This document shows positions 1 through 57,227 of a DNA stretch of 57,227 nucleotides, in pieces. The notes below the pieces were generated by a model, which worked only from the letters and a program-made list of their open reading frames with translations, made no database searches and was not told where the DNA came from. Position numbers and translations under genes: made by a program. The stretch comes from Myxococcales bacterium (GTDB lineage: Bacteria; Myxococcota_A; Polyangia; GCA-2747355): NCBI GenBank assembly GCA_020431405.1, contig JAGQIK010000020.1:1-57227 (forward strand). The letters are read 5' to 3'. Every line of letters starts with the position of its first letter. Position 1 is the first letter of the stretch.

Positions 1-4
1 TCGT

Positions 5-316
5 ATGGCGCCCACTGAGGAGCTGATGGCGTACATCCGCCGCGAGGGCGAGCAGCTTCGCGCCCAACATTCGGGACTCGGTCTCGTCAGCACGACGCTT
101 GAGAAGCTGGGCCGGCGCCGGTTGTTCGGCGCGCGCGTCGAGCTGCAGATGTCCGGCGGGCGTCTGGTGGCCAAAGCACGCGCCGAAGATCCCCATGACG
201 CGCTCCAGAGCGCCTTTCGCATCGTCGAGCGCTCCGCCAGAGAACGCGTCGATCGACGGAGGCACCGACGCCTGCGCGCCCGGTTCACGGTGCGCGGGTT
301 GGTGCCGGTATCGTGA
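5..316 (+). CDS. HPF/RaiA-like ribosome-associated protein
   Basis: A 103-residue protein with the look of the ribosome hibernation/sigma54-modulation fold: a beta strand carrying an alternating pattern (RVELQMSGGRLVAKA), then an acidic 'EDPHDALQSAF' segment leading into a long basic helix ending in RRRHRR. Proteins of this family bind the 30S subunit in stationary phase. The match rests on pattern only. The ATG lies four bases from the window edge, so an upstream start or ribosome binding site cannot be judged. It is followed by 88 bp before the P450 gene, so it may be a separate unit. Confidence 0.5.
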   Translation: MAPTEELMAYIRREGEQLRAQHSGLGLVSTTLEKLGRRRLFGARVELQMSGGRLVAKARAEDPHDALQSAFRIVERSARERVDRRRHRRLRARFTVRGLVPVS

Positions 317-404
317 CCAATGTGCCGACGGAATCCCCGTTGCTATAGTCGCGCCACACGTCGCGGCTGCATCCATCGCGCGACATGAGAAAGAGAGCCG
401 ACCA

Positions 405-1595
405 GTGCGCGAGCGAGACTGGGATCCCCGAGCAGTCGAGGTCACCCGCGATCAGCGTGGGTGCCTCGACGCCCTGCGCAGCCGCTGCCCCGTCGCTTAC
501 AGCGACGAGCTCCAGTGGTCGGTGTTTCGTCACGCTGACGTCGTGCGTGTCGCCGAGGACCACGAGACGTTCAGCAACGTTGTCTCGGCCCACCACAACG
601 TGCCCAACGGGATGGACCCACCCGAGCACGGCGTCTATCGCGCGGCCATCGAGGTCTTTTTCGCCGACGAACATCTGGGCGCGTTCGAGCCCGCCTGCCG
701 CGAGATCGCCTCCCGGCTGCTCGCCCCGCTCGCGCGACAGCCCATGTTCGACTGCGTCGAGCAGTTCGCGGTGCCCTTTGCAGCGCGCTGTCAGTGCGCC
801 TTCCTCGGCTGGCCCGAGCCGATCGCCGAGCGCTTGCAACAATGGACAGCTCGCAACCAGAGCGCCACGCGCGAGCGCGACCGTCAAGCGCTCGCCGAGG
901 TGGCGCGCGAGCTGACGGAGATGGTCGGCGCCCTGCTCGAAGCGCGACGCGCGTCGACCGATCTCTGCGACGACGTCACGGGCACGCTGATGCGCACCGA
1001 GGTCTATGGTCGGCGCCTCGAGGATGTCGAGCTGACCAGCATCTTTCGCAACTGGACCATGGGCGAGGTCGGCAGCCTCGCTGCCTCGGTGGGGATCATC
1101 GCGCACGCGTTGGCGCTCGACAGCACGCTGCAGAGTCGGCTTCGCGACGACCAGACGCTCATCGCGAGCGCAATCGACGAGATCCTGCGAGTGCGCGGAC
1201 CGCTGCTGTTCAATCGACGCGTCGCCAAGCGCGACGTCGTCGTGGGACGACGGCGCATCGCGGCGGGCGAGCGAGTGGCGCTGATGTGGTCGGCGGCCAA
1301 TCGCGATGACGCGGTCTTCGACGCCGCCGACGAGATACGGCTCGACCGCGACCAACAGTCGAGCCTGCTGTGGGGAACGGGTATTCACGTTTGTCCGGGG
1401 GCACCGCTCGCACGCTTGGAGCTCCGAGTGGCGGTCGAGGCGCTGCTCGCCGCGTTGCCAAGGATCACCTTGGTCGAGGACGCCGCGACGGACGAACCGT
1501 ATCCGGGCAATGGCTTCGCCGAGCTGCGTCTTGCTGGAGCGCCGGCCTCTGATCAGCGAGCAACCTTGTCGCTGCACGAGGAGGGAGATCAATGA
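405..1595 (+). CDS. Cytochrome P450
   Basis: A 396-residue cytochrome P450, normal for a soluble bacterial enzyme; it would insert oxygen into an organic substrate using electrons from a ferredoxin. The heme-thiolate loop WGTGIHVCPGAPLARLE is present with Cys330, and the K-helix ExxR motif is seen as EILR. The I-helix reads GEVGS instead of the common AGxDT, so the proton-delivery pair may be atypical. The GTG at 405 is chosen because AAGAGAG lies 7 bases upstream; the open frame extends further 5' without P450 similarity. Its stop overlaps the next ATG (ATGA), so it is the first gene of the oxidoreductase operon. The substrate is unknown. Confidence 0.9.
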   Translation: MRERDWDPRAVEVTRDQRGCLDALRSRCPVAYSDELQWSVFRHADVVRVAEDHETFSNVVSAHHNVPNGMDPPEHGVYRAAIEVFFADEHLGAFEPACREIASRLLAPLARQPMFDCVEQFAVPFAARCQCAFLGWPEPIAERLQQWTARNQSATRERDRQALAEVARELTEMVGALLEARRASTDLCDDVTGTLMRTEVYGRRLEDVELTSIFRNWTMGEVGSLAASVGIIAHALALDSTLQSRLRDDQTLIASAIDEILRVRGPLLFNRRVAKRDVVVGRRRIAAGERVALMWSAANRDDAVFDAADEIRLDRDQQSSLLWGTGIHVCPGAPLARLELRVAVEALLAALPRITLVEDAATDEPYPGNGFAELRLAGAPASDQRATLSLHEEGDQ

Positions 1596-2887
1596 GCAAG
1601 AGCCGCGTCGCAGTGCTGCGCACTTCGCCTCGCACAGTTATCGAGGACTACCACCGACTGATGAACCTGGCCGGCTATCAAGACGTGCTCGACAAATCGG
1701 TGGACACCGCGCTCAAGATCAATATCTCCTGGCACTTCTTTTATCCCGGCAGCTCGACGACCCCGTGGCAGCTCGACGGCGTCGTGCGCGCGTTGCTCGC
1801 CGACGGCTTCGACAGGTCACTGATCCATGGCTGCCACAATCGCACGGTTGTCATCGACGCACATTTCGGCGAGCGCGAGAACAAGCAGCTCGACGTCATC
1901 GAGGCACACGGACTGCGCAACATCCACCTCTACGAGGGCGAGGAATGGGTTCATATCCGCGACGCGGTCGGCTCGCTGGCCGACGACTTCCTCGTGCTCA
2001 ACGACGTCTATCCCGACGGCTTCTTCATCCCCAGACGCTTCATCGGCGAAAACATCATCCACCTGCCGACAGTCAAGACACACGTCTTCACCACCACCAC
2101 AGGTGCCATGAAGAACGCCTTCGGCGGCCTGCTCAACGAGCATCGCCACTGGACACATCCGGTGATTCACGAAACGCTCGTCGATCTGCTGCGCATTCAG
2201 AAGAAGATCCATCGCAGCGTGTTCGCCGTGATGGACGGGACCTTCGCCGGCGACGGCCCCGGTCCGCGCTGCATGATCCCGCACGTCAAGAACGTGCTGC
2301 TCGCCAGCGCTGACCAGGTTGCCATCGACGCGATGGCGGCGACGATGATGGGCTTCGATCCACTTAGCCTCGACTACATCCGCATCGCTCACGAGGCCGG
2401 GCTCGGCTGTGGGGACCCGCGCGAGATCGAGGTGGTCGGCGACGAGGACGCCGCGGCTGAACGCTGGCACTTCGATGGCCCCTTCAAGAAGATGACCTTC
2501 GCCTCGAAAATGCAGCACAAGATTTACTGGGGACCGCTCAAGGCGCCAGTCGAATGGTCGCTCAAGACCGTGCTGGCGCCATGGTCGTACGCAGCCAGCG
2601 TCGTCTATCACGACAGCTTCTGGTATCCGTTTCTCGCCAAGAAGCGCATGCAGGCTGTGCTCGCCAGCGAGTGGGGCCGACTGTTCGCGAACTGGGAGCA
2701 GCAGCAACCCGACGAGCGGGGCTTCTCCGACGTAGGCCCGGCCGCTCCCGATCTCGAGCTCACTGGCCTACGCGCGCTGATCAAGTCGGTCGAGCTGCTC
2801 GGCACAGCCCTGCGCGAGGCGCCCGAGGTGGCAAGCCGCCTGCGGCGCCGCGACCACCGCGCGAGCGCTGATGCAGCGCGGCGATGA
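1592..2887 (+). CDS. DUF362 domain-containing protein
   Basis: A 431-residue protein of the DUF362 type. Recognisable parts are a '[20 protein letters not shown]' stretch near residue 43, the segment '[20 protein letters not shown]' near residue 151 (the family's hallmark LPxxKxH...GAxKN), and '[13 protein letters not shown]' near residue 211. Many DUF362 proteins carry ferredoxin motifs; I see no Cys cluster here, so this is the iron-free version. The family function is not established. It overlaps the P450 and the following membrane protein by 4 bp on each side, so it is translationally coupled in the oxidoreductase operon and may be an assembly or maturation partner (inference). Confidence 0.75.
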
Positions 2888-4035
2888 GCCGAGAGGTGCT
2901 TCGTGCGATCGTCTGGGGCCTGCTCGTCACGGCGGTGCTGGGAGCTCTGATCCTTCTGGGGTCGCGCAACCTGGCGCACTTCGACGCGGCCCTCGTATCG
3001 TACACGTTCGCGATTCTGTTTGCCACCTTCGGCCTGACCTATCGCTACAGCATGTGGCTGTCACGACCGCCGACGGCGATGTACTGGCGGCGGGGATGGC
3101 AAGCGTTCTTTCGGCGCGGTCTGCGTTTGCAAAACGTCGGACGCTGGTTTTCGCGCGTGGTGCTCGACATCTTCGGCAATCGCTTCATCTTTCGTCGCGA
3201 CCGACTGCGCGGGCTCACGCACCTTCTGATCATGTGGGGCTGCATCATCGCCGTCGCGATCACGTTTCCACTGGTGTTCGGTTGGCTGCACTTCCGGCCG
3301 GTGGTTGGCGACCTGTCGCGCTACGAGGCGGTGCTCTTTGGCTTCGCTGCGTTCCGCTTTCCACACGACTCGGTGGTCGCGTTCTTTCTCTTTCACGGGC
3401 TGGTCTGGGCGTCGATCCTGGTCATCGCCGGCGTGATGCTGGCGATGCGGCGGCGTATGCGCGACGAGGGGGCCGAGGCGCTGCAGCGCTTCGCCGAAGA
3501 CTTCATGCCGTTGATCTTGCTATTCGCGGTGAGCGTCACGGGGTTGATGCTCACCGCGAGCTACACGTGGATGAAGGGCTATGGCTACACGTTCATCTCG
3601 CTACTGCACGCGATAACGGTCATCGCCACGTTCATCTGGCTGCCCTTCGGCAAGTTCTTCCACATCTTCCAGCGGCCAGCACAGCTCGGAGTCAGCTTCT
3701 ACAAGGATCTAGGCAGAGCCGAAGAGCCCGCGCTGTGTCGGCGTTGCGGGCACGCCTTCACGTCGCGCAGGCACGTCGAGGACCTGATCGAAGTCGAGCG
3801 ACAGCTCGGCTATCGCTACGAGGTGGACGATGGGCGCGTGGAACACTACCAGTGGATCTGTCCGCCCTGTCGCCGTGCGTCCTTTGCCATGGCGCAGGGG
3901 CTCGCCTGGCGCGGCCAGCGCGGCGGGGGGCCACTGGCAACGCCGGAGCGACCCTTGCCGATGCCAGTGCACGCCAACAGCGGCCTCGGTGAAGGACCGC
4001 TCGATGAAGAAGACGCGGAGAATTTCCATCCATGA
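2884..4035 (+). CDS. NarI/DsrM-like cytochrome b membrane subunit with C-terminal zinc ribbon
   Basis: A 383-residue inner-membrane protein with about six hydrophobic segments. Histidines sit inside or at the ends of segments as in NarI/DsrM-type di-heme cytochrome b subunits: '[11 protein letters not shown]', '[10 protein letters not shown]', '[11 protein letters not shown]' and '[10 protein letters not shown]'. After the last helix there is a soluble domain with two CxxC pairs (CRRCGH and CPPC), probably a zinc ribbon or rubredoxin-like site, which is unusual for this family. Likely role: quinol/quinone exchange and electron transfer to the ferredoxin and molybdenum subunits encoded next. 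It overlaps both neighbours by 4 bp. Confidence 0.65.
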
Positions 4036-6311
4036 GCAATCGCGCCAAGCAGCCGCCGCTCGATCGCGCAACCATCGCTCAGTTCGGACCGTCGCGGGCC
4101 TACGCCGCTGAGATACGCGTCGATGCCGGCGTCGAGCCCGACAAGACCGTCAAGACGCATTGCTGCTTCTGTGGCCAGCAGTGCGGTCTACAGCTCAAGG
4201 TCAAGGACAACACGATCCTCGGTATCGAGCCGTGGTACGAGTTTCCGTTCAATCGAGGGATGCTCTGTCCCAAAGGGGTCAAGCGCTATCTGCAGCAGGG
4301 CCATCCCGATCGCCTCTTGCACGCCTATGAAAAGAGCTCCGAGAGTGCCTCGGGATTTCGCGAGCTGTCCTACGAGCGTGCGATCTCGCGGGTGGCCGAG
4401 GCCATCGAGCGTATCCAGACCGAGCACGGACGTGACGCGTTCGCGGTGCTGTCGGGCGCGAGCCTGACGACCGAGAAGACCTACCTGATGGGCAAGTTCG
4501 CCCACATGTGTCTGCGCACCGCCAACATCGACTACAACGGTCGGCTGTGCATGGTCAGCGCGGCGGCTGGCAACAAGAAGGCCTTCGGCATCGATCGAGC
4601 GGCAAACCCGTGGACCGATATTCTCGAAGCCGAAGTAGTGCTCGTCGCCGGCGCGAATGTCGCCGAGTGTGCGCCGATCACGACCGACTACATCTGGCGC
4701 GCGCGTGATCGCGGCGCCAAGGTCATCGTCGTCGACCCGCGCCTGACGCCGATCGCGCGCACGTGTGACCTGTTCCTGCCCGTCAAGCCGGGCCGCGATA
4801 CCGCGCTGTTCAGCGGCATCTTGCAGCTGATGATCAAGAACGACTGGCTCGATCACGACTTCATCGCGAAGAAGACGGTCGGGTTCGAGGCGCTCGCGCG
4901 AAGCGTCGAGGAGTGGACGCCGCGACGCACCGCCGAGGTGACCGGCGTATCCGAGGCGGCGATACGACGCGCCGCCGAGTGGTGGGGCAAGGCCGAGACC
5001 AGCTTTCTGATGCACGCGCGAGGGATCGAGCACCACAGCCACGGCGTGATGAACGTGCTGAGCGCGATCAACATCGTGCTCGCCTCGGGGCGTATCGGTC
5101 GTCCGGGCTGCGGCTATGCCACTATCACCGGGCAGGCCAACGGGCAGGGCGGTCGCGAGCACGGCCAGAAGTGCGACCAGCTTCCAGGAGGACGCGATCT
5201 GGCAAATCCCGAGCATCGCGCCTACGTGGCCGAGGTCTGGGGGATCGAGCCCGAACATCTGCCGCAGCCGGGCGTCGATGCTTACGAGATCATGCGCAAG
5301 GCGCACGCCGGCGAGATCCGCGGGTTGCTGTCGATCTGCTTCAACCCCGTGGTCTCTCTGCCCGACAACAACTTCGTACGCGCGGCGCTGCAGAAGCTCG
5401 ACTTCTTTGTCGCCATCGACTTCTTCCTCAGTGAGACGGCCCGCTATGCAGATGTCGTCTTGCCTGGATCGCTGCAAGAAGAAGACGAGGGGACGGTCAC
5501 GCAGGTGGAAGGGCGCATCGTGCGCATCAACAAGGCGGTCGAGCCGCCAGCTGATGCGCGACAGGACTGGCGCATCATTCAAGACATCGCCAAGTCGTTG
5601 GGGCGCGAGCGCGGCCTGACCTTCGACAGCGTCGAGGAGATCTTCGAGGAGCTGCGTGTCGCGTCGCGCGGCGGCGTGAGCGACTACTCCGGCGTGACCT
5701 ACGCGCGCATCGAGGAGCATTTTGGTGTGTTTTGGCCATGCCGCAGCGACGCGCTGGATGGTGCACCACAGCCTACGCCGCGCGGGACGCCGCGCCTGTT
5801 CGAGCCGGGGTCGTACAACCCAGTCGCCAAGGGATCAGGGCCCTTCTACTTCGAAGACGGCAAGGCGCGCTTCAATCTCACGCCCCATCACGACCCCAAA
5901 GAGGACACCGACGAGGAGTACCCGATAATCCTCACGACGGGTCGTGTGGTGAGCCAGTTCCTCTCGGGCAATCAGACGCGACGTATCGGCCCGCTCGTCG
6001 ACCACTATCCCGAGCCCAAGGTCGAGATTCATCCACGTCTGGCCGCGCGTCTGGACATCGTGGACGGCGACTGGACCACGGTGGAGAGTCGGCGTGGGTC
6101 TTGTACGTTGCGAGCCTCGGTGCTGCGCACCATCCGACCGGATACCGTGTTCATCCCCTATCACTGGGGCGGCCGCAAGAGCGCCAACCAGTTGACCATC
6201 TCCGCACAGGACCCGATCTCCAAGATCCCAGAGTACAAGGTCTGCGCGGTGCGCGTGCACAAGGCCGAGGCTGCTCCCGAGTACTCCGACAAGCTCGAGC
6301 CGCAGCAATGA
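4032..6311 (+). CDS. NasA-type molybdopterin oxidoreductase (probable nitrate reductase catalytic subunit)
   Basis: A 759-residue member of the DMSO-reductase superfamily. The N-terminal [4Fe-4S] site is CCFCGQQCG with the fourth Cys in GMLCPKG. The predicted Mo-ligating cysteine lies in '[12 protein letters not shown]', matching the NasA/NapA pattern. '[20 protein letters not shown]' is also typical of NasA-like enzymes, and the C-terminal dinucleotide-binding domain is complete. There is no Tat signal, so the enzyme should be cytoplasmic. Reaction proposed: nitrate to nitrite with electrons from the ferredoxin subunit. A formate or other oxyanion substrate cannot be excluded. Unlike assimilatory NasA, it sits with membrane subunits, suggesting a respiratory or redox-balancing role. 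Confidence 0.75.
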
Positions 6312-6324
6312 AAGGAGGGACTTT

Positions 6325-6958
<634 letters not shown>

Positions 6959-6966
<8 letters not shown>

Positions 6967-7492
6967 TAGCAGCGCGTCCGACACGCCGCGTTGGCGGCGT
7001 GACTTCCCGATCGACCATGGCGACGACGAGCTCGTCTCTCGGCGCGACCTTGTCAAGTACGTCGTGCTCACCAGCGCAGCGCTGGTCGCCGGACAGGGCT
7101 GGGTCTTGTTCGAGAGCATGCGGCGCCGGCGACGAGGTCCACATGCAGCGTTGCCGGTCGCGGCGATCGACGAGCTTCCCGTCGGCGGTGCCAAGACCTT
7201 CACCTACCCACCCGGTAGCACGCCGCGGTTGCTCGTGCGCACCGGGCGGCGTTCGTTTGTCGCGTATGACCAGCTCTGCACGCACCTTCAGTGCCCTGTA
7301 GTGCCCGCTGTCGCGCAGGGTAAGCTGCACTGTCCGTGTCACAATGGTTGGTTCGATCTGGCGACGGGGGCGCCGCTGGCTGGACCGCCGCGGCGGCCGC
7401 TGCCTCGCGTCGCCCTCGAGGTGCGTGACGGCAAGGTCTTCGCTACAGGCGTCGAGAGCAACACGGGCTCGTCGGGCAAGGAAGCGACGTGA
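6959..7492 (+). CDS. Rieske [2Fe-2S] protein
   Basis: A 177-residue Rieske protein. The cluster motifs are CTHLQC and CPCHNGWFD, each giving one Cys and one His ligand. An N-terminal '[10 protein letters not shown]' followed by a hydrophobic stretch looks like an uncleaved Tat anchor, placing the cluster on the periplasmic side. That would put it across the membrane from the cytoplasmic Mo subunit. No cytochrome bc1 genes are nearby, so it is probably a dedicated partner of the adjacent complex. It overlaps both neighbouring genes by a few bases. Confidence 0.85.
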
Positions 7493-7713
7493 TGTTGAAG
7501 GAGCGCGCAGCACGCGAGCGTCGCATGACCGTCATCAACGGCATTCTGTTGGTGGTGATCATCATCGTCGTACTGCAGCTGTGGCTGCTGACGGCGTCGA
7601 TGAACGCGTACCTCGGCGGCGACGTCGCTATCGCCTTGCCGGCGGCGCTGGCGAGTCTCTTCTGCCTGGCCCTCAACGTGGGGCTATTGCGCTATCTGCG
7701 TCAGCGAAAGTGA
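7489..7713 (+). CDS. Small membrane protein in the oxidoreductase operon
   Basis: A 73-74-residue protein with two hydrophobic helices (around residues 18-36 and 48-68) and basic ends. Starts GTG at 7489 and ATG at 7492 are both possible; the former gives a 4-bp overlap with the Rieske stop. It resembles small uncharacterised proteins seen next to Rieske genes (possibly the DUF6755 group, from memory). It may be a structural subunit of the membrane complex. No catalytic residues are seen. Confidence 0.6.
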
Positions 7714-8768
7714 ACGACAGAGCCGATCCCGGACGGTTGGCGCTCGCCCTCAAGGAGCTCTTTCCGGGCTACTTCGCGTTGGTCATGGCCACCGGCATCG
7801 TGTCCATCGCCGCGTGGCTGTTCGCGCTCGCCTCCATAGCCCGCGTGCTGCTCGCCATCAACTGCATCGCGTATTCGGTGCTCGGCATCATGCTGTTGCT
7901 GCGTATCGCATTGTATCCGCGCAGAGTGCTCGACGACCTGCGCGATCACGGCCGAGGGCCTGGCTTCTTTACCGTTGTCGCGGGGACCTGCGTGCTCGGC
8001 GTGCAGCTTCTCGTGGTCGCGGAGCAGCCAACGGCAGCTCGCGTGCTGTGGTATGTGGGCATCGCATCGTGGCTGGTCGTGATGTACGCTTTCTTCACCG
8101 CGGTTGTCGTGCGCGATGACAAGCCTCCGCTCGAGACAGGCATCAACGGCGCGTGGCTCATCGCCATCGTCGCGACCCAGGGCGTATCGGTCCTCGGCAC
8201 GCTGCTCTCGCCCCACGTGACGGCCGCCACCCGGCAGGGCGTGCTCTTTCTGTCGCTATGCCTCTATTTGCTGGGAGCCATGCTGTATCTGACGATCATC
8301 ACGCTTATCTTCTACCGCTTCACCTTCGTGCGCATGACATCGGAGCGCCTTACGCCGCCCTACTGGATCAACATGGGCGCCGTGGCGATCACGACGCTGG
8401 CAGGCGCGGTGCTCGTGCTCGCGCGAGCGGGCTCTCCGACCCTCGAGCTGCTCCACTCCTTTCTCGTGGGCTTCACGCTGTTCTTCTGGGCCGCTGCCAC
8501 GTGGTGGATTCCACTGCTGGTGATCCTCGGCGTCTGGCGCCATGTCGTGCGCCGATTCCCGCTGCGCTATGACCCGCAGTACTGGGGAATGGTTTTTCCG
8601 CTCGGCATGTACACGGTGTGCACGACGCGCCTTTCGCAGGCCACCAAGATCGCGCTGCTGGTCGAGATACCGCGCTACTTCGTCTACGTTGCCCTCGTCG
8701 CATGGGCGATCATCTTCGCTGCGATGATCTGGTCGTTGGTGTCATCGCTGCGCCGTCGACCTGCCTGA
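7710..8768 (+). CDS. TDT/SLAC1-family anion transporter (TehA-like)
   Basis: A 352-residue membrane protein with about ten hydrophobic helices, beginning '[15 protein letters not shown]', the signature of the tellurite-resistance/dicarboxylate transporter family. Members move malate, sulfite, chloride or nitrate-like anions. The GTG start at 7710 overlaps the previous stop by 4 bp, so it is the last gene of the oxidoreductase operon and may export or import the enzyme's anionic substrate or product (inference). Its 3' end overlaps the convergent queD gene by 59 bp. Confidence 0.75.
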
Positions 8769-9135
8769 GAGCCGCTGCTTGCGCTGGCGCGCCGCGGTAG
8801 ATGCAGCCCGACGTACAGGTCTCTTCGACAACGATCTGAAAGAGGCCCGGCAGCGCGAGCCGATCCCAGATCCAGCGCACGAGGTTCTCGCTGGTAGGGT
8901 TCTCGAGCCCCTCGACCTCGTTGAGATAGCGATGGTCGAGCTGCGCGTGCAGCGGCGCGAAGGCCGAGGTGATGGTGGCGAAGTCCATCACCCAGCCATC
9001 GCGCGCGTCGACCTCGCCGCGCACGTGCACCGTGACGGCGAAGGAATGGCCGTGCAGCCGGCCGCACTTGTGGCCGTCGGGGACGCGAGGCAAGCGGTGC
9101 GCGGCCTCGAATGTGAAGCGCTTGAAAAGCTCCAT
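8710..9135 (-). CDS. queD: 6-carboxytetrahydropterin synthase (QueD/PTPS family)
   Basis: A 141-residue QueD/6-pyruvoyl-tetrahydropterin synthase homologue. The zinc ligands are in FEAAHRL and LHGHSF, the catalytic Cys in '[11 protein letters not shown]', and the conserved glutamate in '[12 protein letters not shown]'. QueD converts dihydroneopterin triphosphate to 6-carboxytetrahydropterin in queuosine/7-deazaguanine synthesis. The ATG at 9135 is preferred over GTG at 9144 because AAGAAG gives correct spacing to it. The C-terminal ~20 residues are encoded opposite the TDT gene. No other queuosine genes are in the window. Confidence 0.85.
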
Positions 9136-9168
9136 GGCCGTCACTTCTTGCGCGAGCCGCGCAGGCGC

Positions 9169-9612
9169 CTACTTGACGCGCGGCATCCTGCGAAAGCAGT
9201 TGTCGGTGGTCATCAAGGCGTCAAGTCGCATCGCGCTGGCCTCGAAGAAGATCGGATCCCAGCGCACCGTGCCCGATACATCACGCCACTTGTGATGGCC
9301 AGACCAGCGGCCCTCGTAGTTCGGTTTGAGGTTCTTGAAGATCTGTTCGCCGCTTCGATAGCCGAAGCGGCGTGCCGCGCCGACATGCTTGATGACGCCG
9401 CTGGCGCGCTTGCTGTCGACAACGACGTGCACTGTCATGCCAGCCGAGTCGGCGCACGTCACGCGCCATACGCCTGCGATGGGTCCGGGCGGCCGCTCCC
9501 ATGGGTACTTCTTCTTGCCGTCGGCCGGAGCCGCGTCGGCCGGCGCGGCCCCCAGGAGCACGCTGGCGATCAGCAATGTCAGGACGCCCGCTCGCCACCG
9601 ATGCTGACTCAT
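9169..9612 (-). CDS. Secreted protein of unknown function
   Basis: A 147-residue protein starting at the ATG at 9612 (GAGGCG upstream). It has a clear signal peptide (basic start, hydrophobic 'GVLTLLIASVLLGAAPADA'). The mature part is short, beta-rich and contains 'GVWRVTCADSAGMTVHVVVD', 'GYRSGEQIF' and 'HHKWRDVSGTVRWDPIFFEA', with two cysteines that could form a disulfide. This suggests a small beta-barrel or lipocalin-like fold. I do not recognise the family. It shares strand with queD, 33 bp upstream of it. Confidence 0.65.
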   Translation of the reverse strand: MSQHRWRAGVLTLLIASVLLGAAPADAAPADGKKKYPWERPPGPIAGVWRVTCADSAGMTVHVVVDSKRASGVIKHVGAARRFGYRSGEQIFKNLKPNYEGRWSGHHKWRDVSGTVRWDPIFFEASAMRLDALMTTDNCFRRMPRVK

Positions 9613-9853
9613 GGTCGCCTCGTCATATGCCGCGCGTTCGCCGCGAGGCGATGAAGTTCGTGCATCTGCACGGCCGCACGATACGCGCATCGGGCCAAGC
9701 GCCGCCATGACAGCCCTCATCACATCATCGGCGCGCCGAACGCACAGTCGCGCTGCATGACACGTATCAATACAGGCTTTACGAAACTGCGACATTAGTC
9801 TCAGTGCGACGCCGCTATCGTCGACGCAGCTACTTTGCGAAAGGCGATCGACG

Positions 9854-11692
9854 ATGAACAAGCTGTTGCTGACGAGCGTGTGCCGCCCCTTCGGTGGCGC
9901 CGGAGAAGGCGCGTCGGTGGGCGCCGAGCTGTTTCACGCGCAGGTCACTCGAGCGCAGGGGCCGTTCAGCCTGCGGCAGGTGATCCGCGTGTGGGCCCTC
10001 GACTATCTCGCCGAGAACATCGAGACGCCGACGGTCACGCTGCACTATCCGTCGCGACGCGAATTCGTGCGCGAGCTGCGACGCGGCCAGTACACCCACG
10101 TCGGCCTCAACTTCGTCGTTGCGACGTTTCACAAGGTGCGCTGGATGGTCGAGCAGGTGCGACGCTATCAGCCGCGCGCCAAGGTCATCTTCGGCGGTTA
10201 CGGCACGGTGCTGCCCGACGAGCTGCTGTCGCCCTACGCCGACGCGATCTGCCGCGAGGAAGGCGTCGGCTTTCTGCGGCGACTGTTCGGCGAGCGCGAG
10301 GATGGTCCGGTCCGAGCGCCGCACTGTCCGACACCTTCGGTGCGCGTGCTGTCGTATCAACAGCCGCAGGTCGTCGGGCACGTCACCGCCGGGCTTGGCT
10401 GCCCCAACGGCTGCGACTTCTGCTGCACCTCGCACTTCTTCAAGCGCCGCTACGTGCGCTACCTCGAGCGCGGCCGCGACGTCTACGAGGCGGTGATGGC
10501 TACGCGCGAGCGGGCCCGCGCTGACGGCTTCGAGATGGCGAGCCTTGCGCTGATCGACGAGGACTTCTTTCTGCACCACAAGCGCGCGCGCGAGTTTCTC
10601 GACTGCTGTCGTGAGGGCGGCCAGCCGCTGGGCCTCTTCGGCTTCGGCAGCGTGCGCGGCCTTTCGCGCTTCAGCGCGCGCGAGATCGCCGAGATGGGCT
10701 TCGATCTCGTCTGGAACGCCTTCGAAGGTAAAGAGGCGGGCTACAAAAAGCAGCGCGGACGCTCGCTGCCCGAGCTCTACGCCGATCTCAAGTCCGTCGG
10801 CTGCGGTCAGATGACGTCGATGATCATCGGCTTCCCCTACCAGGACGAGGCGCAGATCCGCTCCGAGTTCGAGGAGCTGATGGCGCTCGATCCGGCGATG
10901 GTGCAGTGCCTGATCTACTTCGCGTTCCCCGGCACGCCCTTCCACGAGCAGGTGCTGTCCGAGCAGCGCTACCACCAGCGCTATCGCGAGGCGCCCGATC
11001 TGCGCCGCTGGGACGGCTTTTCGATGCACTTCACGCACCCGCACTTCGACGACCCCGAAGACGTCGAGCGGCTGCAGCGAGAGCTCTACGACGCGGACTT
11101 TCGTCGCCTCGGACCCACGCCGGTGCGGCTGATGCGCGTGTGGCTCAGCGGCTACGAGAACCTCCGCCATGACCCCAATGCGCTGCTCGCCGCGCGCGCC
11201 GAGCGGCTGCGCGAGATGGTGCGCGGCACGCTGCCAGTGCTCTCGGCCGCGACGATGTTCGCGCCGAGCCGAGAGGCACGCGAGCGCGCGGTGGCGCTGC
11301 GGCGCGAGGTGATCCGCCTCACCGGTGAGCCGACGGCCACCGAGCGTGTCTTCTCGGCGGCGACGCCGCTGCTCTACGTGGCGACCCGCGCCGCCATGCG
11401 CCTCGGCCTTTTGCAGCAGCCGGGCCTGCTGCGGACGACCCATCGCATGGCTGACAGCGACGAGAGCCTGCACACGCGGCGCGTCCGCCATCTGCACCGC
11501 GGCCTCTCGTCAGGCCTGTTGCCCGCCCTCGCCGAAGATCTGACCGCGCACGTGCGCAGCATCGGCCGCGCGCTGCGTCGCGACGAAGACGGCGCCTCGC
11601 GCTACGCGCGCCAGCGCGCCAGCGTGGTAACCAAGAAGCCCTGTCCGCTCTCGCCATCGCTTACCGGTGCGCCAGGCGCGCACGCAGCGTGA
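9854..11692 (+). CDS. B12-binding radical SAM protein
   Basis: A 612-residue enzyme. An N-terminal cobalamin-binding-like Rossmann region (about 70-130, 'HVGLNFVVATFHK', 'RAKVIFGGYGTVLP') is followed by a radical SAM domain with the [4Fe-4S] motif CPNGCDFCC near residue 187. The C-terminal ~200 residues are Arg/Ala-rich and of unknown fold. Class B enzymes of this type methylate unreactive carbons or rearrange lipids and natural products. It overlaps the next radical SAM gene by 4 bp, so the two are translationally coupled. Substrate unknown. Confidence 0.8.
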   Translation: MNKLLLTSVCRPFGGAGEGASVGAELFHAQVTRAQGPFSLRQVIRVWALDYLAENIETPTVTLHYPSRREFVRELRRGQYTHVGLNFVVATFHKVRWMVEQVRRYQPRAKVIFGGYGTVLPDELLSPYADAICREEGVGFLRRLFGEREDGPVRAPHCPTPSVRVLSYQQPQVVGHVTAGLGCPNGCDFCCTSHFFKRRYVRYLERGRDVYEAVMATRERARADGFEMASLALIDEDFFLHHKRAREFLDCCREGGQPLGLFGFGSVRGLSRFSAREIAEMGFDLVWNAFEGKEAGYKKQRGRSLPELYADLKSVGCGQMTSMIIGFPYQDEAQIRSEFEELMALDPAMVQCLIYFAFPGTPFHEQVLSEQRYHQRYREAPDLRRWDGFSMHFTHPHFDDPEDVERLQRELYDADFRRLGPTPVRLMRVWLSGYENLRHDPNALLAARAERLREMVRGTLPVLSAATMFAPSREARERAVALRREVIRLTGEPTATERVFSAATPLLYVATRAAMRLGLLQQPGLLRTTHRMADSDESLHTRRVRHLHRGLSSGLLPALAEDLTAHVRSIGRALRRDEDGASRYARQRASVVTKKPCPLSPSLTGAPGAHAA

Positions 11693-12579
11693 GCTCCATC
11701 GCGACCTTCGACCTGACGACGCGCTGTCCTCTGCGCTGCCGTCACTGCTACGTCGCCGCAGACAGCCTCACTGACCTCGACGACGAGCCCTATGTCGCCA
11801 GGCTGACCGAGCTGCGTGACGAGCACGGTATCAGGTCGGCGTTCTGGCTCGGCGGTGAGCCGCTGCTGCGTGTCGAGCTGCTGCGACGCGCCATCCGCCT
11901 GTTCGCGCGCAACGCCGTGGTCACGTCGGCAGCGGTGGTGGTTCCTGCCGATCTGCAGGCGGGTGTGCTCGTCTCCGTCGATGGTCCACGACGATCGCAT
12001 GACCACCTGCGCGGCCGAGGCAGCTACGATCGCGTGTTGCGCAATGTCGCGGCGCTGCCGCGGCGCTCCTTCGTTCTTTCGACCACGCTGACCAGCGAGA
12101 CGCTCGAGGCCGTCGAGCGCCTCGATGAGATCGTAGAGGAGACGGGCGCGGCGGCGGTCCTCGTCGGCTTTCACGTCGGGCGGCCTGGTGATCCACTCAA
12201 CGTTACAGGAGCACGGCGCGACCGCACCATCGACCGGCTGTGCGAGCTGTCGAGCCGTCGACCGCAGCTGATTGCCAACACCGTCGCCGGCCTGCAGCGC
12301 CTACGGCCCCGCGCGGCGGCCGACACCGCCGTCAACTGCATCTACCGAGGTGGAGCCACCGCCTTCGATGCGCAGCTGCAGCCCAAGGTGCCCTGTACGT
12401 TCGGCGAACACGCTGGCTGTCAGCAGTGCGGTTGCGCGGTCGTCGCCGAACAGCGCGCGCGCGCGCTGGGCAACGTCGAATCGTTGCAGGTGCTCAACCG
12501 CCTATTTCCGCGCTGCACCGAGCTGGATGCTAGAGGCCGCGCACTGCGTACATCATCGAGAAGAAGATGCTCGAGATAA
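11689..12579 (+). CDS. Radical SAM protein with probable auxiliary cluster
   Basis: A 296-residue radical SAM enzyme. The core motif CPLRCRHCYVA lies near residue 13, 'WLGGEPLL' is the GGE motif, and a C-terminal group CTFGEHAGCQQCGC could hold an auxiliary SPASM/twitch-type cluster. The GTG start at 11689 gives the 4-bp overlap with the upstream B12 enzyme. The last ~17 codons are antisense to the following gene and probably not conserved. No ribosomal peptide precursor is visible next to it, so the substrate may be a small molecule or the product of the partner enzyme. Confidence 0.75.
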   Translation: MSSIATFDLTTRCPLRCRHCYVAADSLTDLDDEPYVARLTELRDEHGIRSAFWLGGEPLLRVELLRRAIRLFARNAVVTSAAVVVPADLQAGVLVSVDGPRRSHDHLRGRGSYDRVLRNVAALPRRSFVLSTTLTSETLEAVERLDEIVEETGAAAVLVGFHVGRPGDPLNVTGARRDRTIDRLCELSSRRPQLIANTVAGLQRLRPRAAADTAVNCIYRGGATAFDAQLQPKVPCTFGEHAGCQQCGCAVVAEQRARALGNVESLQVLNRLFPRCTELDARGRALRTSSRRRCSR

Positions 12580-13018
12580 CCAGCAGCCCGAGGCGTGGCA
12601 CTACCTTGAGCTTGGCGTGAATGTCGACGACCGCGTCGTCGGCGGGGCCGCACGGACCGAGCCCGATCTTCTTGGCCATGCGGTTTTCCATGAAGAAGTG
12701 AAAGAGCGTGAGCAACGTGCCGAGCGAGCCGCCCACGAGGATCGCGATTCCCCAGCGCCCGCTGTGTAGCAGGCGCGCGAGGTTCCCGCCCGTGTAGTGC
12801 CACAGCAGCGCGAAGCCTGCGATCACCGTTGTTGCCGAAAGCACCGACGCCACGCGAAATACCCGCGGAAACACGTTGGCCAAAAATGCACGCCGCGACT
12901 GCATGTCGAGCCGACCGAGCACGGGGATGAGAATGAAGTTGATCACGATGACCTCGCCGAACCACGCCGAGCCAGCGATGACGTGAATCCAGCGTATCGG
13001 AATGATGTAGTCGCCCAA
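12530..13018 (-). CDS. CopD-like four-helix membrane protein
   Basis: A 162-residue integral membrane protein with four hydrophobic helices. It begins 'IRWIHVIAGSAWFG', the pattern of the copper-resistance D/heme-binding membrane family, with His residues positioned as possible heme or metal ligands. The start is TTG at 13018, supported by GGGGAT 7 bases upstream; no ATG gives the first helix. Its 3' end overlaps the convergent radical SAM gene by 50 bp. Function uncertain. Confidence 0.6.
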   Translation of the reverse strand: MGDYIIPIRWIHVIAGSAWFGEVIVINFILIPVLGRLDMQSRRAFLANVFPRVFRVASVLSATTVIAGFALLWHYTGGNLARLLHSGRWGIAILVGGSLGTLLTLFHFFMENRMAKKIGLGPCGPADDAVVDIHAKLKVVPRLGLLVISSIFFSMMYAVRGL

Positions 13019-13074
13019 TGTGAGATCCCCAGCGAGTCGTTGTTGTCTTCTCTCCTATTCTCTAGTACAGCGAC

Positions 13075-14433
13075 ATGCAAATGGGAAGCATTATCATTTG
13101 CATCGCGTTCGCCCTACTGGTTCCCCGGCTTGCCAACGCCAACCCCCTGTCCGTCTACGGGCTGGGCTCGCGAGCCATGGGCATGGCAGGGGCTTACACG
13201 GCGGTGGCTGACGACTTCTCGGCGACCTATTACAACCCGGCAGGGCTGCCCCAGATCGACAGGCTCGACGCGGGTGTCGCCATTTCGCTCGTAGCCAGCC
13301 GCTTCAGCGCGCTCGACAACGTCGTCGTCGGCCAGTCCGGCGCGCCGCCAGCCGCGCGCTACGGCTCGCTGCAGCCGACGAGCACCGACGCCGGCGGGTT
13401 TGACGCAGCCGCGGCCATCGGACTCGCCGAGCGCTTCGCCCTAGGCCTGGCCATGCACCTGCCCTCGTCGAAGTACATCGCGCGGTTGGCCACCCAGCGT
13501 TCCAGCGAGCCGCACTTCGTGCTCTATGGCAAACGCAACGATCGCCTGGCGTTGCTCGCCGCGATCGGCGTGCGCGTCTTCGGTGGTCTACATCTAGGCG
13601 TGGGCATCGACGTTCTGTTCGGTCCACGCGGCGAGATGGTCTTGAGCCCGCTCGCCCCTGGCGGCGGGACCGCGGATCTGGAGCTAACCTTCCGCCCGAG
13701 AATCTCTCCCTACTTTGGAGTCCTCTACAAGATCACCTCAGCGATGCGCGTGGCGATGCTGTATCGACACCCGGCGCGTCAGGGTGAGGTGAATCTCGAT
13801 GTCAAGGCCAGCCTCGGATTCGCTGCCCTGCAGGCCAGCATCGACACGCTTGTCTTCGACGCGCCGCGTGAGCTGAGGTTGGGCTGGTCCTGGATGCCGG
13901 TCTCGTGGCTGCTGCTGGCGCTGGACGTTGGCTGGAAACAGTGGTCGCGTGTGGCCGCAGCCTCGGTCAGCGTCGCTGCCGAGCTCAACGGCAGGCCGCT
14001 GCCGTTTCGCGACAACCCGCCGCGCTTGCGTGACTCTCTGCAGGTGCGCGTCGGAGCCGAGTATTACGTGCTGCGCTGGGGACCGCTGTCATGGACGCGC
14101 AGCCTGCGTCTGAAGATACGCGCTGGCTACGCATTCACCAGCTCGCTGGTGTCCGAACAGAGAGGCGTGTCGAACACGTTGGACAGCCACGTGCATCAGT
14201 TGACCGCGGGCCTCGGCATCAGTGCCGCCGACATGTTTGGTAGCGCACGCACTGTGAGGATCGACGCGCACGTGCAGCTGCACTATCTGCCGCCTCGCTC
14301 CCATCACAAGGACACGGAGCTAGTCGACCTCGACGGCGACGGCGACAGTGAAACGCGTGTCCTTGGCTACCCTGGCTTCAAGGCCTCGGGATTGGTGGTA
14401 GCTGCCGGCGCCACACTGGCCATCAGCTTCTGA
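13075..14433 (+). CDS. FadL/TodX-like outer membrane porin
   Basis: A 452-residue outer-membrane beta-barrel protein. The signal peptide ends near 'LANA'. The mature N-terminus contains 'SVYGLGSRAMGMAGAYTAVA' and 'ATYYNPAGLP', the hatch-domain signature of the OMPP1/FadL/TodX family, which passes long-chain fatty acids or hydrocarbons. Alternating strands continue to a C-terminal aromatic residue (ISF), as expected for barrel assembly. A 'DLDGDGDSE' calcium-loop-like segment occurs near residue 420. It could serve import of hydrophobic substrates for the nearby radical SAM or P450 enzymes (inference). Confidence 0.8.
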   Translation: MQMGSIIICIAFALLVPRLANANPLSVYGLGSRAMGMAGAYTAVADDFSATYYNPAGLPQIDRLDAGVAISLVASRFSALDNVVVGQSGAPPAARYGSLQPTSTDAGGFDAAAAIGLAERFALGLAMHLPSSKYIARLATQRSSEPHFVLYGKRNDRLALLAAIGVRVFGGLHLGVGIDVLFGPRGEMVLSPLAPGGGTADLELTFRPRISPYFGVLYKITSAMRVAMLYRHPARQGEVNLDVKASLGFAALQASIDTLVFDAPRELRLGWSWMPVSWLLLALDVGWKQWSRVAAASVSVAAELNGRPLPFRDNPPRLRDSLQVRVGAEYYVLRWGPLSWTRSLRLKIRAGYAFTSSLVSEQRGVSNTLDSHVHQLTAGLGISAADMFGSARTVRIDAHVQLHYLPPRSHHKDTELVDLDGDGDSETRVLGYPGFKASGLVVAAGATLAISF

Positions 14434-14712
14434 CGGTTGATCGACGCGCATTCGGCGAGGGCTGCCGTCTTGCGGGTCGAGCCTCAATCGCCCGATGGTT
14501 CCCTTCGACCGCTGCGCGAAAGCGTGTCTGCTGCCAGCCTGCATGCGACTACGTCAGCCGCGCGCTGATGCGCGAAGCCCTCACGATGAGCAACCGCGCC
14601 TGTATGTCTGGAGCTCCAAGAGGGCCTAACGCGCACGTCGGGTACACCCAGTCGGAGAGCGAAGTGTGAGCCCCGGACGGCATGACCAGCCGAGGGTCGT
14701 GGAAGCTCTACC
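14434..14712. other. Intergenic, no gene recognised
   Basis: 279 bp between the convergent FadL and VOC genes. I see no reliable ORF, terminator hairpin or RNA gene. It contains one GGGTACACCC decamer (about 14640-14649) resembling a repeat beside the integrase at 40.35 kb, but no tRNA fragment accompanies it. Confidence 0.4.
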
Positions 14713-15105
14713 TCACTGAGGGCGAGCGAGCACGAGGACGTTGCCCGAGGGATCTGCGAAGTAGGCGGCCTCGTCGCCCCAGTCGCGCGGGCCGAGCGGG
14801 CTCAGTTCGCGCGCTCCAGCCTGCTTCATTCGTTCGGTCGCAGCCTGTATGTCGTCGACATGAAAGTAGAGCTCCGCGGGCGCGAGCTCTCCGGGTGGGA
14901 CGATAGTCGGGGCCTGCCCCGTGTTTCGACCAAACCCCTCGCGTTGATAGAGGCCGATTCGCTGCCCGCCGGCGAGCGAGTACTCGACGTACACGGCTGT
15001 CTCGACCGCTGGGCTCCAGCCGAACGCGGCGCGGTAGAAGGCGTCGCTCGCGGCGAGATCTTCGACGGCCAAGATCGTCAGCACATGTCTCGCTTCGCCT
15101 ATCAT
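14713..15105 (-). CDS. VOC-family (glyoxalase/bleomycin-resistance fold) protein
   Basis: A 130-residue single-unit vicinal oxygen chelate protein: 'HVLTILAVEDLAASDAFYRA' at the start, 'AELYFHVDDIQAATERMKQAG' in the middle, and 'WGDEAAYFADPSGNVLVLA' at the end. These are the paired beta-alpha-beta-beta-beta modules of the fold. Possible metal ligands are the first His, the His in YFHVDD and the acidic residues near the end. Activity cannot be told from sequence. It lies 60 bp downstream of the MMPL gene on the same strand. Confidence 0.8.
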   Translation of the reverse strand: MIGEARHVLTILAVEDLAASDAFYRAAFGWSPAVETAVYVEYSLAGGQRIGLYQREGFGRNTGQAPTIVPPGELAPAELYFHVDDIQAATERMKQAGARELSPLGPRDWGDEAAYFADPSGNVLVLARPQ

Positions 15106-15165
15106 CGCAGTAGGCAGGATTGCTCACGCTGGCACGACAAGCAATAGCTGCAACTCGAGCGGGTC

Positions 15166-17916
15166 TTATCGGCGACGCGCTCTGACCGCGAGCAGGGCTG
15201 GCAGCAGCAGCAGCGACGCGAGCAGGCTGGCACTGATGCCGACGAGCAGCACGACGCCGAGCGAGGCGGCGCCGCGGTGCGAGGCCAGCGCCAGCGCGCC
15301 GAAGCCAGCCATCGAAGTGAGCGCCGACAGCACCACGGCGCCACCGGTACGTGCGAGCGCAGATCGCGTCGCGTCGGGCGTGTGTTGCTGCTGAGCTGCG
15401 CGATGCAACAGGTGCACTGCCGAGTCGACGCCGATGCCGACGATCAACGGGAAACCAAGGATGCTGGCAAAGTTGTAGTGCAGTCCGAGCAGCGCCATGG
15501 CGCCAACGGTGCTGCACAGGCCGACGGTCAGCGGAACAACAGCGAGTACGGTGTCGAGTAGACGGCGCAGATCGACGAGCAGCACGACGAACACGACAGC
15601 GACGAGCAGCGCGAGGATACGCAGCAGGTCGCGTTCGACGGCGCGGGCGATGCTGTAGTGCAGTATCGGAAAGCCCGTCACGTTGGTGTCCACTCGCTGC
15701 AGCTCGCCGACGAAGCGCGCGAGAAAGCCGGGGCGCCACAGCGATCCCCGCGGGTAGATGTACAGCGCGAACGCGCCGCGCGCTCGAAGGCGACCACTCA
15801 GGGCGGACGGCAGCAGCGCCGCGGCGCGCCTCGCGTCGAGTGTCCTCCGCGGCTCCGCCAGCCAGCGTGCGGCGCGCTGCAGGGCGTCGGTTAGACGGTG
15901 TGACGCCTGGGCCAGCCGCTGGGCCACCTGCGCCGAAACGGGCGGCTGCAGGCGAAGCTCGATACGCCGCACGACGGGCAACCACTCCGACAAGCCCGTG
16001 GCGAGCGTGGCGCGGCCGCCGCGGCCGGCATCGAAACGTACGTCTTCGATGACGTCACGCAGCCGTTGCAGCGCGCGCAACACACGGCGCGGCGCCGGAC
16101 GGCGAGGCGCCGCTGCCAAGCGCAGCGCGGCGCGGGCCAGCGCGCGCAGACGTTGGCGCATCAGCGCATGGTCGCTGGCGTTCGTGGGCGGCAGGTAGTC
16201 GGCGAGCGACTCGACACGTCCTATGCTGGGTAGCGCGCGCAGGCGGGCCGCGAGGGTGCGGGCCTGCGCGAGACTTGACGCAGTCGTCACGGCGACCTCG
16301 GCGGAGAACGCGCTAGCGCCCGCCAGCCGCCGCATCGCAGCCACGCTCGGTTCGTCTCGCGGAAGCAGCGCCAGGTAGTCGTAGGACCACGGCACGCTGC
16401 GCCCGGCAAGACCGAGCAGCAGCGCCGCGCTCAAGCCGAGCGCGACGATCGGCCAGCGCCAGCGTACCACGGCAGCTGCCGCGGCGTCGGCGGCGACACG
16501 CCGTCTCGGCGTCGGCGGTCGCTGCAGCCAGCGCGCGCTCGGCAGCGACAGCAGCGCCGGCACGATGGTCAACGTCGCGAGCAGCGCGAGCACCAGACCC
16601 ACCGCACAGATCGCCCCCAGCTGGGCAAAGGCCTCGAGGCCGCTCGTCGTCAGCGCGAGGAACGCCAGCGCGGACGTCAACGCGCCGGTCACGATCCCCG
16701 GACCGGCTCCGCGCACGGCGGCGCGCGCCGCCGCTGCTGCGGTGAGTTCGTCCGCCCGCGCCTCATTGTAGCGCGCCAGAAGATGGATCGAGCAGTCCAC
16801 GCCGACGCCGACGACGGTGGCGACGAAGGCGGACGTCAGCATGTTGAGCTGCCCGAAACACAGGCGCGCGAAGGCGAGTGCGCCCACGAGCGCGGCGAGC
16901 AGCGGCACTACGCCGAGCAGGCCCTGACGCAGCGAGCGTAGACCGAGCGCGAAGATCAATAGCACGGCCACACCCGCGCAGAGACCGGTGACCCGCAGAT
17001 CGCGCCCTACGGCACGTGACTCGGCGGCGATGATCGCCGGAAGGCCCGTCCAACGAGCGTGCAATACGCCGCTGCAGCCGCCCGGACAGGCTGCGCGCAG
17101 CGCGCGCGTGCAGGCCGCACGTACGCGGTCGATGAACGGGAGCACCACGGGCGGCTCGTCGGAGCTGCTGCGCGGGCGCACCAGCAGCAGGTGAAAGCTG
17201 CCGTCACGCGCCTGCAGGTAGCCGCGCTCGTCGAGGCTGGCCGCCGCGCGTTGCGAGGCGCCAAACAGCCCCGACGTCGTCGCGTGCGGCAGCAGCGAGA
17301 CGTGCTTGCCAGCGAGGTGCTCGTCGAGTGCGACGAACAGGCGTCGCAGCGCAGACAGCGCGCGGCGCGCGCGCAGAGCCGTCGCCTTCGTCAGTACGCC
17401 TCGAGCGGCGCGGTGATCGAGCGCGTCGCCGAGCCGCGCGACGAGCTCTCCGATGTCGCGCGCAGTGAGCAGCGCCGCGATGCCGACGTGCTCGTCTCGC
17501 GCGAGCTCGTGCAGCGCTCGCAGCTGCGCCAGCGACAAGAACTGCAGCGCGTAGGCGCGCAGCTTGTCGAGATCCACGCGGCCCAGCACGTCGCGCACGC
17601 AGCTCGGATCGCGGCACGCGAGGCTGCGGCGCGACAGGTCGGCAGTCAGCAGGTCGACGGCGCGGCGGCGCTGAGCAGCGCTGCCGCCGTCGATCAGGAC
17701 GAACAGCACGTCCGGCGATCCGAAGTGCGAGAGGTAGCCGGCGAAGCGTCGCTGGTCGGGGTCATCGCGCGCCACCATGCTCGAGTGGCCGCTCTTGATT
17801 GGAATGCCGGGCAGGGCCAGCGCGCACAGCAGCGTCGTCAGCGCAGCAATGGTCAAGACCTTGCGCGGGTGTTTGGACAGGAGCGCCGCGAGGCGGCCGA
17901 GCAGTCGATCGCGCAC
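15166..17916 (-). CDS. MMPL/RND-superfamily transporter (HpnN-like)
   Basis: A 916-residue exporter with two repeats, each a hydrophobic helix, a large periplasmic loop and five more helices (12 in all). RND motifs are seen as GVGVDCSIH in the first half and GIGVDSAVH in the second, where the Asp is the proton-relay residue. The early 'PIKSGHSSMVARDDP' matches the lipid-exporting MMPL/HpnN branch. Members move hopanoids, mycolates or other lipids. GTG start at 17916. It is the last gene of a four-gene unit with an FAD oxidoreductase, BioB and a B12-radical SAM enzyme. Confidence 0.8.
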   Translation of the reverse strand: MRDRLLGRLAALLSKHPRKVLTIAALTTLLCALALPGIPIKSGHSSMVARDDPDQRRFAGYLSHFGSPDVLFVLIDGGSAAQRRRAVDLLTADLSRRSLACRDPSCVRDVLGRVDLDKLRAYALQFLSLAQLRALHELARDEHVGIAALLTARDIGELVARLGDALDHRAARGVLTKATALRARRALSALRRLFVALDEHLAGKHVSLLPHATTSGLFGASQRAAASLDERGYLQARDGSFHLLLVRPRSSSDEPPVVLPFIDRVRAACTRALRAACPGGCSGVLHARWTGLPAIIAAESRAVGRDLRVTGLCAGVAVLLIFALGLRSLRQGLLGVVPLLAALVGALAFARLCFGQLNMLTSAFVATVVGVGVDCSIHLLARYNEARADELTAAAAARAAVRGAGPGIVTGALTSALAFLALTTSGLEAFAQLGAICAVGLVLALLATLTIVPALLSLPSARWLQRPPTPRRRVAADAAAAAVVRWRWPIVALGLSAALLLGLAGRSVPWSYDYLALLPRDEPSVAAMRRLAGASAFSAEVAVTTASSLAQARTLAARLRALPSIGRVESLADYLPPTNASDHALMRQRLRALARAALRLAAAPRRPAPRRVLRALQRLRDVIEDVRFDAGRGGRATLATGLSEWLPVVRRIELRLQPPVSAQVAQRLAQASHRLTDALQRAARWLAEPRRTLDARRAAALLPSALSGRLRARGAFALYIYPRGSLWRPGFLARFVGELQRVDTNVTGFPILHYSIARAVERDLLRILALLVAVVFVVLLVDLRRLLDTVLAVVPLTVGLCSTVGAMALLGLHYNFASILGFPLIVGIGVDSAVHLLHRAAQQQHTPDATRSALARTGGAVVLSALTSMAGFGALALASHRGAASLGVVLLVGISASLLASLLLLPALLAVRARRR

Positions 17917-17937
17917 CGAGCGGCAGCAGGACGATTT

Positions 17938-19245
17938 CTACAGCATCTGCCGCAGCGTCGACGTGCCGCGCAGCGCTAGCTCAGCGACGGCCGGCAACAG
18001 CCGCGAGGGCCGCCCATCGCCGTCGTCATCGCGCAGCGAGGCCAGCGCGTGCATCAACACGGCAGCGTATTCGCGCGCCATCACCGCCGAAGAGCTCTGG
18101 CGCGTCGATAGCAACGCCAGCGACGCGGCGCGCCCGCGCGGACTGCGGGCGAGATAGCGAAACAGTCCGCGCCGCAGAAGTCGCGAGCCCGGGCTGGTGC
18201 CCGACAACGTGTCGACTAGCGCGGGCCCCAGCGCCGTTCGCGTGCGCATCGGTCGAGCGCGGGCGCGTTCGTAGCGCCGTAGCGCGAGCTCGACGTCGAG
18301 GCCGCTAGCGAGCGTGCCTTCGACGGCGCGCGCCAGCCGCATCGGGTCGCCCGTGCAGAAGGCGATGCCGCTCGCCGTCAGCGGATGTACGCAGCCGCCA
18401 GCGTCGCCCACGACAGCGACGTTCCCGTGGCTGCTGCGCTCTGGCTGCAGGCCGAAGACCTTGGCGGTCTGGCGCGCTCCGTCGGCGATGCCTCGCTCTA
18501 CGTCGTCGCGAAAGGGCCGCGGCAGCGGTGCGAGAAGATCCCTTGGGACGTCGCGATCGGGCCCGGTCTCGAACATCACCCGCACCTCAGTGCGCGAGAT
18601 CTGGTAGGCCAGTGTCACCGACGGCCCGCCGATGAACAGGTGACCGTAGCCCGGGTAGGGCAGCCGGCCGTGGGCGAGCTTGTATCCGACCATCCACGAA
18701 GGCTGCCCACGCTCGACTTCGATGCCGGCGCGCCGACGCAGCTTCGCACCGCGCCCCTCGGCGCTGACTACGAGTCTGCACGAGAGCTGTCTTTCGACGC
18801 CGGCGCGGCACACAGTGACACGCGGCGTGTCGCCCTCGTCATCGACGGTGAGCACACGCGCGCCATACCACAGCGTGACGTTATGCTGCGACGCGGTCGC
18901 GTCGAGCAGCGCTCGCGTCATCCGCGCGTGCTCGACGGCGATGCTCGCGGGACGGCCGCCGGAGATCTCGGAGTAGCCGAGCAGCAACCCTTCGTCGTCG
19001 GCGCCCCGAAACAACGCGAACCCGTAGACGGGAAAGCCGCCGGCTCCGCGCAGCGGCGCGAGCAGGCCAAGGGCGTAGAGATCCGAGAGCACCGGCGGGT
19101 GCACGAGCTCTCCGGCGAGGCGACGCTCGTTGGGCAGTCCCGCCTCGCAGATCAGCACCTTCAGACCTAGACGAGCGAGGGCGGCGGCGCTGGTCGATCC
19201 CGCGATACCGCCGCCAGCGATGATGGCGTCGAAGCGCTGCTCCAT
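17938..19245 (-). CDS. FAD-dependent oxidoreductase (geranylgeranyl reductase/UbiH-like)
   Basis: A 435-residue flavoprotein of the PHBH/geranylgeranyl-reductase group. The dinucleotide-binding motif is GGGIAGS at residues 11-17, and the second FAD motif is 'VVGDAGGCVHPLTASGIAF' near residue 282. Such enzymes reduce or hydroxylate polyprenyl, quinone or sterol-like lipids. The start ATG gives a canonical N-terminus. It lies 21 bp upstream of the MMPL exporter and 96 bp downstream of bioB, which suggests a lipid-modifying step before export. Reductase versus monooxygenase cannot be decided. Confidence 0.75.
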   Translation of the reverse strand: MEQRFDAIIAGGGIAGSTSAAALARLGLKVLICEAGLPNERRLAGELVHPPVLSDLYALGLLAPLRGAGGFPVYGFALFRGADDEGLLLGYSEISGGRPASIAVEHARMTRALLDATASQHNVTLWYGARVLTVDDEGDTPRVTVCRAGVERQLSCRLVVSAEGRGAKLRRRAGIEVERGQPSWMVGYKLAHGRLPYPGYGHLFIGGPSVTLAYQISRTEVRVMFETGPDRDVPRDLLAPLPRPFRDDVERGIADGARQTAKVFGLQPERSSHGNVAVVGDAGGCVHPLTASGIAFCTGDPMRLARAVEGTLASGLDVELALRRYERARARPMRTRTALGPALVDTLSGTSPGSRLLRRGLFRYLARSPRGRAASLALLSTRQSSSAVMAREYAAVLMHALASLRDDDGDGRPSRLLPAVAELALRGTSTLRQML

Positions 19246-19341
19246 CTGCGCTCGATATCACCATCGCGGCTGGGGCGCGATGACAGCTGTCACCGATTGG
19301 AAAATCGGGTTAGGGGCGCAGTCAGACGCCACAGCTACGAT

Positions 19342-20337
19342 CTAGACGACGCGATAGCCCGCCGCGCGCACCATGCGGCACGTGCTCTCGTAGTTCTCTC
19401 CGCCGACGCTAAGGTAGCCGCCGGCGAACAGCGAGTCGACCGCGCCGAGCGCCAGGGGCTGGGCGTCGCCGAGGTGTCGCTCGCGCCCAGCAGAGAGGCG
19501 AATCTGTTTGGTTGGATTCGCCAGGCGAAACAGACACAGCGCCTTGAGACAGCGCTCGAGCGTGAGGCGAGGTGTGCGCCCAGCCAGCGGCGTGTGTGGT
19601 ATGGAGCAATAGAAGTTGACCGGGATCGCGTCGACGTCGAGCTCGCGCAGGCTGAGCGCGACGTCGACGAGATCAGCGTTTGTCTCGCCGACTCCGATAA
19701 TCACACCCGAGCAGCGCGACAGCCGCTGACGGCCAGCCGCACGCAGCGTGGCCACGCGATCGGCCTGCGTATGGGTCGAGCACAGCGACGGATAGTAGCG
19801 TGCGCTGGTGTTGAGGTTGTGGTTGATCCATCGCGCCCCACTTTGGCGCACCGCGCTCGCGCGCTCGTCGTCGAGCTCGCCGATGGACAGGCACAAGGGA
19901 ATGTCGCTTGCCTCGCGTACGTGCTGCAGCGAATCGAGCAGTCGTTCGAAGGCGCGTCGCGGCAGCTGTCGTCCCGAGGTGACAATGCAGTAGCGATCGG
20001 CGCCGAGCTCGCGGGCCGTGACCGCTCCGCGCGCCAAGGCGGCGGCGTCGAGCAACGGATAGCGCACGACATCGGGTCGCTCAACGCCGCGCTCTGTCTT
20101 GCGCTGCGCACAATAGCCGCAGTCCTGGCCGCACTGCCCGCTGCGTGCGTTGACAAGCACCTGTAGGCGCACGTCACGGCCGAAGTGCGCCTCGCGCACC
20201 CGTCGGGTCGCCGCGAGCAGCGCGCCGAGCTGCCGTCGCGGCGCGTCGACGACTGCCAGCAGCTCGTTGCGCGACGCTGCCGCACCAGCGAGCAGGCGAC
20301 GCGCCAACGATGAGGGCCAATCCGTGGTTTGGTCCAC
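19342..20337 (-). CDS. bioB: Biotin synthase
   Basis: A 331-residue BioB. The radical SAM cluster motif is CGQDCGYC. The [2Fe-2S] ligands also look intact: Cys in 'DRYCIVTSGR', Cys in 'DIPLCLSIG', Cys in 'SRCSGVIIGVGET', and the unusual Arg ligand in 'IRLSAGRER'. It inserts sulfur into dethiobiotin. GTG at 20337 is chosen because GGGAGA stands 7 bases before it and it avoids overlap with the upstream gene; a longer frame reaches 20409. Other bio genes are absent. Its place among lipid-type enzymes is odd for a housekeeping gene. Confidence 0.85.
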   Translation of the reverse strand: MDQTTDWPSSLARRLLAGAAASRNELLAVVDAPRRQLGALLAATRRVREAHFGRDVRLQVLVNARSGQCGQDCGYCAQRKTERGVERPDVVRYPLLDAAALARGAVTARELGADRYCIVTSGRQLPRRAFERLLDSLQHVREASDIPLCLSIGELDDERASAVRQSGARWINHNLNTSARYYPSLCSTHTQADRVATLRAAGRQRLSRCSGVIIGVGETNADLVDVALSLRELDVDAIPVNFYCSIPHTPLAGRTPRLTLERCLKALCLFRLANPTKQIRLSAGRERHLGDAQPLALGAVDSLFAGGYLSVGGENYESTCRMVRAAGYRVV

Positions 20338-20384
20338 TCGGGTATCTCCCGCTGACTCCGAGGAACAGCTGCGCGTTGAGCCCT

Positions 20385-21890
20385 TCACAGGCGGCTCGGC
20401 TGCAAGCATTTTCCGCGCCCTGGTGCCATCGCGCCTGCGCGTTCGGCGAAAGGCGAGCTCGTGGAAAGCGCGACGGGGCGGCTGTCAGCGGGTATCTCGC
20501 TGGGCGCCCAGAAGTTGGTCCTGCGCAGCAGATCGCCGACATGGCGATACTTGTACAGCGGTGCGAGCCGCCCGTAGAGCCAGGCGATAGACGGCGTCAT
20601 GCGGTAGCGCCACTGCCAAACCTGAAAGTAGTTGAGCGCGCCGATGTACAGCGCCCGCTTGGAAGGCGTGAAATCGCAGAACAGCTTGTCGTTGCGCCAG
20701 GCGGCGCGGGCCAGTCGGGTGCGATGGGCCAGCGAGTGGTATTTCAGTGTCAACCAGCGAATGCCGCGGGCGAGCTGTTCGGGTGTCATGCGCGCCGGAC
20801 GGTGCACGACGCTGTCGCGCCCGGTGTAGCGCTCGTAGTTTTCGGTGAGCAGACGGCCTTCGCGCCGGTAGCGACGAAAGCCAGGGGTGCCCGGGAAGGG
20901 GATCTCGACGGTGAAGCTGCTGTGCATCATCTTCGAGTCGCGTAGAAACCCCCACGTTGCCTCGAACAGCTCGGGCTCGTCCCAGTCGAAACCGAACATC
21001 CAGTTGCCGGAGGCGATGATGCCCGCCGACTGGATGCGCTCGACGATCTCGCGGTAGTACGACGCCGTGGCGCGCTTGCCCGTGCGGTCGAGGCTGCGCT
21101 GGTTGAGCGATTCGTAGCCCGACGAGATCAGGATGCAGCCGGCGCGACGCGCCAGCTCGATGTTGTCGGGGTTCTGGCTGAACTCGTGGCGCACCTGCAT
21201 GCCGAAGGGGAACGGGTCTTTGGCCAGCTCGGTGAACAGCGCGCGCGTATAGTCCATGTCGGCGGCGAGGTTGTCGTCGACGAAGTACATCGCCTTGACC
21301 CATTGCGGTCGGCGTCGGATCTGCTCGAGGACGTAGCGGATCGGGTGCGCGCGGTAGCCGCGTGTCATGCGCTTGGCGAAGCAGAAGCTGCAGCTCTCGG
21401 AGCAGCCGCGCGTGGCGATGACGGGGTAGTAGTAGGCCTGATAGCGGCGCAGCTTCATCAGGTCGGTGCGCGGGAGCGACAGGTCGTCGAGGTCGGGTTC
21501 TTCGTGATAGACGCCGCCGACCTGTCGCCGATCGACGAGCATCTGCTCGCAGATGCGCCGCCAGCTGGCTTCGCCCTCGCCGCAGACCACCGCGTCGGCG
21601 TGAGCGAGCGCTTCGTCTGGCAGCGCCGTGACGTGGTGGCCGCCGAGCACGACGGTGACGCCCCGCTCTCGGTAGCGCCGAGCCAGCTCGTAGGCCGCGT
21701 TGATCCGCGGTGTCGAGGCGCTGATGCCTACGAGATCGACGGGCTCGTCGAGGACCAGTCGCTCGCGCAGGAGATCGACGATGCAGACATCGAACTGCGG
21801 TGGCGTGGCGGCAGCGAGGCTGGCGAGCGAGAGCGTTGGGACCTCGAGCTCCCATGGAATGGTGATCAGCTTGGCGCGGAGTCTCTTCAT
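20385..21890 (-). CDS. B12-binding radical SAM protein
   Basis: About 501 residues from the ATG at 21890 (a GTG at 21902 adds four). The N-terminal B12-binding Rossmann domain shows 'VDLVGISASTPRINAAYELA' and 'VTVVLGGHHVTALPDEAL'. The radical SAM motif is CSESCSFC near residue 170, and 'VDDNLAADMDY' follows. A hydrophobic and aromatic C-terminal region (residues 370-460) resembles those of HpnJ-type enzymes acting on membrane lipids. It begins the minus-strand operon with bioB, the FAD oxidoreductase and the MMPL exporter. Substrate unknown. Confidence 0.8.
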   Translation of the reverse strand: MKRLRAKLITIPWELEVPTLSLASLAAATPPQFDVCIVDLLRERLVLDEPVDLVGISASTPRINAAYELARRYRERGVTVVLGGHHVTALPDEALAHADAVVCGEGEASWRRICEQMLVDRRQVGGVYHEEPDLDDLSLPRTDLMKLRRYQAYYYPVIATRGCSESCSFCFAKRMTRGYRAHPIRYVLEQIRRRPQWVKAMYFVDDNLAADMDYTRALFTELAKDPFPFGMQVRHEFSQNPDNIELARRAGCILISSGYESLNQRSLDRTGKRATASYYREIVERIQSAGIIASGNWMFGFDWDEPELFEATWGFLRDSKMMHSSFTVEIPFPGTPGFRRYRREGRLLTENYERYTGRDSVVHRPARMTPEQLARGIRWLTLKYHSLAHRTRLARAAWRNDKLFCDFTPSKRALYIGALNYFQVWQWRYRMTPSIAWLYGRLAPLYKYRHVGDLLRRTNFWAPSEIPADSRPVALSTSSPFAERAGAMAPGRGKCLQPSRL

Positions 21891-21965
21891 CGCGAGCGGC
21901 ACGCGATGATCCTTGCGTCGCCAACGACGCGCAATGACAGGTCGCAGTGTCTGTTGGAGTAGGGG

Positions 21966-23531
21966 CTATTTTCGAAGCCCCATCCGTTGCGCCATGTGGT
22001 GCAGGTTGCCACGCGCCATTCCGAGCGCTCGCGCGGCTGCCGCCCAGTTGCCGCCACTGTCCTCGACCGCGCGCAGAATCATGGTGCGCTTCGTCTTTTC
22101 CACGCCCTCCTTCAGGGTGAGGCCACCAACTTGCACGACAGCACTCTCGCGACGTGACGCGGCGGCCAGGGCGTCTTGCCCTTCGTTTCGAACGGCGTCG
22201 AGCTGAAGGTGCTCGGGACCGATGACGATCGGCGCCCCGCGCGTGATGTTGACACTGGCGCGCAAGACCGAGCGTCCGAGAACGTGGTCGAGCTCGCGCA
22301 CGTTGCCAGGCCAATCAGCGCTCGTCAGTGCCAGTCGAGCCCGCTCGGTCAGTCGCAATGGTCCTAGCCCGATGCGGCGCCGGTAGAGGTCCAGGAAGAA
22401 CCCCGCCAACAGCGGGATGTCCGAACGGCGCTCCCGCAAGGGAGGCACGCGGATCGGATACATGTTGAGGCGATGAAACAGATCGGGGCGAAACCGGCCA
22501 GCAGCCACTTCCCGCTCTAGGTCTCGATTGGTGGCTGCAATGACGCGCACATCCACATGAAGTGGCTTGTCCGACCCGAGGCGTTGGATTTCGCCCTCTT
22601 GCAGCGCCCGCAGCAGCTTGGGTTGTACAGACAGTGGAAGCTCTCCGATCTCGTCGAGAAAGAGGGTCCCCCTGTCGGCGATTTCGAATCGTCCAGCACG
22701 GTCGGCGGTCGCTCCTGTGTAGGCGCCGCGCAAATGACCGAAAAGCTCGCTCTCGACGATCGTCTCTGGCAGCGCCGCGCAGTTGACGTAGATCAGTGGA
22801 TGCGCAGCTCGCGCGGAGTGCTGGTGAACCAAGCGAGCGACGACCTCCTTGCCAACGCCCGTGTCGCCTGTGATCAGGACCGCGAAGTCGGAAGGGGCTA
22901 CGAGCTCGATCTCCTGACGGATGCGCTGCATGGCTACACTCGTGCCGATGAGCTGGTTGCCACCGTCACGACTAGCGGCGTCGCGCTGGAGCACGTGCGC
23001 GACTTGCTGATGACGGCGAGACGCAACCTCGAGCGCTTCGATGATGCGACTTGTGTGAAGCGCCGCGCCCGCCAGCGCCCCGAGCATCTGCAAGAACCCT
23101 TCGTCTAGCTTGTCGAACGCTCCCGGCTCGAGCGCATCGGCGGTGAGCACGCCGATGACCGTATCGCCCTCCATCAGCGGACAGCCAAGGCATGCGTGTA
23201 CGTCGCGGGTGGCGTCGGGGTTGGCGAGCAGCAGCCCGTCGTAGGGATCGGGCAACGCGCTATCGGCGGGAAAGCGAACAGGTTTCTTTCGCGCTACGAC
23301 CACATCCAGGCGAGGGTGCTCGCGACGCGAAAAGCGGCTGCCCAACACCTCCGGCGCCAGACCGTGAGTCGCGAGTGGAACGAGCTCGTCGCCAACGAGC
23401 TCGAGCACGGCGGCCGCATCACACGGGATGGAGCGCCTGACGGCATCGAGCAGCCGCGAGAGCCGATCCTGCGCGCCCAGCGAGGCTGTTAGGTCGACGG
23501 CGATGGATAGCAGTGCGTTCCGATCGGTCAT
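21966..23531 (-). CDS. norR: NorR-type nitric-oxide-sensing sigma54 activator
   Basis: A 521-residue regulator. The N-terminal GAF domain matches NorR closely and keeps the residues implicated in the NO-sensing mononuclear iron site: Arg74, Asp98, His112, Cys114 and Asp132. The AAA+ domain follows with Walker A GDTGVGKE (222-229) and a sigma54 loop reading GAYTGA (269-274) rather than GAFTGA. A C-terminal Fis-type helix-turn-helix ends the protein ('[19 protein letters not shown]'). ATG at 23531 is chosen over an in-frame extension to 23576. It is divergent from a sigma54 promoter driving the nitrite reductase operon. Confidence 0.9.
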
Positions 23532-23542
23532 GTTGTACGCAC
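23532..23542. promoter_or_regulatory. Candidate NorR binding site (GT-N7-AC)
   Basis: GTTGTACGCAC fits the core NorR operator GT-N7-AC. It lies about 116-126 bp upstream of the predicted sigma54 transcription start, a usual enhancer distance. It is the only match to the core in the intergenic region, whereas the E. coli norVW enhancer has three sites, so this is tentative. Confidence 0.3.
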
Positions 23543-23570
23543 GATACGATGTTATGACTTCGGCAACACC

Positions 23571-23582
23571 TGACATATGTCA
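23571..23582. promoter_or_regulatory. 12-bp perfect palindrome, Crp/Fnr (Dnr/NnrR)-like box
   Basis: TGACATATGTCA is a perfect palindrome in the norR/methyltransferase intergenic region. Its TGAC-N4-GTCA form resembles the TTGAC-N4-GTCAA boxes bound by NO- or oxygen-responsive Crp/Fnr regulators. The outer T/A pair of the full consensus is missing. It lies about 80 bp upstream of the predicted sigma54 start and 40 bp upstream of the norR start codon. Confidence 0.4.
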
Positions 23583-23631
23583 TGCGGATAACGATGGGTG
23601 TTAACTGTTTGAAAAATAAAGAGTAAATATC

Positions 23632-23647
23632 TGGCGCGTCTCGTGCA
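23632..23647 (+). promoter_or_regulatory. Sigma54 (-24/-12) promoter of the nitrite reductase operon
   Basis: TGGCGCGTCTCGTGCA matches the consensus TGGCACRN4TTGCW at 14 of 16 positions, with GG and GC at the correct spacing. Transcription would begin near 23658. An AT-rich stretch just upstream (23604-23630) is suitable for a bent promoter or IHF site. It faces the methyltransferase gene, with the sigma54 activator NorR encoded divergently. It also shows that the 5' part of the open frame beginning at 23643 is not translated. Confidence 0.75.
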
Positions 23648-23675
23648 TTACCACGTGCTGATTGGACTGGACAAC

Positions 23676-24479
23676 GTGGCTAAAGTAGACGAAATCGAAG
23701 TTCCTGGCGCGCACCTCGACCTCAGCCGAATGCCTGGCCACTGGCTGCTTGCCCGAATGGGTAAGCGGGTCCTTCGGCCAGGAGGGCTCGAGCTAACGAA
23801 GACGCTTCTCGCTAGGCTCGCTATAGGCCCGGCCGACAGGTTGGTCGAGCTCGCACCGGGCTTGGGCGCGACGACACGTCTTGTGCTCGCATACGCCCCG
23901 TCGTCGTATGTCGGGATCGACCGCGACAGCGTGGCGGTGCGTGTGGCACGCAAGGCGTTGCGGCCGGGAGACGAGATCCTCCACGGAACTGCATCGCGCA
24001 CAGGTTTGCAGTCAGCGTCGGCTACCGTCGTGTTCGGCGAAGCGATGCTCACCATGCAGACCGAACATCAGAAGGCAGCTATCGTTCGCGAGGCCCACCG
24101 TCTACTTCGCCCTGGTGGTCGATACGGAATACACGAGCTCGCGCTCACGCCCGATGGTCTACCAGAGGAGCAGAAGGATCAGATTCAGCGCGCGTTGTGC
24201 GACACGATCCATGTCGGAGCTCGCCCGCTCACGGTCACGGAGTGGATACAGGTTCTGCAGAGCGCTGACTTCGAGGTGAGTTCCGTCGCCACCGCGCCCA
24301 TGCATCTGCTTGAGCCCGCCAGGCTCGTGGCCGACGAAGGCGTGCTAGGCGCTTTGCGCTTCATCGCCAACGTCGTGGCAGCGCCAGCCGCGCGCCGGCG
24401 TGTGCTAGCGATGCGGTCGGTCTTTAGACGATACGCGGCAAAAATGTGCGCGGTGGCGCTCGTCGCTCGTAAGGACTAG
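23676..24479 (+). CDS. Class I SAM-dependent methyltransferase in the NorR-controlled operon
   Basis: About 267 residues. Motif I is 'VELAPGLGATT', motif II is 'YVGIDRDSVAVRVA', and 'LRPGGRYGIHELAL' is the post-III region. Near the N-terminus 'PGHWLLARMGKRVLRPGG' is a hallmark of an uncharacterised methyltransferase group. The start is uncertain: GTG 23676 (weak GGA upstream) or ATG 23730. Anything upstream of about 23658 lies before the predicted transcription start. As the first gene behind the sigma54 promoter it is probably NO-induced, but its substrate is unknown. Confidence 0.75.
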   Translation: MAKVDEIEVPGAHLDLSRMPGHWLLARMGKRVLRPGGLELTKTLLARLAIGPADRLVELAPGLGATTRLVLAYAPSSYVGIDRDSVAVRVARKALRPGDEILHGTASRTGLQSASATVVFGEAMLTMQTEHQKAAIVREAHRLLRPGGRYGIHELALTPDGLPEEQKDQIQRALCDTIHVGARPLTVTEWIQVLQSADFEVSSVATAPMHLLEPARLVADEGVLGALRFIANVVAAPAARRRVLAMRSVFRRYAAKMCAVALVARKD

Positions 24480-24543
24480 TGACGCGAGGCGCAGCTCATC
24501 GAGCGAACGGGCGCGAAATCCAAGGCGGGTGAAGGAGTCGACC

Positions 24544-25080
24544 ATGTCCGACATTCTGAAACACATCTTGGTTGATGTTCACTGCGAGCAGTGCGGCGAT
24601 TTCACGGTCGGAGCGGATGTGATCCTCGAGAGCCAGCGCTTGCTCGAAAAAGGATGTCCCGGATCTCCGTACGAATGCCCGCCTACTCTATTCGCGGCGC
24701 TCTTGCCGAAGTCAGCTCTCGAGACACTGGAACGAGCCTGGAGCAACGTACAGAGCGTCGCGAAAAGTCCAGTTCGGCTGGTGTCGTTCGATGACGCGTC
24801 CTCGGTCGGAGCGCACCCGCGCCGCACGCCGGAGATGCGGGCGATCGCGCGTTGGGAGGACGATGGAGGCTACGTCCCACCAGCCGTGATACGCGAGCTC
24901 GGGCATCGATGCTCCTTGGCTGCACGCGAGGAGAGCTGCACAAACCATCGATCAAGGCAGGTGGCCCGTGAAGGACGCCCTATTCCCCGAGGCGACACCA
25001 GATCTCATCAAGCGTCGCGAGGCTCTAGCCCCAGCAGCGGCACAAGCGTTTCGCGCGTTCGGTCGGGCGGTGTTTCGTGA
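24544..25080 (+). CDS. Small CxxC protein, unknown function
   Basis: A 178-residue frame with a strong ribosome binding site (GAAGGAG, 7-base spacing) before the ATG. The N-terminal ~110 residues look genuine: 'VHCEQCGDFTVGADVILES' carries a CxxC, followed by further Cys in 'EKGCPGSPYECPP', together a possible metal site. The C-terminal ~40 residues are Ser/Arg-rich, overlap the next gene by 113 bp in another frame, and are probably not conserved; a frameshift or a recent loss of a stop is possible. It sits inside the NO/nitrite operon. No family recognised. Confidence 0.6.
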   Translation: MSDILKHILVDVHCEQCGDFTVGADVILESQRLLEKGCPGSPYECPPTLFAALLPKSALETLERAWSNVQSVAKSPVRLVSFDDASSVGAHPRRTPEMRAIARWEDDGGYVPPAVIRELGHRCSLAAREESCTNHRSRQVAREGRPIPRGDTRSHQASRGSSPSSGTSVSRVRSGGVS

Positions 25081-25312
25081 GGGTGCGTTGTCGCGCAAGC
25101 ACAAGCAGATCGTCGCGGTGGCGGTTGCGCACGTCACCCAGTGCCCCTATTGCATTCGCGGACATACCGAAGCTGCTTCCCGCGCAGGAGCCACGTACGA
25201 AGAGCTGATGGAGGCGATCTGGGTCGCTGCGGAGATGCGTGCCGGTGCCGCCTTCGCACACTCGCTGATCGCCCTCGAAGGGCTCCACGAGGAGCAAACC
25301 GATGACACGTAA
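24968..25312 (+). CDS. Carboxymuconolactone decarboxylase/AhpD-like protein
   Basis: A 114-residue all-helical protein of the CMD/AhpD family. The redox/proton-relay motif is CPYCIRGH, the CxxC-x3-H expected for peroxidase-type members rather than true decarboxylases. GTG start at 24968 with AGGCAGG upstream. It overlaps the nitrite reductase gene by 11 bp, so they are coupled. In this NO/nitrite operon it may detoxify reactive nitrogen species or repair thiols (inference). Confidence 0.8.
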   Translation: MKDALFPEATPDLIKRREALAPAAAQAFRAFGRAVFREGALSRKHKQIVAVAVAHVTQCPYCIRGHTEAASRAGATYEELMEAIWVAAEMRAGAAFAHSLIALEGLHEEQTDDT

Positions 25313-26351
25313 GAGTGGACGCGATCTCGCGTTGAACGAAGAAATCGGACCTGAGGGCCAGGGGCGTCGCCGGTTCTTCGCTACGGTGGGTGCCGCCACC
25401 GCAGCAAGCGCATTGATGAGTGCATGCACAGCGTCGAATGGCCCGACGAATTCGGGAGCGGCCGCGCCGAGTGGGACAGCAGCAATGCGTCCCGCTACAA
25501 CAGAGCCAGGTAAGCTGCCGTGCTCCGACAACTTCGCGCTGATCGCGGCAGCAAAGCCATACGAACCGGGCCGTGTGGTCGATTTCACCCTCGTGGCGCG
25601 TGGCGGACCGGCAGAGCGCATCGAGATCGCTCCTAAGAAGAGCTACCAGTCGATGAACTTCAATGGCCAGGTACCAGCACCGACGCTCCGCCTGACCGAG
25701 GGCGATCGGGTCAGGTTCACACTCGAGAACAAAGGGCTTCTACCTCATTCGATCGACTTCCACGCAGCCCGGACGCCATGGAGCAAGAACTATCAGTCGA
25801 TCGGACCTGGCCGAAGGCTCGAGTTCGAGTGGACGGCCCGGGATCCCGGCATCTTTATGTACCACTGCGGCACGGACCCCGTAATCATGCACATCGCTGA
25901 CGGCATGTACGGCGCGGTTGTTGTCGACCCGCGGATGCCGCGAAAACCCGCCAAGGAGATCGTGCTAGTGCAAGGCGAGTTCTACGGTGTGGGTCACGAC
26001 CTCGACGCCATGCTCAACAAGCCACCAGACGTCGTTGCATTCAATGGCCAAGCGTTTCGATACCGCTCGAAGCCGATCGAGGCCAAGGTAGGCGAGACCG
26101 TGCGCTTCTTTGTCGTCAACGCCGGGCCCAACGCAACCTCGGCCTTCCATGTGGTCGGTGGCTTGTTCGACCATGTCGAGCTCGACGGCAATCCAAGCAA
26201 TGCGGTCGGAATGCGCCAGACGGTCGACATTTCACCCGGAAGCGGTGCTATTTGTGAGATTACCTTGCGTGAGCCAGGTAGCTACCCATTCGTGACCCAC
26301 AAGTTCAACGACGCTACCAGGGGCGCCGTTGGCGTCCTGCACGTGAGCTGA
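25302..26351 (+). CDS. nirK: Copper-containing nitrite reductase, Tat-exported lipoprotein
   Basis: A 349-residue two-cupredoxin-domain protein. Copper ligands are complete by comparison with NirK: first domain HSIDFH gives type 1 and type 2 His with the catalytic Asp between them, YHC gives type 2 His and type 1 Cys, and MHIADGM gives type 1 His and Met. The second domain supplies the catalytic His (AFHVVGG) and the third type 2 His (FVTHKFN). It would reduce nitrite to NO in the periplasm. The N-terminus combines a twin-arginine motif (RRRFFAT) with a lipobox ending LMSAC, predicting a Tat-exported lipoprotein, followed by a Ser/Ala/Pro linker. Confidence 0.85.
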   Translation: MTRKSGRDLALNEEIGPEGQGRRRFFATVGAATAASALMSACTASNGPTNSGAAAPSGTAAMRPATTEPGKLPCSDNFALIAAAKPYEPGRVVDFTLVARGGPAERIEIAPKKSYQSMNFNGQVPAPTLRLTEGDRVRFTLENKGLLPHSIDFHAARTPWSKNYQSIGPGRRLEFEWTARDPGIFMYHCGTDPVIMHIADGMYGAVVVDPRMPRKPAKEIVLVQGEFYGVGHDLDAMLNKPPDVVAFNGQAFRYRSKPIEAKVGETVRFFVVNAGPNATSAFHVVGGLFDHVELDGNPSNAVGMRQTVDISPGSGAICEITLREPGSYPFVTHKFNDATRGAVGVLHVS

Positions 26352-26361
26352 GCAGAACGCC

Positions 26362-26874
26362 ATGTGCGAGCGCGGCTCTCGGGACGTGGTCGACCTCCTC
26401 GCCGAGTGTCACGAGCGAATTCGCGGCTTCGTCGCGCTAGCTCGCGAGGCCGGATCGCGCATCGATGCCCCCGTCGACCAAGTAGTACGGGCATGTGCTC
26501 AGGTGGAGCGGTACTTTGTGCTGGCTCTGCCGCTGCATGTAGCCGACGAGGAAGAGAGCATCGAGCCACGCCTGCGTGGAGCGTCGCCTCTGGTGGATCG
26601 CGCACTCGACGTCATGGCCGATCAACACCAACACCACGAGCCCAAACTCCACGCTCTGTTGCGAGCGACCGCCAAGGTTCGGAGTAAACCAAATGACAGA
26701 GTCGCGCGGCGTGAGCTAGTAGCCGCTGCCACCGTGCTAGGCGAGCTGCTCGAGGAGCATCTCGTACTCGAGGAGGACGTAATTCTCCCAGCGATTCGGC
26801 AGCATCTTCCGCACACTACTCAGCGAGCGATAGTTGAAGAGATTCGACAACGGCGCCTTGCGGAGCAAGCGTAG
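26362..26874 (+). CDS. Hemerythrin HHE-domain protein
   Basis: A 170-residue four-helix protein with histidine/glutamate ligands spaced as in hemerythrins: H in 'AECHERI', H in 'LPLHVADEEE', 'DQHQHHEPK', and 'LEEHLVLEEDVILP'. Such di-iron proteins bind oxygen or NO, or repair Fe-S clusters under nitrosative stress (the YtfE type). It starts 10 bp after nirK and ends the NorR-linked operon. A role handling the NO made by NirK is likely but inferred. Confidence 0.8.
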   Translation: MCERGSRDVVDLLAECHERIRGFVALAREAGSRIDAPVDQVVRACAQVERYFVLALPLHVADEEESIEPRLRGASPLVDRALDVMADQHQHHEPKLHALLRATAKVRSKPNDRVARRELVAAATVLGELLEEHLVLEEDVILPAIRQHLPHTTQRAIVEEIRQRRLAEQA

Positions 26875-27020
26875 CGCTGAGGGGCGAGGGGAGTTGATGC
26901 GCGAAAGTAACGTTGCCTCATCGCACCACGCACCCAGGCGCACGTAACGGCTATGACGAACCTCGGAACGTACGCTCTTCTCAGCTCGCATTGCACCCTG
27001 ACAAAGAACTGGAGCATGTC

Positions 27021-27827
27021 GTGGCCAAGCAACACGAGAAGGCTGAGGGACTGCCGAACGAACCGAACGTGGGTTGGCGTGTCGGCATCCTGATCATCGG
27101 CTCGCTGTTTTGGGACACCAAACGAAAGAAGTGGCGCGAGCAGCTCAGGTTCGACAAAGAGGCACAACCAAGTATCAAGGTCCCGATTCGCTACGGGCGC
27201 ATCTCCAAGAGCCGCGGCAACTGCTACACGATGGCCTTCGATCCCAAGTTGGACGACATCAAGTGGGGTGATGCGTTCGTGATCGAGGCCAAGAAGCGGG
27301 CCGCGGACGTTGACTCACTGCTCACGGAAGCGGTCGAGCTGGGCGAAGCCGAAGGCATCCCCGACAACATGTGCATTGCACGCTGGTGCGCTATCGGGGC
27401 TGTCTGGAGGCGTGCTGAACCACAGGTTGTGCGTGAGTGGCGAGACAAGCTCGCCACCAAAGCCACTGACGCGGTGCGGAGGAAGCACCCGAATCGCGCG
27501 GACATCGCGCGCCTTGCAGACCTCCCCTTCAACTGGTCCATCCTCGATGCTGATGAGAAATTCGACGTGCTGCTCGCGGCCAACTGCGACCCCGTCGCCG
27601 AGTGGCCATCGGCCGCAGACATCGCCCATCGCATGTACGCTGACACAACTCGCTTGGGCTTCGAGTACTTCCAGAAGAACCGAAAGGCGGGGATCACCAC
27701 ATTCCAAGACGCCGATATTCTCAGGGAGCTGAAGGCTCTGTTCGAGAAGGACCACGACCGTTTGAAGTGGATCGACGATCAAGTGAACTGCTTTGACGCT
27801 ACGACTCGTCGCTCGCCCTCGAAGTGA
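27021..27827 (+). CDS. Unknown protein, possibly gamma-glutamylcyclotransferase-like fold
   Basis: A 268-residue protein. The early segment 'RVGILIIGSLFWD', followed by 'WREQ', 'KVPIRYGRISKSRGNCYTMA' and 'GDAFVI', resembles the GGCT-like barrel (Y/IGSLxWD and R-x-S-x-x-RG patterns), but I am not sure. GTG at 27021 is chosen because GGAG lies 6 bases before it; the frame is open back to a TTG at 26913. It begins the island's plus-strand operon, 78 bp before the next gene. Such folds remove amino-acid or nucleotide-linked adducts. Any role in defence is inference. Confidence 0.5.
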   Translation: MAKQHEKAEGLPNEPNVGWRVGILIIGSLFWDTKRKKWREQLRFDKEAQPSIKVPIRYGRISKSRGNCYTMAFDPKLDDIKWGDAFVIEAKKRAADVDSLLTEAVELGEAEGIPDNMCIARWCAIGAVWRRAEPQVVREWRDKLATKATDAVRRKHPNRADIARLADLPFNWSILDADEKFDVLLAANCDPVAEWPSAADIAHRMYADTTRLGFEYFQKNRKAGITTFQDADILRELKALFEKDHDRLKWIDDQVNCFDATTRRSPSK

Positions 27828-27905
27828 AGTAGCTGTCGTCAAGCTGGGGGCCCGGCGTCTTCGGCGTTGCTAGCATCTCTAGCACTTTCAACACCGTCGT
27901 CAGCA

Positions 27906-29276
27906 ATGAAGCAGTTTGCGGCCGAAGTACGTCTTGCGCCGCACGCTGTCATTGTAGAAATCTTGGCAGACGTCGAGCTGGATCGATATGCAACGGGTCA
28001 AAGAAGAGGCAGGGCGATGTTTCATCTGACCAAACTCGACGAGGAGCTCGCGGCGTCTGGCGGTTCGCGCGATCCACTCGGCCTGCAGCCCGTGTGGTCC
28101 TACTTCGGACGCAAACTGGTTCCATCGCTGACGACGGTATCGACGCGGTCGCAGCATTTTTCCCGCTTGCTGCTGGCGCTGTCCTGCCGAGACACGTGGC
28201 TTGCCCAGCGCCCGGGAACCGAGCTGTCGGGGGTTGAGGCCCTTCTTGTCTTCGAAGAGCTTCATGCCTACTCCCTGCGCGCCGAGATGGATGACATCGG
28301 TGAGACCCCCGGCAAGCGGCGCGTGGAGGTGAACTGGCGAGAGCTCAGGGGCGATCCTGAGATCGGACACTGGCCCGAACAACAGATCCTGCGCAACCAG
28401 GCTGGAGTTGGGATCTCCGGCCGCTACTTCACGCCACTCGTTCGAATGGGCATCGTCGACAAGGAGGGATGTTTGGCTGGCGATGTGCGCGTGGAGCAGT
28501 TGTTCGGTGTTGAGGTGAACCGGCTTCAGCGTGCTGTGAGGACCGTTCTCGAGGCGATCGAGGAGAGCCAGCGGCCGGTAGCGTTTTCCAGCGTTCCCAA
28601 AACGGCGCGCCGGCTCATGGCGCGACTGCTGCCGCACGAGGGGCACGTCGCTGATGCCGAGGTGAGTTTTTGGAAGCAGCGCATCGGCATAGACGGCGAG
28701 CGGGCGCCGCTCGTACGACGTGCAGCAGCGTACCTTCGCCAGACTCCAAAGGATGTCGAGCAGGTGCCGCGCGCTGTGGTCAACGCATTGCTCGACAGTG
28801 AGCTTAGCGCCACGCTGCGCGGTATTGTCGCGGACATCTGCGCTTGCGAGGCGTACATTGCGCCTCTGCAGAAGCTCTTCGATCAGCTGTACCTCGCTGG
28901 CAGTCTCTCCCGCTTCGACGCGACCGAGGTGACACGCGCTTGGCGCGACCAGCTGCGCCAAGCGCAGCCGAGCTTCGCTCGTCTTCGAGTGGAAGGCGAA
29001 CAGCTCGGGCGACGATTTCGCTCCCTAGTCGAAATCGAAGCCAGCGGGAGCAGCGGGGCTCTCGCTCGATCGCTACTTCGACACCACACCTTGGTCTCTG
29101 AAGGGAGGGGAGGTACGCCGTGGCTTGCCATCGAGAGCAGCAAGGTGCACGCCCTCAACTCGGCGTACGAGCCGTGGGCCTGGAGCAGCATGGATGAGGC
29201 GGCTTGGGTCAATGGCTACTATGTCCCGTCGCTTCGCAGCGTGCTTGACGGTCTTGACCAGAGACAGGCTCAGTGA
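27906..29276 (+). CDS. Unknown 456-residue protein coupled to PLD nuclease and helicase
   Basis: No known domain recognised. The protein is mainly helical with stretches such as 'SRDPLGLQPVWSYFGRKLVP', 'LSGVEALLVFEELHAYSLRA', 'GRYFTPLVRMGIVD' and a C-terminal 'NSAYEPWAWSSMDEAAWVNG'. The 'VEALLVFEEL' region and the helix-rich end suggest a scaffold or target-recognition subunit. ATG 27906 is preferred over TTG 27867, though neither has a clear Shine-Dalgarno. Its stop overlaps the PLD gene start by 4 bp (GTGA), so the products are made together. Similar proteins beside SNF2/PLD genes are something I only recall loosely (DUF6361-like context). Confidence 0.55.
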   Translation: MKQFAAEVRLAPHAVIVEILADVELDRYATGQRRGRAMFHLTKLDEELAASGGSRDPLGLQPVWSYFGRKLVPSLTTVSTRSQHFSRLLLALSCRDTWLAQRPGTELSGVEALLVFEELHAYSLRAEMDDIGETPGKRRVEVNWRELRGDPEIGHWPEQQILRNQAGVGISGRYFTPLVRMGIVDKEGCLAGDVRVEQLFGVEVNRLQRAVRTVLEAIEESQRPVAFSSVPKTARRLMARLLPHEGHVADAEVSFWKQRIGIDGERAPLVRRAAAYLRQTPKDVEQVPRAVVNALLDSELSATLRGIVADICACEAYIAPLQKLFDQLYLAGSLSRFDATEVTRAWRDQLRQAQPSFARLRVEGEQLGRRFRSLVEIEASGSSGALARSLLRHHTLVSEGRGGTPWLAIESSKVHALNSAYEPWAWSSMDEAAWVNGYYVPSLRSVLDGLDQRQAQ

Positions 29277-31285
29277 GCGAAAGGACCCTGCGTGAGGTCT
29301 TGCGCGACGCCATCGATCGCGTCGGCGAGCCTACGCTCGCCCTTTTCACCACGTTCAACTTCGACCCCGTCTTCTTCGAAGACTACGTTTTGCCGGTGTT
29401 CTGTGAAGGACTCGACGCGACAACGATGTCAGGCGTACTGGCAGCAGATCGGTTTCTTCGCAGTATGGCCACCGTCGTGTTCCACGATGCGGACCAGCTC
29501 GCCCAGGGGCGAAAGCGGCTTTCATACGGCACGGTGCCCGTTCGCCCGGAGGCGCACAATTTCTTCCATCCGAAGCTCATTGTGTTGGGCAACGACGATG
29601 GCGAGTTTCTGCTCATCGTCGGCTCGGCGAATCTGACGGTGTCGGGCTGGGGGCGCAACCACGAGGTGATAACCACACCCGTCGATGTGCCTGCCAAGAG
29701 CTACGTATCGCTGACACTCTTTCGTACCTTGGAGTGGCTGCGCGACTATGCCCAGGCTCAGCTGCGTGGTGTTGATGGCGAAGCGGTCTGGTACCAGAAG
29801 CTCGACCGGGCCGTGAGCGAGCTGGAGACACATCGACGTCGATCGAAGGACGACCGTTTTCTGCTGTCGTCGCTCAGCGAGGCCTACGACGGTGGCGTTG
29901 TTGAGAACCTCGCGAGCTACGCGGAACTGGTGGACGCACGACGGTTGACGGTCTACTCGCCGTACTTCAGCAGCAACTTGTCCAACTTGGTGGCCTCGCT
30001 GCGGAGCAAAATCGGTCGGCCGAGCCTGCAGGTGCGTCTCGTGCCGGCACTGGAGATGACGCGCGATGGCCAGCTTCGTGTCGGCATCTGTGACGCCGAG
30101 CGAGACGTCGACAGGGAGTACGAGATCCGTCGCGTGCGAGGAGATCACGGGCAGCGATTCCGCCACGCCAAGCTTTTCTGGGTCGAGGGAACGAAGAGGC
30201 GTCATGTCGTCATGGCTGGCTCGCACAACTTCACGAGACCAGCGTTGGCGCTCGACCTCGAAGGTCATGCACCCAACGTGGAAGCGTCGCTCGCCGTCGC
30301 CCTTGGTGAGAAGGAGACACTCGCGCTCCTCGGTGACTTAGCGGACCTCGAGTTGCTCGATCTCGATGCTGTCGTGCTCAAGACTCGCGAGGAGCTCGAG
30401 GAGGAAGCCCCCCGAGTGTCGCGTTTTTCGTGTTCGGTGGTAGCCGATTGGCGCAAGCGCGAGTACCGCGTTGTCGGGCAGCCGACTCACGCTAGCCTGT
30501 TGATCGAGCTGCCCGGCCTTAGCGAGGACACACACGTAGTAGCAGGCGAGCCGACGATTGTGGCCTTCACCGACCAGGTCGACAAGGCGCTGCGTCGACG
30601 CAAGTTCTTCCGTGCATGGCTCGATGGACAGTTGGACGAGCCGGTCGTTGGCCTTGTTTGTGAGCTTGGTTGGGAGCGATTTCGAGTCGACGCGGTCGGG
30701 ACGAACCTGGCTGACTACCTTGACGTCTGGCGCGCGGGTGACCACGACGACCTGGTCGATAGGTCGTCGCGAAAGATGCTGCGCTCGCTCGTTGAGAACG
30801 GCGACGGTGAGAATGAACGGGATGCTGTGGAGGTGATCGCTAGCCGGCTCGAGCGGCAGGAGCATCTCGACACACTCTACGGAATGCTGGGGGGCTTCAT
30901 CGAGCTGGCGCGTCACGTCGATCAGGCGCAATCGGCGGCAGCCGTTGACGAGCTGCTTTGGTGTGGACCGCACAGTCTGGCCAACTTTGTGCAACTGCTC
31001 GAGGACACCGCTGACGAGGTGCTTTCCCCGATACGTCGCTGGGTGCTCTACACCGAAGCGCAGCAACTGATAGCGCGTCCTACGTCGGTTCGTGCAACCG
31101 ATGGCGTAGCCGAACGCCTCTACGAGCTATGCCAGCGGCTTCGTGAGTGTTGCCGGCGGATCGAGGAGTCGACCGTCCTGCGCGATATCGATCGTGCGCA
31201 CATCGACGACACCACTCCACTCTTCGAGTGGTTTCGCCGCCAGCTTGGACTCGAATTTGAAAGGATGTGGGAGGCCGACGAGTGA
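29273..31285 (+). CDS. PLD-superfamily nuclease with two HxK motifs
   Basis: A 670-residue protein. Two phospholipase D-like half-sites are present: His99/Lys101 with GSANLT at 117-122, and His298/Lys300 with GSHNFT at 316-321. Together these form a complete HKD-type active site in one chain, as in DNA nucleases of the family. The C-terminal 300 residues are helical and unassigned. GTG start at 29273, overlapping the preceding and following genes by 4 bp each. PLD nucleases paired with helicases occur in DISARM (DrmC) and Dpd (DpdK) defence systems. Here it most likely cuts DNA handed over by the SNF2-type helicase. Confidence 0.75.
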   Translation: MSERTLREVLRDAIDRVGEPTLALFTTFNFDPVFFEDYVLPVFCEGLDATTMSGVLAADRFLRSMATVVFHDADQLAQGRKRLSYGTVPVRPEAHNFFHPKLIVLGNDDGEFLLIVGSANLTVSGWGRNHEVITTPVDVPAKSYVSLTLFRTLEWLRDYAQAQLRGVDGEAVWYQKLDRAVSELETHRRRSKDDRFLLSSLSEAYDGGVVENLASYAELVDARRLTVYSPYFSSNLSNLVASLRSKIGRPSLQVRLVPALEMTRDGQLRVGICDAERDVDREYEIRRVRGDHGQRFRHAKLFWVEGTKRRHVVMAGSHNFTRPALALDLEGHAPNVEASLAVALGEKETLALLGDLADLELLDLDAVVLKTREELEEEAPRVSRFSCSVVADWRKREYRVVGQPTHASLLIELPGLSEDTHVVAGEPTIVAFTDQVDKALRRRKFFRAWLDGQLDEPVVGLVCELGWERFRVDAVGTNLADYLDVWRAGDHDDLVDRSSRKMLRSLVENGDGENERDAVEVIASRLERQEHLDTLYGMLGGFIELARHVDQAQSAAAVDELLWCGPHSLANFVQLLEDTADEVLSPIRRWVLYTEAQQLIARPTSVRATDGVAERLYELCQRLRECCRRIEESTVLRDIDRAHIDDTTPLFEWFRRQLGLEFERMWEADE

Positions 31286-34200
31286 GCAGCCTCTTCCGAG
31301 ACGCGATCGCGACCGACCAGGTGCGTCGCATTCTCTCACTGAAACCTGTCGGGTATGGCAACACCGCCGGTGGCGGTGCATCGATGTACGACAAGCAGGT
31401 TCGCGGGATCGCGCGCCTGTACAACATCCTCTGCGAGCACCCACTTGCGTATCTTGCGGACGAAGTGGGGATGGGCAAGACCTATCAAGGCCTCGGGTTG
31501 GCGTGCGTGTTGTGGAATCTTGATCCCGATGCGCGCGTGATGGTCGTTGCTCCTCGTGGCAACGTGCAGCGTAAATGGGCGGCCGACTACTACGCGTTCC
31601 TCCGAAACAACTACCGGCATCGCGACGATCGAGTCGTTGATTGTCTCCTTGGTCGCCCGGTGCGCGAGCCCGCTATCTGCGATAATCTGACCCACCTCGT
31701 CAGCGAGCTCGTACGCGACGCCACACGGTTCTTCGTCCTGCGGCACACGTCGTTCATGCGACCTGTGGTCTTTTCGTCGTCAGGACGAACGCAGGCCGGC
31801 ACCATCGTCAAAAAGAAGCGCGGCGAGTTCAACCTGCTCCACGCTTATCCTGCTGGCGAACTCCGAGACGAGTTCCGGCGGTCGACCCTCGCTAACGACG
31901 AGGCGAGACAAGCATGCATGTCGTGGACTGCCGCCGCCGTCAATCAATCACTGCCCGACGTGGACCTTTTGATCGTCGATGAGGCTCAGTGCCTGCGAAA
32001 CCGTACTAACCAGAGCAATCGCAACTTCCGCCGCGTCTTCGGCCTCCACCAGAGTCCTGATGAGCGCCGCGAAGAGCTCGGCCGCTTTCTCGACGGACGG
32101 ACGTTCGGGGGCCACACGCCGAGATGTCGTGTCAGACGCCTGCTCCTGCTCAGTGCGACACCAGCACATTCACGTGTGGAAGACATCGCTTCACAACTGC
32201 GGTACGGCCTGGGACTTGACGATTCCGATCAGCTACGCCAGGTGATCGACGCGTTGGAGCAGTCTCAAGGCGATGTGGCGCGGGCTAGCGACGCCCTGCG
32301 GCGGGTGATGGTCCGACGCTTTCGCATGTTTGGACAGCTGAACAAGTACGGCTATCGGGAAGAGTACGCACCAGCGATGCGCGTCGAGGAGGACCCACTC
32401 GCGGAGCTCTCGACTGCGTTGGTGACCAAGCACGTTTATCGCGCGCTCAAAGGCCGTGGGAATCGCTTCCGAGTGGGGTTTCTCTCCTCGTTCGAGAGCC
32501 TGCAGGATTCCATCGGCCGGCAAACTAGAGCGTCGGAGGATGAGGACCCCCCCTCCGAGGGTACGCACACCGAGGAGGACGGTCGCCCGCCGGACCAGGG
32601 CTTCATCACCACGCTGAATCGGTCCTTTCAACAGTCGTTTGGCATCCCCTTGGTCCATCCCAAGCAGCGCTACGTTGTTGACGAGGCTCGCCACATCCTC
32701 GATCCCTCGCGAACTCCCGATCTCGTCAAGATGCTCGTTTTCGTGCGGCGCATTGCCAGCGTCGGCGAGCTCGCGCGCGACATCTCGGCTGCATACGATG
32801 AAGTTGTGGAACAGCGACTCGCGCGGCTGTTCGACCTCGACACCGTAGGGGTCAGCCCCAGCCTGGTTGAAACGCGATTGCGTGAGCTGCGCGGGCGCGG
32901 TGATGACGATCAGCGAGGGGAGCATGGCGGTGACGAGGACGACAGGGCGCGCGAGGATGTGGGCACCACCAGCCGATACCTTGATCTCTTCCGTTCGCGC
33001 GGCTCGCCAGGGCAGTGGTTTCGAACGCGGTTCAACCAAGGTCGAGCGCTGTGGTGGTTTTTCGACGAGAACTGGGTGCGCACCCTCTGGTGGCTGCACA
33101 CGGGTGGCAGCCAATCGTTGGATGCCTACCTTGGTGGGCGTGGCCTGTCCTGTAGCGATACCGACGCGGCGTATCCCACGCGCCACGAGGCTTTCTACAA
33201 GAGCCAGCTGAACGTGATCGACGACGTGTGTCGCGCGTCGGCACCAGGCGTGTGTTCGTTCCTCAGGCGTCGCCTGGCGCGCTACGCAGACGATGCGGAT
33301 CGCGCGGGAGCGCCGGACGCGCGGCTGCTGCTGCGTACGTCATTCTGGAACGAGCTGCTCGAGCGCGGAGCCGACGGCTACGCCAGCTTTCTGTCATTCG
33401 AGCCGGGCGACGGGCAAGAGGATGCTCTGTATCAACGCGAGCAGATCAAGGCGTGGATGTCGAAGAACCTGCGCATGTCCGAGCCAATATTCGACCTAGC
33501 GGCCGCGTATCGTCGGCATGCCGACGACTACGGTGCGATGGTGCGACGTTTTGTCGATCTCGTCGAGGAACAGCCCAAGCTCGTGAGACGACTCGAGCTC
33601 CTCGCCAGCCATGCGATCCTGATCGACCGCACACTCGGCTACGACCAGCGGGCTGACCGCTATGATCGCCTGGATGGTTGGGCCGTCTTCGATGAGCAGA
33701 ACCCGGTGCGGGGCGTGCTCGGCGGTTCTGGCAATCGAGATATCGCGACGCGGCAGTTCAATACGCCCTTTTTTCCCGATGTCGTTGTCTGCACCGACGT
33801 GCTGCGGGAGGGAGTCGACCTTCATCTGTTCTGCGACCGCGTTGTCCACTATGGACTGGCCTACAGTCCGGGAGATATCGAGCAACGAACGGGTCGCATT
33901 GATCGCTACTTCAGCAAGACCTACCGCGCGATCGAGACTTCCACCAGCCATAGCAGTCGCCTCCGGGTCGAATACCCCTACGTTGCTTCGACGCTGGACG
34001 AGCTGCAGCTCGCACGCGTGTTGTCGAGGCGCAACGAAGTGCAGACGTTGATGGACCGGGGGTTGCCCATCCCCGAGTTCGATCGCGATATGTCAGCACG
34101 GGAGAAGGTCGATCCAGTCGTAGACCTGCTCCTCAAGCCCTCGAGAGAGCGCCGCGAGGATCCGTTTCCAGCTTTGGAAGGTAGCGGCCCGACGACGGTC

Positions 34201-34788
34201 CACGTCGCGCCGCCCGAAGGTTGGCACGACCAGGCTCGAGATCACCTCCGCAATGCACTGCGTGAGTTTCGGAGGCGATATCGAACAGTCGGGCGAGCCG
34301 ATGTCTATCTTGAAGGAAAGCTCGACTTCCGAATCGCTCGCTTGACCGTGGCTATCGTCGGGAGAGGTGAGGGCAAGCGTCTCGCTCTGGTAGACGAGAC
34401 CTTTCAGCGCGTGCAAGCCGTGCAGCTGACATTGGACTTCCTCGGCGAGTACCGCACCCACGTGGTCCGCGCTCGCTCCTGGATCACCAAGGACAGCGAA
34501 AGGCAGAGCACGCTCGACGCGTGGCTGAGCGCGCTGCCAGCAGCGCCCGTGGCTACGTTTGCCGCCGGCGTCGCGGTCGTACACGAACATCGCCGAACAA
34601 GCAGGCGGCAGGTGCTGAATGCGCTCGTCGCCGAATCAGGAATACCGTTCACGCGCGAGGATCAAGCCTGCACCATGCACACAGACGAGCTCGCTGATCT
34701 CGTTAGGCGTGTCGCACTCACCGCGGACCTCTACGAAGAGCAGCTTCATGGTGCCGATGATCGCGTGCCGGAAGCCGGGTGGAGGTAG
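31282..34788 (+). CDS. SNF2-type superfamily 2 helicase/translocase
   Basis: A 1168-residue ATPase. Motif I is ADEVGMGKT (about 59-67), motif II is DEAQ (233-236), motif III is LLSATP (about 288), and motif VI is 'QRTGRIDR' near 867, preceded by 'TDVLREGVDLH'. The DEVGxGKT and GRIDR forms belong to the SNF2/RapA-like branch. A long insert between the two RecA-like halves contains an acidic, low-complexity patch (around residues 415-440 and 540-560). The C-terminal 250 residues are unassigned. GTG start overlaps the PLD stop. Probable role: DNA translocation or remodelling driving the nuclease. Confidence 0.8.
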   Translation: MSSLFRDAIATDQVRRILSLKPVGYGNTAGGGASMYDKQVRGIARLYNILCEHPLAYLADEVGMGKTYQGLGLACVLWNLDPDARVMVVAPRGNVQRKWAADYYAFLRNNYRHRDDRVVDCLLGRPVREPAICDNLTHLVSELVRDATRFFVLRHTSFMRPVVFSSSGRTQAGTIVKKKRGEFNLLHAYPAGELRDEFRRSTLANDEARQACMSWTAAAVNQSLPDVDLLIVDEAQCLRNRTNQSNRNFRRVFGLHQSPDERREELGRFLDGRTFGGHTPRCRVRRLLLLSATPAHSRVEDIASQLRYGLGLDDSDQLRQVIDALEQSQGDVARASDALRRVMVRRFRMFGQLNKYGYREEYAPAMRVEEDPLAELSTALVTKHVYRALKGRGNRFRVGFLSSFESLQDSIGRQTRASEDEDPPSEGTHTEEDGRPPDQGFITTLNRSFQQSFGIPLVHPKQRYVVDEARHILDPSRTPDLVKMLVFVRRIASVGELARDISAAYDEVVEQRLARLFDLDTVGVSPSLVETRLRELRGRGDDDQRGEHGGDEDDRAREDVGTTSRYLDLFRSRGSPGQWFRTRFNQGRALWWFFDENWVRTLWWLHTGGSQSLDAYLGGRGLSCSDTDAAYPTRHEAFYKSQLNVIDDVCRASAPGVCSFLRRRLARYADDADRAGAPDARLLLRTSFWNELLERGADGYASFLSFEPGDGQEDALYQREQIKAWMSKNLRMSEPIFDLAAAYRRHADDYGAMVRRFVDLVEEQPKLVRRLELLASHAILIDRTLGYDQRADRYDRLDGWAVFDEQNPVRGVLGGSGNRDIATRQFNTPFFPDVVVCTDVLREGVDLHLFCDRVVHYGLAYSPGDIEQRTGRIDRYFSKTYRAIETSTSHSSRLRVEYPYVASTLDELQLARVLSRRNEVQTLMDRGLPIPEFDRDMSAREKVDPVVDLLLKPSRERREDPFPALEGSGPTTVHVAPPEGWHDQARDHLRNALREFRRRYRTVGRADVYLEGKLDFRIARLTVAIVGRGEGKRLALVDETFQRVQAVQLTLDFLGEYRTHVVRARSWITKDSERQSTLDAWLSALPAAPVATFAAGVAVVHEHRRTSRRQVLNALVAESGIPFTREDQACTMHTDELADLVRRVALTADLYEEQLHGADDRVPEAGWR

Positions 34789-34792
34789 ACTG

Positions 34793-35203
34793 ATGGAGCT
34801 TGACGAGCTCGAGAAGTTGATTCCGACTCTTCGATTCGGCGGCCGCGTCTCTGTTCGATCGGTCGGAGGAACGGAGCCCCTGAACGTGACTCTCGGCATC
34901 GGTGATGGCGGCCGAGGCCAGAAGCTCGAGATCACGTCGCGCTGGACGCCGTACGTCGTGATTCGCTCCAAGGTCTGCGCCGTCGACGATCTGCCGGGCG
35001 ATGACCCGCTCAGCTGGATGCTCACGGAGAATGCTGGCTCGGGACTCGGCGCGATCGTCGTGCGTGGTCGCTCGGTCTGGATAGAGATGGTGCTGCTCGC
35101 CGACTACGTCGATAGACCCGAGCTGGCGCTGGCAATCGAAGCCGTGGGTTTGGAGGCAGACCGCCTCGAAGCCAAGATGAGCGAGGGACGCGACCGCTAC
35201 TGA
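34793..35203 (+). CDS. Small YbjN/CesT-fold-like protein
   Basis: A 136-residue protein, ATG at 34793 with GGAGG 7 bases upstream, 4 bp after the helicase stop. The layout is helix, several beta strands ('KLEITSRWTPYVVIRSKVC'), a short segment, strands ('GAIVVRGRSVWIEMVLL') and a C-terminal helix ending in 'EADRLEAKM'. That matches the YbjN / type III chaperone-like fold used for protein binding. It is the last gene of the island's plus-strand operon and may act as chaperone or inhibitor of the larger subunits (inference). Confidence 0.55.
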   Translation: MELDELEKLIPTLRFGGRVSVRSVGGTEPLNVTLGIGDGGRGQKLEITSRWTPYVVIRSKVCAVDDLPGDDPLSWMLTENAGSGLGAIVVRGRSVWIEMVLLADYVDRPELALAIEAVGLEADRLEAKMSEGRDRY

Positions 35204-35251
35204 CGAATTCTTCGCTGGGCTCTACCCATGCGTGGAGGTGAGGAGGTCGCG

Positions 35252-35273
35252 AGCCTCGTAGACGTGTGAGGCT
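35252..35273. terminator. Weak hairpin between convergent operons
   Basis: AGCCTC and GAGGCT can pair around a ten-base loop in the 87-bp gap between the convergent genes. There is no strong T run, so it may be only a weak terminator or a chance repeat. Confidence 0.25.
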
Positions 35274-35290
35274 TCTGCAACCGTCGCGCG

Positions 35291-37618
35291 TCAGGCTCCA
35301 GCTGGGGTGTTGCCGAGGGCGAGCCGCCGGTTTTGGGGATGAGCACACGCGATGGCGCTGTATGACCTGGTGTCGTGCTCGAGGTCTCTGGTGATGACCA
35401 CGACACGCTCGACGCCCGACAGGTCGCGCGCTTCGCTTATCGCTGCCTGTACGTAATTGTCGCGAGTGGTCTTGTCGACGTTGGTGTGCGCCAGTGCGAC
35501 CACGCCCGCTCGTCGTTGTGGCGGCCCGTACGACATCACCGCCGCGTTTTGGTGGCCCCGTGTTCTCCGATGCTGTTTCACGTTCTCCTTGATCTTGCGA
35601 AACGCGACTTCGAGCTTGCGTTGGTCATCGGGCGGGAGGTTGAGGAGCAAACAGGCGAGATCTGTCCAACGAGGCGTTTTTCGCTTCTCCAACGTCTCCA
35701 GAATCGCCGACCACCAAGCTGTCATCTGCATCGATGGCCTCTGAGCAGCGCCTGGGCTCTGGTGCATGTAGTACTCGTCGATCCGTCGCGATGCGCCAGC
35801 CAGTTGCAACATGCTGACGCCGTCGAACTCCACTTCGCCGATGTTCAAGCCGTTGTCCAAGTACAGTGCGAGAAGGTCGATCTCGTCGCCCGTGAACAGC
35901 GCATGCTCTTCGAACTCCGGCCGACGGGTGAGGAAGTGGATGCGCTGTGCCTGGGTCGCGAGTATGTCGAAGATCGTCTCCAGGTCCGCAAGGCAAACGC
36001 TCCACGCGAGCGACTCGGCGGTTGCCAGGCCGGACTCGATCAGCTCGCGTCGGGGCGCGCTCAGCAGGGGGAACAACTCGAACGTCACACTCAGACGTCG
36101 AAAATGGTGGATGTCCGTCGTGTCAACCTCGTTGCAGGTGCCGGACCTCGTCTTGAACGAGTGCTTGCCTGGGTTTTGTGCGAGGAAGTTGACGAAGCGA
36201 CCGGCCTGCGCCGACGGAGCCACAACGAGCTCTTCGATCGTCTTCTTCACTCTTCCGGGTGCACCGCGACGGGCTGGGCCGGTGATCTTTCCCGACTTCG
36301 CCTCGACGACGAAGATGTGCGAGTCGATTTGGACGAGGAGGTCGTTCTCGAACTCCTTGCCGCTCTCCGGGTCGGTCCAGAGGCTCCCACAAAAGAGCGA
36401 CGCGTCTGGCAGGGCTTTGGCAAACAGTTCGGCGACAGCGTTCTCGAGGTACTTTGCCCGTTCGTGTTCGTAGGCGCGAAAGAGCGCGCCGTCGACGCTT
36501 AGCTGTTGCTCGACCAGCTCCGTGCAAAAGCTCAGTCCGAGCGTCGGGATCGGCATGAAGTAGCCGTTGTCGACGCGCACGAGTGGCCGCTGCCAGATGG
36601 GATTGCCGAGGAAGAAGTGCTCGCGGTCGACGTCTACCAGCGCTCCCCAGTCGTGGCACCAGCGATCGAGCACCGCCTCGAGTACATCAACGTCGATGGC
36701 CCCGTCGTACATGTGCGCCAGCTCGGCGGTTGTGAACGTGTAGATGTCTGGGAGCGATAGATCCCGATGCTGGATCAGCAGTGCCTTTACGCTCTCCAGG
36801 TCAAGGTGCGCGAGCCCGGCCATCCGCGAGCGATCCACGTCGGGAAAGCGCTCGCAGTAGACGTCAAAGACCGTCTGTACCGTGGGGGCTCGAAAGATGG
36901 CCTGCATGTCGAAGCGATGCCTGTTGAGCCGTCGCTCCGTCTCGGCGATCAGCTTCTCGAACACTTGGACGAGCTTGGAGGGCCGAAAGCCGAGCTGCTG
37001 GTTTGCTCGATCATCCATCGGCGCGAAGAGCGCCCGAGATAGTCGAAATACCTGCCGCGGGTAGCCCCAATTTCTGACCGCGTGGGTCGCGCCCCGCATC
37101 CTCTCCAGGACCGCAGCGCGATGTCGTTCGGGCCTTGGGAGCTTCGTGGTGGCTTCGAAGCGTTTCAACGCGAAGCTCGTGCTCGCGCGCGTCAGGAGCG
37201 GCTTGAACGTCTCGAGATTGGGACTCAACGCCTCGCGCAGGTTGCGGGCATCGACGCTCGGCTGTGCTAGCGCGAACGCCTGCAGCAGCTCGACGTGGAA
37301 CGGCGAGAACATGCCGACGTGGTCGCCAACCTCCACGCTTCCGTCGTCAGCAACGCCCTGCGTGAGACCGTAAAGCGACGCGGCGGCTAGCAGTATCGTG
37401 GGTTCAGCGTTCGCGACCGCAGCCTCCAACTCCGAAACGGCCGTCTCAAACTCTGTACCCGCCGCAGCGCCCAGCTTGCCAAGTCTCCGAAGCGTCTCGG
37501 CTTCGTCGAGACCGGCCAATGGATGTGCCACTTCCCAAAAGTGCAAACCGTCGCCAGTACCGGGCGACGCGGCCTTCGCCCGTCGCCTGTGTTTCTTTCG
37601 TCTGCTGTTTCGGCCCAT
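35291..37618 (-). CDS. PD-(D/E)XK nuclease-like protein
   Basis: A 775-residue protein with a very basic N-terminus (RRKKHRRR). The central region holds a restriction-endonuclease-like core: Glu/Asn/Asp at 424-426 (FENDLL), then a strand ending in Glu439-Ala-Lys441 (VVEAKSGK). This is the E/D...ExK signature of NERD-type and other PD-(D/E)XK nucleases. The N-terminal 350 residues are helical, with no recognised domain; the C-terminus is Arg-rich. It starts 4 bp after the upstream gene's stop, so the two are coupled. Proposed role: DNA cleavage in an island-borne defence module. It is convergent to the helicase operon. Confidence 0.65.
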   Translation of the reverse strand: MGRNSRRKKHRRRAKAASPGTGDGLHFWEVAHPLAGLDEAETLRRLGKLGAAAGTEFETAVSELEAAVANAEPTILLAAASLYGLTQGVADDGSVEVGDHVGMFSPFHVELLQAFALAQPSVDARNLREALSPNLETFKPLLTRASTSFALKRFEATTKLPRPERHRAAVLERMRGATHAVRNWGYPRQVFRLSRALFAPMDDRANQQLGFRPSKLVQVFEKLIAETERRLNRHRFDMQAIFRAPTVQTVFDVYCERFPDVDRSRMAGLAHLDLESVKALLIQHRDLSLPDIYTFTTAELAHMYDGAIDVDVLEAVLDRWCHDWGALVDVDREHFFLGNPIWQRPLVRVDNGYFMPIPTLGLSFCTELVEQQLSVDGALFRAYEHERAKYLENAVAELFAKALPDASLFCGSLWTDPESGKEFENDLLVQIDSHIFVVEAKSGKITGPARRGAPGRVKKTIEELVVAPSAQAGRFVNFLAQNPGKHSFKTRSGTCNEVDTTDIHHFRRLSVTFELFPLLSAPRRELIESGLATAESLAWSVCLADLETIFDILATQAQRIHFLTRRPEFEEHALFTGDEIDLLALYLDNGLNIGEVEFDGVSMLQLAGASRRIDEYYMHQSPGAAQRPSMQMTAWWSAILETLEKRKTPRWTDLACLLLNLPPDDQRKLEVAFRKIKENVKQHRRTRGHQNAAVMSYGPPQRRAGVVALAHTNVDKTTRDNYVQAAISEARDLSGVERVVVITRDLEHDTRSYSAIACAHPQNRRLALGNTPAGA

Positions 37619-37622
37619 GTGG

Positions 37623-38483
37623 TTATCTGCCCTTCGCTGCTCGTTGCGCCAGACAGCGAGAGATCAAGGAAAACACGGACACCGTGGACGCGAACGCGAA
37701 CTCCGCCTCCGCCCGAGAGACGTGGACCGCAGGGTACTGCTCGTGACGTCCCAGCTCGTTCGCGTGTGTGCGGAGTCCGGCGATCACAGCCTCGACCGCT
37801 CGTCGCCTGGCTTGGTGATCGCCGAAGGCACGCTCGAGCAGAAGGTCGAAGCCTTGTTTGACACCATCACCCTCGACTTCGTACTTGGCGGCGCTCTCGA
37901 AGGCTGCGCGACACTTAGAAATCGTGCCGCTATGGTCGCCGGCGCGAAGCGCGCGGCGGGCTTCATCTATGCGTGCGAGTGCTTGGGCCAGCTTCTCGTC
38001 ATGCATGAGTGGTAGGCGTGGCAGCTCGATCAGCTCCAGCTCGTCCCACTTCATTTCTCGCAGGCGCTTGATCCACTCCGACTGAGGTATCGCCAGATAC
38101 GACTGGCAGGTACTCCACGTGACCGTGTTCGGATTTGCGATCTTCTGCGCCTGGTATTCGATCTCCAGCCGAAGCGGTACGTCTTGTCGACCGTCGCGCC
38201 ACTCCTCGATGAAGGCGAGGGCACCCGCGGGCATCGAGACGACGACGGTCACCGATTGTCTGACGTCGCGCTGGAGGCGGGCACCGCTGTCGTGTCCCCA
38301 GGTTTGGGAGTGAAGGCGGACGTCATCGGAAACAACGTCGTCGCCGATCTGCGCATGGCCACGCGCGCCGAGGAGGTACGCCGGCTCGGCAGCCAGCCAG
38401 GAAATGGACCCTCGGAGCTCGAGCCGTCGTATCGGTCCGGGCCGGCCCGTCGATGATTCGAGCTCGATTCGCATCGCACTCAT
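37623..38483 (-). CDS. Unknown protein with possible HEPN-like C-terminus
   Basis: A 286-residue protein; ATG at 38483 is chosen because GGAGA lies 6 bases before it (the open frame runs to 38579). The N-terminal ~140 residues are beta-rich. The segment 'IPQSEWIKRLREMKWDELEL' leads into a helical half with 'RIDEARRALRAGDHSGTISK' and 'CRAAFESAAKYEVEGDG', the pattern of helical HEPN-like domains. I see no obvious RxxxxH catalytic motif, so any HEPN activity would be non-nuclease or structural. It is the first gene of the two-gene minus-strand unit with the PD-(D/E)XK protein. Confidence 0.5.
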   Translation of the reverse strand: MSAMRIELESSTGRPGPIRRLELRGSISWLAAEPAYLLGARGHAQIGDDVVSDDVRLHSQTWGHDSGARLQRDVRQSVTVVVSMPAGALAFIEEWRDGRQDVPLRLEIEYQAQKIANPNTVTWSTCQSYLAIPQSEWIKRLREMKWDELELIELPRLPLMHDEKLAQALARIDEARRALRAGDHSGTISKCRAAFESAAKYEVEGDGVKQGFDLLLERAFGDHQARRRAVEAVIAGLRTHANELGRHEQYPAVHVSRAEAEFAFASTVSVFSLISRCLAQRAAKGR

Positions 38484-38845
38484 CAAGAATCTCCAGGGGA
38501 ATGTCGGGGAGCTAGGCCGCAGTTCTAGCGTGAACGCCGACGGCGTCAACACCTGTGGCCGCGCGCTCGTGATATACACAGTGCATACAGGTAACCATTT
38601 GACATCATGGTTGTTTGTGTTGCGCGATCTCGGCCGGCTATGGCAGGATGTGGCTGCCGAGGCGGTGCCGAAACCTGAGCTGGCTGATCGTTATGGTGCC
38701 CTCGTCGGCGACAAACTCAACGCCCGTGCGCTGCTGCTGAGAGTCGAAGACCACCACTGATCTGGAGGACCGCGGCGCCGTCGCAACCGCCGCCCTCCCC
38801 GGGCACGCCGCCGCCTGACGCACGTCGGGTCGGCAAGGTGTGCCA
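38484..38845. other. Divergent intergenic region, no firm gene
   Basis: 362 bp between the minus-strand nuclease pair and the plus-strand HTH gene. An AT-rich patch around 38565-38615 could hold promoters for the minus-strand operon, but no box is convincing. Two short frames exist (38404-38760 plus, 38638-38823 minus). The end of the minus frame ('FVADEGTITISQLRFRH') looks protein-like and might be the tail of a decayed gene. I cannot support either as a gene. Confidence 0.35.
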
Positions 38846-39325
38846 GTGCCCGCTGCTTCCCCTCCACGACGTTGGCTGACCGTTCGCCAGGCGTGCGAAT
38901 GGCTCGGCTGCTCGCGCGCGCAGATCTACCGCCTGATCAACAGCGGTGCGCTTACGCCCGATGGCCGGGTAGGTAGGCGCCACCGCTTCCTCGCGGAGAG
39001 TCTCGACGCTTACGTGCGTGCTAACGTCAACGGCGACAGCATGGGGCATTTGGCCGGTGAGGAGATGCAACATGCCGATCAAGCGAGACCGGCCAAAGCC
39101 AACCGGCGTGCCAGGGATCTATCAAGACGGCCCCGAGCGGTTCCTGGTTCGCGTGAGATGGACAGACCAGAAGACGGGCCGAAGGAGGAAACGAGAGCGA
39201 GTGGCGACGAGCCTGGCAACGGCGGTGGCTCTCAAGGAGGCCCTGGTCGGCACAGCACCCGTGCCACGCGCTACGCGCAAGCGGTTCGGCGCTTACGCGA
39301 CGCGATGGAGCGAGGACCACGGTAG
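38846..39325 (+). CDS. Excisionase-like HTH protein (MerR/helix_turn_helix_17 type)
   Basis: The N-terminal ~65 residues are a clear DNA-binding domain: 'RWLTVRQACEWLGCSRAQIY' then 'RLINSGALTPDGRVGRRHRF', as in excisionase-family proteins encoded before integrases. GTG at 38846 is favoured by AAGG 7 bases upstream (the frame also has GTG at 38840). After about residue 75 the frame runs through the integrase gene for 254 bp and becomes an Arg/Gly-rich, unlikely sequence, so a stop may have been lost. Likely role: directionality of integration/excision or control of the integrase gene. Confidence 0.6.
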   Translation: MPAASPPRRWLTVRQACEWLGCSRAQIYRLINSGALTPDGRVGRRHRFLAESLDAYVRANVNGDSMGHLAGEEMQHADQARPAKANRRARDLSRRPRAVPGSREMDRPEDGPKEETRASGDEPGNGGGSQGGPGRHSTRATRYAQAVRRLRDAMERGPR

Positions 39326-40331
39326 CCGACTGGTCGACTCGACGAAGGCGCGCTACGCCGGTGCGCTCGCCCACGCGACGCTCGCGTTCGGTGAGATGTT
39401 CGTCGATGCCGTGCAGGCGGCCGACTTGCGGTCGTGGATGGCGATGATGCGGCGGACGTGTCCGTGTGGTCAGGATTGGCGCAAGGTCATCGACGGGACG
39501 TGTGCCTGCGGCCGGAAGCAGCCGTACGGTGCGCCAACCGTCAACGGGTGGCTGCGCGTTCTGCGTGTTGTTTTCGACGACGCCGTAGCTGACGGCATCG
39601 CCGAGATGAACCCAGCACGCGCTGTGAAGTCGCTGCCTGAGGGCAAGACGGCGGGCAAGCGCGGGACGGCCTTGACTGTGCGGCAGTTTCAAGCCGCGTT
39701 GCAAGCCATTGTCGCGCTGCGATACGTGACCAAGCGGGGCGAGGGTATCTCGGCCGATGTCTCGCGGATGTTGTTGGTGAGCGCTTGGACTGGCGTGCGA
39801 CGAGGCGAGCTGATGGGCCTGCGTTGGACGGACATGGTTGATGGTGAGCTGCAGATCGAGCGGTCGGTGTATCGACGGGGTGAGAAGGCGACCAAGACCG
39901 ACGACCCGCGCCGGGTGACCATAGTCGAGCCCCTGGCGGTCGTGCTTGCGGAGCAACGCCGCTGGTTGATCGAGACGCAGCACCGCGGCGTCGGTTCGGG
40001 CTTGGTTTTCCCGGCAAGCCCGCAGCACGCGAAGGCGGGCGCCACGCGGCGCGATGTCGATGAGGTGTCTTGGTACCGCAGTCCATCGGTGCTCGATGAG
40101 CCGCTACGCCGTGTCGTCAAGGAAGCGAGCATCCCGCCGATCTCGCCGCAGAGCTTTCGGCGGACCTGGGAGAACGTGCTGCGCGAGGCGGGCGTCGACC
40201 AGCTCGTCCGGCGCGCGCTGGCGGGCTGGCGCACCGAGAAGGCGCAGGGGATCTACGCCACAGTCGACCGCGCCGAGCGTGATGCGGCCTCCGAAGCAGT
40301 GGTCGCGCTCGTGTTGGGGAAGGAGGAGTGA
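39072..40331 (+). CDS. Tyrosine recombinase/integrase
   Basis: A 419-residue integrase; ATG at 39072 with GAGGAG 7 bases upstream. An N-terminal arm-binding domain ('GVPGIYQDGPERFLVRVRW') is followed by a core-binding domain and a catalytic domain. Catalytic Arg is in 'TGVRRGELMGLRW', the second Arg in 'SPQSFRRTW', and the nucleophilic Tyr in 'GIYATV'. The usual HxxR histidine is replaced by Gln. A Cys-rich insertion, CPCG...CACG (about residues 136-156), looks like a zinc knuckle in the core-binding domain. It lies 82 bp from the 3' end of tRNA-Gly, its likely target. Confidence 0.85.
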   Translation: MPIKRDRPKPTGVPGIYQDGPERFLVRVRWTDQKTGRRRKRERVATSLATAVALKEALVGTAPVPRATRKRFGAYATRWSEDHGSRLVDSTKARYAGALAHATLAFGEMFVDAVQAADLRSWMAMMRRTCPCGQDWRKVIDGTCACGRKQPYGAPTVNGWLRVLRVVFDDAVADGIAEMNPARAVKSLPEGKTAGKRGTALTVRQFQAALQAIVALRYVTKRGEGISADVSRMLLVSAWTGVRRGELMGLRWTDMVDGELQIERSVYRRGEKATKTDDPRRVTIVEPLAVVLAEQRRWLIETQHRGVGSGLVFPASPQHAKAGATRRDVDEVSWYRSPSVLDEPLRRVVKEASIPPISPQSFRRTWENVLREAGVDQLVRRALAGWRTEKAQGIYATVDRAERDAASEAVVALVLGKEE

Positions 40332-40346
40332 AGGAACGCCCGCTCT

Positions 40347-40369
40347 GGTACACCCGGCGGGTACACCCG
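40347..40369. repeat. Tandem GGTACACCCG repeats beside the integrase
   Basis: Two direct copies of GGTACACCCG separated by three bases, between the integrase stop and the tRNA 3' end. Position and form suit arm-type integrase binding sites of an attachment region. No experimental analogue is claimed. Confidence 0.4.
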
Positions 40370-40380
40370 CCCCGAAATGA

Positions 40381-40408
40381 AAAACGCCCGGCGCTAACCG
40401 GGCGTTTT
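40381..40408. terminator. Bidirectional Rho-independent terminator
   Basis: An 11-bp perfect stem, AAAACGCCCGG and CCGGGCGTTTT, with a six-base loop (CGCTAA). It has an A run on one side and a T run on the other, so it can end transcription of both the integrase (+) and tRNA-Gly (-). Confidence 0.85.
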
Positions 40409-40413
40409 CGAAG

Positions 40414-40485
40414 AGCGGGAGACGAGATTTGAACTCGCGACGTCGACCTTGGCAAGGTCGCACTCTACCACTGAGTTACTCCCGC
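40414..40485 (-). tRNA. tRNA-Gly (GCC)
   Basis: The reverse complement folds as a complete tRNA. The acceptor stem GCGGGAG pairs with CTCCCGC, the D stem is ACTC/GAGT, the anticodon stem is CGACC/GGTCG around TTGCCAA (anticodon GCC, glycine), and the T arm contains GTTCAAAT. The CCA end is not encoded. Its 3' end faces the integrase, the usual arrangement for a tRNA used as an integration site. Confidence 0.95.
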
Positions 40486-40517
40486 AGTGAGTCGCGGACT
40501 GCTGCGCGACGGCGGAC

Positions 40518-40546
40518 TTTGTAGGCGAGGGGGCGGTGGGTGTCAA
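40518..40546 (-). promoter_or_regulatory. Sigma70 promoter of tRNA-Gly
   Basis: On the minus strand a perfect -35 TTGACA and a -10 TACAAA are separated by 17 bases, 33 bases upstream of the mature tRNA 5' end. Spacing and strength fit a stable-RNA promoter. Confidence 0.75.
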
Positions 40547-40665
40547 GGGGTAGAGCGTGGTTGCCGTGGCGCAGGTCGAAGCGCCGTTGCTCGCGGGCGA
40601 CGTGCCTTTGAGATCGAGAAGTTGGCGCCGCTGACGTGGCACCGCGGTTGCTCCTCGGGGGCAGT

Positions 40666-42438
40666 ATGTTGCGCTGGGTTGTCGTTTCGATCGCGCTGCT
40701 GTCGGTGGCCTGTGCCGATGCACCGGCAGCGGATGTGGAGGCTGGTGCCGTCGCGGTGGATGCCGCGCTCGAGCCAGCGCGTGCGCCCGTGGACCTGGCA
40801 GCCGACGCGCCCGCGCCGGGGCCGCGCGATGCGGCGCCTGCCGCGGCTGACGCTCCGGCTGACGCCGCTGTGGATGCGGCCTCGTCGACGCCGACGTGCC
40901 CGTCAGGCAGGTGGTGCAGCGCGCTCTATCCGCCCAGCTGGACGCCGCTGCAGCCCGCCGACTCGCAGGGGCGTTTCCTGCACGACTTTTCCTATGCTGG
41001 CTATCACAACGGCGAAGACCCGATGCCGAGCTCGCCGCCAGGCGGTCACTTCGACGCCGTCGCCGACTTCGGGGCTGACCCGACCGGCGCCACGGATTCG
41101 ACGCAGGCGATCCAGAGCGCCATCGACGCGGCCAGCGTGGCCGGCGGTGTGGTGATGCTTTCGGCGGGCAGCTTTCGCCTCGACGGCGAGCTCGCGATCC
41201 GCGCCTCGCGCGTGGTGCTGCGCGGTGCCGGCGCCGGCATGACTAGGCTGCTGTTCACGAGCCACGCGGGCCGCGGCGGCAAGAGTCACCTCTCGATCCG
41301 CGGCAGCGTGGCGCGTGGCGCCGACCTCGCGCTCGCCGCCGACGCGCCCAATCGCGCGCGCGTGATCAGGCTAGCGAGCGTGGCAGGCCTTTCGCTGGGC
41401 GACGACGTCGCGCTCGGCTGGGTCATCACGCCGGCGTTTCTCGCCGACCACGGCATGACCGGCATCTGGACGACCTTCGAGGGCCAGTGGAAGCCGATCT
41501 TTCGGCGCACCATCGTCGCCATCGACGCCAGCGCCACCCCGCCAACCGTGACGCTCGACGTGCCCCTACGCCACGCCGCCTCGCTGCGCGACCAGGCGAG
41601 CCTGCGGCGCGAGAGCGGCTACGTGCGCGAGAGCGGCATCGAGCAGCTGTCGGTGGCCAACGCGGTGGCTTGGGCCGATGCCTGGAAGGAGCACCAGGTG
41701 CAAGCTATCGGCGTCGACGACGCGACGGACTGCTGGGTGCGCGACGTGACGTCGGTCGAGTCGCCGGGCGCGACCGGACACAGTGGCTTCGACACGCGCA
41801 AATACCACCTGCAGAGCGGCGGCGTGCGCGTGCAAAACAGCAAGCGCGTGACGGTGCGCGGCGTGGCGATGCGCAACGCGCAGAATCGCGGCAGCGGAGG
41901 CGACGGCTACCTGTTTCAGGTCTCGCGCAGCAGCGAGATCCTGATCGTCGATAGCCACGGCGAAAACGGGCGCCACAACTTCATCCAGAACTGGGATTTC
42001 GGCACCAGCGGCTGCGTGTTCCTGCGCTGTACGAGTCGCGGCAGCGAGTACGTCACCATGCTGCTCGGCGTGCCGCTCATCACGCCTGCGCGCTGCGAGT
42101 ATCACCACTCGCTGGCTATGGCGAACCTCGTCGACAGCTGCCAGCTCGACGACGGCTGGCAGACGTTCAACCGTTTCGGCGAGAGCTCGGGCGCCGGCCA
42201 CACCGCGACGCAGTCGGTCTTCTGGAACACCCGCGGCGCGGGCACGCTGCAGTCGCTGCAGTTCGGCTGGGGCTACGTCATCGGCACCGCGCCCAGCGTC
42301 GTGCTCGACACGGCCATCGGTGGGCTCTTCGCCACGGGCACCGCGCCCGCCGATTTTGTCGAGGGCGCTGGCAGCGCGGCGACACTGCATCCCACCTCGC
42401 TCTACGAGGATCAGCTCGCGCGTCGCCACGCCCCGTAA
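40666..42438 (+). CDS. Lipoprotein with pectate-lyase-like beta-helix
   Basis: A 590-residue predicted lipoprotein: a hydrophobic signal ending in LLSVAC, then a ~60-residue Ala/Pro/Asp linker typical of myxobacterial surface proteins. Next 'HFDAVADFGADPTGATDSTQ' and 'AIQSAIDAA' form the N-terminal signature of the pectate lyase superfamily 3 / right-handed beta-helix. Repeated short strands run to the C-terminus. Such proteins bind or cut polysaccharides, but catalytic residues cannot be assigned. ATG at 40666 is chosen because it begins the signal peptide. Confidence 0.7.
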   Translation: MLRWVVVSIALLSVACADAPAADVEAGAVAVDAALEPARAPVDLAADAPAPGPRDAAPAAADAPADAAVDAASSTPTCPSGRWCSALYPPSWTPLQPADSQGRFLHDFSYAGYHNGEDPMPSSPPGGHFDAVADFGADPTGATDSTQAIQSAIDAASVAGGVVMLSAGSFRLDGELAIRASRVVLRGAGAGMTRLLFTSHAGRGGKSHLSIRGSVARGADLALAADAPNRARVIRLASVAGLSLGDDVALGWVITPAFLADHGMTGIWTTFEGQWKPIFRRTIVAIDASATPPTVTLDVPLRHAASLRDQASLRRESGYVRESGIEQLSVANAVAWADAWKEHQVQAIGVDDATDCWVRDVTSVESPGATGHSGFDTRKYHLQSGGVRVQNSKRVTVRGVAMRNAQNRGSGGDGYLFQVSRSSEILIVDSHGENGRHNFIQNWDFGTSGCVFLRCTSRGSEYVTMLLGVPLITPARCEYHHSLAMANLVDSCQLDDGWQTFNRFGESSGAGHTATQSVFWNTRGAGTLQSLQFGWGYVIGTAPSVVLDTAIGGLFATGTAPADFVEGAGSAATLHPTSLYEDQLARRHAP

Positions 42439-42514
42439 CGCGATGGCGCGCTCGCGCCGCGCGAGCTAACTTCGGGCTCGTCCTCCTCTCCCTCGCGACG
42501 CCACGGAGTGTCCG

Positions 42515-42937
42515 ATGCTCTTTCGCCTGCTCAATCCTCGCACCGAGATCGCCTATGTCCTGCTGCGCGTCGGCGTCGGGTTGATGTTCACGTTCCACGG
42601 CATGCAGAAGGTCTTCGGCGTGCTCGGTCAGGCCAAGCCGATGGGCACGCAGCTTTGGTTCGGCGGCGTGATCGAGCTCGTCTGTGGGCTCGCCATCGCC
42701 GCCGGTGCCGCCACCACGTGGGCCGCGTTCCTCGCCAGCGGCACGATGGCCGTGGCCTACGTGCAGTTTCACTGGAAGCTCCAGATCGGGCCCCAGCTCT
42801 TTCCAGCCGTGAACCGCGGTGAGCTGGCGCTGGTCTACGCGCTGCTGTTTCTGTTCATCGCCTGCCGGGGCGCCGGGCGCGCCAGCGTGGACGCGATGCT
42901 GTCCAAAGGGCGGGCCGAGGTGGCAGACGGCGGCTAG
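42515..42937 (+). CDS. DoxX-family membrane protein
   Basis: A 140-residue four-helix membrane protein. 'LLRVGVGLMFTFHGMQKVFG' at residues 16-35 is the DoxX/DoxD family hallmark (R-x-G-x-G...F-x-x-HG-x-x-K), and 'FGGVIELVCGLAIAAG' is its second helix. Members are linked to thiol/oxidative stress complexes in other bacteria; here it stands alone. 76 bp separate it from the upstream lipoprotein gene. Confidence 0.85.
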   Translation: MLFRLLNPRTEIAYVLLRVGVGLMFTFHGMQKVFGVLGQAKPMGTQLWFGGVIELVCGLAIAAGAATTWAAFLASGTMAVAYVQFHWKLQIGPQLFPAVNRGELALVYALLFLFIACRGAGRASVDAMLSKGRAEVADGG

Positions 42938-43060
42938 ACGATCCGCCTGTGGCACCCCGGCGACGCGGCTAACCACCTGTAATCCGGCGAGACAACGCAG
43001 GCATTGGTCTTGCTCTGCAGACGCCCCACAGCTGACAGACGTCAGTTGGGGAGACGCCAA

Positions 43061-44500
43061 ATGTCCGCAGCCCACCGCACCCGCATCGCCTTCGCCGCCC
43101 ACGCCCTCGCGCTCGTAGCCGTCACGCCGCCCGCCCAAGCGCGCGACCGCAGCGGCCAACGCGTGCGCCGCCTGTTGCACAAGGCCGAGCGGCTGCCGGG
43201 ACGCCTCGGGGTGCTTTTGCTGCGGCCGCTGACGCGTCGCGCGATGCTGCGCGCCCACCTCGACAACGTCAACAAAGCCTCGAACACGCTCGACCACCAG
43301 CAGTCGTCCAAAGTCGATCGCCACCCGCTGCTCGCACGCATCAAGGCCGAGCTCAAGGGGCTCGCACCTGGCACGCTTGGCCGTCTCAAGCGCAACGTGG
43401 CCTCGCTCGAGCAGCGCGTCGGCGGGCAAGTCCAGATCCCGCACGAGATCACCGACGGTCGCGCGCGTCTGCTCTATCGCGCCGAGCGCGCCGCGGCGCT
43501 CGCGCACTACAAGCGCAGCCCCGGCGACCTCAACGCCTACACGATCAACCGCGCCGAGCTGAAGCTCGCCGGCGTCGGCCCCAAGGGCGAGGACGTGCAC
43601 GTCTCGTCGCGCCGCATCTATCAGGAAGAGTGGAAGCACGGCGGCAGCGGCAAGGCCAAGGCGCGCGTGCTGGTGCTGCCCGGCTATCAGGAGACCGGGC
43701 GCAGCTACTACGAGCTGGCCAACTCGCTCAACAAGATCGGCTGCGACGTGGCGCTGCCTGACCAGCAGTGGGCGGGCTACACCAAGAGCCCGGGCGGCAT
43801 GCCCGGCCAGATCGACAGCGGCTTCGGCGTCGCGGCCGACGCGGCGGCCCTCATCGCCTACAACAAGGCGCTCGCCGACAAGGCGGGCCAGAAGCTGATC
43901 GTCATCTCGAGCAGCATGGGCGCCGGCCGCGGTGCCACCGTCGCCGCGATGCTGATGGACCAGGGCAAGCTCGACGGCGCCAAGCTCTTCACCGATCCGA
44001 CCATCAACGCGCAGCTGCCCGGCAAGCTGCGCTCGACCGGATTCACCTCGCGCCAGCTCAACCCGTTCGTCTGGGCCACGCCCACCTGGCAGAACAAGCT
44101 CACCAGCCTGATGGGCAAGATCCCCGTGCTGCGCGAGCTGGCCTTCCACAGCATCGGCATGCCGCGCCTCAACCACACCGACGCCAAGTCGCAGGCTGAC
44201 ATCGCCGCCACCGGCCTTCGCGTCGACGCCTACGTCCAGCCGAGCGCGATGGCCAACTCGCAGGACGTGATGGCGTTCATGCAGGCCTCGGCGAGCAAGG
44301 GCTACCCCAAGGGCAAGACCCACGTGCTTACCCTCGCGGGCGACACGCTGGCGTACTCCAAGGCGACGCAGAAGCTGTTCAGCACGCTCCCCAACGCGGA
44401 GGTCAGCGTCGCCTCGGGCAACGACCACTCGCTGCAGCACAACACCGCGCACATCAACGCCGTGCGTGACGCGGTCGCCGCGGAGATCGCCGGTCGCTAG
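43061..44500 (+). CDS. Secreted alpha/beta-hydrolase-fold protein
   Basis: A 479-residue protein with a signal peptide (cleavage near 'PAQA') and GGGGAG 7 bases before the ATG. The hydrolase core spans about 200-475: 'VLVLPGYQETGRSYYELANS' (oxyanion-hole region), 'IVISSSMGAGRGATVAAM' with the probable nucleophile in SSMG, and 'ASGNDHSL' near the end with the His. The elbow reads S-x-S-x-G, lacking the first Gly. The N-terminal 150 residues are helical and basic, of unknown role. Substrate unknown. Confidence 0.65.
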   Translation: MSAAHRTRIAFAAHALALVAVTPPAQARDRSGQRVRRLLHKAERLPGRLGVLLLRPLTRRAMLRAHLDNVNKASNTLDHQQSSKVDRHPLLARIKAELKGLAPGTLGRLKRNVASLEQRVGGQVQIPHEITDGRARLLYRAERAAALAHYKRSPGDLNAYTINRAELKLAGVGPKGEDVHVSSRRIYQEEWKHGGSGKAKARVLVLPGYQETGRSYYELANSLNKIGCDVALPDQQWAGYTKSPGGMPGQIDSGFGVAADAAALIAYNKALADKAGQKLIVISSSMGAGRGATVAAMLMDQGKLDGAKLFTDPTINAQLPGKLRSTGFTSRQLNPFVWATPTWQNKLTSLMGKIPVLRELAFHSIGMPRLNHTDAKSQADIAATGLRVDAYVQPSAMANSQDVMAFMQASASKGYPKGKTHVLTLAGDTLAYSKATQKLFSTLPNAEVSVASGNDHSLQHNTAHINAVRDAVAAEIAGR

Positions 44501-44530
44501 ACGGACGGCTGTCCACCGATCGAGAAGTAG

Positions 44531-45904
44531 CTAGCGCGCCACCGCCCAGACCACGACCTGCGCGCCGCGCACCGTCACCGCGCGCGCGCCGCCGCGCGAG
44601 AACTGCGGCAGGCTCGGCAGCCGCCCAGCCTCGCGTCGCGGGCGCGACGGGTCGATGACCGCGAAGCGTCCGTCGGCGACGAGCACCAGCCAGCGCAGGT
44701 CGGGCGCCCACACGGCCGCTTGCATCGATTCGGGTACGCCTTCCGGGCGCTTCTTCGGCGCGGCGGCGAATCGCGGTCGCAGCAGGCGAAGCCGCCGGCG
44801 CCGCATCGAGTAGATCGCCGCCACCTTCGCGCCCGACACCCCGACGTGGCGGCCGTCGTTCGAAAAGCCGATCTCGAGCGCCCCTTTGAGGCGCGGCCTG
44901 ATCGCGCGCGGCAGCGGCCGCTTCGCCAGGCGACGTCCGGTCTTCGCGTCATAGACCGCGAGACAGCCGTTGGCGCGCGCCAGACGCGGCGGCATCGACG
45001 GCGAAAGGCGCGCCGCCTCGGCGCCAAAGCGCGGGCAGTCGCGGTGCACGCTCTTGCGGCCGCCGTCGCGAACTGTCCATACGATCATGCCCTGCTTGCC
45101 AGCGCCACCCCACTCGTCGGACACCAGCAGGGCCCCGCCGCGCGAGGTCGAGAGGCGCAGCGGACCGCCGTCGCCCATGGTCAGGCACGGCAGCGCGAGC
45201 CCCTCGCAGTTGGCGACCCGGCCGCGCTTGCCGTCGGCGACGCGCCGCAGCCGGATGCCTCCTCGCTCGAGGCGCAGCGCGAGCTGCTGGTTGGTATCGA
45301 CGAACTCCAGATCGTTGACCTTGTCGTCGTCTGCGAGCGGCGCGCCCCACAGCCGCGCGCCGTCGCGCAACCTCCACAGCGCCACGCGATCGTCGCGCCC
45401 GCCGCTGGCCCCAACGCCCTGCTGGTCGAGGTCGAGCAGCGCCGCGGCGAGCCACTTGCCGTCGCTCGAAAAGCGCAGCTTGTCGACGAACACCTTGGGC
45501 GAGGGCAGCGCCCGCGCTCGCGACCAGCGCAGCACGCGCGTTCGCGCACAGCGCGCCAGATCCCACAGCTCCACGCCCTCGATGCCGACGGCGAGACGCT
45601 TGCCATCCGCCGACAGCGCGACGCTCGGAGGCTCTTTGGTGCCGTGATAGGCGCGACGCTCGACCCGCAGGCAACAGCGCGGCGTGAAGGCGCGCGGCGC
45701 GCCGCTCGTCGCGGGGCAAGCGATCTTGCGCGTGCGCGGCTTCGCCGGCGGGGGCGGGCGCTTGGTCGGCCGCGACGTGGGTACGGTCTTGACGACGTTG
45801 GGGCTGGCAAAGCCCGGCTCGCTGCGCGCGCGCGGGCGCTCCTCGCAGCCGAACGCGGCGAGCGTCAGCAGCGCCGCGGAGAGTCTACGGGTCGGGACGG
45901 TCAC
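44531..45904 (-). CDS. Lipoprotein with WD40-like beta-propeller
   Basis: A 457-residue protein with a lipobox (LAAFGC) and a Pro/Arg/Lys-rich linker. From about residue 85 there are repeated units of ~40-50 residues with 'SADGKRLAVG.EGVELWDL', 'SSDGKWLAAALLDL' and 'SNDGRHVGVSG', the D-G-x-x-hydrophobic pattern of WD40-type propellers. Four Cys near residues 58-78 may form disulfides. Probably a surface binding protein; no enzymatic motif seen. Confidence 0.65.
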   Translation of the reverse strand: MTVPTRRLSAALLTLAAFGCEERPRARSEPGFASPNVVKTVPTSRPTKRPPPPAKPRTRKIACPATSGAPRAFTPRCCLRVERRAYHGTKEPPSVALSADGKRLAVGIEGVELWDLARCARTRVLRWSRARALPSPKVFVDKLRFSSDGKWLAAALLDLDQQGVGASGGRDDRVALWRLRDGARLWGAPLADDDKVNDLEFVDTNQQLALRLERGGIRLRRVADGKRGRVANCEGLALPCLTMGDGGPLRLSTSRGGALLVSDEWGGAGKQGMIVWTVRDGGRKSVHRDCPRFGAEAARLSPSMPPRLARANGCLAVYDAKTGRRLAKRPLPRAIRPRLKGALEIGFSNDGRHVGVSGAKVAAIYSMRRRRLRLLRPRFAAAPKKRPEGVPESMQAAVWAPDLRWLVLVADGRFAVIDPSRPRREAGRLPSLPQFSRGGARAVTVRGAQVVVWAVAR

Positions 45905-45931
45905 ATCCCGATCATACGGCGGCGAACGTTT

Positions 45932-46600
45932 CTATCTATGACGGGTCGTGCGAGCACGCGGGCGCGGCGGACGCACGATGATCGCCATGCGGTGAAAGCG
46001 CTGGCGGGGGCGGCCGAATTGGTAGCGGCGGCCGCCACGGTCCTTGGGGACGAACTGATCGTGCCAGCGCGCGAGCAGCTCGGCGTGCGACAAGACGATG
46101 GGCTTGGGCGAGTACCAGGGGTCCATCAGCGTGACGGTCTTGTCGTCGACTGCCCGCACCACGGCCCAGTGACCGTTGTCGTAGCCGCGCGCCGGCTCGG
46201 GCCAGAACTGCAGGTTGATGATCAGCGAGTGCCCGCGCACGAGGTGCTTGCCGAGCTGGCGGATCGAGAGGTGCTGCTGGGCGCGCGCCGGAAGCGAGCG
46301 CGAGAGCATCAGCCGCACGATGTCGCGCGGATGGGTGCCCACGTCGGAGCGTGTGCCGAGCAGCCGGCGCAGGCTCGCCTCGTCGTCGCGGCCGAGCCGG
46401 CCGTGCTGCGAGAGCACTGAGAAGCAGCTCGCCGCCCCGCAGCTGAACTCGGTTTGCTGGTGCGCTTCGGGTACCGCCTGCGCCGCGCGCGAAATCGGCC
46501 GGGCGCTGGCCACAGGCGCCGCGCAGACGAGCGCCCCCAGCACGGCGCATGCGACAAAGGCGCGGTATCTCGACGAGTGTTGGCGGCTAGGGCGCGTCAC
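45932..46600 (-). CDS. Secreted C39-like cysteine peptidase
   Basis: 222 residues from GTG at 46600, chosen so that the signal peptide ('FVACAVLGALVCAAPVASA') is near the N-terminus and the upstream lipoprotein gene is not overlapped. The catalytic pattern of papain-like C39 peptidases is present: 'QQTEFSCGAASCFSVL' with the Cys, 'GYDNGHWAVVRAVD' with the His, and 'VTLMDPW' with the Asp. Free-standing secreted members usually cleave or bind extracellular peptides. There is no ABC-transporter domain. Confidence 0.65.
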   Translation of the reverse strand: MTRPSRQHSSRYRAFVACAVLGALVCAAPVASARPISRAAQAVPEAHQQTEFSCGAASCFSVLSQHGRLGRDDEASLRRLLGTRSDVGTHPRDIVRLMLSRSLPARAQQHLSIRQLGKHLVRGHSLIINLQFWPEPARGYDNGHWAVVRAVDDKTVTLMDPWYSPKPIVLSHAELLARWHDQFVPKDRGGRRYQFGRPRQRFHRMAIIVRPPRPRARTTRHR

Positions 46601-46631
46601 TAACGCAACGCGGATGCACGAGGCGTGCCCG

Positions 46632-47042
46632 CTAGAGCGACGGGCTCCGTTCGCCGACGCAGTGGCCACCTTCGAAGTGGCAGGTCGGGTCGGCGGGTCG
46701 CCGCGCGCAAATGCCGCCGCAGACGATCTCGGCGTAGAAGGCGCGAGTACACGCCCCTGCCACGCACCACGTGTCGATGCGCGCCTTCAGCTTCTTGTTC
46801 TTCCAGAACGTGTGACTGACAAGGTAGCTGCCGTCCGCCTGTCGTACCCCGAGCCCGCAGGTGTACTTGCAGCCGCACTTGGCTGCGACCACGGGGAGGC
46901 ACTCTCGCGCGCTGTTCGCGGTCGCTGCCGTGCCTGCCGAACCTGCCGCCAGCGCGCTCTGGGAGGACGAGCGCTTCGAGCTCGAGCAGCCCACTGTCAC
47001 GACCACCGCGAGCGCCACCACCATCAGTCTCGCGCAGCTCAT
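46632..47042 (-). CDS. Small Cys-rich lipoprotein
   Basis: A 136-residue lipoprotein with lipobox VVTVGC and a Ser/Ala linker. The mature part has eleven Cys, e.g. CGCKYTCG and CGGICARR, implying a disulfide-knotted surface domain. It is 10 bp downstream of the FHA-sigma54 activator gene, so the two are probably co-transcribed. Function unknown. Confidence 0.65.
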   Translation of the reverse strand: MSCARLMVVALAVVVTVGCSSSKRSSSQSALAAGSAGTAATANSARECLPVVAAKCGCKYTCGLGVRQADGSYLVSHTFWKNKKLKARIDTWCVAGACTRAFYAEIVCGGICARRPADPTCHFEGGHCVGERSPSL

Positions 47043-47052
47043 ACCAGAAGCA

Positions 47053-48411
47053 CTATACGCGAAAGTCCTCGGCCTTCACCCCGTGCTGCTTCATGCGGCG
47101 GTAGATCTCGCTGCGGCTGATGCCCAGCTCCGTTGCAGCAGCGCTGACGTTGCCGCCCGTGCGCTCGAGCGCCGCGCGAAGCTGCTGCGCTTCGTCCTGC
47201 GGCGGCTGCGCGACGGCCGCTAGCGCGTCGCTCGAGCCGCTCGCCGCGCCGTCGGCGGCGCGGATCTCGTCGCGCAGGTGCGCGCGCGCGAGCCGCTCGC
47301 TGCCCGCCACCGTGGCCTGCACCGTGGCCTCGCCGATGGCGCGCTCGAGCTCGCGTACGTTGCCTGGCCAGTGGTGCAGCGCCAGCTGCTCGAGAAAACG
47401 CGCGGTGAGCTCGAACGAGCGCTGCTCGCGCTCGCGGATGCGCGCCAGCACGTGCTCGCAGAGCAGCACCACGTCCTCGCGCCGCTCGCGCAGCGGAGGC
47501 ATCGCGATCGTCGCGCCGCGAATGCGATACAGCAGGTCCTGGCGAAAGCGCCCGGCGGCGGCTTCGTCGCCGAGATCGCGGTTGGTGGCGAAGACCAGCC
47601 GCACGTCCACACGTCGCGCGTTGTCGCTGCCCACCGCGCGCACCTCGCCCAGCTCGAGCGCGCGCAGCAGCTTGGGCTGCAGCGGCAGCGGCAGCTCGCC
47701 CACCTCGTCCAGAAACAGCGTTCCGCCCTCGGCTTGTACGAACAGCCCCGCGCGGTCGGTGTTGGCGCCGGTGAAGGCGCCGCGCTTGGCGCCGAAGAGC
47801 TCCGCCTCGATCAACGACTCGGGCAGCGCCGCGCAGTTGACCGGCACGAATTGCCCCGTGCGCCCGCTGTGCTCGTGCACCATGCGCGCGGCGAGCTCCT
47901 TGCCGGTGCCGCTCTCGCCAACGATCAACACCTCCACCACACGCGGCGCCAGCGCCTCGATCAGGCGGCGCACCTGCTCGATGGCGGGGCCGCCCAGCAG
48001 CGGCTCCACGCGCGCGCGCGCGGGCCAGCCGGCGTACTGTGGGCAGCGCTCGATGCACATCAGCAGATTGCCGCCGCAGCGCACCAAGTCGCCGTAGCGC
48101 AGCGGCACGCTGGTCGCTTCGGGCACGCGCACGCCGTTGACGAACGTGCCGCCGCTGCTGCCGAGGTCACGCACCGACATCGCCGCGCCGCTACGTCGCA
48201 GCACGGCGTGCTCGCGCGAGAGGCTGGCGTCGTCGACGATGGCGATGGACTGCCCCTCGTTGCGCCCAACCGTCAGCTGGCCGCCGTCGCGCAGGGCGTG
48301 CACGTGCGGTGCGTAGGCGTCGAGGCTCGGCGCGAACAGCAGCACCACGCCCGGATCGGGCACGGACTGCAGACCTGTCTTGGTCTCACCGTCGACGATG
48401 GTCGTCGTCAT
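47053..48411 (-). CDS. FHA-domain sigma54-dependent activator
   Basis: A 452-residue regulator. The N-terminal FHA domain shows 'LTVGRNEGQSIAIVDDASLS' then 'REHAVLRR' and 'SSGGTFVNG', which binds phosphothreonine. The AAA+ domain contains GESGTGKE (Walker A), the sigma54 loop GAFTGA and 'GGTLFLDEVGELPL' (Walker B). A Fis-type HTH ends it ('AAATELGISRSEIYRRM'). This architecture is characteristic of myxobacteria and links Ser/Thr kinases to sigma54 promoters. No kinase gene is adjacent. Confidence 0.9.
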   Translation of the reverse strand: MTTTIVDGETKTGLQSVPDPGVVLLFAPSLDAYAPHVHALRDGGQLTVGRNEGQSIAIVDDASLSREHAVLRRSGAAMSVRDLGSSGGTFVNGVRVPEATSVPLRYGDLVRCGGNLLMCIERCPQYAGWPARARVEPLLGGPAIEQVRRLIEALAPRVVEVLIVGESGTGKELAARMVHEHSGRTGQFVPVNCAALPESLIEAELFGAKRGAFTGANTDRAGLFVQAEGGTLFLDEVGELPLPLQPKLLRALELGEVRAVGSDNARRVDVRLVFATNRDLGDEAAAGRFRQDLLYRIRGATIAMPPLRERREDVVLLCEHVLARIREREQRSFELTARFLEQLALHHWPGNVRELERAIGEATVQATVAGSERLARAHLRDEIRAADGAASGSSDALAAVAQPPQDEAQQLRAALERTGGNVSAAATELGISRSEIYRRMKQHGVKAEDFRV

Positions 48412-48513
48412 CGCCCGACGACTATATCAGGGGGGCCATCATCGGCGACGGGCGACGCTAAAGTCTCGGCTGTCTCTGCCGTTGTCGGCGGTGAACGCCT
48501 GTCGGGAGGACTG

Positions 48514-49737
48514 ATGCGCGCTGAGACGCTCGAGCTTTGCTGCTGCCCCGAATGCTACGCCGACCTCGCCCTCGAGCCAGGGTACGAGTCGGATGGTTGC
48601 GAGATTACCCGCGGAAGTCTGCGCTGTGACGCGTGCGGCGAGCGCTACGCCATCGACCGCGGGCTCGTCTTTCTCACGCGCGACAACCACGAGTGGCGTC
48701 TTCTGCGCAAAGAAGCGCAGGAGTGGGGCAAGTACGCAGATTGGGACACCATCGCCGAAGAGTACTTCGATCAGCTGCCGTACTTCGCGCCCTCGGGTGC
48801 CAAGCAGGACAACGGCTTCGACGCCGACACCTACTGGGGCATCGAGGCGCTGATGACCGCCTGGAACCTCGACGTGCTGCGCGACCTGCTCGCCGGCGTC
48901 GAGCGGCCGGCGATCTGGGACATCGGCGTGCAGTCGGCCTGGACGAGCAAGCTGCTGGCCAAGCACCTTTCCGGCGCGCGCGTCATCGCCAGCGACATCG
49001 TCGATCAGGACAACTTCGGGCTCGGCGTGCCGAAGAAGGTCTTCTTCGATCGCCACGACATCTTCTTCGAGCGCTTCATCAGCGACGTGCACTGGCGCAA
49101 TCTCAAGCGCGAGAGCATGGACGCAGTCTACGCGGCGATGACGCTGCACCACTTCGAGTACCTGCAGCAGGGGCTCGACAACATCGCCAGCGTGCTCAAG
49201 CCCGATGGTGTCTTCTGCGCCGCCGAGCCGATCGTCGATCTGTCCTGCGACAAGTACACCAACAGCTACGAGACGGATAACTGGGTCAAGCACGGCATCC
49301 GCGAGATGTCCTACTACTTCACCGACTACTACCAGTTCCTCGCAAACGCCGGGTTCAAAGACATCCGCATGTATCCGTACTTCCTGCTCGACGAGCGGGC
49401 CAAGCCCGACGGCTACAACCGCGACCTGATGCTGCCCTACTACCCGATGCCGCAGCGCTATGTCGCCGAGTGCCGCGGGCCACGCAAAGCGCTCTTCGAC
49501 ATGATGGCGAGCTTCGAGTTTCGCGAGTTCACGACCCCATTCTACGTCTTCATCTACGCGTCCAAGACGCGCTCGCTCGAGGGGCTCGATCGGGTCTTCC
49601 TGATGCGCGACGTTCGAGCTCGACGGCTGGTGCAGGCCGCGCGCTACGAGTTCATGCACCACCCTGGGCGCGCAGAGGCGATAGGAGCGGAAGGTGATGG
49701 AAGCAGGGACGGCCAGACCCCGTGTGCTGTGCGTTGA
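48514..49737 (+). CDS. Methyltransferase with N-terminal zinc-ribbon (Trm112-like)
   Basis: A 407-residue protein; ATG at 48514 with GGGAGGA upstream. The N-terminal ~45 residues form a Trm112-like zinc ribbon (CCCPEC and CDACGERYAI). The rest is a class I methyltransferase: 'AIWDIGVQSAWTSKLLA' (motif I, altered), 'ARVIASDIVD' and 'DAVYAAMTLHHFEYL'. The GxGxG loop is reduced to GVQS, so SAM binding should be tested. Its stop overlaps the next response regulator by ~44 bp. Substrate unknown. Confidence 0.7.
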   Translation: MRAETLELCCCPECYADLALEPGYESDGCEITRGSLRCDACGERYAIDRGLVFLTRDNHEWRLLRKEAQEWGKYADWDTIAEEYFDQLPYFAPSGAKQDNGFDADTYWGIEALMTAWNLDVLRDLLAGVERPAIWDIGVQSAWTSKLLAKHLSGARVIASDIVDQDNFGLGVPKKVFFDRHDIFFERFISDVHWRNLKRESMDAVYAAMTLHHFEYLQQGLDNIASVLKPDGVFCAAEPIVDLSCDKYTNSYETDNWVKHGIREMSYYFTDYYQFLANAGFKDIRMYPYFLLDERAKPDGYNRDLMLPYYPMPQRYVAECRGPRKALFDMMASFEFREFTTPFYVFIYASKTRSLEGLDRVFLMRDVRARRLVQAARYEFMHHPGRAEAIGAEGDGSRDGQTPCAVR

Positions 49738-50818
49738 TGACGAGCCGCGCGTGCTCGAGGCCCTCGAGCTCAATCTCGAGGCGAGCTACGACGTTAGCGT
49801 CGCAACCAGCGGTCGCGAGGGCCTCGACCTAATCGCGTCTCGTGCAGAGCCGTTCGCCGTCATCATCTCCGACATGCGCATGCCGGCGATGAACGGCGTG
49901 GAGTTTCTGTCCAAGGCACGGCAGGCGACGCCCGAGTCCGTGCGCGTGCTGCTCACCGGACACGCCGACTTCGACGCTGCCATCGGGGCGGTCAACGAAG
50001 GCAACATCTTCCGGTTTCTGACCAAGCCGTGCCCGTCCGAGCGCTTCATGTCGGCCATACGCGCGGCCGTCGAACAATACGATCTCGTGGTCGGCCAGCG
50101 CGTGCTGCTCGAGCAGACCCTGCAAGGCTGCATCGACGCCCTCGGCGAAGTGCTGGCGCTCGTCGATCCGGAGTGCTTTGGCCAGGCCAAGCAGATCAGG
50201 CAGCTCGCCGACGAGCTCGCACGAACGCTCGAGCTGCCGCAGGCCTGGCAAGTCGTCACCGCGGCGGGGGTCTACTACCTCGGGCGCGTTTCGCTGCCGC
50301 GCGACGTGCTCGCGGCGGAGCGCGCCGGACACTCGCTGTCGCCGCCCCAGCAGGCCGCGCTCGACAACGTCACCCGTGTGAGCGTGAGCCTGGTAAGCCA
50401 CATCCCGCGGCTGGAGAACGTGGTCGCCATCGTCGAGCGAGCCGGAGGGCTACGCCACACGGCGCTCGCCGAGGACCTCGAGCTGGCGGCGTCCGCGCTG
50501 CGTGCGGCGGTGGGCTACGTTGGCGCGCTGAGCGATGACCGTGGGCCCAAGCAGGCGCTCGCCGAGGTGAGCGCCGGCGGCCAGATCGCGCCGCAGGTGC
50601 TGCAGGCACTCGAGCGCTACGTAGGAGCCCAGCCGCACGCCGAGGTGCGCAGCCTCCCGCTGTCGGAGGTGCAGCCGGGCATGGTCTTTGTGCACGACGT
50701 GCGAATGGCGAGCGGGCTGCTGATCGCGGCCAAGGGCTACGTCGTCACGCAGACCTTCGTACAACGCGCGAGGAACTACGCCGTGAGGATGGCCGAGCCG
50801 GTGCGGGTGCTGGTCTAG
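49694..50818 (+). CDS. Response regulator with degenerate HD-type output domain
   Basis: A 374-residue protein. The receiver domain occupies about 10-125, with the phosphoacceptor Asp60 in 'VIISDMRMP' and Lys in 'FLTKP'. The C-terminal part is helical and resembles HD-GYP/HDOD outputs, as in RpfG relatives. I do not see the HD or GYP motifs, so it is probably a signalling scaffold rather than a cyclic-di-GMP phosphodiesterase. Starts GTG 49694 and ATG 49697 are equivalent. Confidence 0.75.
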   Translation: MMEAGTARPRVLCVDDEPRVLEALELNLEASYDVSVATSGREGLDLIASRAEPFAVIISDMRMPAMNGVEFLSKARQATPESVRVLLTGHADFDAAIGAVNEGNIFRFLTKPCPSERFMSAIRAAVEQYDLVVGQRVLLEQTLQGCIDALGEVLALVDPECFGQAKQIRQLADELARTLELPQAWQVVTAAGVYYLGRVSLPRDVLAAERAGHSLSPPQQAALDNVTRVSVSLVSHIPRLENVVAIVERAGGLRHTALAEDLELAASALRAAVGYVGALSDDRGPKQALAEVSAGGQIAPQVLQALERYVGAQPHAEVRSLPLSEVQPGMVFVHDVRMASGLLIAAKGYVVTQTFVQRARNYAVRMAEPVRVLV

Positions 50819-50869
50819 CGGCGCTGCGGGTAGCGGCGGCGGTGCTGGCCTTGCCGCTGGCCGATAGGA

Positions 50870-51985
50870 CTACGCCAGTTGCGCGGCGGCCTCGCGATAG
50901 GCGTCGATGGAGCCGGCGACGCCGATCTGCTCGAGATAGGCGGGATGCTCGTCGAGCTGGCAGTCCGCGCCGTCGAGCTCCTCGGCGAGCATCTCCGCGA
51001 GATACAGCACGTCGACCAGCTGCTTGCCGCTGTGTTGTACGTCCCATGGCCGATGGTGAAAAGCCACCGCCTCCATCACGGGGTAGGGCATACCCCAAAG
51101 CCCGAGCAGGTAGGCGCCGATCTCGGCGTGACCGACCGGCGCGAAGTCTTCCTCCTGCACACCGGTCGTGATCAACACCAGCTTACCGATGTCGTGCAGC
51201 GTGCCGGCGAGGAACGCCATTTCGGCGTTGGCGCTGTCCGCTACGATCGACTTCGCGATGGTGCCCGTGAGAAAGGAGTGGCGGTTGAGGCGTTCGATCG
51301 CGCGCTCGGTGGCGGGCGTGGTGTGCTCGAAGACCTCGAGACACGTGACGAGATCCTGCACGAAATGCTGGCCTAGGCGCATCACGGCTTGCCGTATGGA
51401 GGTGATCGATGCGCCGCGCGAAAAGAACGCCGTGCTGGCGATCTTGACGACCTTGGTGGCGAGCGCGATGTCGCGCTCGATGACCTCGGCGAAGGCCTTC
51501 ATCGATGCGTTTTCGTCCGCGGCGATCTCGGCGAGACGGCTCGCGACACGAGGGCGGGTGGGCAGATCGCCGAGGCGCCCGATGCTTTCGCGCAGCGTCT
51601 CGCTTTCGACGAGCGCCCCGAGGCTGCACGCGCGGGCGAGCGCCTCGATCAGCTGCTCGGCGGCGACCGGCTTGCTCAAGAACTGGTGCGATATGGGCAT
51701 CGCGCGCAGGGCGCGTTCGACGTCGGCGTGTCCAGAGAGGACGATGCGCACCACCGAAGGATGGCTCTGCTTGGCGCGTCGCAGCAGCTCGGCGCCGTCC
51801 ATGCCGGGCATGCGCATATCGGTGACCAGCACATCGAAACGCTCGCTGTCGAGCAACGCGAGCGCCTCGGTGCCGCTCGTCGCGAAGCGCAGCTGCCAGG
51901 CGTCGGTATAGTCGAACAGCAGGTTGTCGAGGCCCTCGAGCACGCGCGGCTCGTCATCGACAAAGAGCACCCGTTTGGTTGCCAC
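50870..51985 (-). CDS. Response regulator with HDOD output domain
   Basis: A 371-residue protein. Receiver at 5-120 with Asp56 in 'VLVTDMRMP' and Lys in 'FLSKP'. HDOD domain at about 130-340, with 'LPTRPRVASRLAEIAADENA', 'IRQAVMRLGQHFVQDLV' and 'LAGTLHDIGKLVLI' (the HD pair). HDOD proteins regulate signalling or cell-cycle partners. It is 27 bp downstream of the receiver-kinase gene, on the same strand, its likely cognate sensor. Confidence 0.85.
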   Translation of the reverse strand: MATKRVLFVDDEPRVLEGLDNLLFDYTDAWQLRFATSGTEALALLDSERFDVLVTDMRMPGMDGAELLRRAKQSHPSVVRIVLSGHADVERALRAMPISHQFLSKPVAAEQLIEALARACSLGALVESETLRESIGRLGDLPTRPRVASRLAEIAADENASMKAFAEVIERDIALATKVVKIASTAFFSRGASITSIRQAVMRLGQHFVQDLVTCLEVFEHTTPATERAIERLNRHSFLTGTIAKSIVADSANAEMAFLAGTLHDIGKLVLITTGVQEEDFAPVGHAEIGAYLLGLWGMPYPVMEAVAFHHRPWDVQHSGKQLVDVLYLAEMLAEELDGADCQLDEHPAYLEQIGVAGSIDAYREAAAQLA

Positions 51986-52012
51986 CAGCTCCTCCCCCGT
52001 CAGTAGAAGAAT

Positions 52013-53479
52013 CTACACTATCACGCCATTTGAGTGGTCTTGATCGTTTATGCAATGTTTGAATGGTATGCTTACAGAAAAGACAGTGCCGCCGCCCGCG
52101 CGTGATGGCGCGAGCGATAGCTTGCCTCCGTGTTTGTCGACAACCACCGAGCGTGCGATCGCGAGGCCCTGTCCGGTGCCCTTGCCGACCTCCTTGGTGG
52201 TAAAGAAGGGATCGAAGACCCGCTGCCGAATCGCGTCTGGGATGCCAGCGCCCGTGTCGCCAACGGTGACCACCACGTCGTCGCCTTCGACGCCGCTGCG
52301 AACAGTGATCGTGCCGCGCTCCTCCGTGCCTGACACCACGTCTTCGATGGCGTGAGCCGCGTTGACGATGAGGTTCAGGAAGACCTGACTCATCTCGCTG
52401 CGCAGGCATGATACTGGCGGCAGATCGCCGAGCTCGAGCTCGACATCCGCCACGTACTTGTACTCGTTGCGACTGACCTCGAGCGTGGTGCGAAGCAGCT
52501 GATTGAGGTCGACCTCGGTCTTGTTGCCGTTGTCTGGGTGCCCGAACTCCTTCATCGCCTGCACGATGCTCGTGATGCGGTCGAGTCCCTCGCGTACCGC
52601 CTCGAAGGCTCGTGGTATGCGCGCTTGTAGGCGCTCGATGCGCAACTGCCGTTCGAAAAGCGCGACCTCCTGCAAGAGCGCCGCGCCGGTGGGGCTTTCG
52701 GCTTGCCTCTCGAGCGCCTCGCGCATCTTCGTGTGCACGCGAGCGCAGCTCTCGTAGCCGCGAGACAAGAAGTTGATGTTGTCGCTGACGTATTGCGTTG
52801 GCGTGTTGATCTCGTGGGCGATGCCCGCTGCGAGCTGGCCAATGGCCTCCAGCTTGTTCGCCAGCTGCAGATCCGCTTCGGCCTGCTTGCGCTGTGCGAT
52901 CTCGCTTTCCAGTCGATGCGTGGTCTGCTCTAGCAAGGTGGTGCGCTTGTTGACGAGCTGCTCGAGCTGCTCTGCGTGGCGGCGCTGCGTCTGGTGCAGC
53001 TTCCACTTCTGCGTCAGCGCGTACGCGATCTGGATCAGCTCGGCGTTGTCGAAGGGCTTTTTGAGGATCAGCAGCGCGTCGGTGGTCCCCAGCCGGGCGT
53101 TGATGTCGTCCCAGCTGTAGTCGGAATAGGCGCTGCAGATGACCACGTGCAACGCGGGATCGACGCGCCACAGCCTCTCGATGGTCTCGATTCCGTCCCA
53201 GCCAGGTGGCATTCGCATGTCCACGAAGGCCAGCGCGTATGGGGCACCCACCGCGACAGCGCGCTCGACATGCGCGAGCCCGTCGCGCCCCTGCATCGCC
53301 GAGTCGAGCTCGAAGCTCGGCCTGCGCGGCGCGTGTGGCTCGCCGAGAAGCTCCTGCTCGAGCTGGGCCAGCTCGTCGTCGCGCTCGGGTGGACACAAGA
53401 CCTTTCGAAAGTCTTCGTGTATTGCGGCGTTGTCGTCGACCACCAGGATCCGAGGGCTCAGCTCGAGCAGCGCCGACAT
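52013..53479 (-). CDS. Receiver-histidine kinase hybrid
   Basis: A 488-residue protein; ATG at 53479 with AGGAGG 6 bases upstream. It has an N-terminal receiver domain (Asp87 in 'LAFVDMRMPPGWDG', containing an insert around residues 30-60), then a coiled coil (155-205). A histidine kinase core follows, with His222 in 'AAGIAHEINTPTQYV', and an ATPase domain with 'NAAHAIEDV', 'DTGAGIP' and 'GTGQGLAIA'. There is no membrane segment, so it is a cytosolic relay kinase. It is divergent from a membrane kinase 83 bp away. Confidence 0.85.
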   Translation of the reverse strand: MSALLELSPRILVVDDNAAIHEDFRKVLCPPERDDELAQLEQELLGEPHAPRRPSFELDSAMQGRDGLAHVERAVAVGAPYALAFVDMRMPPGWDGIETIERLWRVDPALHVVICSAYSDYSWDDINARLGTTDALLILKKPFDNAELIQIAYALTQKWKLHQTQRRHAEQLEQLVNKRTTLLEQTTHRLESEIAQRKQAEADLQLANKLEAIGQLAAGIAHEINTPTQYVSDNINFLSRGYESCARVHTKMREALERQAESPTGAALLQEVALFERQLRIERLQARIPRAFEAVREGLDRITSIVQAMKEFGHPDNGNKTEVDLNQLLRTTLEVSRNEYKYVADVELELGDLPPVSCLRSEMSQVFLNLIVNAAHAIEDVVSGTEERGTITVRSGVEGDDVVVTVGDTGAGIPDAIRQRVFDPFFTTKEVGKGTGQGLAIARSVVVDKHGGKLSLAPSRAGGGTVFSVSIPFKHCINDQDHSNGVIV

Positions 53480-53562
53480 CGACCACCTCCTCGCTCTGTC
53501 GATCGGCGGCTCGGCGCAGATCTGTACGCTCAAGTGAGCTTCGGTCGCGTCGATGTAGAGGT

Positions 53563-55455
53563 ATGCAACGCGTTGCACACGCGCTGTGGGCGCTTCGGGC
53601 CAAGCCCAGCGGGCTGCTTCTCGCGACAGTCATCGGCCAAGTGGGCCTCTCACTTCCCTTCGTGCTGTTGCTGAGCTGGGGGCGTGCGACCGCGCTGTCC
53701 GGAGACCCGACGGCGCAGTGGACTACAATGATCGAGCTGGTCCGTCTCGGATTGCTGCTCGGCGTGGTCTGCGTAGCGAGCCTGCTGCTGCTGATGTCGC
53801 CCATCGCGCATTGGCTGAGCGGAGACCAAGCTCAGGGCGAGCGGCGCATCCAACGAATCGCGATCTACACGTCGGCCGTCCGCGTGCTCTACCCAGTGAT
53901 CGTCACGTCGCTGTGGATCGTGTGGGCAGCGATCGCCACCGGCAACGATCGTTCACTCGGCTCGCTACTCTTTGTCGCGACGCTGGTGCTAGGGCCGTGG
54001 CCTATCTGCTACTCGCTGGCGAGCTGGCTCGTCTCGCCCGCGGCCCAGCTGATATCGCACAGCGAGCAGTCGCTCGAGGGGTGCAGCCGAGCGCCACGCA
54101 GACGGCTGACGGTGCAGCTCGCAGCGTATGGCATCTGTCTGGCGCTCTCGCCGGCCATCTACGTCGCGAGCATCGCGATCATCTGTGTCGAACGCGGAGC
54201 GGCGCTGCGCGAGCTCGTCTACTCGGTCTCCGTGTATGGGGCGGCGGTTGTGGCGTACGGATTGACCACCGCGCTGCTGCTCGGCAACACGCTGCTCGGC
54301 CCGATTCGTGCGATTCGCCAGCGCCTGGATCAAATACGCGATGGCAGCAACCAGCTCATCGAGCGCGTCCCGATCGAGATCGCCGACGAGGTCGGCGAGC
54401 TCGGCATCAGCGCCAACCGCATGCTCGATCGTTTGGAGCAGACCGAGCGGGAGCGGCGGACGTACCGGCTGTGGATCGAGCGTTCCAACGAGATGCTCGA
54501 AACGCGCGTCGCCGAGCGCACCTTCGAGCTGAGCTGCAGCTTCGACGCGCTGCGGGCGACCCAAAAGCAGCTCGTCGATACGGCGCGTCAGGCCGGCATG
54601 GCCGAGATCGCCACCGGTGTGCTGCACAACATCGGCAACGTGGTCACCAGCGTCAACATCGCCGCCGCCACCGCGGCGCATAAGCTGCACGACTCGTCGC
54701 TGCCGTTGCTAGAGCGCGTGGCCCAGTTGCTCGTGGAGAATCGCGACAGCGAGCGCTTCCTCGTCGACGATCAACGTGGACGGCGCATCCCCTGGGCAGT
54801 GCAGAAGATCGCCGCGGCCTTGCGCAGTCAGCACGACGGCGTGCGCGGCGAGCTTTCGCAGCTGCAGGAGCGCGTGGCGCACGTCATCGCGATCATCGGC
54901 AGCCAGCAGCGCCTCGCACGCGAGAGCGCCGTTGCGGCCAAGGTGACGCTCGGACCTTTGCTGCAGCGCGCCTTCGACCTCGCTGGGCTCGCGGACGGCG
55001 CCGGCTTGACGGTCGATCGCGCCTACGACGCGGAGCTCGAGCTCGAGGTCAACGAGCACAGGCTGCTGCAGATCATCGTCAATCTGCTGAGCAACGCGCG
55101 CCAGGCCGTGCTCGCCAGCGCGGCGGAGGAACGCAGGGTGGCGGTCTGCTCGCGCTGCAAGGACGGTGTGTTGTCGCTCGAGATTCGCGACAACGGCGTC
55201 GGGATCGACGCGCAGACCATCGGCCGCATCTTCGAGAACGGGTTCACCACGAAGGCCGACGGACACGGCTTTGGACTGCACGTCAGCGCCATCGCAGCGC
55301 GAGAGCTCGGTGGCGACCTGCGCGCGAGCAGCGACGGCGCGGGCCAAGGCGCGAGCTTCGAGCTCGACGTACCGTTGACGCCTCCCGACATGGCGCGGCG
55401 CCGCCGCGAGCGCGTATTGGGGCCGACGGGGCCGAGTCCTCGAGCGAGGGCTTGA
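53563..55455 (+). CDS. Membrane histidine kinase with HAMP linker
   Basis: A 630-residue kinase. The N-terminus has about six hydrophobic segments (to residue ~245), then a HAMP-like linker ('LLGPIRAIRQRLDQIRDG') and a coiled coil. The phosphoacceptor His355 lies in 'ATGVLHNIGNVVTSVN', the distinctive H-N-I-G-N box, with an ATPase domain after it ('NLLSNARQAV', 'DNGVGID', 'GFGLHVSA'). ATG at 53563 lies inside a 14-bp palindrome (53564-53577). Confidence 0.85.
   Translation: MQRVAHALWALRAKPSGLLLATVIGQVGLSLPFVLLLSWGRATALSGDPTAQWTTMIELVRLGLLLGVVCVASLLLLMSPIAHWLSGDQAQGERRIQRIAIYTSAVRVLYPVIVTSLWIVWAAIATGNDRSLGSLLFVATLVLGPWPICYSLASWLVSPAAQLISHSEQSLEGCSRAPRRRLTVQLAAYGICLALSPAIYVASIAIICVERGAALRELVYSVSVYGAAVVAYGLTTALLLGNTLLGPIRAIRQRLDQIRDGSNQLIERVPIEIADEVGELGISANRMLDRLEQTERERRTYRLWIERSNEMLETRVAERTFELSCSFDALRATQKQLVDTARQAGMAEIATGVLHNIGNVVTSVNIAAATAAHKLHDSSLPLLERVAQLLVENRDSERFLVDDQRGRRIPWAVQKIAAALRSQHDGVRGELSQLQERVAHVIAIIGSQQRLARESAVAAKVTLGPLLQRAFDLAGLADGAGLTVDRAYDAELELEVNEHRLLQIIVNLLSNARQAVLASAAEERRVAVCSRCKDGVLSLEIRDNGVGIDAQTIGRIFENGFTTKADGHGFGLHVSAIAARELGGDLRASSDGAGQGASFELDVPLTPPDMARRRRERVLGPTGPSPRARA
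53564..53577. promoter_or_regulatory. 14-bp perfect palindrome over the kinase start codon
   Basis: TGCAACGCGTTGCA is a perfect palindrome covering codons 1-5 of the membrane kinase, in the divergent kinase/kinase gap. It could be an operator able to block both promoters, or chance within coding sequence. Confidence 0.3.
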
Positions 55456-55475
55456 TCGCGTCTCCTACGCGGGAA

Positions 55476-56507
55476 TCAGGCGATCAGCGCGAGCGGCAGC
55501 CACAGCTCGAGCTCGAGACCCGTCTCGGTGCGCTGCGCCGTGAGCGACAGGCCTAGCCGGCTGGCGAGGTGCCTGCACATCGGCAGCCCGAGCCCAGTTC
55601 CGTGGCGCGCGCGAGGCTGCGCGTCGGAGGCGTCGAAGAGGCAGTCGATGTCCACCGCGGCCACTGGGCCGCCGTCGTCGGAGATCTTGATCGTCAGCCC
55701 GTGGTCGTCTTCTCGCGTCGCGACGCGCACGATCGGCTCGCCCGCCGAGGCGCTGGCGTGTGCCGAGGTCGAGATCAGATCGACCAGCAGCTGCACGAGC
55801 AGCGAGCGTTCGAGCGTGACCAAGGGCAGCTCGTCTCCGTCGACCACCACGTCCACGTCGGGGATCGAGCGCGTCACCAGCCAGGCGCAGACGTGCACGA
55901 GCTGGTCGATGTCCACCGGCCCGTGCCGCGAGCTGAGCTGCGTGGCGAAGACGCGCAGCGCCATCAGGCTGCGCTCGCAGCGGTCGAGCGCCTCGAACAT
56001 CAGCGGCAGGCGCGCTACGTCGAGGTTTCCCGCCTCGGTGGCGACCTCCAGCGTGCTGCGCAGACCGGCGATGGGGTTGGAGAGGTCATGTACGACACCC
56101 GACGCCAACAGCCCCATGGCGGCGAGGCGGTCGAGGGTTAGAAGCTGGCTGTGCTGCGTCTCGACCAGCTCGCTGTCGCAAAGCTCGATGGCGATGGTGT
56201 TGACGCGCGCGGCGTCGAGCAGCGGGATCGCACGCGCTGCCAGCCGACGCACGCGCCCGTCGCCGAGGCGCACCGGCAGCTCGAAATCGACGCTGCACGA
56301 TTCGCGCACGGCGGTCTGCAGCGCCGCCTCGACCTCGGCCGCACCGCCGTCGTCCACCAAGCGCGCGTCGGTGACGGACGATCCGATGCACGCGGCGAAC
56401 GTCCCGCCGCAAAGCTGCGGATCGCCGTAGACGAGGCGGCCTTCGAGATCTACCAGCAGCACCGAGCGCGGGCTGGAGACGGGCGTGGGCACGACGGGCG
56501 TCAACAT
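55476..56507 (-). CDS. Cytosolic histidine kinase
   Basis: A 343-residue protein from the ATG at 56507. An N-terminal PAS-like sensor (15-115, 'VLLVDLEGRLVYGDPQLCGG') is followed by a kinase core with His140 in 'ASGVVHDLSNPIAGLRS' and an ATPase domain ending 'HGTGLGLPMCRHL'. The N box (LISTSAHASA) deviates from the usual N-x-x-x-N-A, so catalytic strength is uncertain. It lies 14 bp after the SMI1-like gene on the same strand. Confidence 0.8.
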   Translation of the reverse strand: MLTPVVPTPVSSPRSVLLVDLEGRLVYGDPQLCGGTFAACIGSSVTDARLVDDGGAAEVEAALQTAVRESCSVDFELPVRLGDGRVRRLAARAIPLLDAARVNTIAIELCDSELVETQHSQLLTLDRLAAMGLLASGVVHDLSNPIAGLRSTLEVATEAGNLDVARLPLMFEALDRCERSLMALRVFATQLSSRHGPVDIDQLVHVCAWLVTRSIPDVDVVVDGDELPLVTLERSLLVQLLVDLISTSAHASASAGEPIVRVATREDDHGLTIKISDDGGPVAAVDIDCLFDASDAQPRARHGTGLGLPMCRHLASRLGLSLTAQRTETGLELELWLPLALIA

Positions 56508-56521
56508 CAGCTGGGTCCCTG

Positions 56522-57227
56522 CTAGAACGGCAGAAGGTGCGCGGCCACGCGGTCGACAACCGCGGGGCGTCGTTCGAGCTCGCCGAAGCCATAGAAGCCG
56601 CACAGCGCGATGCACTCGCGCAGGTGCTCGACGAAGCCGCAGCGCCTGTGCGTCACGACCTGCGCGTCGGCGCCGGCGCCGGGCAACAGCAGCTTGTACT
56701 GGTTGCGGGCGAGGCCTTCCTTGGCTGCCATGTCGGGGCCCAGCGGCAGCGTCCATGGCGCGTCGAAGCTCGCTGGCGGCGTCGCTGCATCTTCGCGCAG
56801 CGTGCGCGCGGCCGCGAGCAGCTGGTCGATGGAGCTCACCGAGAGCGGATCGCCGAAGCAGTGGTCCTCGCGCGGCACTTGGCGAGCGCCCGGCTTTCGC
56901 GCCAGCGACTCGACCCAGCCGTCGTAGCAGCCCTGCAGATGCACGTGATAGAAGCGCTCGTACCAGGCGACGAGCGCAGGTGGCAGTGGCCCGACGATCT
57001 GCTCCAGCTCGGCGATACGCTGCGGCGCGTCGGCGTCTGCGGCCTCGATCGGGTCGAGCCACGAAAACGCGATGCCCGAGGCGACGAGGCGCACATTGAG
57101 CTCGCGCAGGTTGTGCGCGACGCGGTCCATCAGCTCGCGCGCGATCTGCAACGCCGCGGCGCGCAGCGGCGAGCCACCAGCTGGGAAACCAACATCGAGC
57201 GGACCCGCCGACGCGATCTCGTCCCAA
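56522..57227 (-). CDS. SMI1/KNR4-like protein, 5' end outside the window
   Basis: The frame is open to the window edge, with protein-like sequence upstream of the first visible start (57151, TTG), so the gene is truncated. The 'AELEQIVGPLPPALVAWYERF' segment is the SMI1/KNR4 (SUKH) signature, and later 'HRRCGFVEHLRECIALCGFYG' completes the core. SUKH proteins are often immunity proteins or general scaffolds. No toxin gene is seen in the window. It probably shares a transcript with the kinase downstream. Confidence 0.6.
   Translation of the reverse strand, partial: WDEIASAGPLDVGFPAGGSPLRAAALQIARELMDRVAHNLRELNVRLVASGIAFSWLDPIEAADADAPQRIAELEQIVGPLPPALVAWYERFYHVHLQGCYDGWVESLARKPGARQVPREDHCFGDPLSVSSIDQLLAAARTLREDAATPPASFDAPWTLPLGPDMAAKEGLARNQYKLLLPGAGADAQVVTHRRCGFVEHLRECIALCGFYGFGELERRPAVVDRVAAHLLPF

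What the first reader, a model, noticed from the sequence alone, without database searches (positions are those of the whole stretch)
27021..35203. Candidate new defence operon: GGCT-like protein, unknown 456-aa protein, PLD nuclease, SNF2 helicase, YbjN-like protein
Four of the five genes are joined by 4-bp overlaps or a 4-bp gap, so the proteins are made together. The PLD protein keeps both HxK/GSxN half-sites and the helicase keeps all main motifs. PLD plus helicase is the engine of DISARM and Dpd systems. Missing here are DrmB (DUF1998), a methyltransferase and the Dpd base-modification enzymes, so self/non-self discrimination must work differently, perhaps through the unknown protein or the GGCT-like enzyme. 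It sits in a tRNA-linked island.
Basis: partly seen in the sequence, partly recalled or inferred. Interest (0 to 1): 0.82.

Follow-up and report, generated by a model that had tools for sequence, protein, structure and literature searches.

The report
PLD-nuclease/helicase defence operon with chaperone-like subunit
Four neighbouring genes make a DNA-cutting enzyme, a DNA motor, a helical protein of unknown fold and a small chaperone-like helper; the first three are already listed in a defence-gene database as an untested candidate (PDC-M27), and the fourth appears to be a partner that the database does not list.

Summary
The operon is real, but it is not unnamed. The 456-aa protein, PLD nuclease and SNF2 helicase match PADLOC's candidate PDC-M27 A, B and C (E 4e-31, 1e-46, 2e-108). 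PDCs are guilt-by-embedding candidates, mostly untested, and I found no paper on PDC-M27. Starting from the PLD gene, 70 of 71 loci in many phyla carry A directly upstream and 64 carry C downstream. The PLD and helicase catalytic residues tested are invariant or nearly so, and A, B and C co-evolve. The GGCT-like gene is not part of the unit: no homologue in any locus, 189 bp from the corrected start of A (28017, 419 aa), and no GGCT match. The YbjN-like gene is a real fourth subunit (D), without a PADLOC model. It follows helicases with a ~200-aa C-terminal extension (31 loci separate, 7 fused) and is absent after 27 short helicases. A predicted model shows the extension and D as tandem type III secretion chaperone/YbjN folds. 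A has a confident all-helical model with no PDB or viral match. No methyltransferase recurs. The window's island sits at a tRNA-Gly attachment site. Most likely it is an ATP-driven, BfiI-like nuclease defence complex; its non-self signal is unknown and the defence role is inferred.

The parts
28017..29276 (+). Gene A (PDC-M27A), 419-aa all-helical protein of unknown fold; the annotated 456-aa version starting at 27906 is probably too long
   Evidence: PADLOC PDC-M27A E 3.6e-31; homologues start at residue 38; AlphaFold2 pLDDT 88, pTM 0.87 with no PDB or viral fold match; no Pfam match in 65 homologues beyond three single chance-level hits
29273..31285 (+). Gene B (PDC-M27B), PLD-superfamily nuclease, 670 aa, two half-sites
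   Evidence: PADLOC PDC-M27B E 1.3e-46; Pfam PLDc_2 2.4e-10; nearest solved structure BfiI 2c1l; catalytic residues H99, K101, S118, N120, E131, H298, K300, S317, N319, E337 invariant in 74-78 sequences
31282..34788 (+). Gene C (PDC-M27C), SNF2/RapA-like SF2 helicase/translocase, 1168 aa
   Evidence: PADLOC PDC-M27C E 2.1e-108; nearest solved structures RapA; motifs invariant or nearly so in 67 sequences
34279..34776 (+). C-terminal extension of C: predicted type III secretion chaperone/YbjN-like domain (approximate limits)
   Evidence: AlphaFold2 of the homologous region in locus L053 and Foldseek hits to ExsC, YbjN, SicP; last helix matches the D profile, i-E 2.4e-4; profile-profile similarity to D over 121 columns
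34793..35203 (+). Gene D, 136-aa YbjN/TY-Chap/type III secretion chaperone-like protein; fourth subunit, no PADLOC model
   Evidence: D profile built without the window hits it at E 0.003 among 12,617 ORFs; first of 213 window ORFs by profile-profile score; Pfam TY-Chap1 0.013 for this protein and YbjN 4e-5 for homologues; no PADLOC match for 21 homologues
27021..27827 (+). So-called GGCT-like gene, 268 aa: judged NOT part of the unit
   Evidence: No homologue in any A-B-C locus, none in 289 other genomes of the class; distant relatives sit alone on Paracoccus and Mesorhizobium plasmids
39018..40331 (+). Tyrosine integrase of the island
   Evidence: Pfam Phage_integrase 3.5e-7; PHROG integrase 9.8e-48; second, damaged copy on contig C617
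40413..40485 (-). tRNA-Gly (GCC), attachment gene
   Evidence: ARAGORN
40412..40459 (.). Putative attachment core: 48-bp tRNA 3' segment repeated outside tRNA genes elsewhere in the genome
   Evidence: C642 48/48 bp identical; homology with C617 ends at 40458; no tRNA called at either copy

Best explanation
The unit is a four-gene member of the candidate defence system PDC-M27. Shown: A, B and C are inherited together in fixed order; B keeps both PLD half-sites and C keeps its ATPase motifs; D accompanies helicases with the C-terminal extension and is fused to that extension in some lineages. Inferred: the four proteins form one complex on DNA. C is an ATP-driven translocase that carries or activates B, a BfiI-like PLD nuclease that cuts invading DNA. 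A is a helical scaffold or sensor. D pairs with the C-terminal extension as a pseudo-dimer of type III secretion chaperone folds, which bind peptides in known relatives, so it may hold B off or A in place until a phage protein or DNA structure is met. Self/non-self is not set by a methylation enzyme of the operon, because none recurs.
For: PADLOC A/B/C matches. 70 of 71 loci found with B have A directly upstream and 64 have C downstream; 4 of the other 7 are cut by contig ends. 4-nt overlap is the commonest junction (A-B 31 loci, B-C 46 loci). Distance matrices of A, B, C correlate, r 0.84-0.93, 0 of 500 permutations as high. Catalytic residues invariant or nearly so. D after long C in 31 loci, fused in 7, absent after 27 short C. 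Model of a natural C-D fusion: two chaperone folds. Sporadic, cross-phylum distribution. No match in 50,697 phage records or in viral contigs. PADLOC families matched by neighbours: 442 versus 47 for control genes. In the window, on a tRNA-integrated island.
Against: No experiment. Complex formation and the role of A are inferred. The PADLOC neighbour comparison is rough: families are redundant, the neighbours come from many phyla and the control from one class. The window copy lies on a long branch (nearest 26% identity), and its D is recognised only weakly by sequence. D is missing from a large subfamily, so it is not essential to every version. The B search used one peptide pattern, so copies lacking it were not sampled.
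Confidence: 0.66

Rival explanations
1. A restriction system of the CglI/NgoAVII kind: the PLD nuclease and helicase restrict unmethylated DNA at a sequence, with a methyltransferase supplied elsewhere.
For: Same pairing of a BfiI-like PLD nuclease with an SF2 ATPase; nearest solved structure of B is BfiI. CglI works as an R2H2 complex that translocates and cuts on collision (PMC5737866).
Against: No methyltransferase recurs beside the genes. The only recurrent RM genes are type I subunits in about six loci. No DNA-recognition domain was matched in B.
Confidence: 0.12
2. A DNA-repair or recombination unit with no immune role: RapA/SNF2 translocase plus nuclease clearing protein-DNA blocks.
For: C is closest in solved structures to RapA; all enzyme motifs are intact.
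Against: Presence in 12 of 290 genomes of the class, scattered phyla, a plasmid copy in Rhodoferax, an integrated island in the window.
Confidence: 0.1
3. A subtype of DISARM or Dpd that has lost its modification genes.
For: C resembles DrmD and DpdE, B weakly resembles DrmC and DpdK.
Against: NCBIfam equivalog cut-offs are missed by far (DrmD 57 of 610 bits, DpdE 61 of 500, DrmC 35 of 133). A, B, C match PDC-M27 models far better, and no DUF1998 was found.
Confidence: 0.05
4. All five genes, including the GGCT-like one, form the system as first proposed.
For: Same strand and close spacing in this window.
Against: GGCT homologue absent from all relative loci; gap of 189 bp to the corrected start of A; no GGCT match.
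Confidence: 0.03

Closest known systems
PDC-M27 (PADLOC-DB phage defence candidate)
   Same: A, B and C all match its models, in the order A-B-C
   Different: The candidate has no model for D. I found no published description or test. The window copy is divergent (26% identity to the nearest PLD relative in the tree).
ZacB/ZacC models of PADLOC (origin of the name not found)
   Same: PLD protein (E 3.4e-13) and helicase (5.9e-21) resemble B and C
   Different: Much weaker than PDC-M27; no match of A
DISARM (DrmC, DrmD)
   Same: PLD nuclease and SNF2-like helicase
   Different: No DrmA/DrmB(DUF1998), no methyltransferase; far below equivalog cut-offs
Dpd (DpdE, DpdK)
   Same: SNF2 helicase and PLD protein
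   Different: No base-modification genes; far below cut-offs
CglI / NgoAVII / BfiI restriction enzymes
   Same: BfiI-like PLD nuclease working with an SF2 ATPase (PMC5737866)
   Different: No methyltransferase; extra A and D subunits; SNF2/RapA-like rather than H.CglI-like ATPase
YbjN / TY-Chap / type III secretion chaperones (ExsC, SicP, CesT)
   Same: Fold of D and of the C-terminal extension; TY-Chap proteins already predicted in bacterial immune loci that counter ADP-ribosylation (PMC9503650)
   Different: Here coupled or fused to a DNA helicase, which I did not find described

Membership tests
PDC-M27 | M27A, M27B and M27C proteins | tested here: met
   E 3.6e-31, 1.3e-46, 2.1e-108; PADLOC's own system thresholds were not available
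PDC-M27 | Genes adjacent, in fixed order | tested here: met
   4-bp overlaps in window; same order in relatives
PDC-M27 | Anti-phage activity | not testable with these tools
   No experiment found; PDCs described as unvalidated (PMC12988326)
DISARM | DrmB (DUF1998) and DrmA | tested here: not met
   No DUF1998 or DrmA-type match at cut-off in the operon and its immediate neighbours scanned; relatives share no such gene
DISARM | DNA methyltransferase in the operon | tested here: not met
   None among the operon proteins; no methyltransferase recurs beside the unit except type I RM in a few loci
Dpd | 7-deazaguanine modification genes, DpdE/DpdK equivalogs | tested here: not met
   DpdE 61 of 500 bits, DpdK 19 of 100 bits; no modification genes found in the operon
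CglI/NgoAVII type RM | PLD nuclease with helicase and a cognate methyltransferase | tested here: not met
   Nuclease and helicase present, methyltransferase absent
Gamma-glutamylcyclotransferase (27021-27827) | GGCT-family sequence match | tested here: not met
   No Pfam match at E 1 for it or two relatives; no PDB match
YbjN / type III secretion chaperone superfamily (gene D) | Sequence profile match | tested here: inconclusive
   Window D: TY-Chap1 E 0.013, below cut-off; 9 of 21 aligned members match YbjN, best 4e-5
YbjN / type III secretion chaperone superfamily (gene D) | alpha-beta-alpha chaperone fold | tested here: met
   Model of the L053 fusion (pLDDT 86) hits ExsC, YbjN, SicP with probability 1.00, E 2e-3 to 6e-3; tested on a relative, not on the window protein itself

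The most novel reading that the evidence does not exclude
A four-subunit immune complex in which a DNA helicase uses a paired chaperone-like module (its own tail plus D) to read a peptide of a phage protein and then release a PLD nuclease on DNA, with a new helical protein (A) as coupler: nucleic-acid destruction gated by protein recognition rather than by DNA modification.
Probability: 0.2. Interest if true: 0.82.

Novelty: new variant of a known kind. Interest (0 to 1): 0.52.

Why it matters
PLD-helicase pairs recur in several immune systems (DISARM, Dpd, CglI), but how they tell phage from host without methylation is open. This family has no recurrent modification gene, a subunit of apparently new fold, and a chaperone-like module that travels with, and is sometimes fused to, the helicase tail. 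It gives a defined four-gene unit, catalytic residues to mutate and a natural fusion for structural work. It also suggests adding a fourth model to the PDC-M27 definition.

Tried and rejected
GGCT-like gene as a component: rejected. Other recurrent neighbours as components (AAA, DUF2779 and WYL genes upstream in Rhodoferax): a DUF2779-type gene recurs in four loci and the WYL gene in two, too few to be core. A methyltransferase: none recurs. PDB, Pfam, PHROG and viral-structure searches for A: nothing usable. Left end of the island inside the window: no repeat longer than 13 bp, not convincing. Empty site in relatives: the three other genomes of the order lack the flanking protein tested, so the test failed. 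Promoter and terminator scan upstream of A: nothing. Meaning of the PADLOC name 'Zac': not found.

Full report
Observation. Translation and junctions were checked directly. The PLD gene (B, 29273-31285) overlaps the gene before it by 4 bp, the helicase gene (C, 31282-34788) overlaps B by 4 bp, and the small gene (D) starts at 34793, 4 bp after C. Homologues of the '456-aa' protein (A) align from its residue 38, so A most likely starts at ATG 28017, behind an AGAGG-like ribosome site, and is 419 aa long. The GGCT-like gene ends at 27827, 189 bp before that start.

Identity. PADLOC models name A, B and C: PDC-M27A (3.6e-31), PDC-M27B (1.3e-46), PDC-M27C (2.1e-108), well ahead of ZacB/ZacC, DrmC/DrmD and DpdE/DpdK. 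NCBIfam equivalogs for DISARM and Dpd are missed by wide margins. PDCs are candidates from a guilt-by-embedding screen and most are unvalidated (PMC12988326). No paper in the library mentions PDC-M27 by that name, and two recent surveys of related helicase systems showed no such operon in the passages I read (PMC12458937, PMC12839542).

Recurrence. In 290 genomes of the same class, 12 (the window's own among them) hold an A relative. In the loci fetched, A is followed by B, and by C where the contig reaches; one further very divergent copy was seen in a genome already counted. A scan of one genome per species with the B alignment gave 71 loci from many phyla, with one weak archaeal case. Seventy have A directly upstream (in L033 and L037 with one inserted gene between) and 64 have C downstream; of the seven without C, four (L040, L045, L050, L077) are cut by the contig end, and L048, L055 and L072 are real exceptions or damaged. 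The commonest junctions are 4-nt overlaps. Distances among A, B and C correlate at 0.84-0.93 with no permutation as high. Phyla are mixed on the B tree (27 changes for 13 groups, least possible 12; quick method with several long branches, the window's included).

Catalysis. In B, H99, K101, S118, N120, E131, H298, K300, G316, S317, N319 and E337 are identical in every sequence that reaches them (78 or 74 rows); in C, the Walker A residues, D233-E234, A292-T293, Q868, R872 and R875 are invariant in 67 rows. B's nearest solved relative is BfiI (weak, E 9e-4); C's is RapA.

Fourth subunit. Clustering of all neighbouring ORFs gave one family in 29 loci, a 120-140-aa gene just after C; the next true gene families occur in seven loci or fewer (a nine-locus cluster is the opposite strand of the same gene). 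A profile made without the window finds the window's YbjN-like gene at E 0.003 among 12,617 ORFs, and it ranks first of 213 window ORFs by profile-profile score over 100 columns. Each line is modest; together with its position after C they make the assignment secure enough. D is separate in 31 non-redundant loci (one, L075, seen by eye) and fused to the C-terminus of C in seven. All of these have C of 1146 aa or more. None of the 27 full-length helicases of 825-997 aa has D. The one long helicase without a recognised D, L030 (1341 aa), carries a further tail with a weak stretch similar to window D. PADLOC has no model for D.

Fold of D and of the helicase tail. A natural fusion (L053, last 398 aa of C+D) was modelled at pLDDT 86. 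Both halves show helix, strands, helix, two strands, helix. Foldseek returns type III secretion chaperones and YbjN (ExsC, SicP, SycN-YscB, YbjN) with probability 1.00, E 2e-3 to 9e-3. The two halves also align to each other by profile over 121 columns, P 0.0018. Such chaperones bind peptides, and TY-Chap proteins have been predicted in immune loci that counter ADP-ribosylation (PMC9503650). That they sense a phage peptide here is my inference.

Subunit A. The model is confident (pLDDT 88, pTM 0.87) and almost wholly helical. Foldseek against PDB and viral models gives no match at E 0.001 and no TM-score above 0.26 in the matches listed, apart from one 109-residue viral fragment (0.39 on the target's length). 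Cellular predicted structures were not searchable, so 'new fold' is limited to those libraries. Pfam gives nothing consistent in 65 members.

Setting. The window is a contig of an 11.2-Mb genome. An integrase lies next to tRNA-Gly. A 48-bp tRNA 3' segment recurs exactly on contig C642, and the integrase-to-tRNA stretch recurs at 89% on C617, where similarity stops 46 bp into the tRNA; no tRNA is called at either. This is the pattern of attachment sites. The left end of the island was not found. The neighbours' PADLOC scan matched 442 families against 47 in a control set, but these counts are inflated by redundant models, and the control comes from one class only.

Mechanism and verdict. Shown: fixed gene set, intact active sites, tight coupling, D tied to the helicase tail, absence of a recurrent methyltransferase, scattered distribution, absence from the phage records searched. 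Inferred: one complex, DNA translocation by C, cutting by B, sensing or scaffolding by A, chaperone-like gating by D with the tail, and defence as purpose. The finding is therefore a divergent member of a listed but undescribed candidate system, with a fourth subunit that the listing lacks.

Noticed in passing
window 40412-40459; G000 C617:1751-2870; C642:14922-14969: Three copies of a tRNA-Gly 3' segment in one genome, one beside a damaged 89%-identical integrase: several related integrative elements, or pieces of one, share the site.
   Followed up: partly
window 35291-37618 (-): 775-aa protein with a weak NERD nuclease-related match; a 167-bp piece of it (81% identical) lies next to the integrase copy on C617.
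   Followed up: partly
window 37623-38579 (-): Unknown protein with a weak HEPN match (E 0.04); a distant relative lies just after the helicase gene in locus L098 (E 1e-5).
   Followed up: partly
L037:8663-9898: Transposase gene (looks like the ISL3 family, by eye) inserted exactly between A and B in Rhodopirellula.
   Followed up: no
L033:8416-9915: AlbA_2/Schlafen-like gene inserted between A and B in an acidobacterium.
   Followed up: partly
L014:5322-15949 (Rhodoferax antarcticus plasmid): A-B-C preceded by AAA ATPase, DUF2779 and WYL-regulator genes; a DUF2779-type gene also sits near A-B-C in L044, L050 and L080.
   Followed up: partly
L030:11793-15815: Helicase of 1341 aa with an extra tail beyond a possible D-like stretch; not characterised.
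   Followed up: no
window 27021-27827: Orphan 268-aa gene with only distant relatives on two alphaproteobacterial plasmids; no family match.
   Followed up: partly
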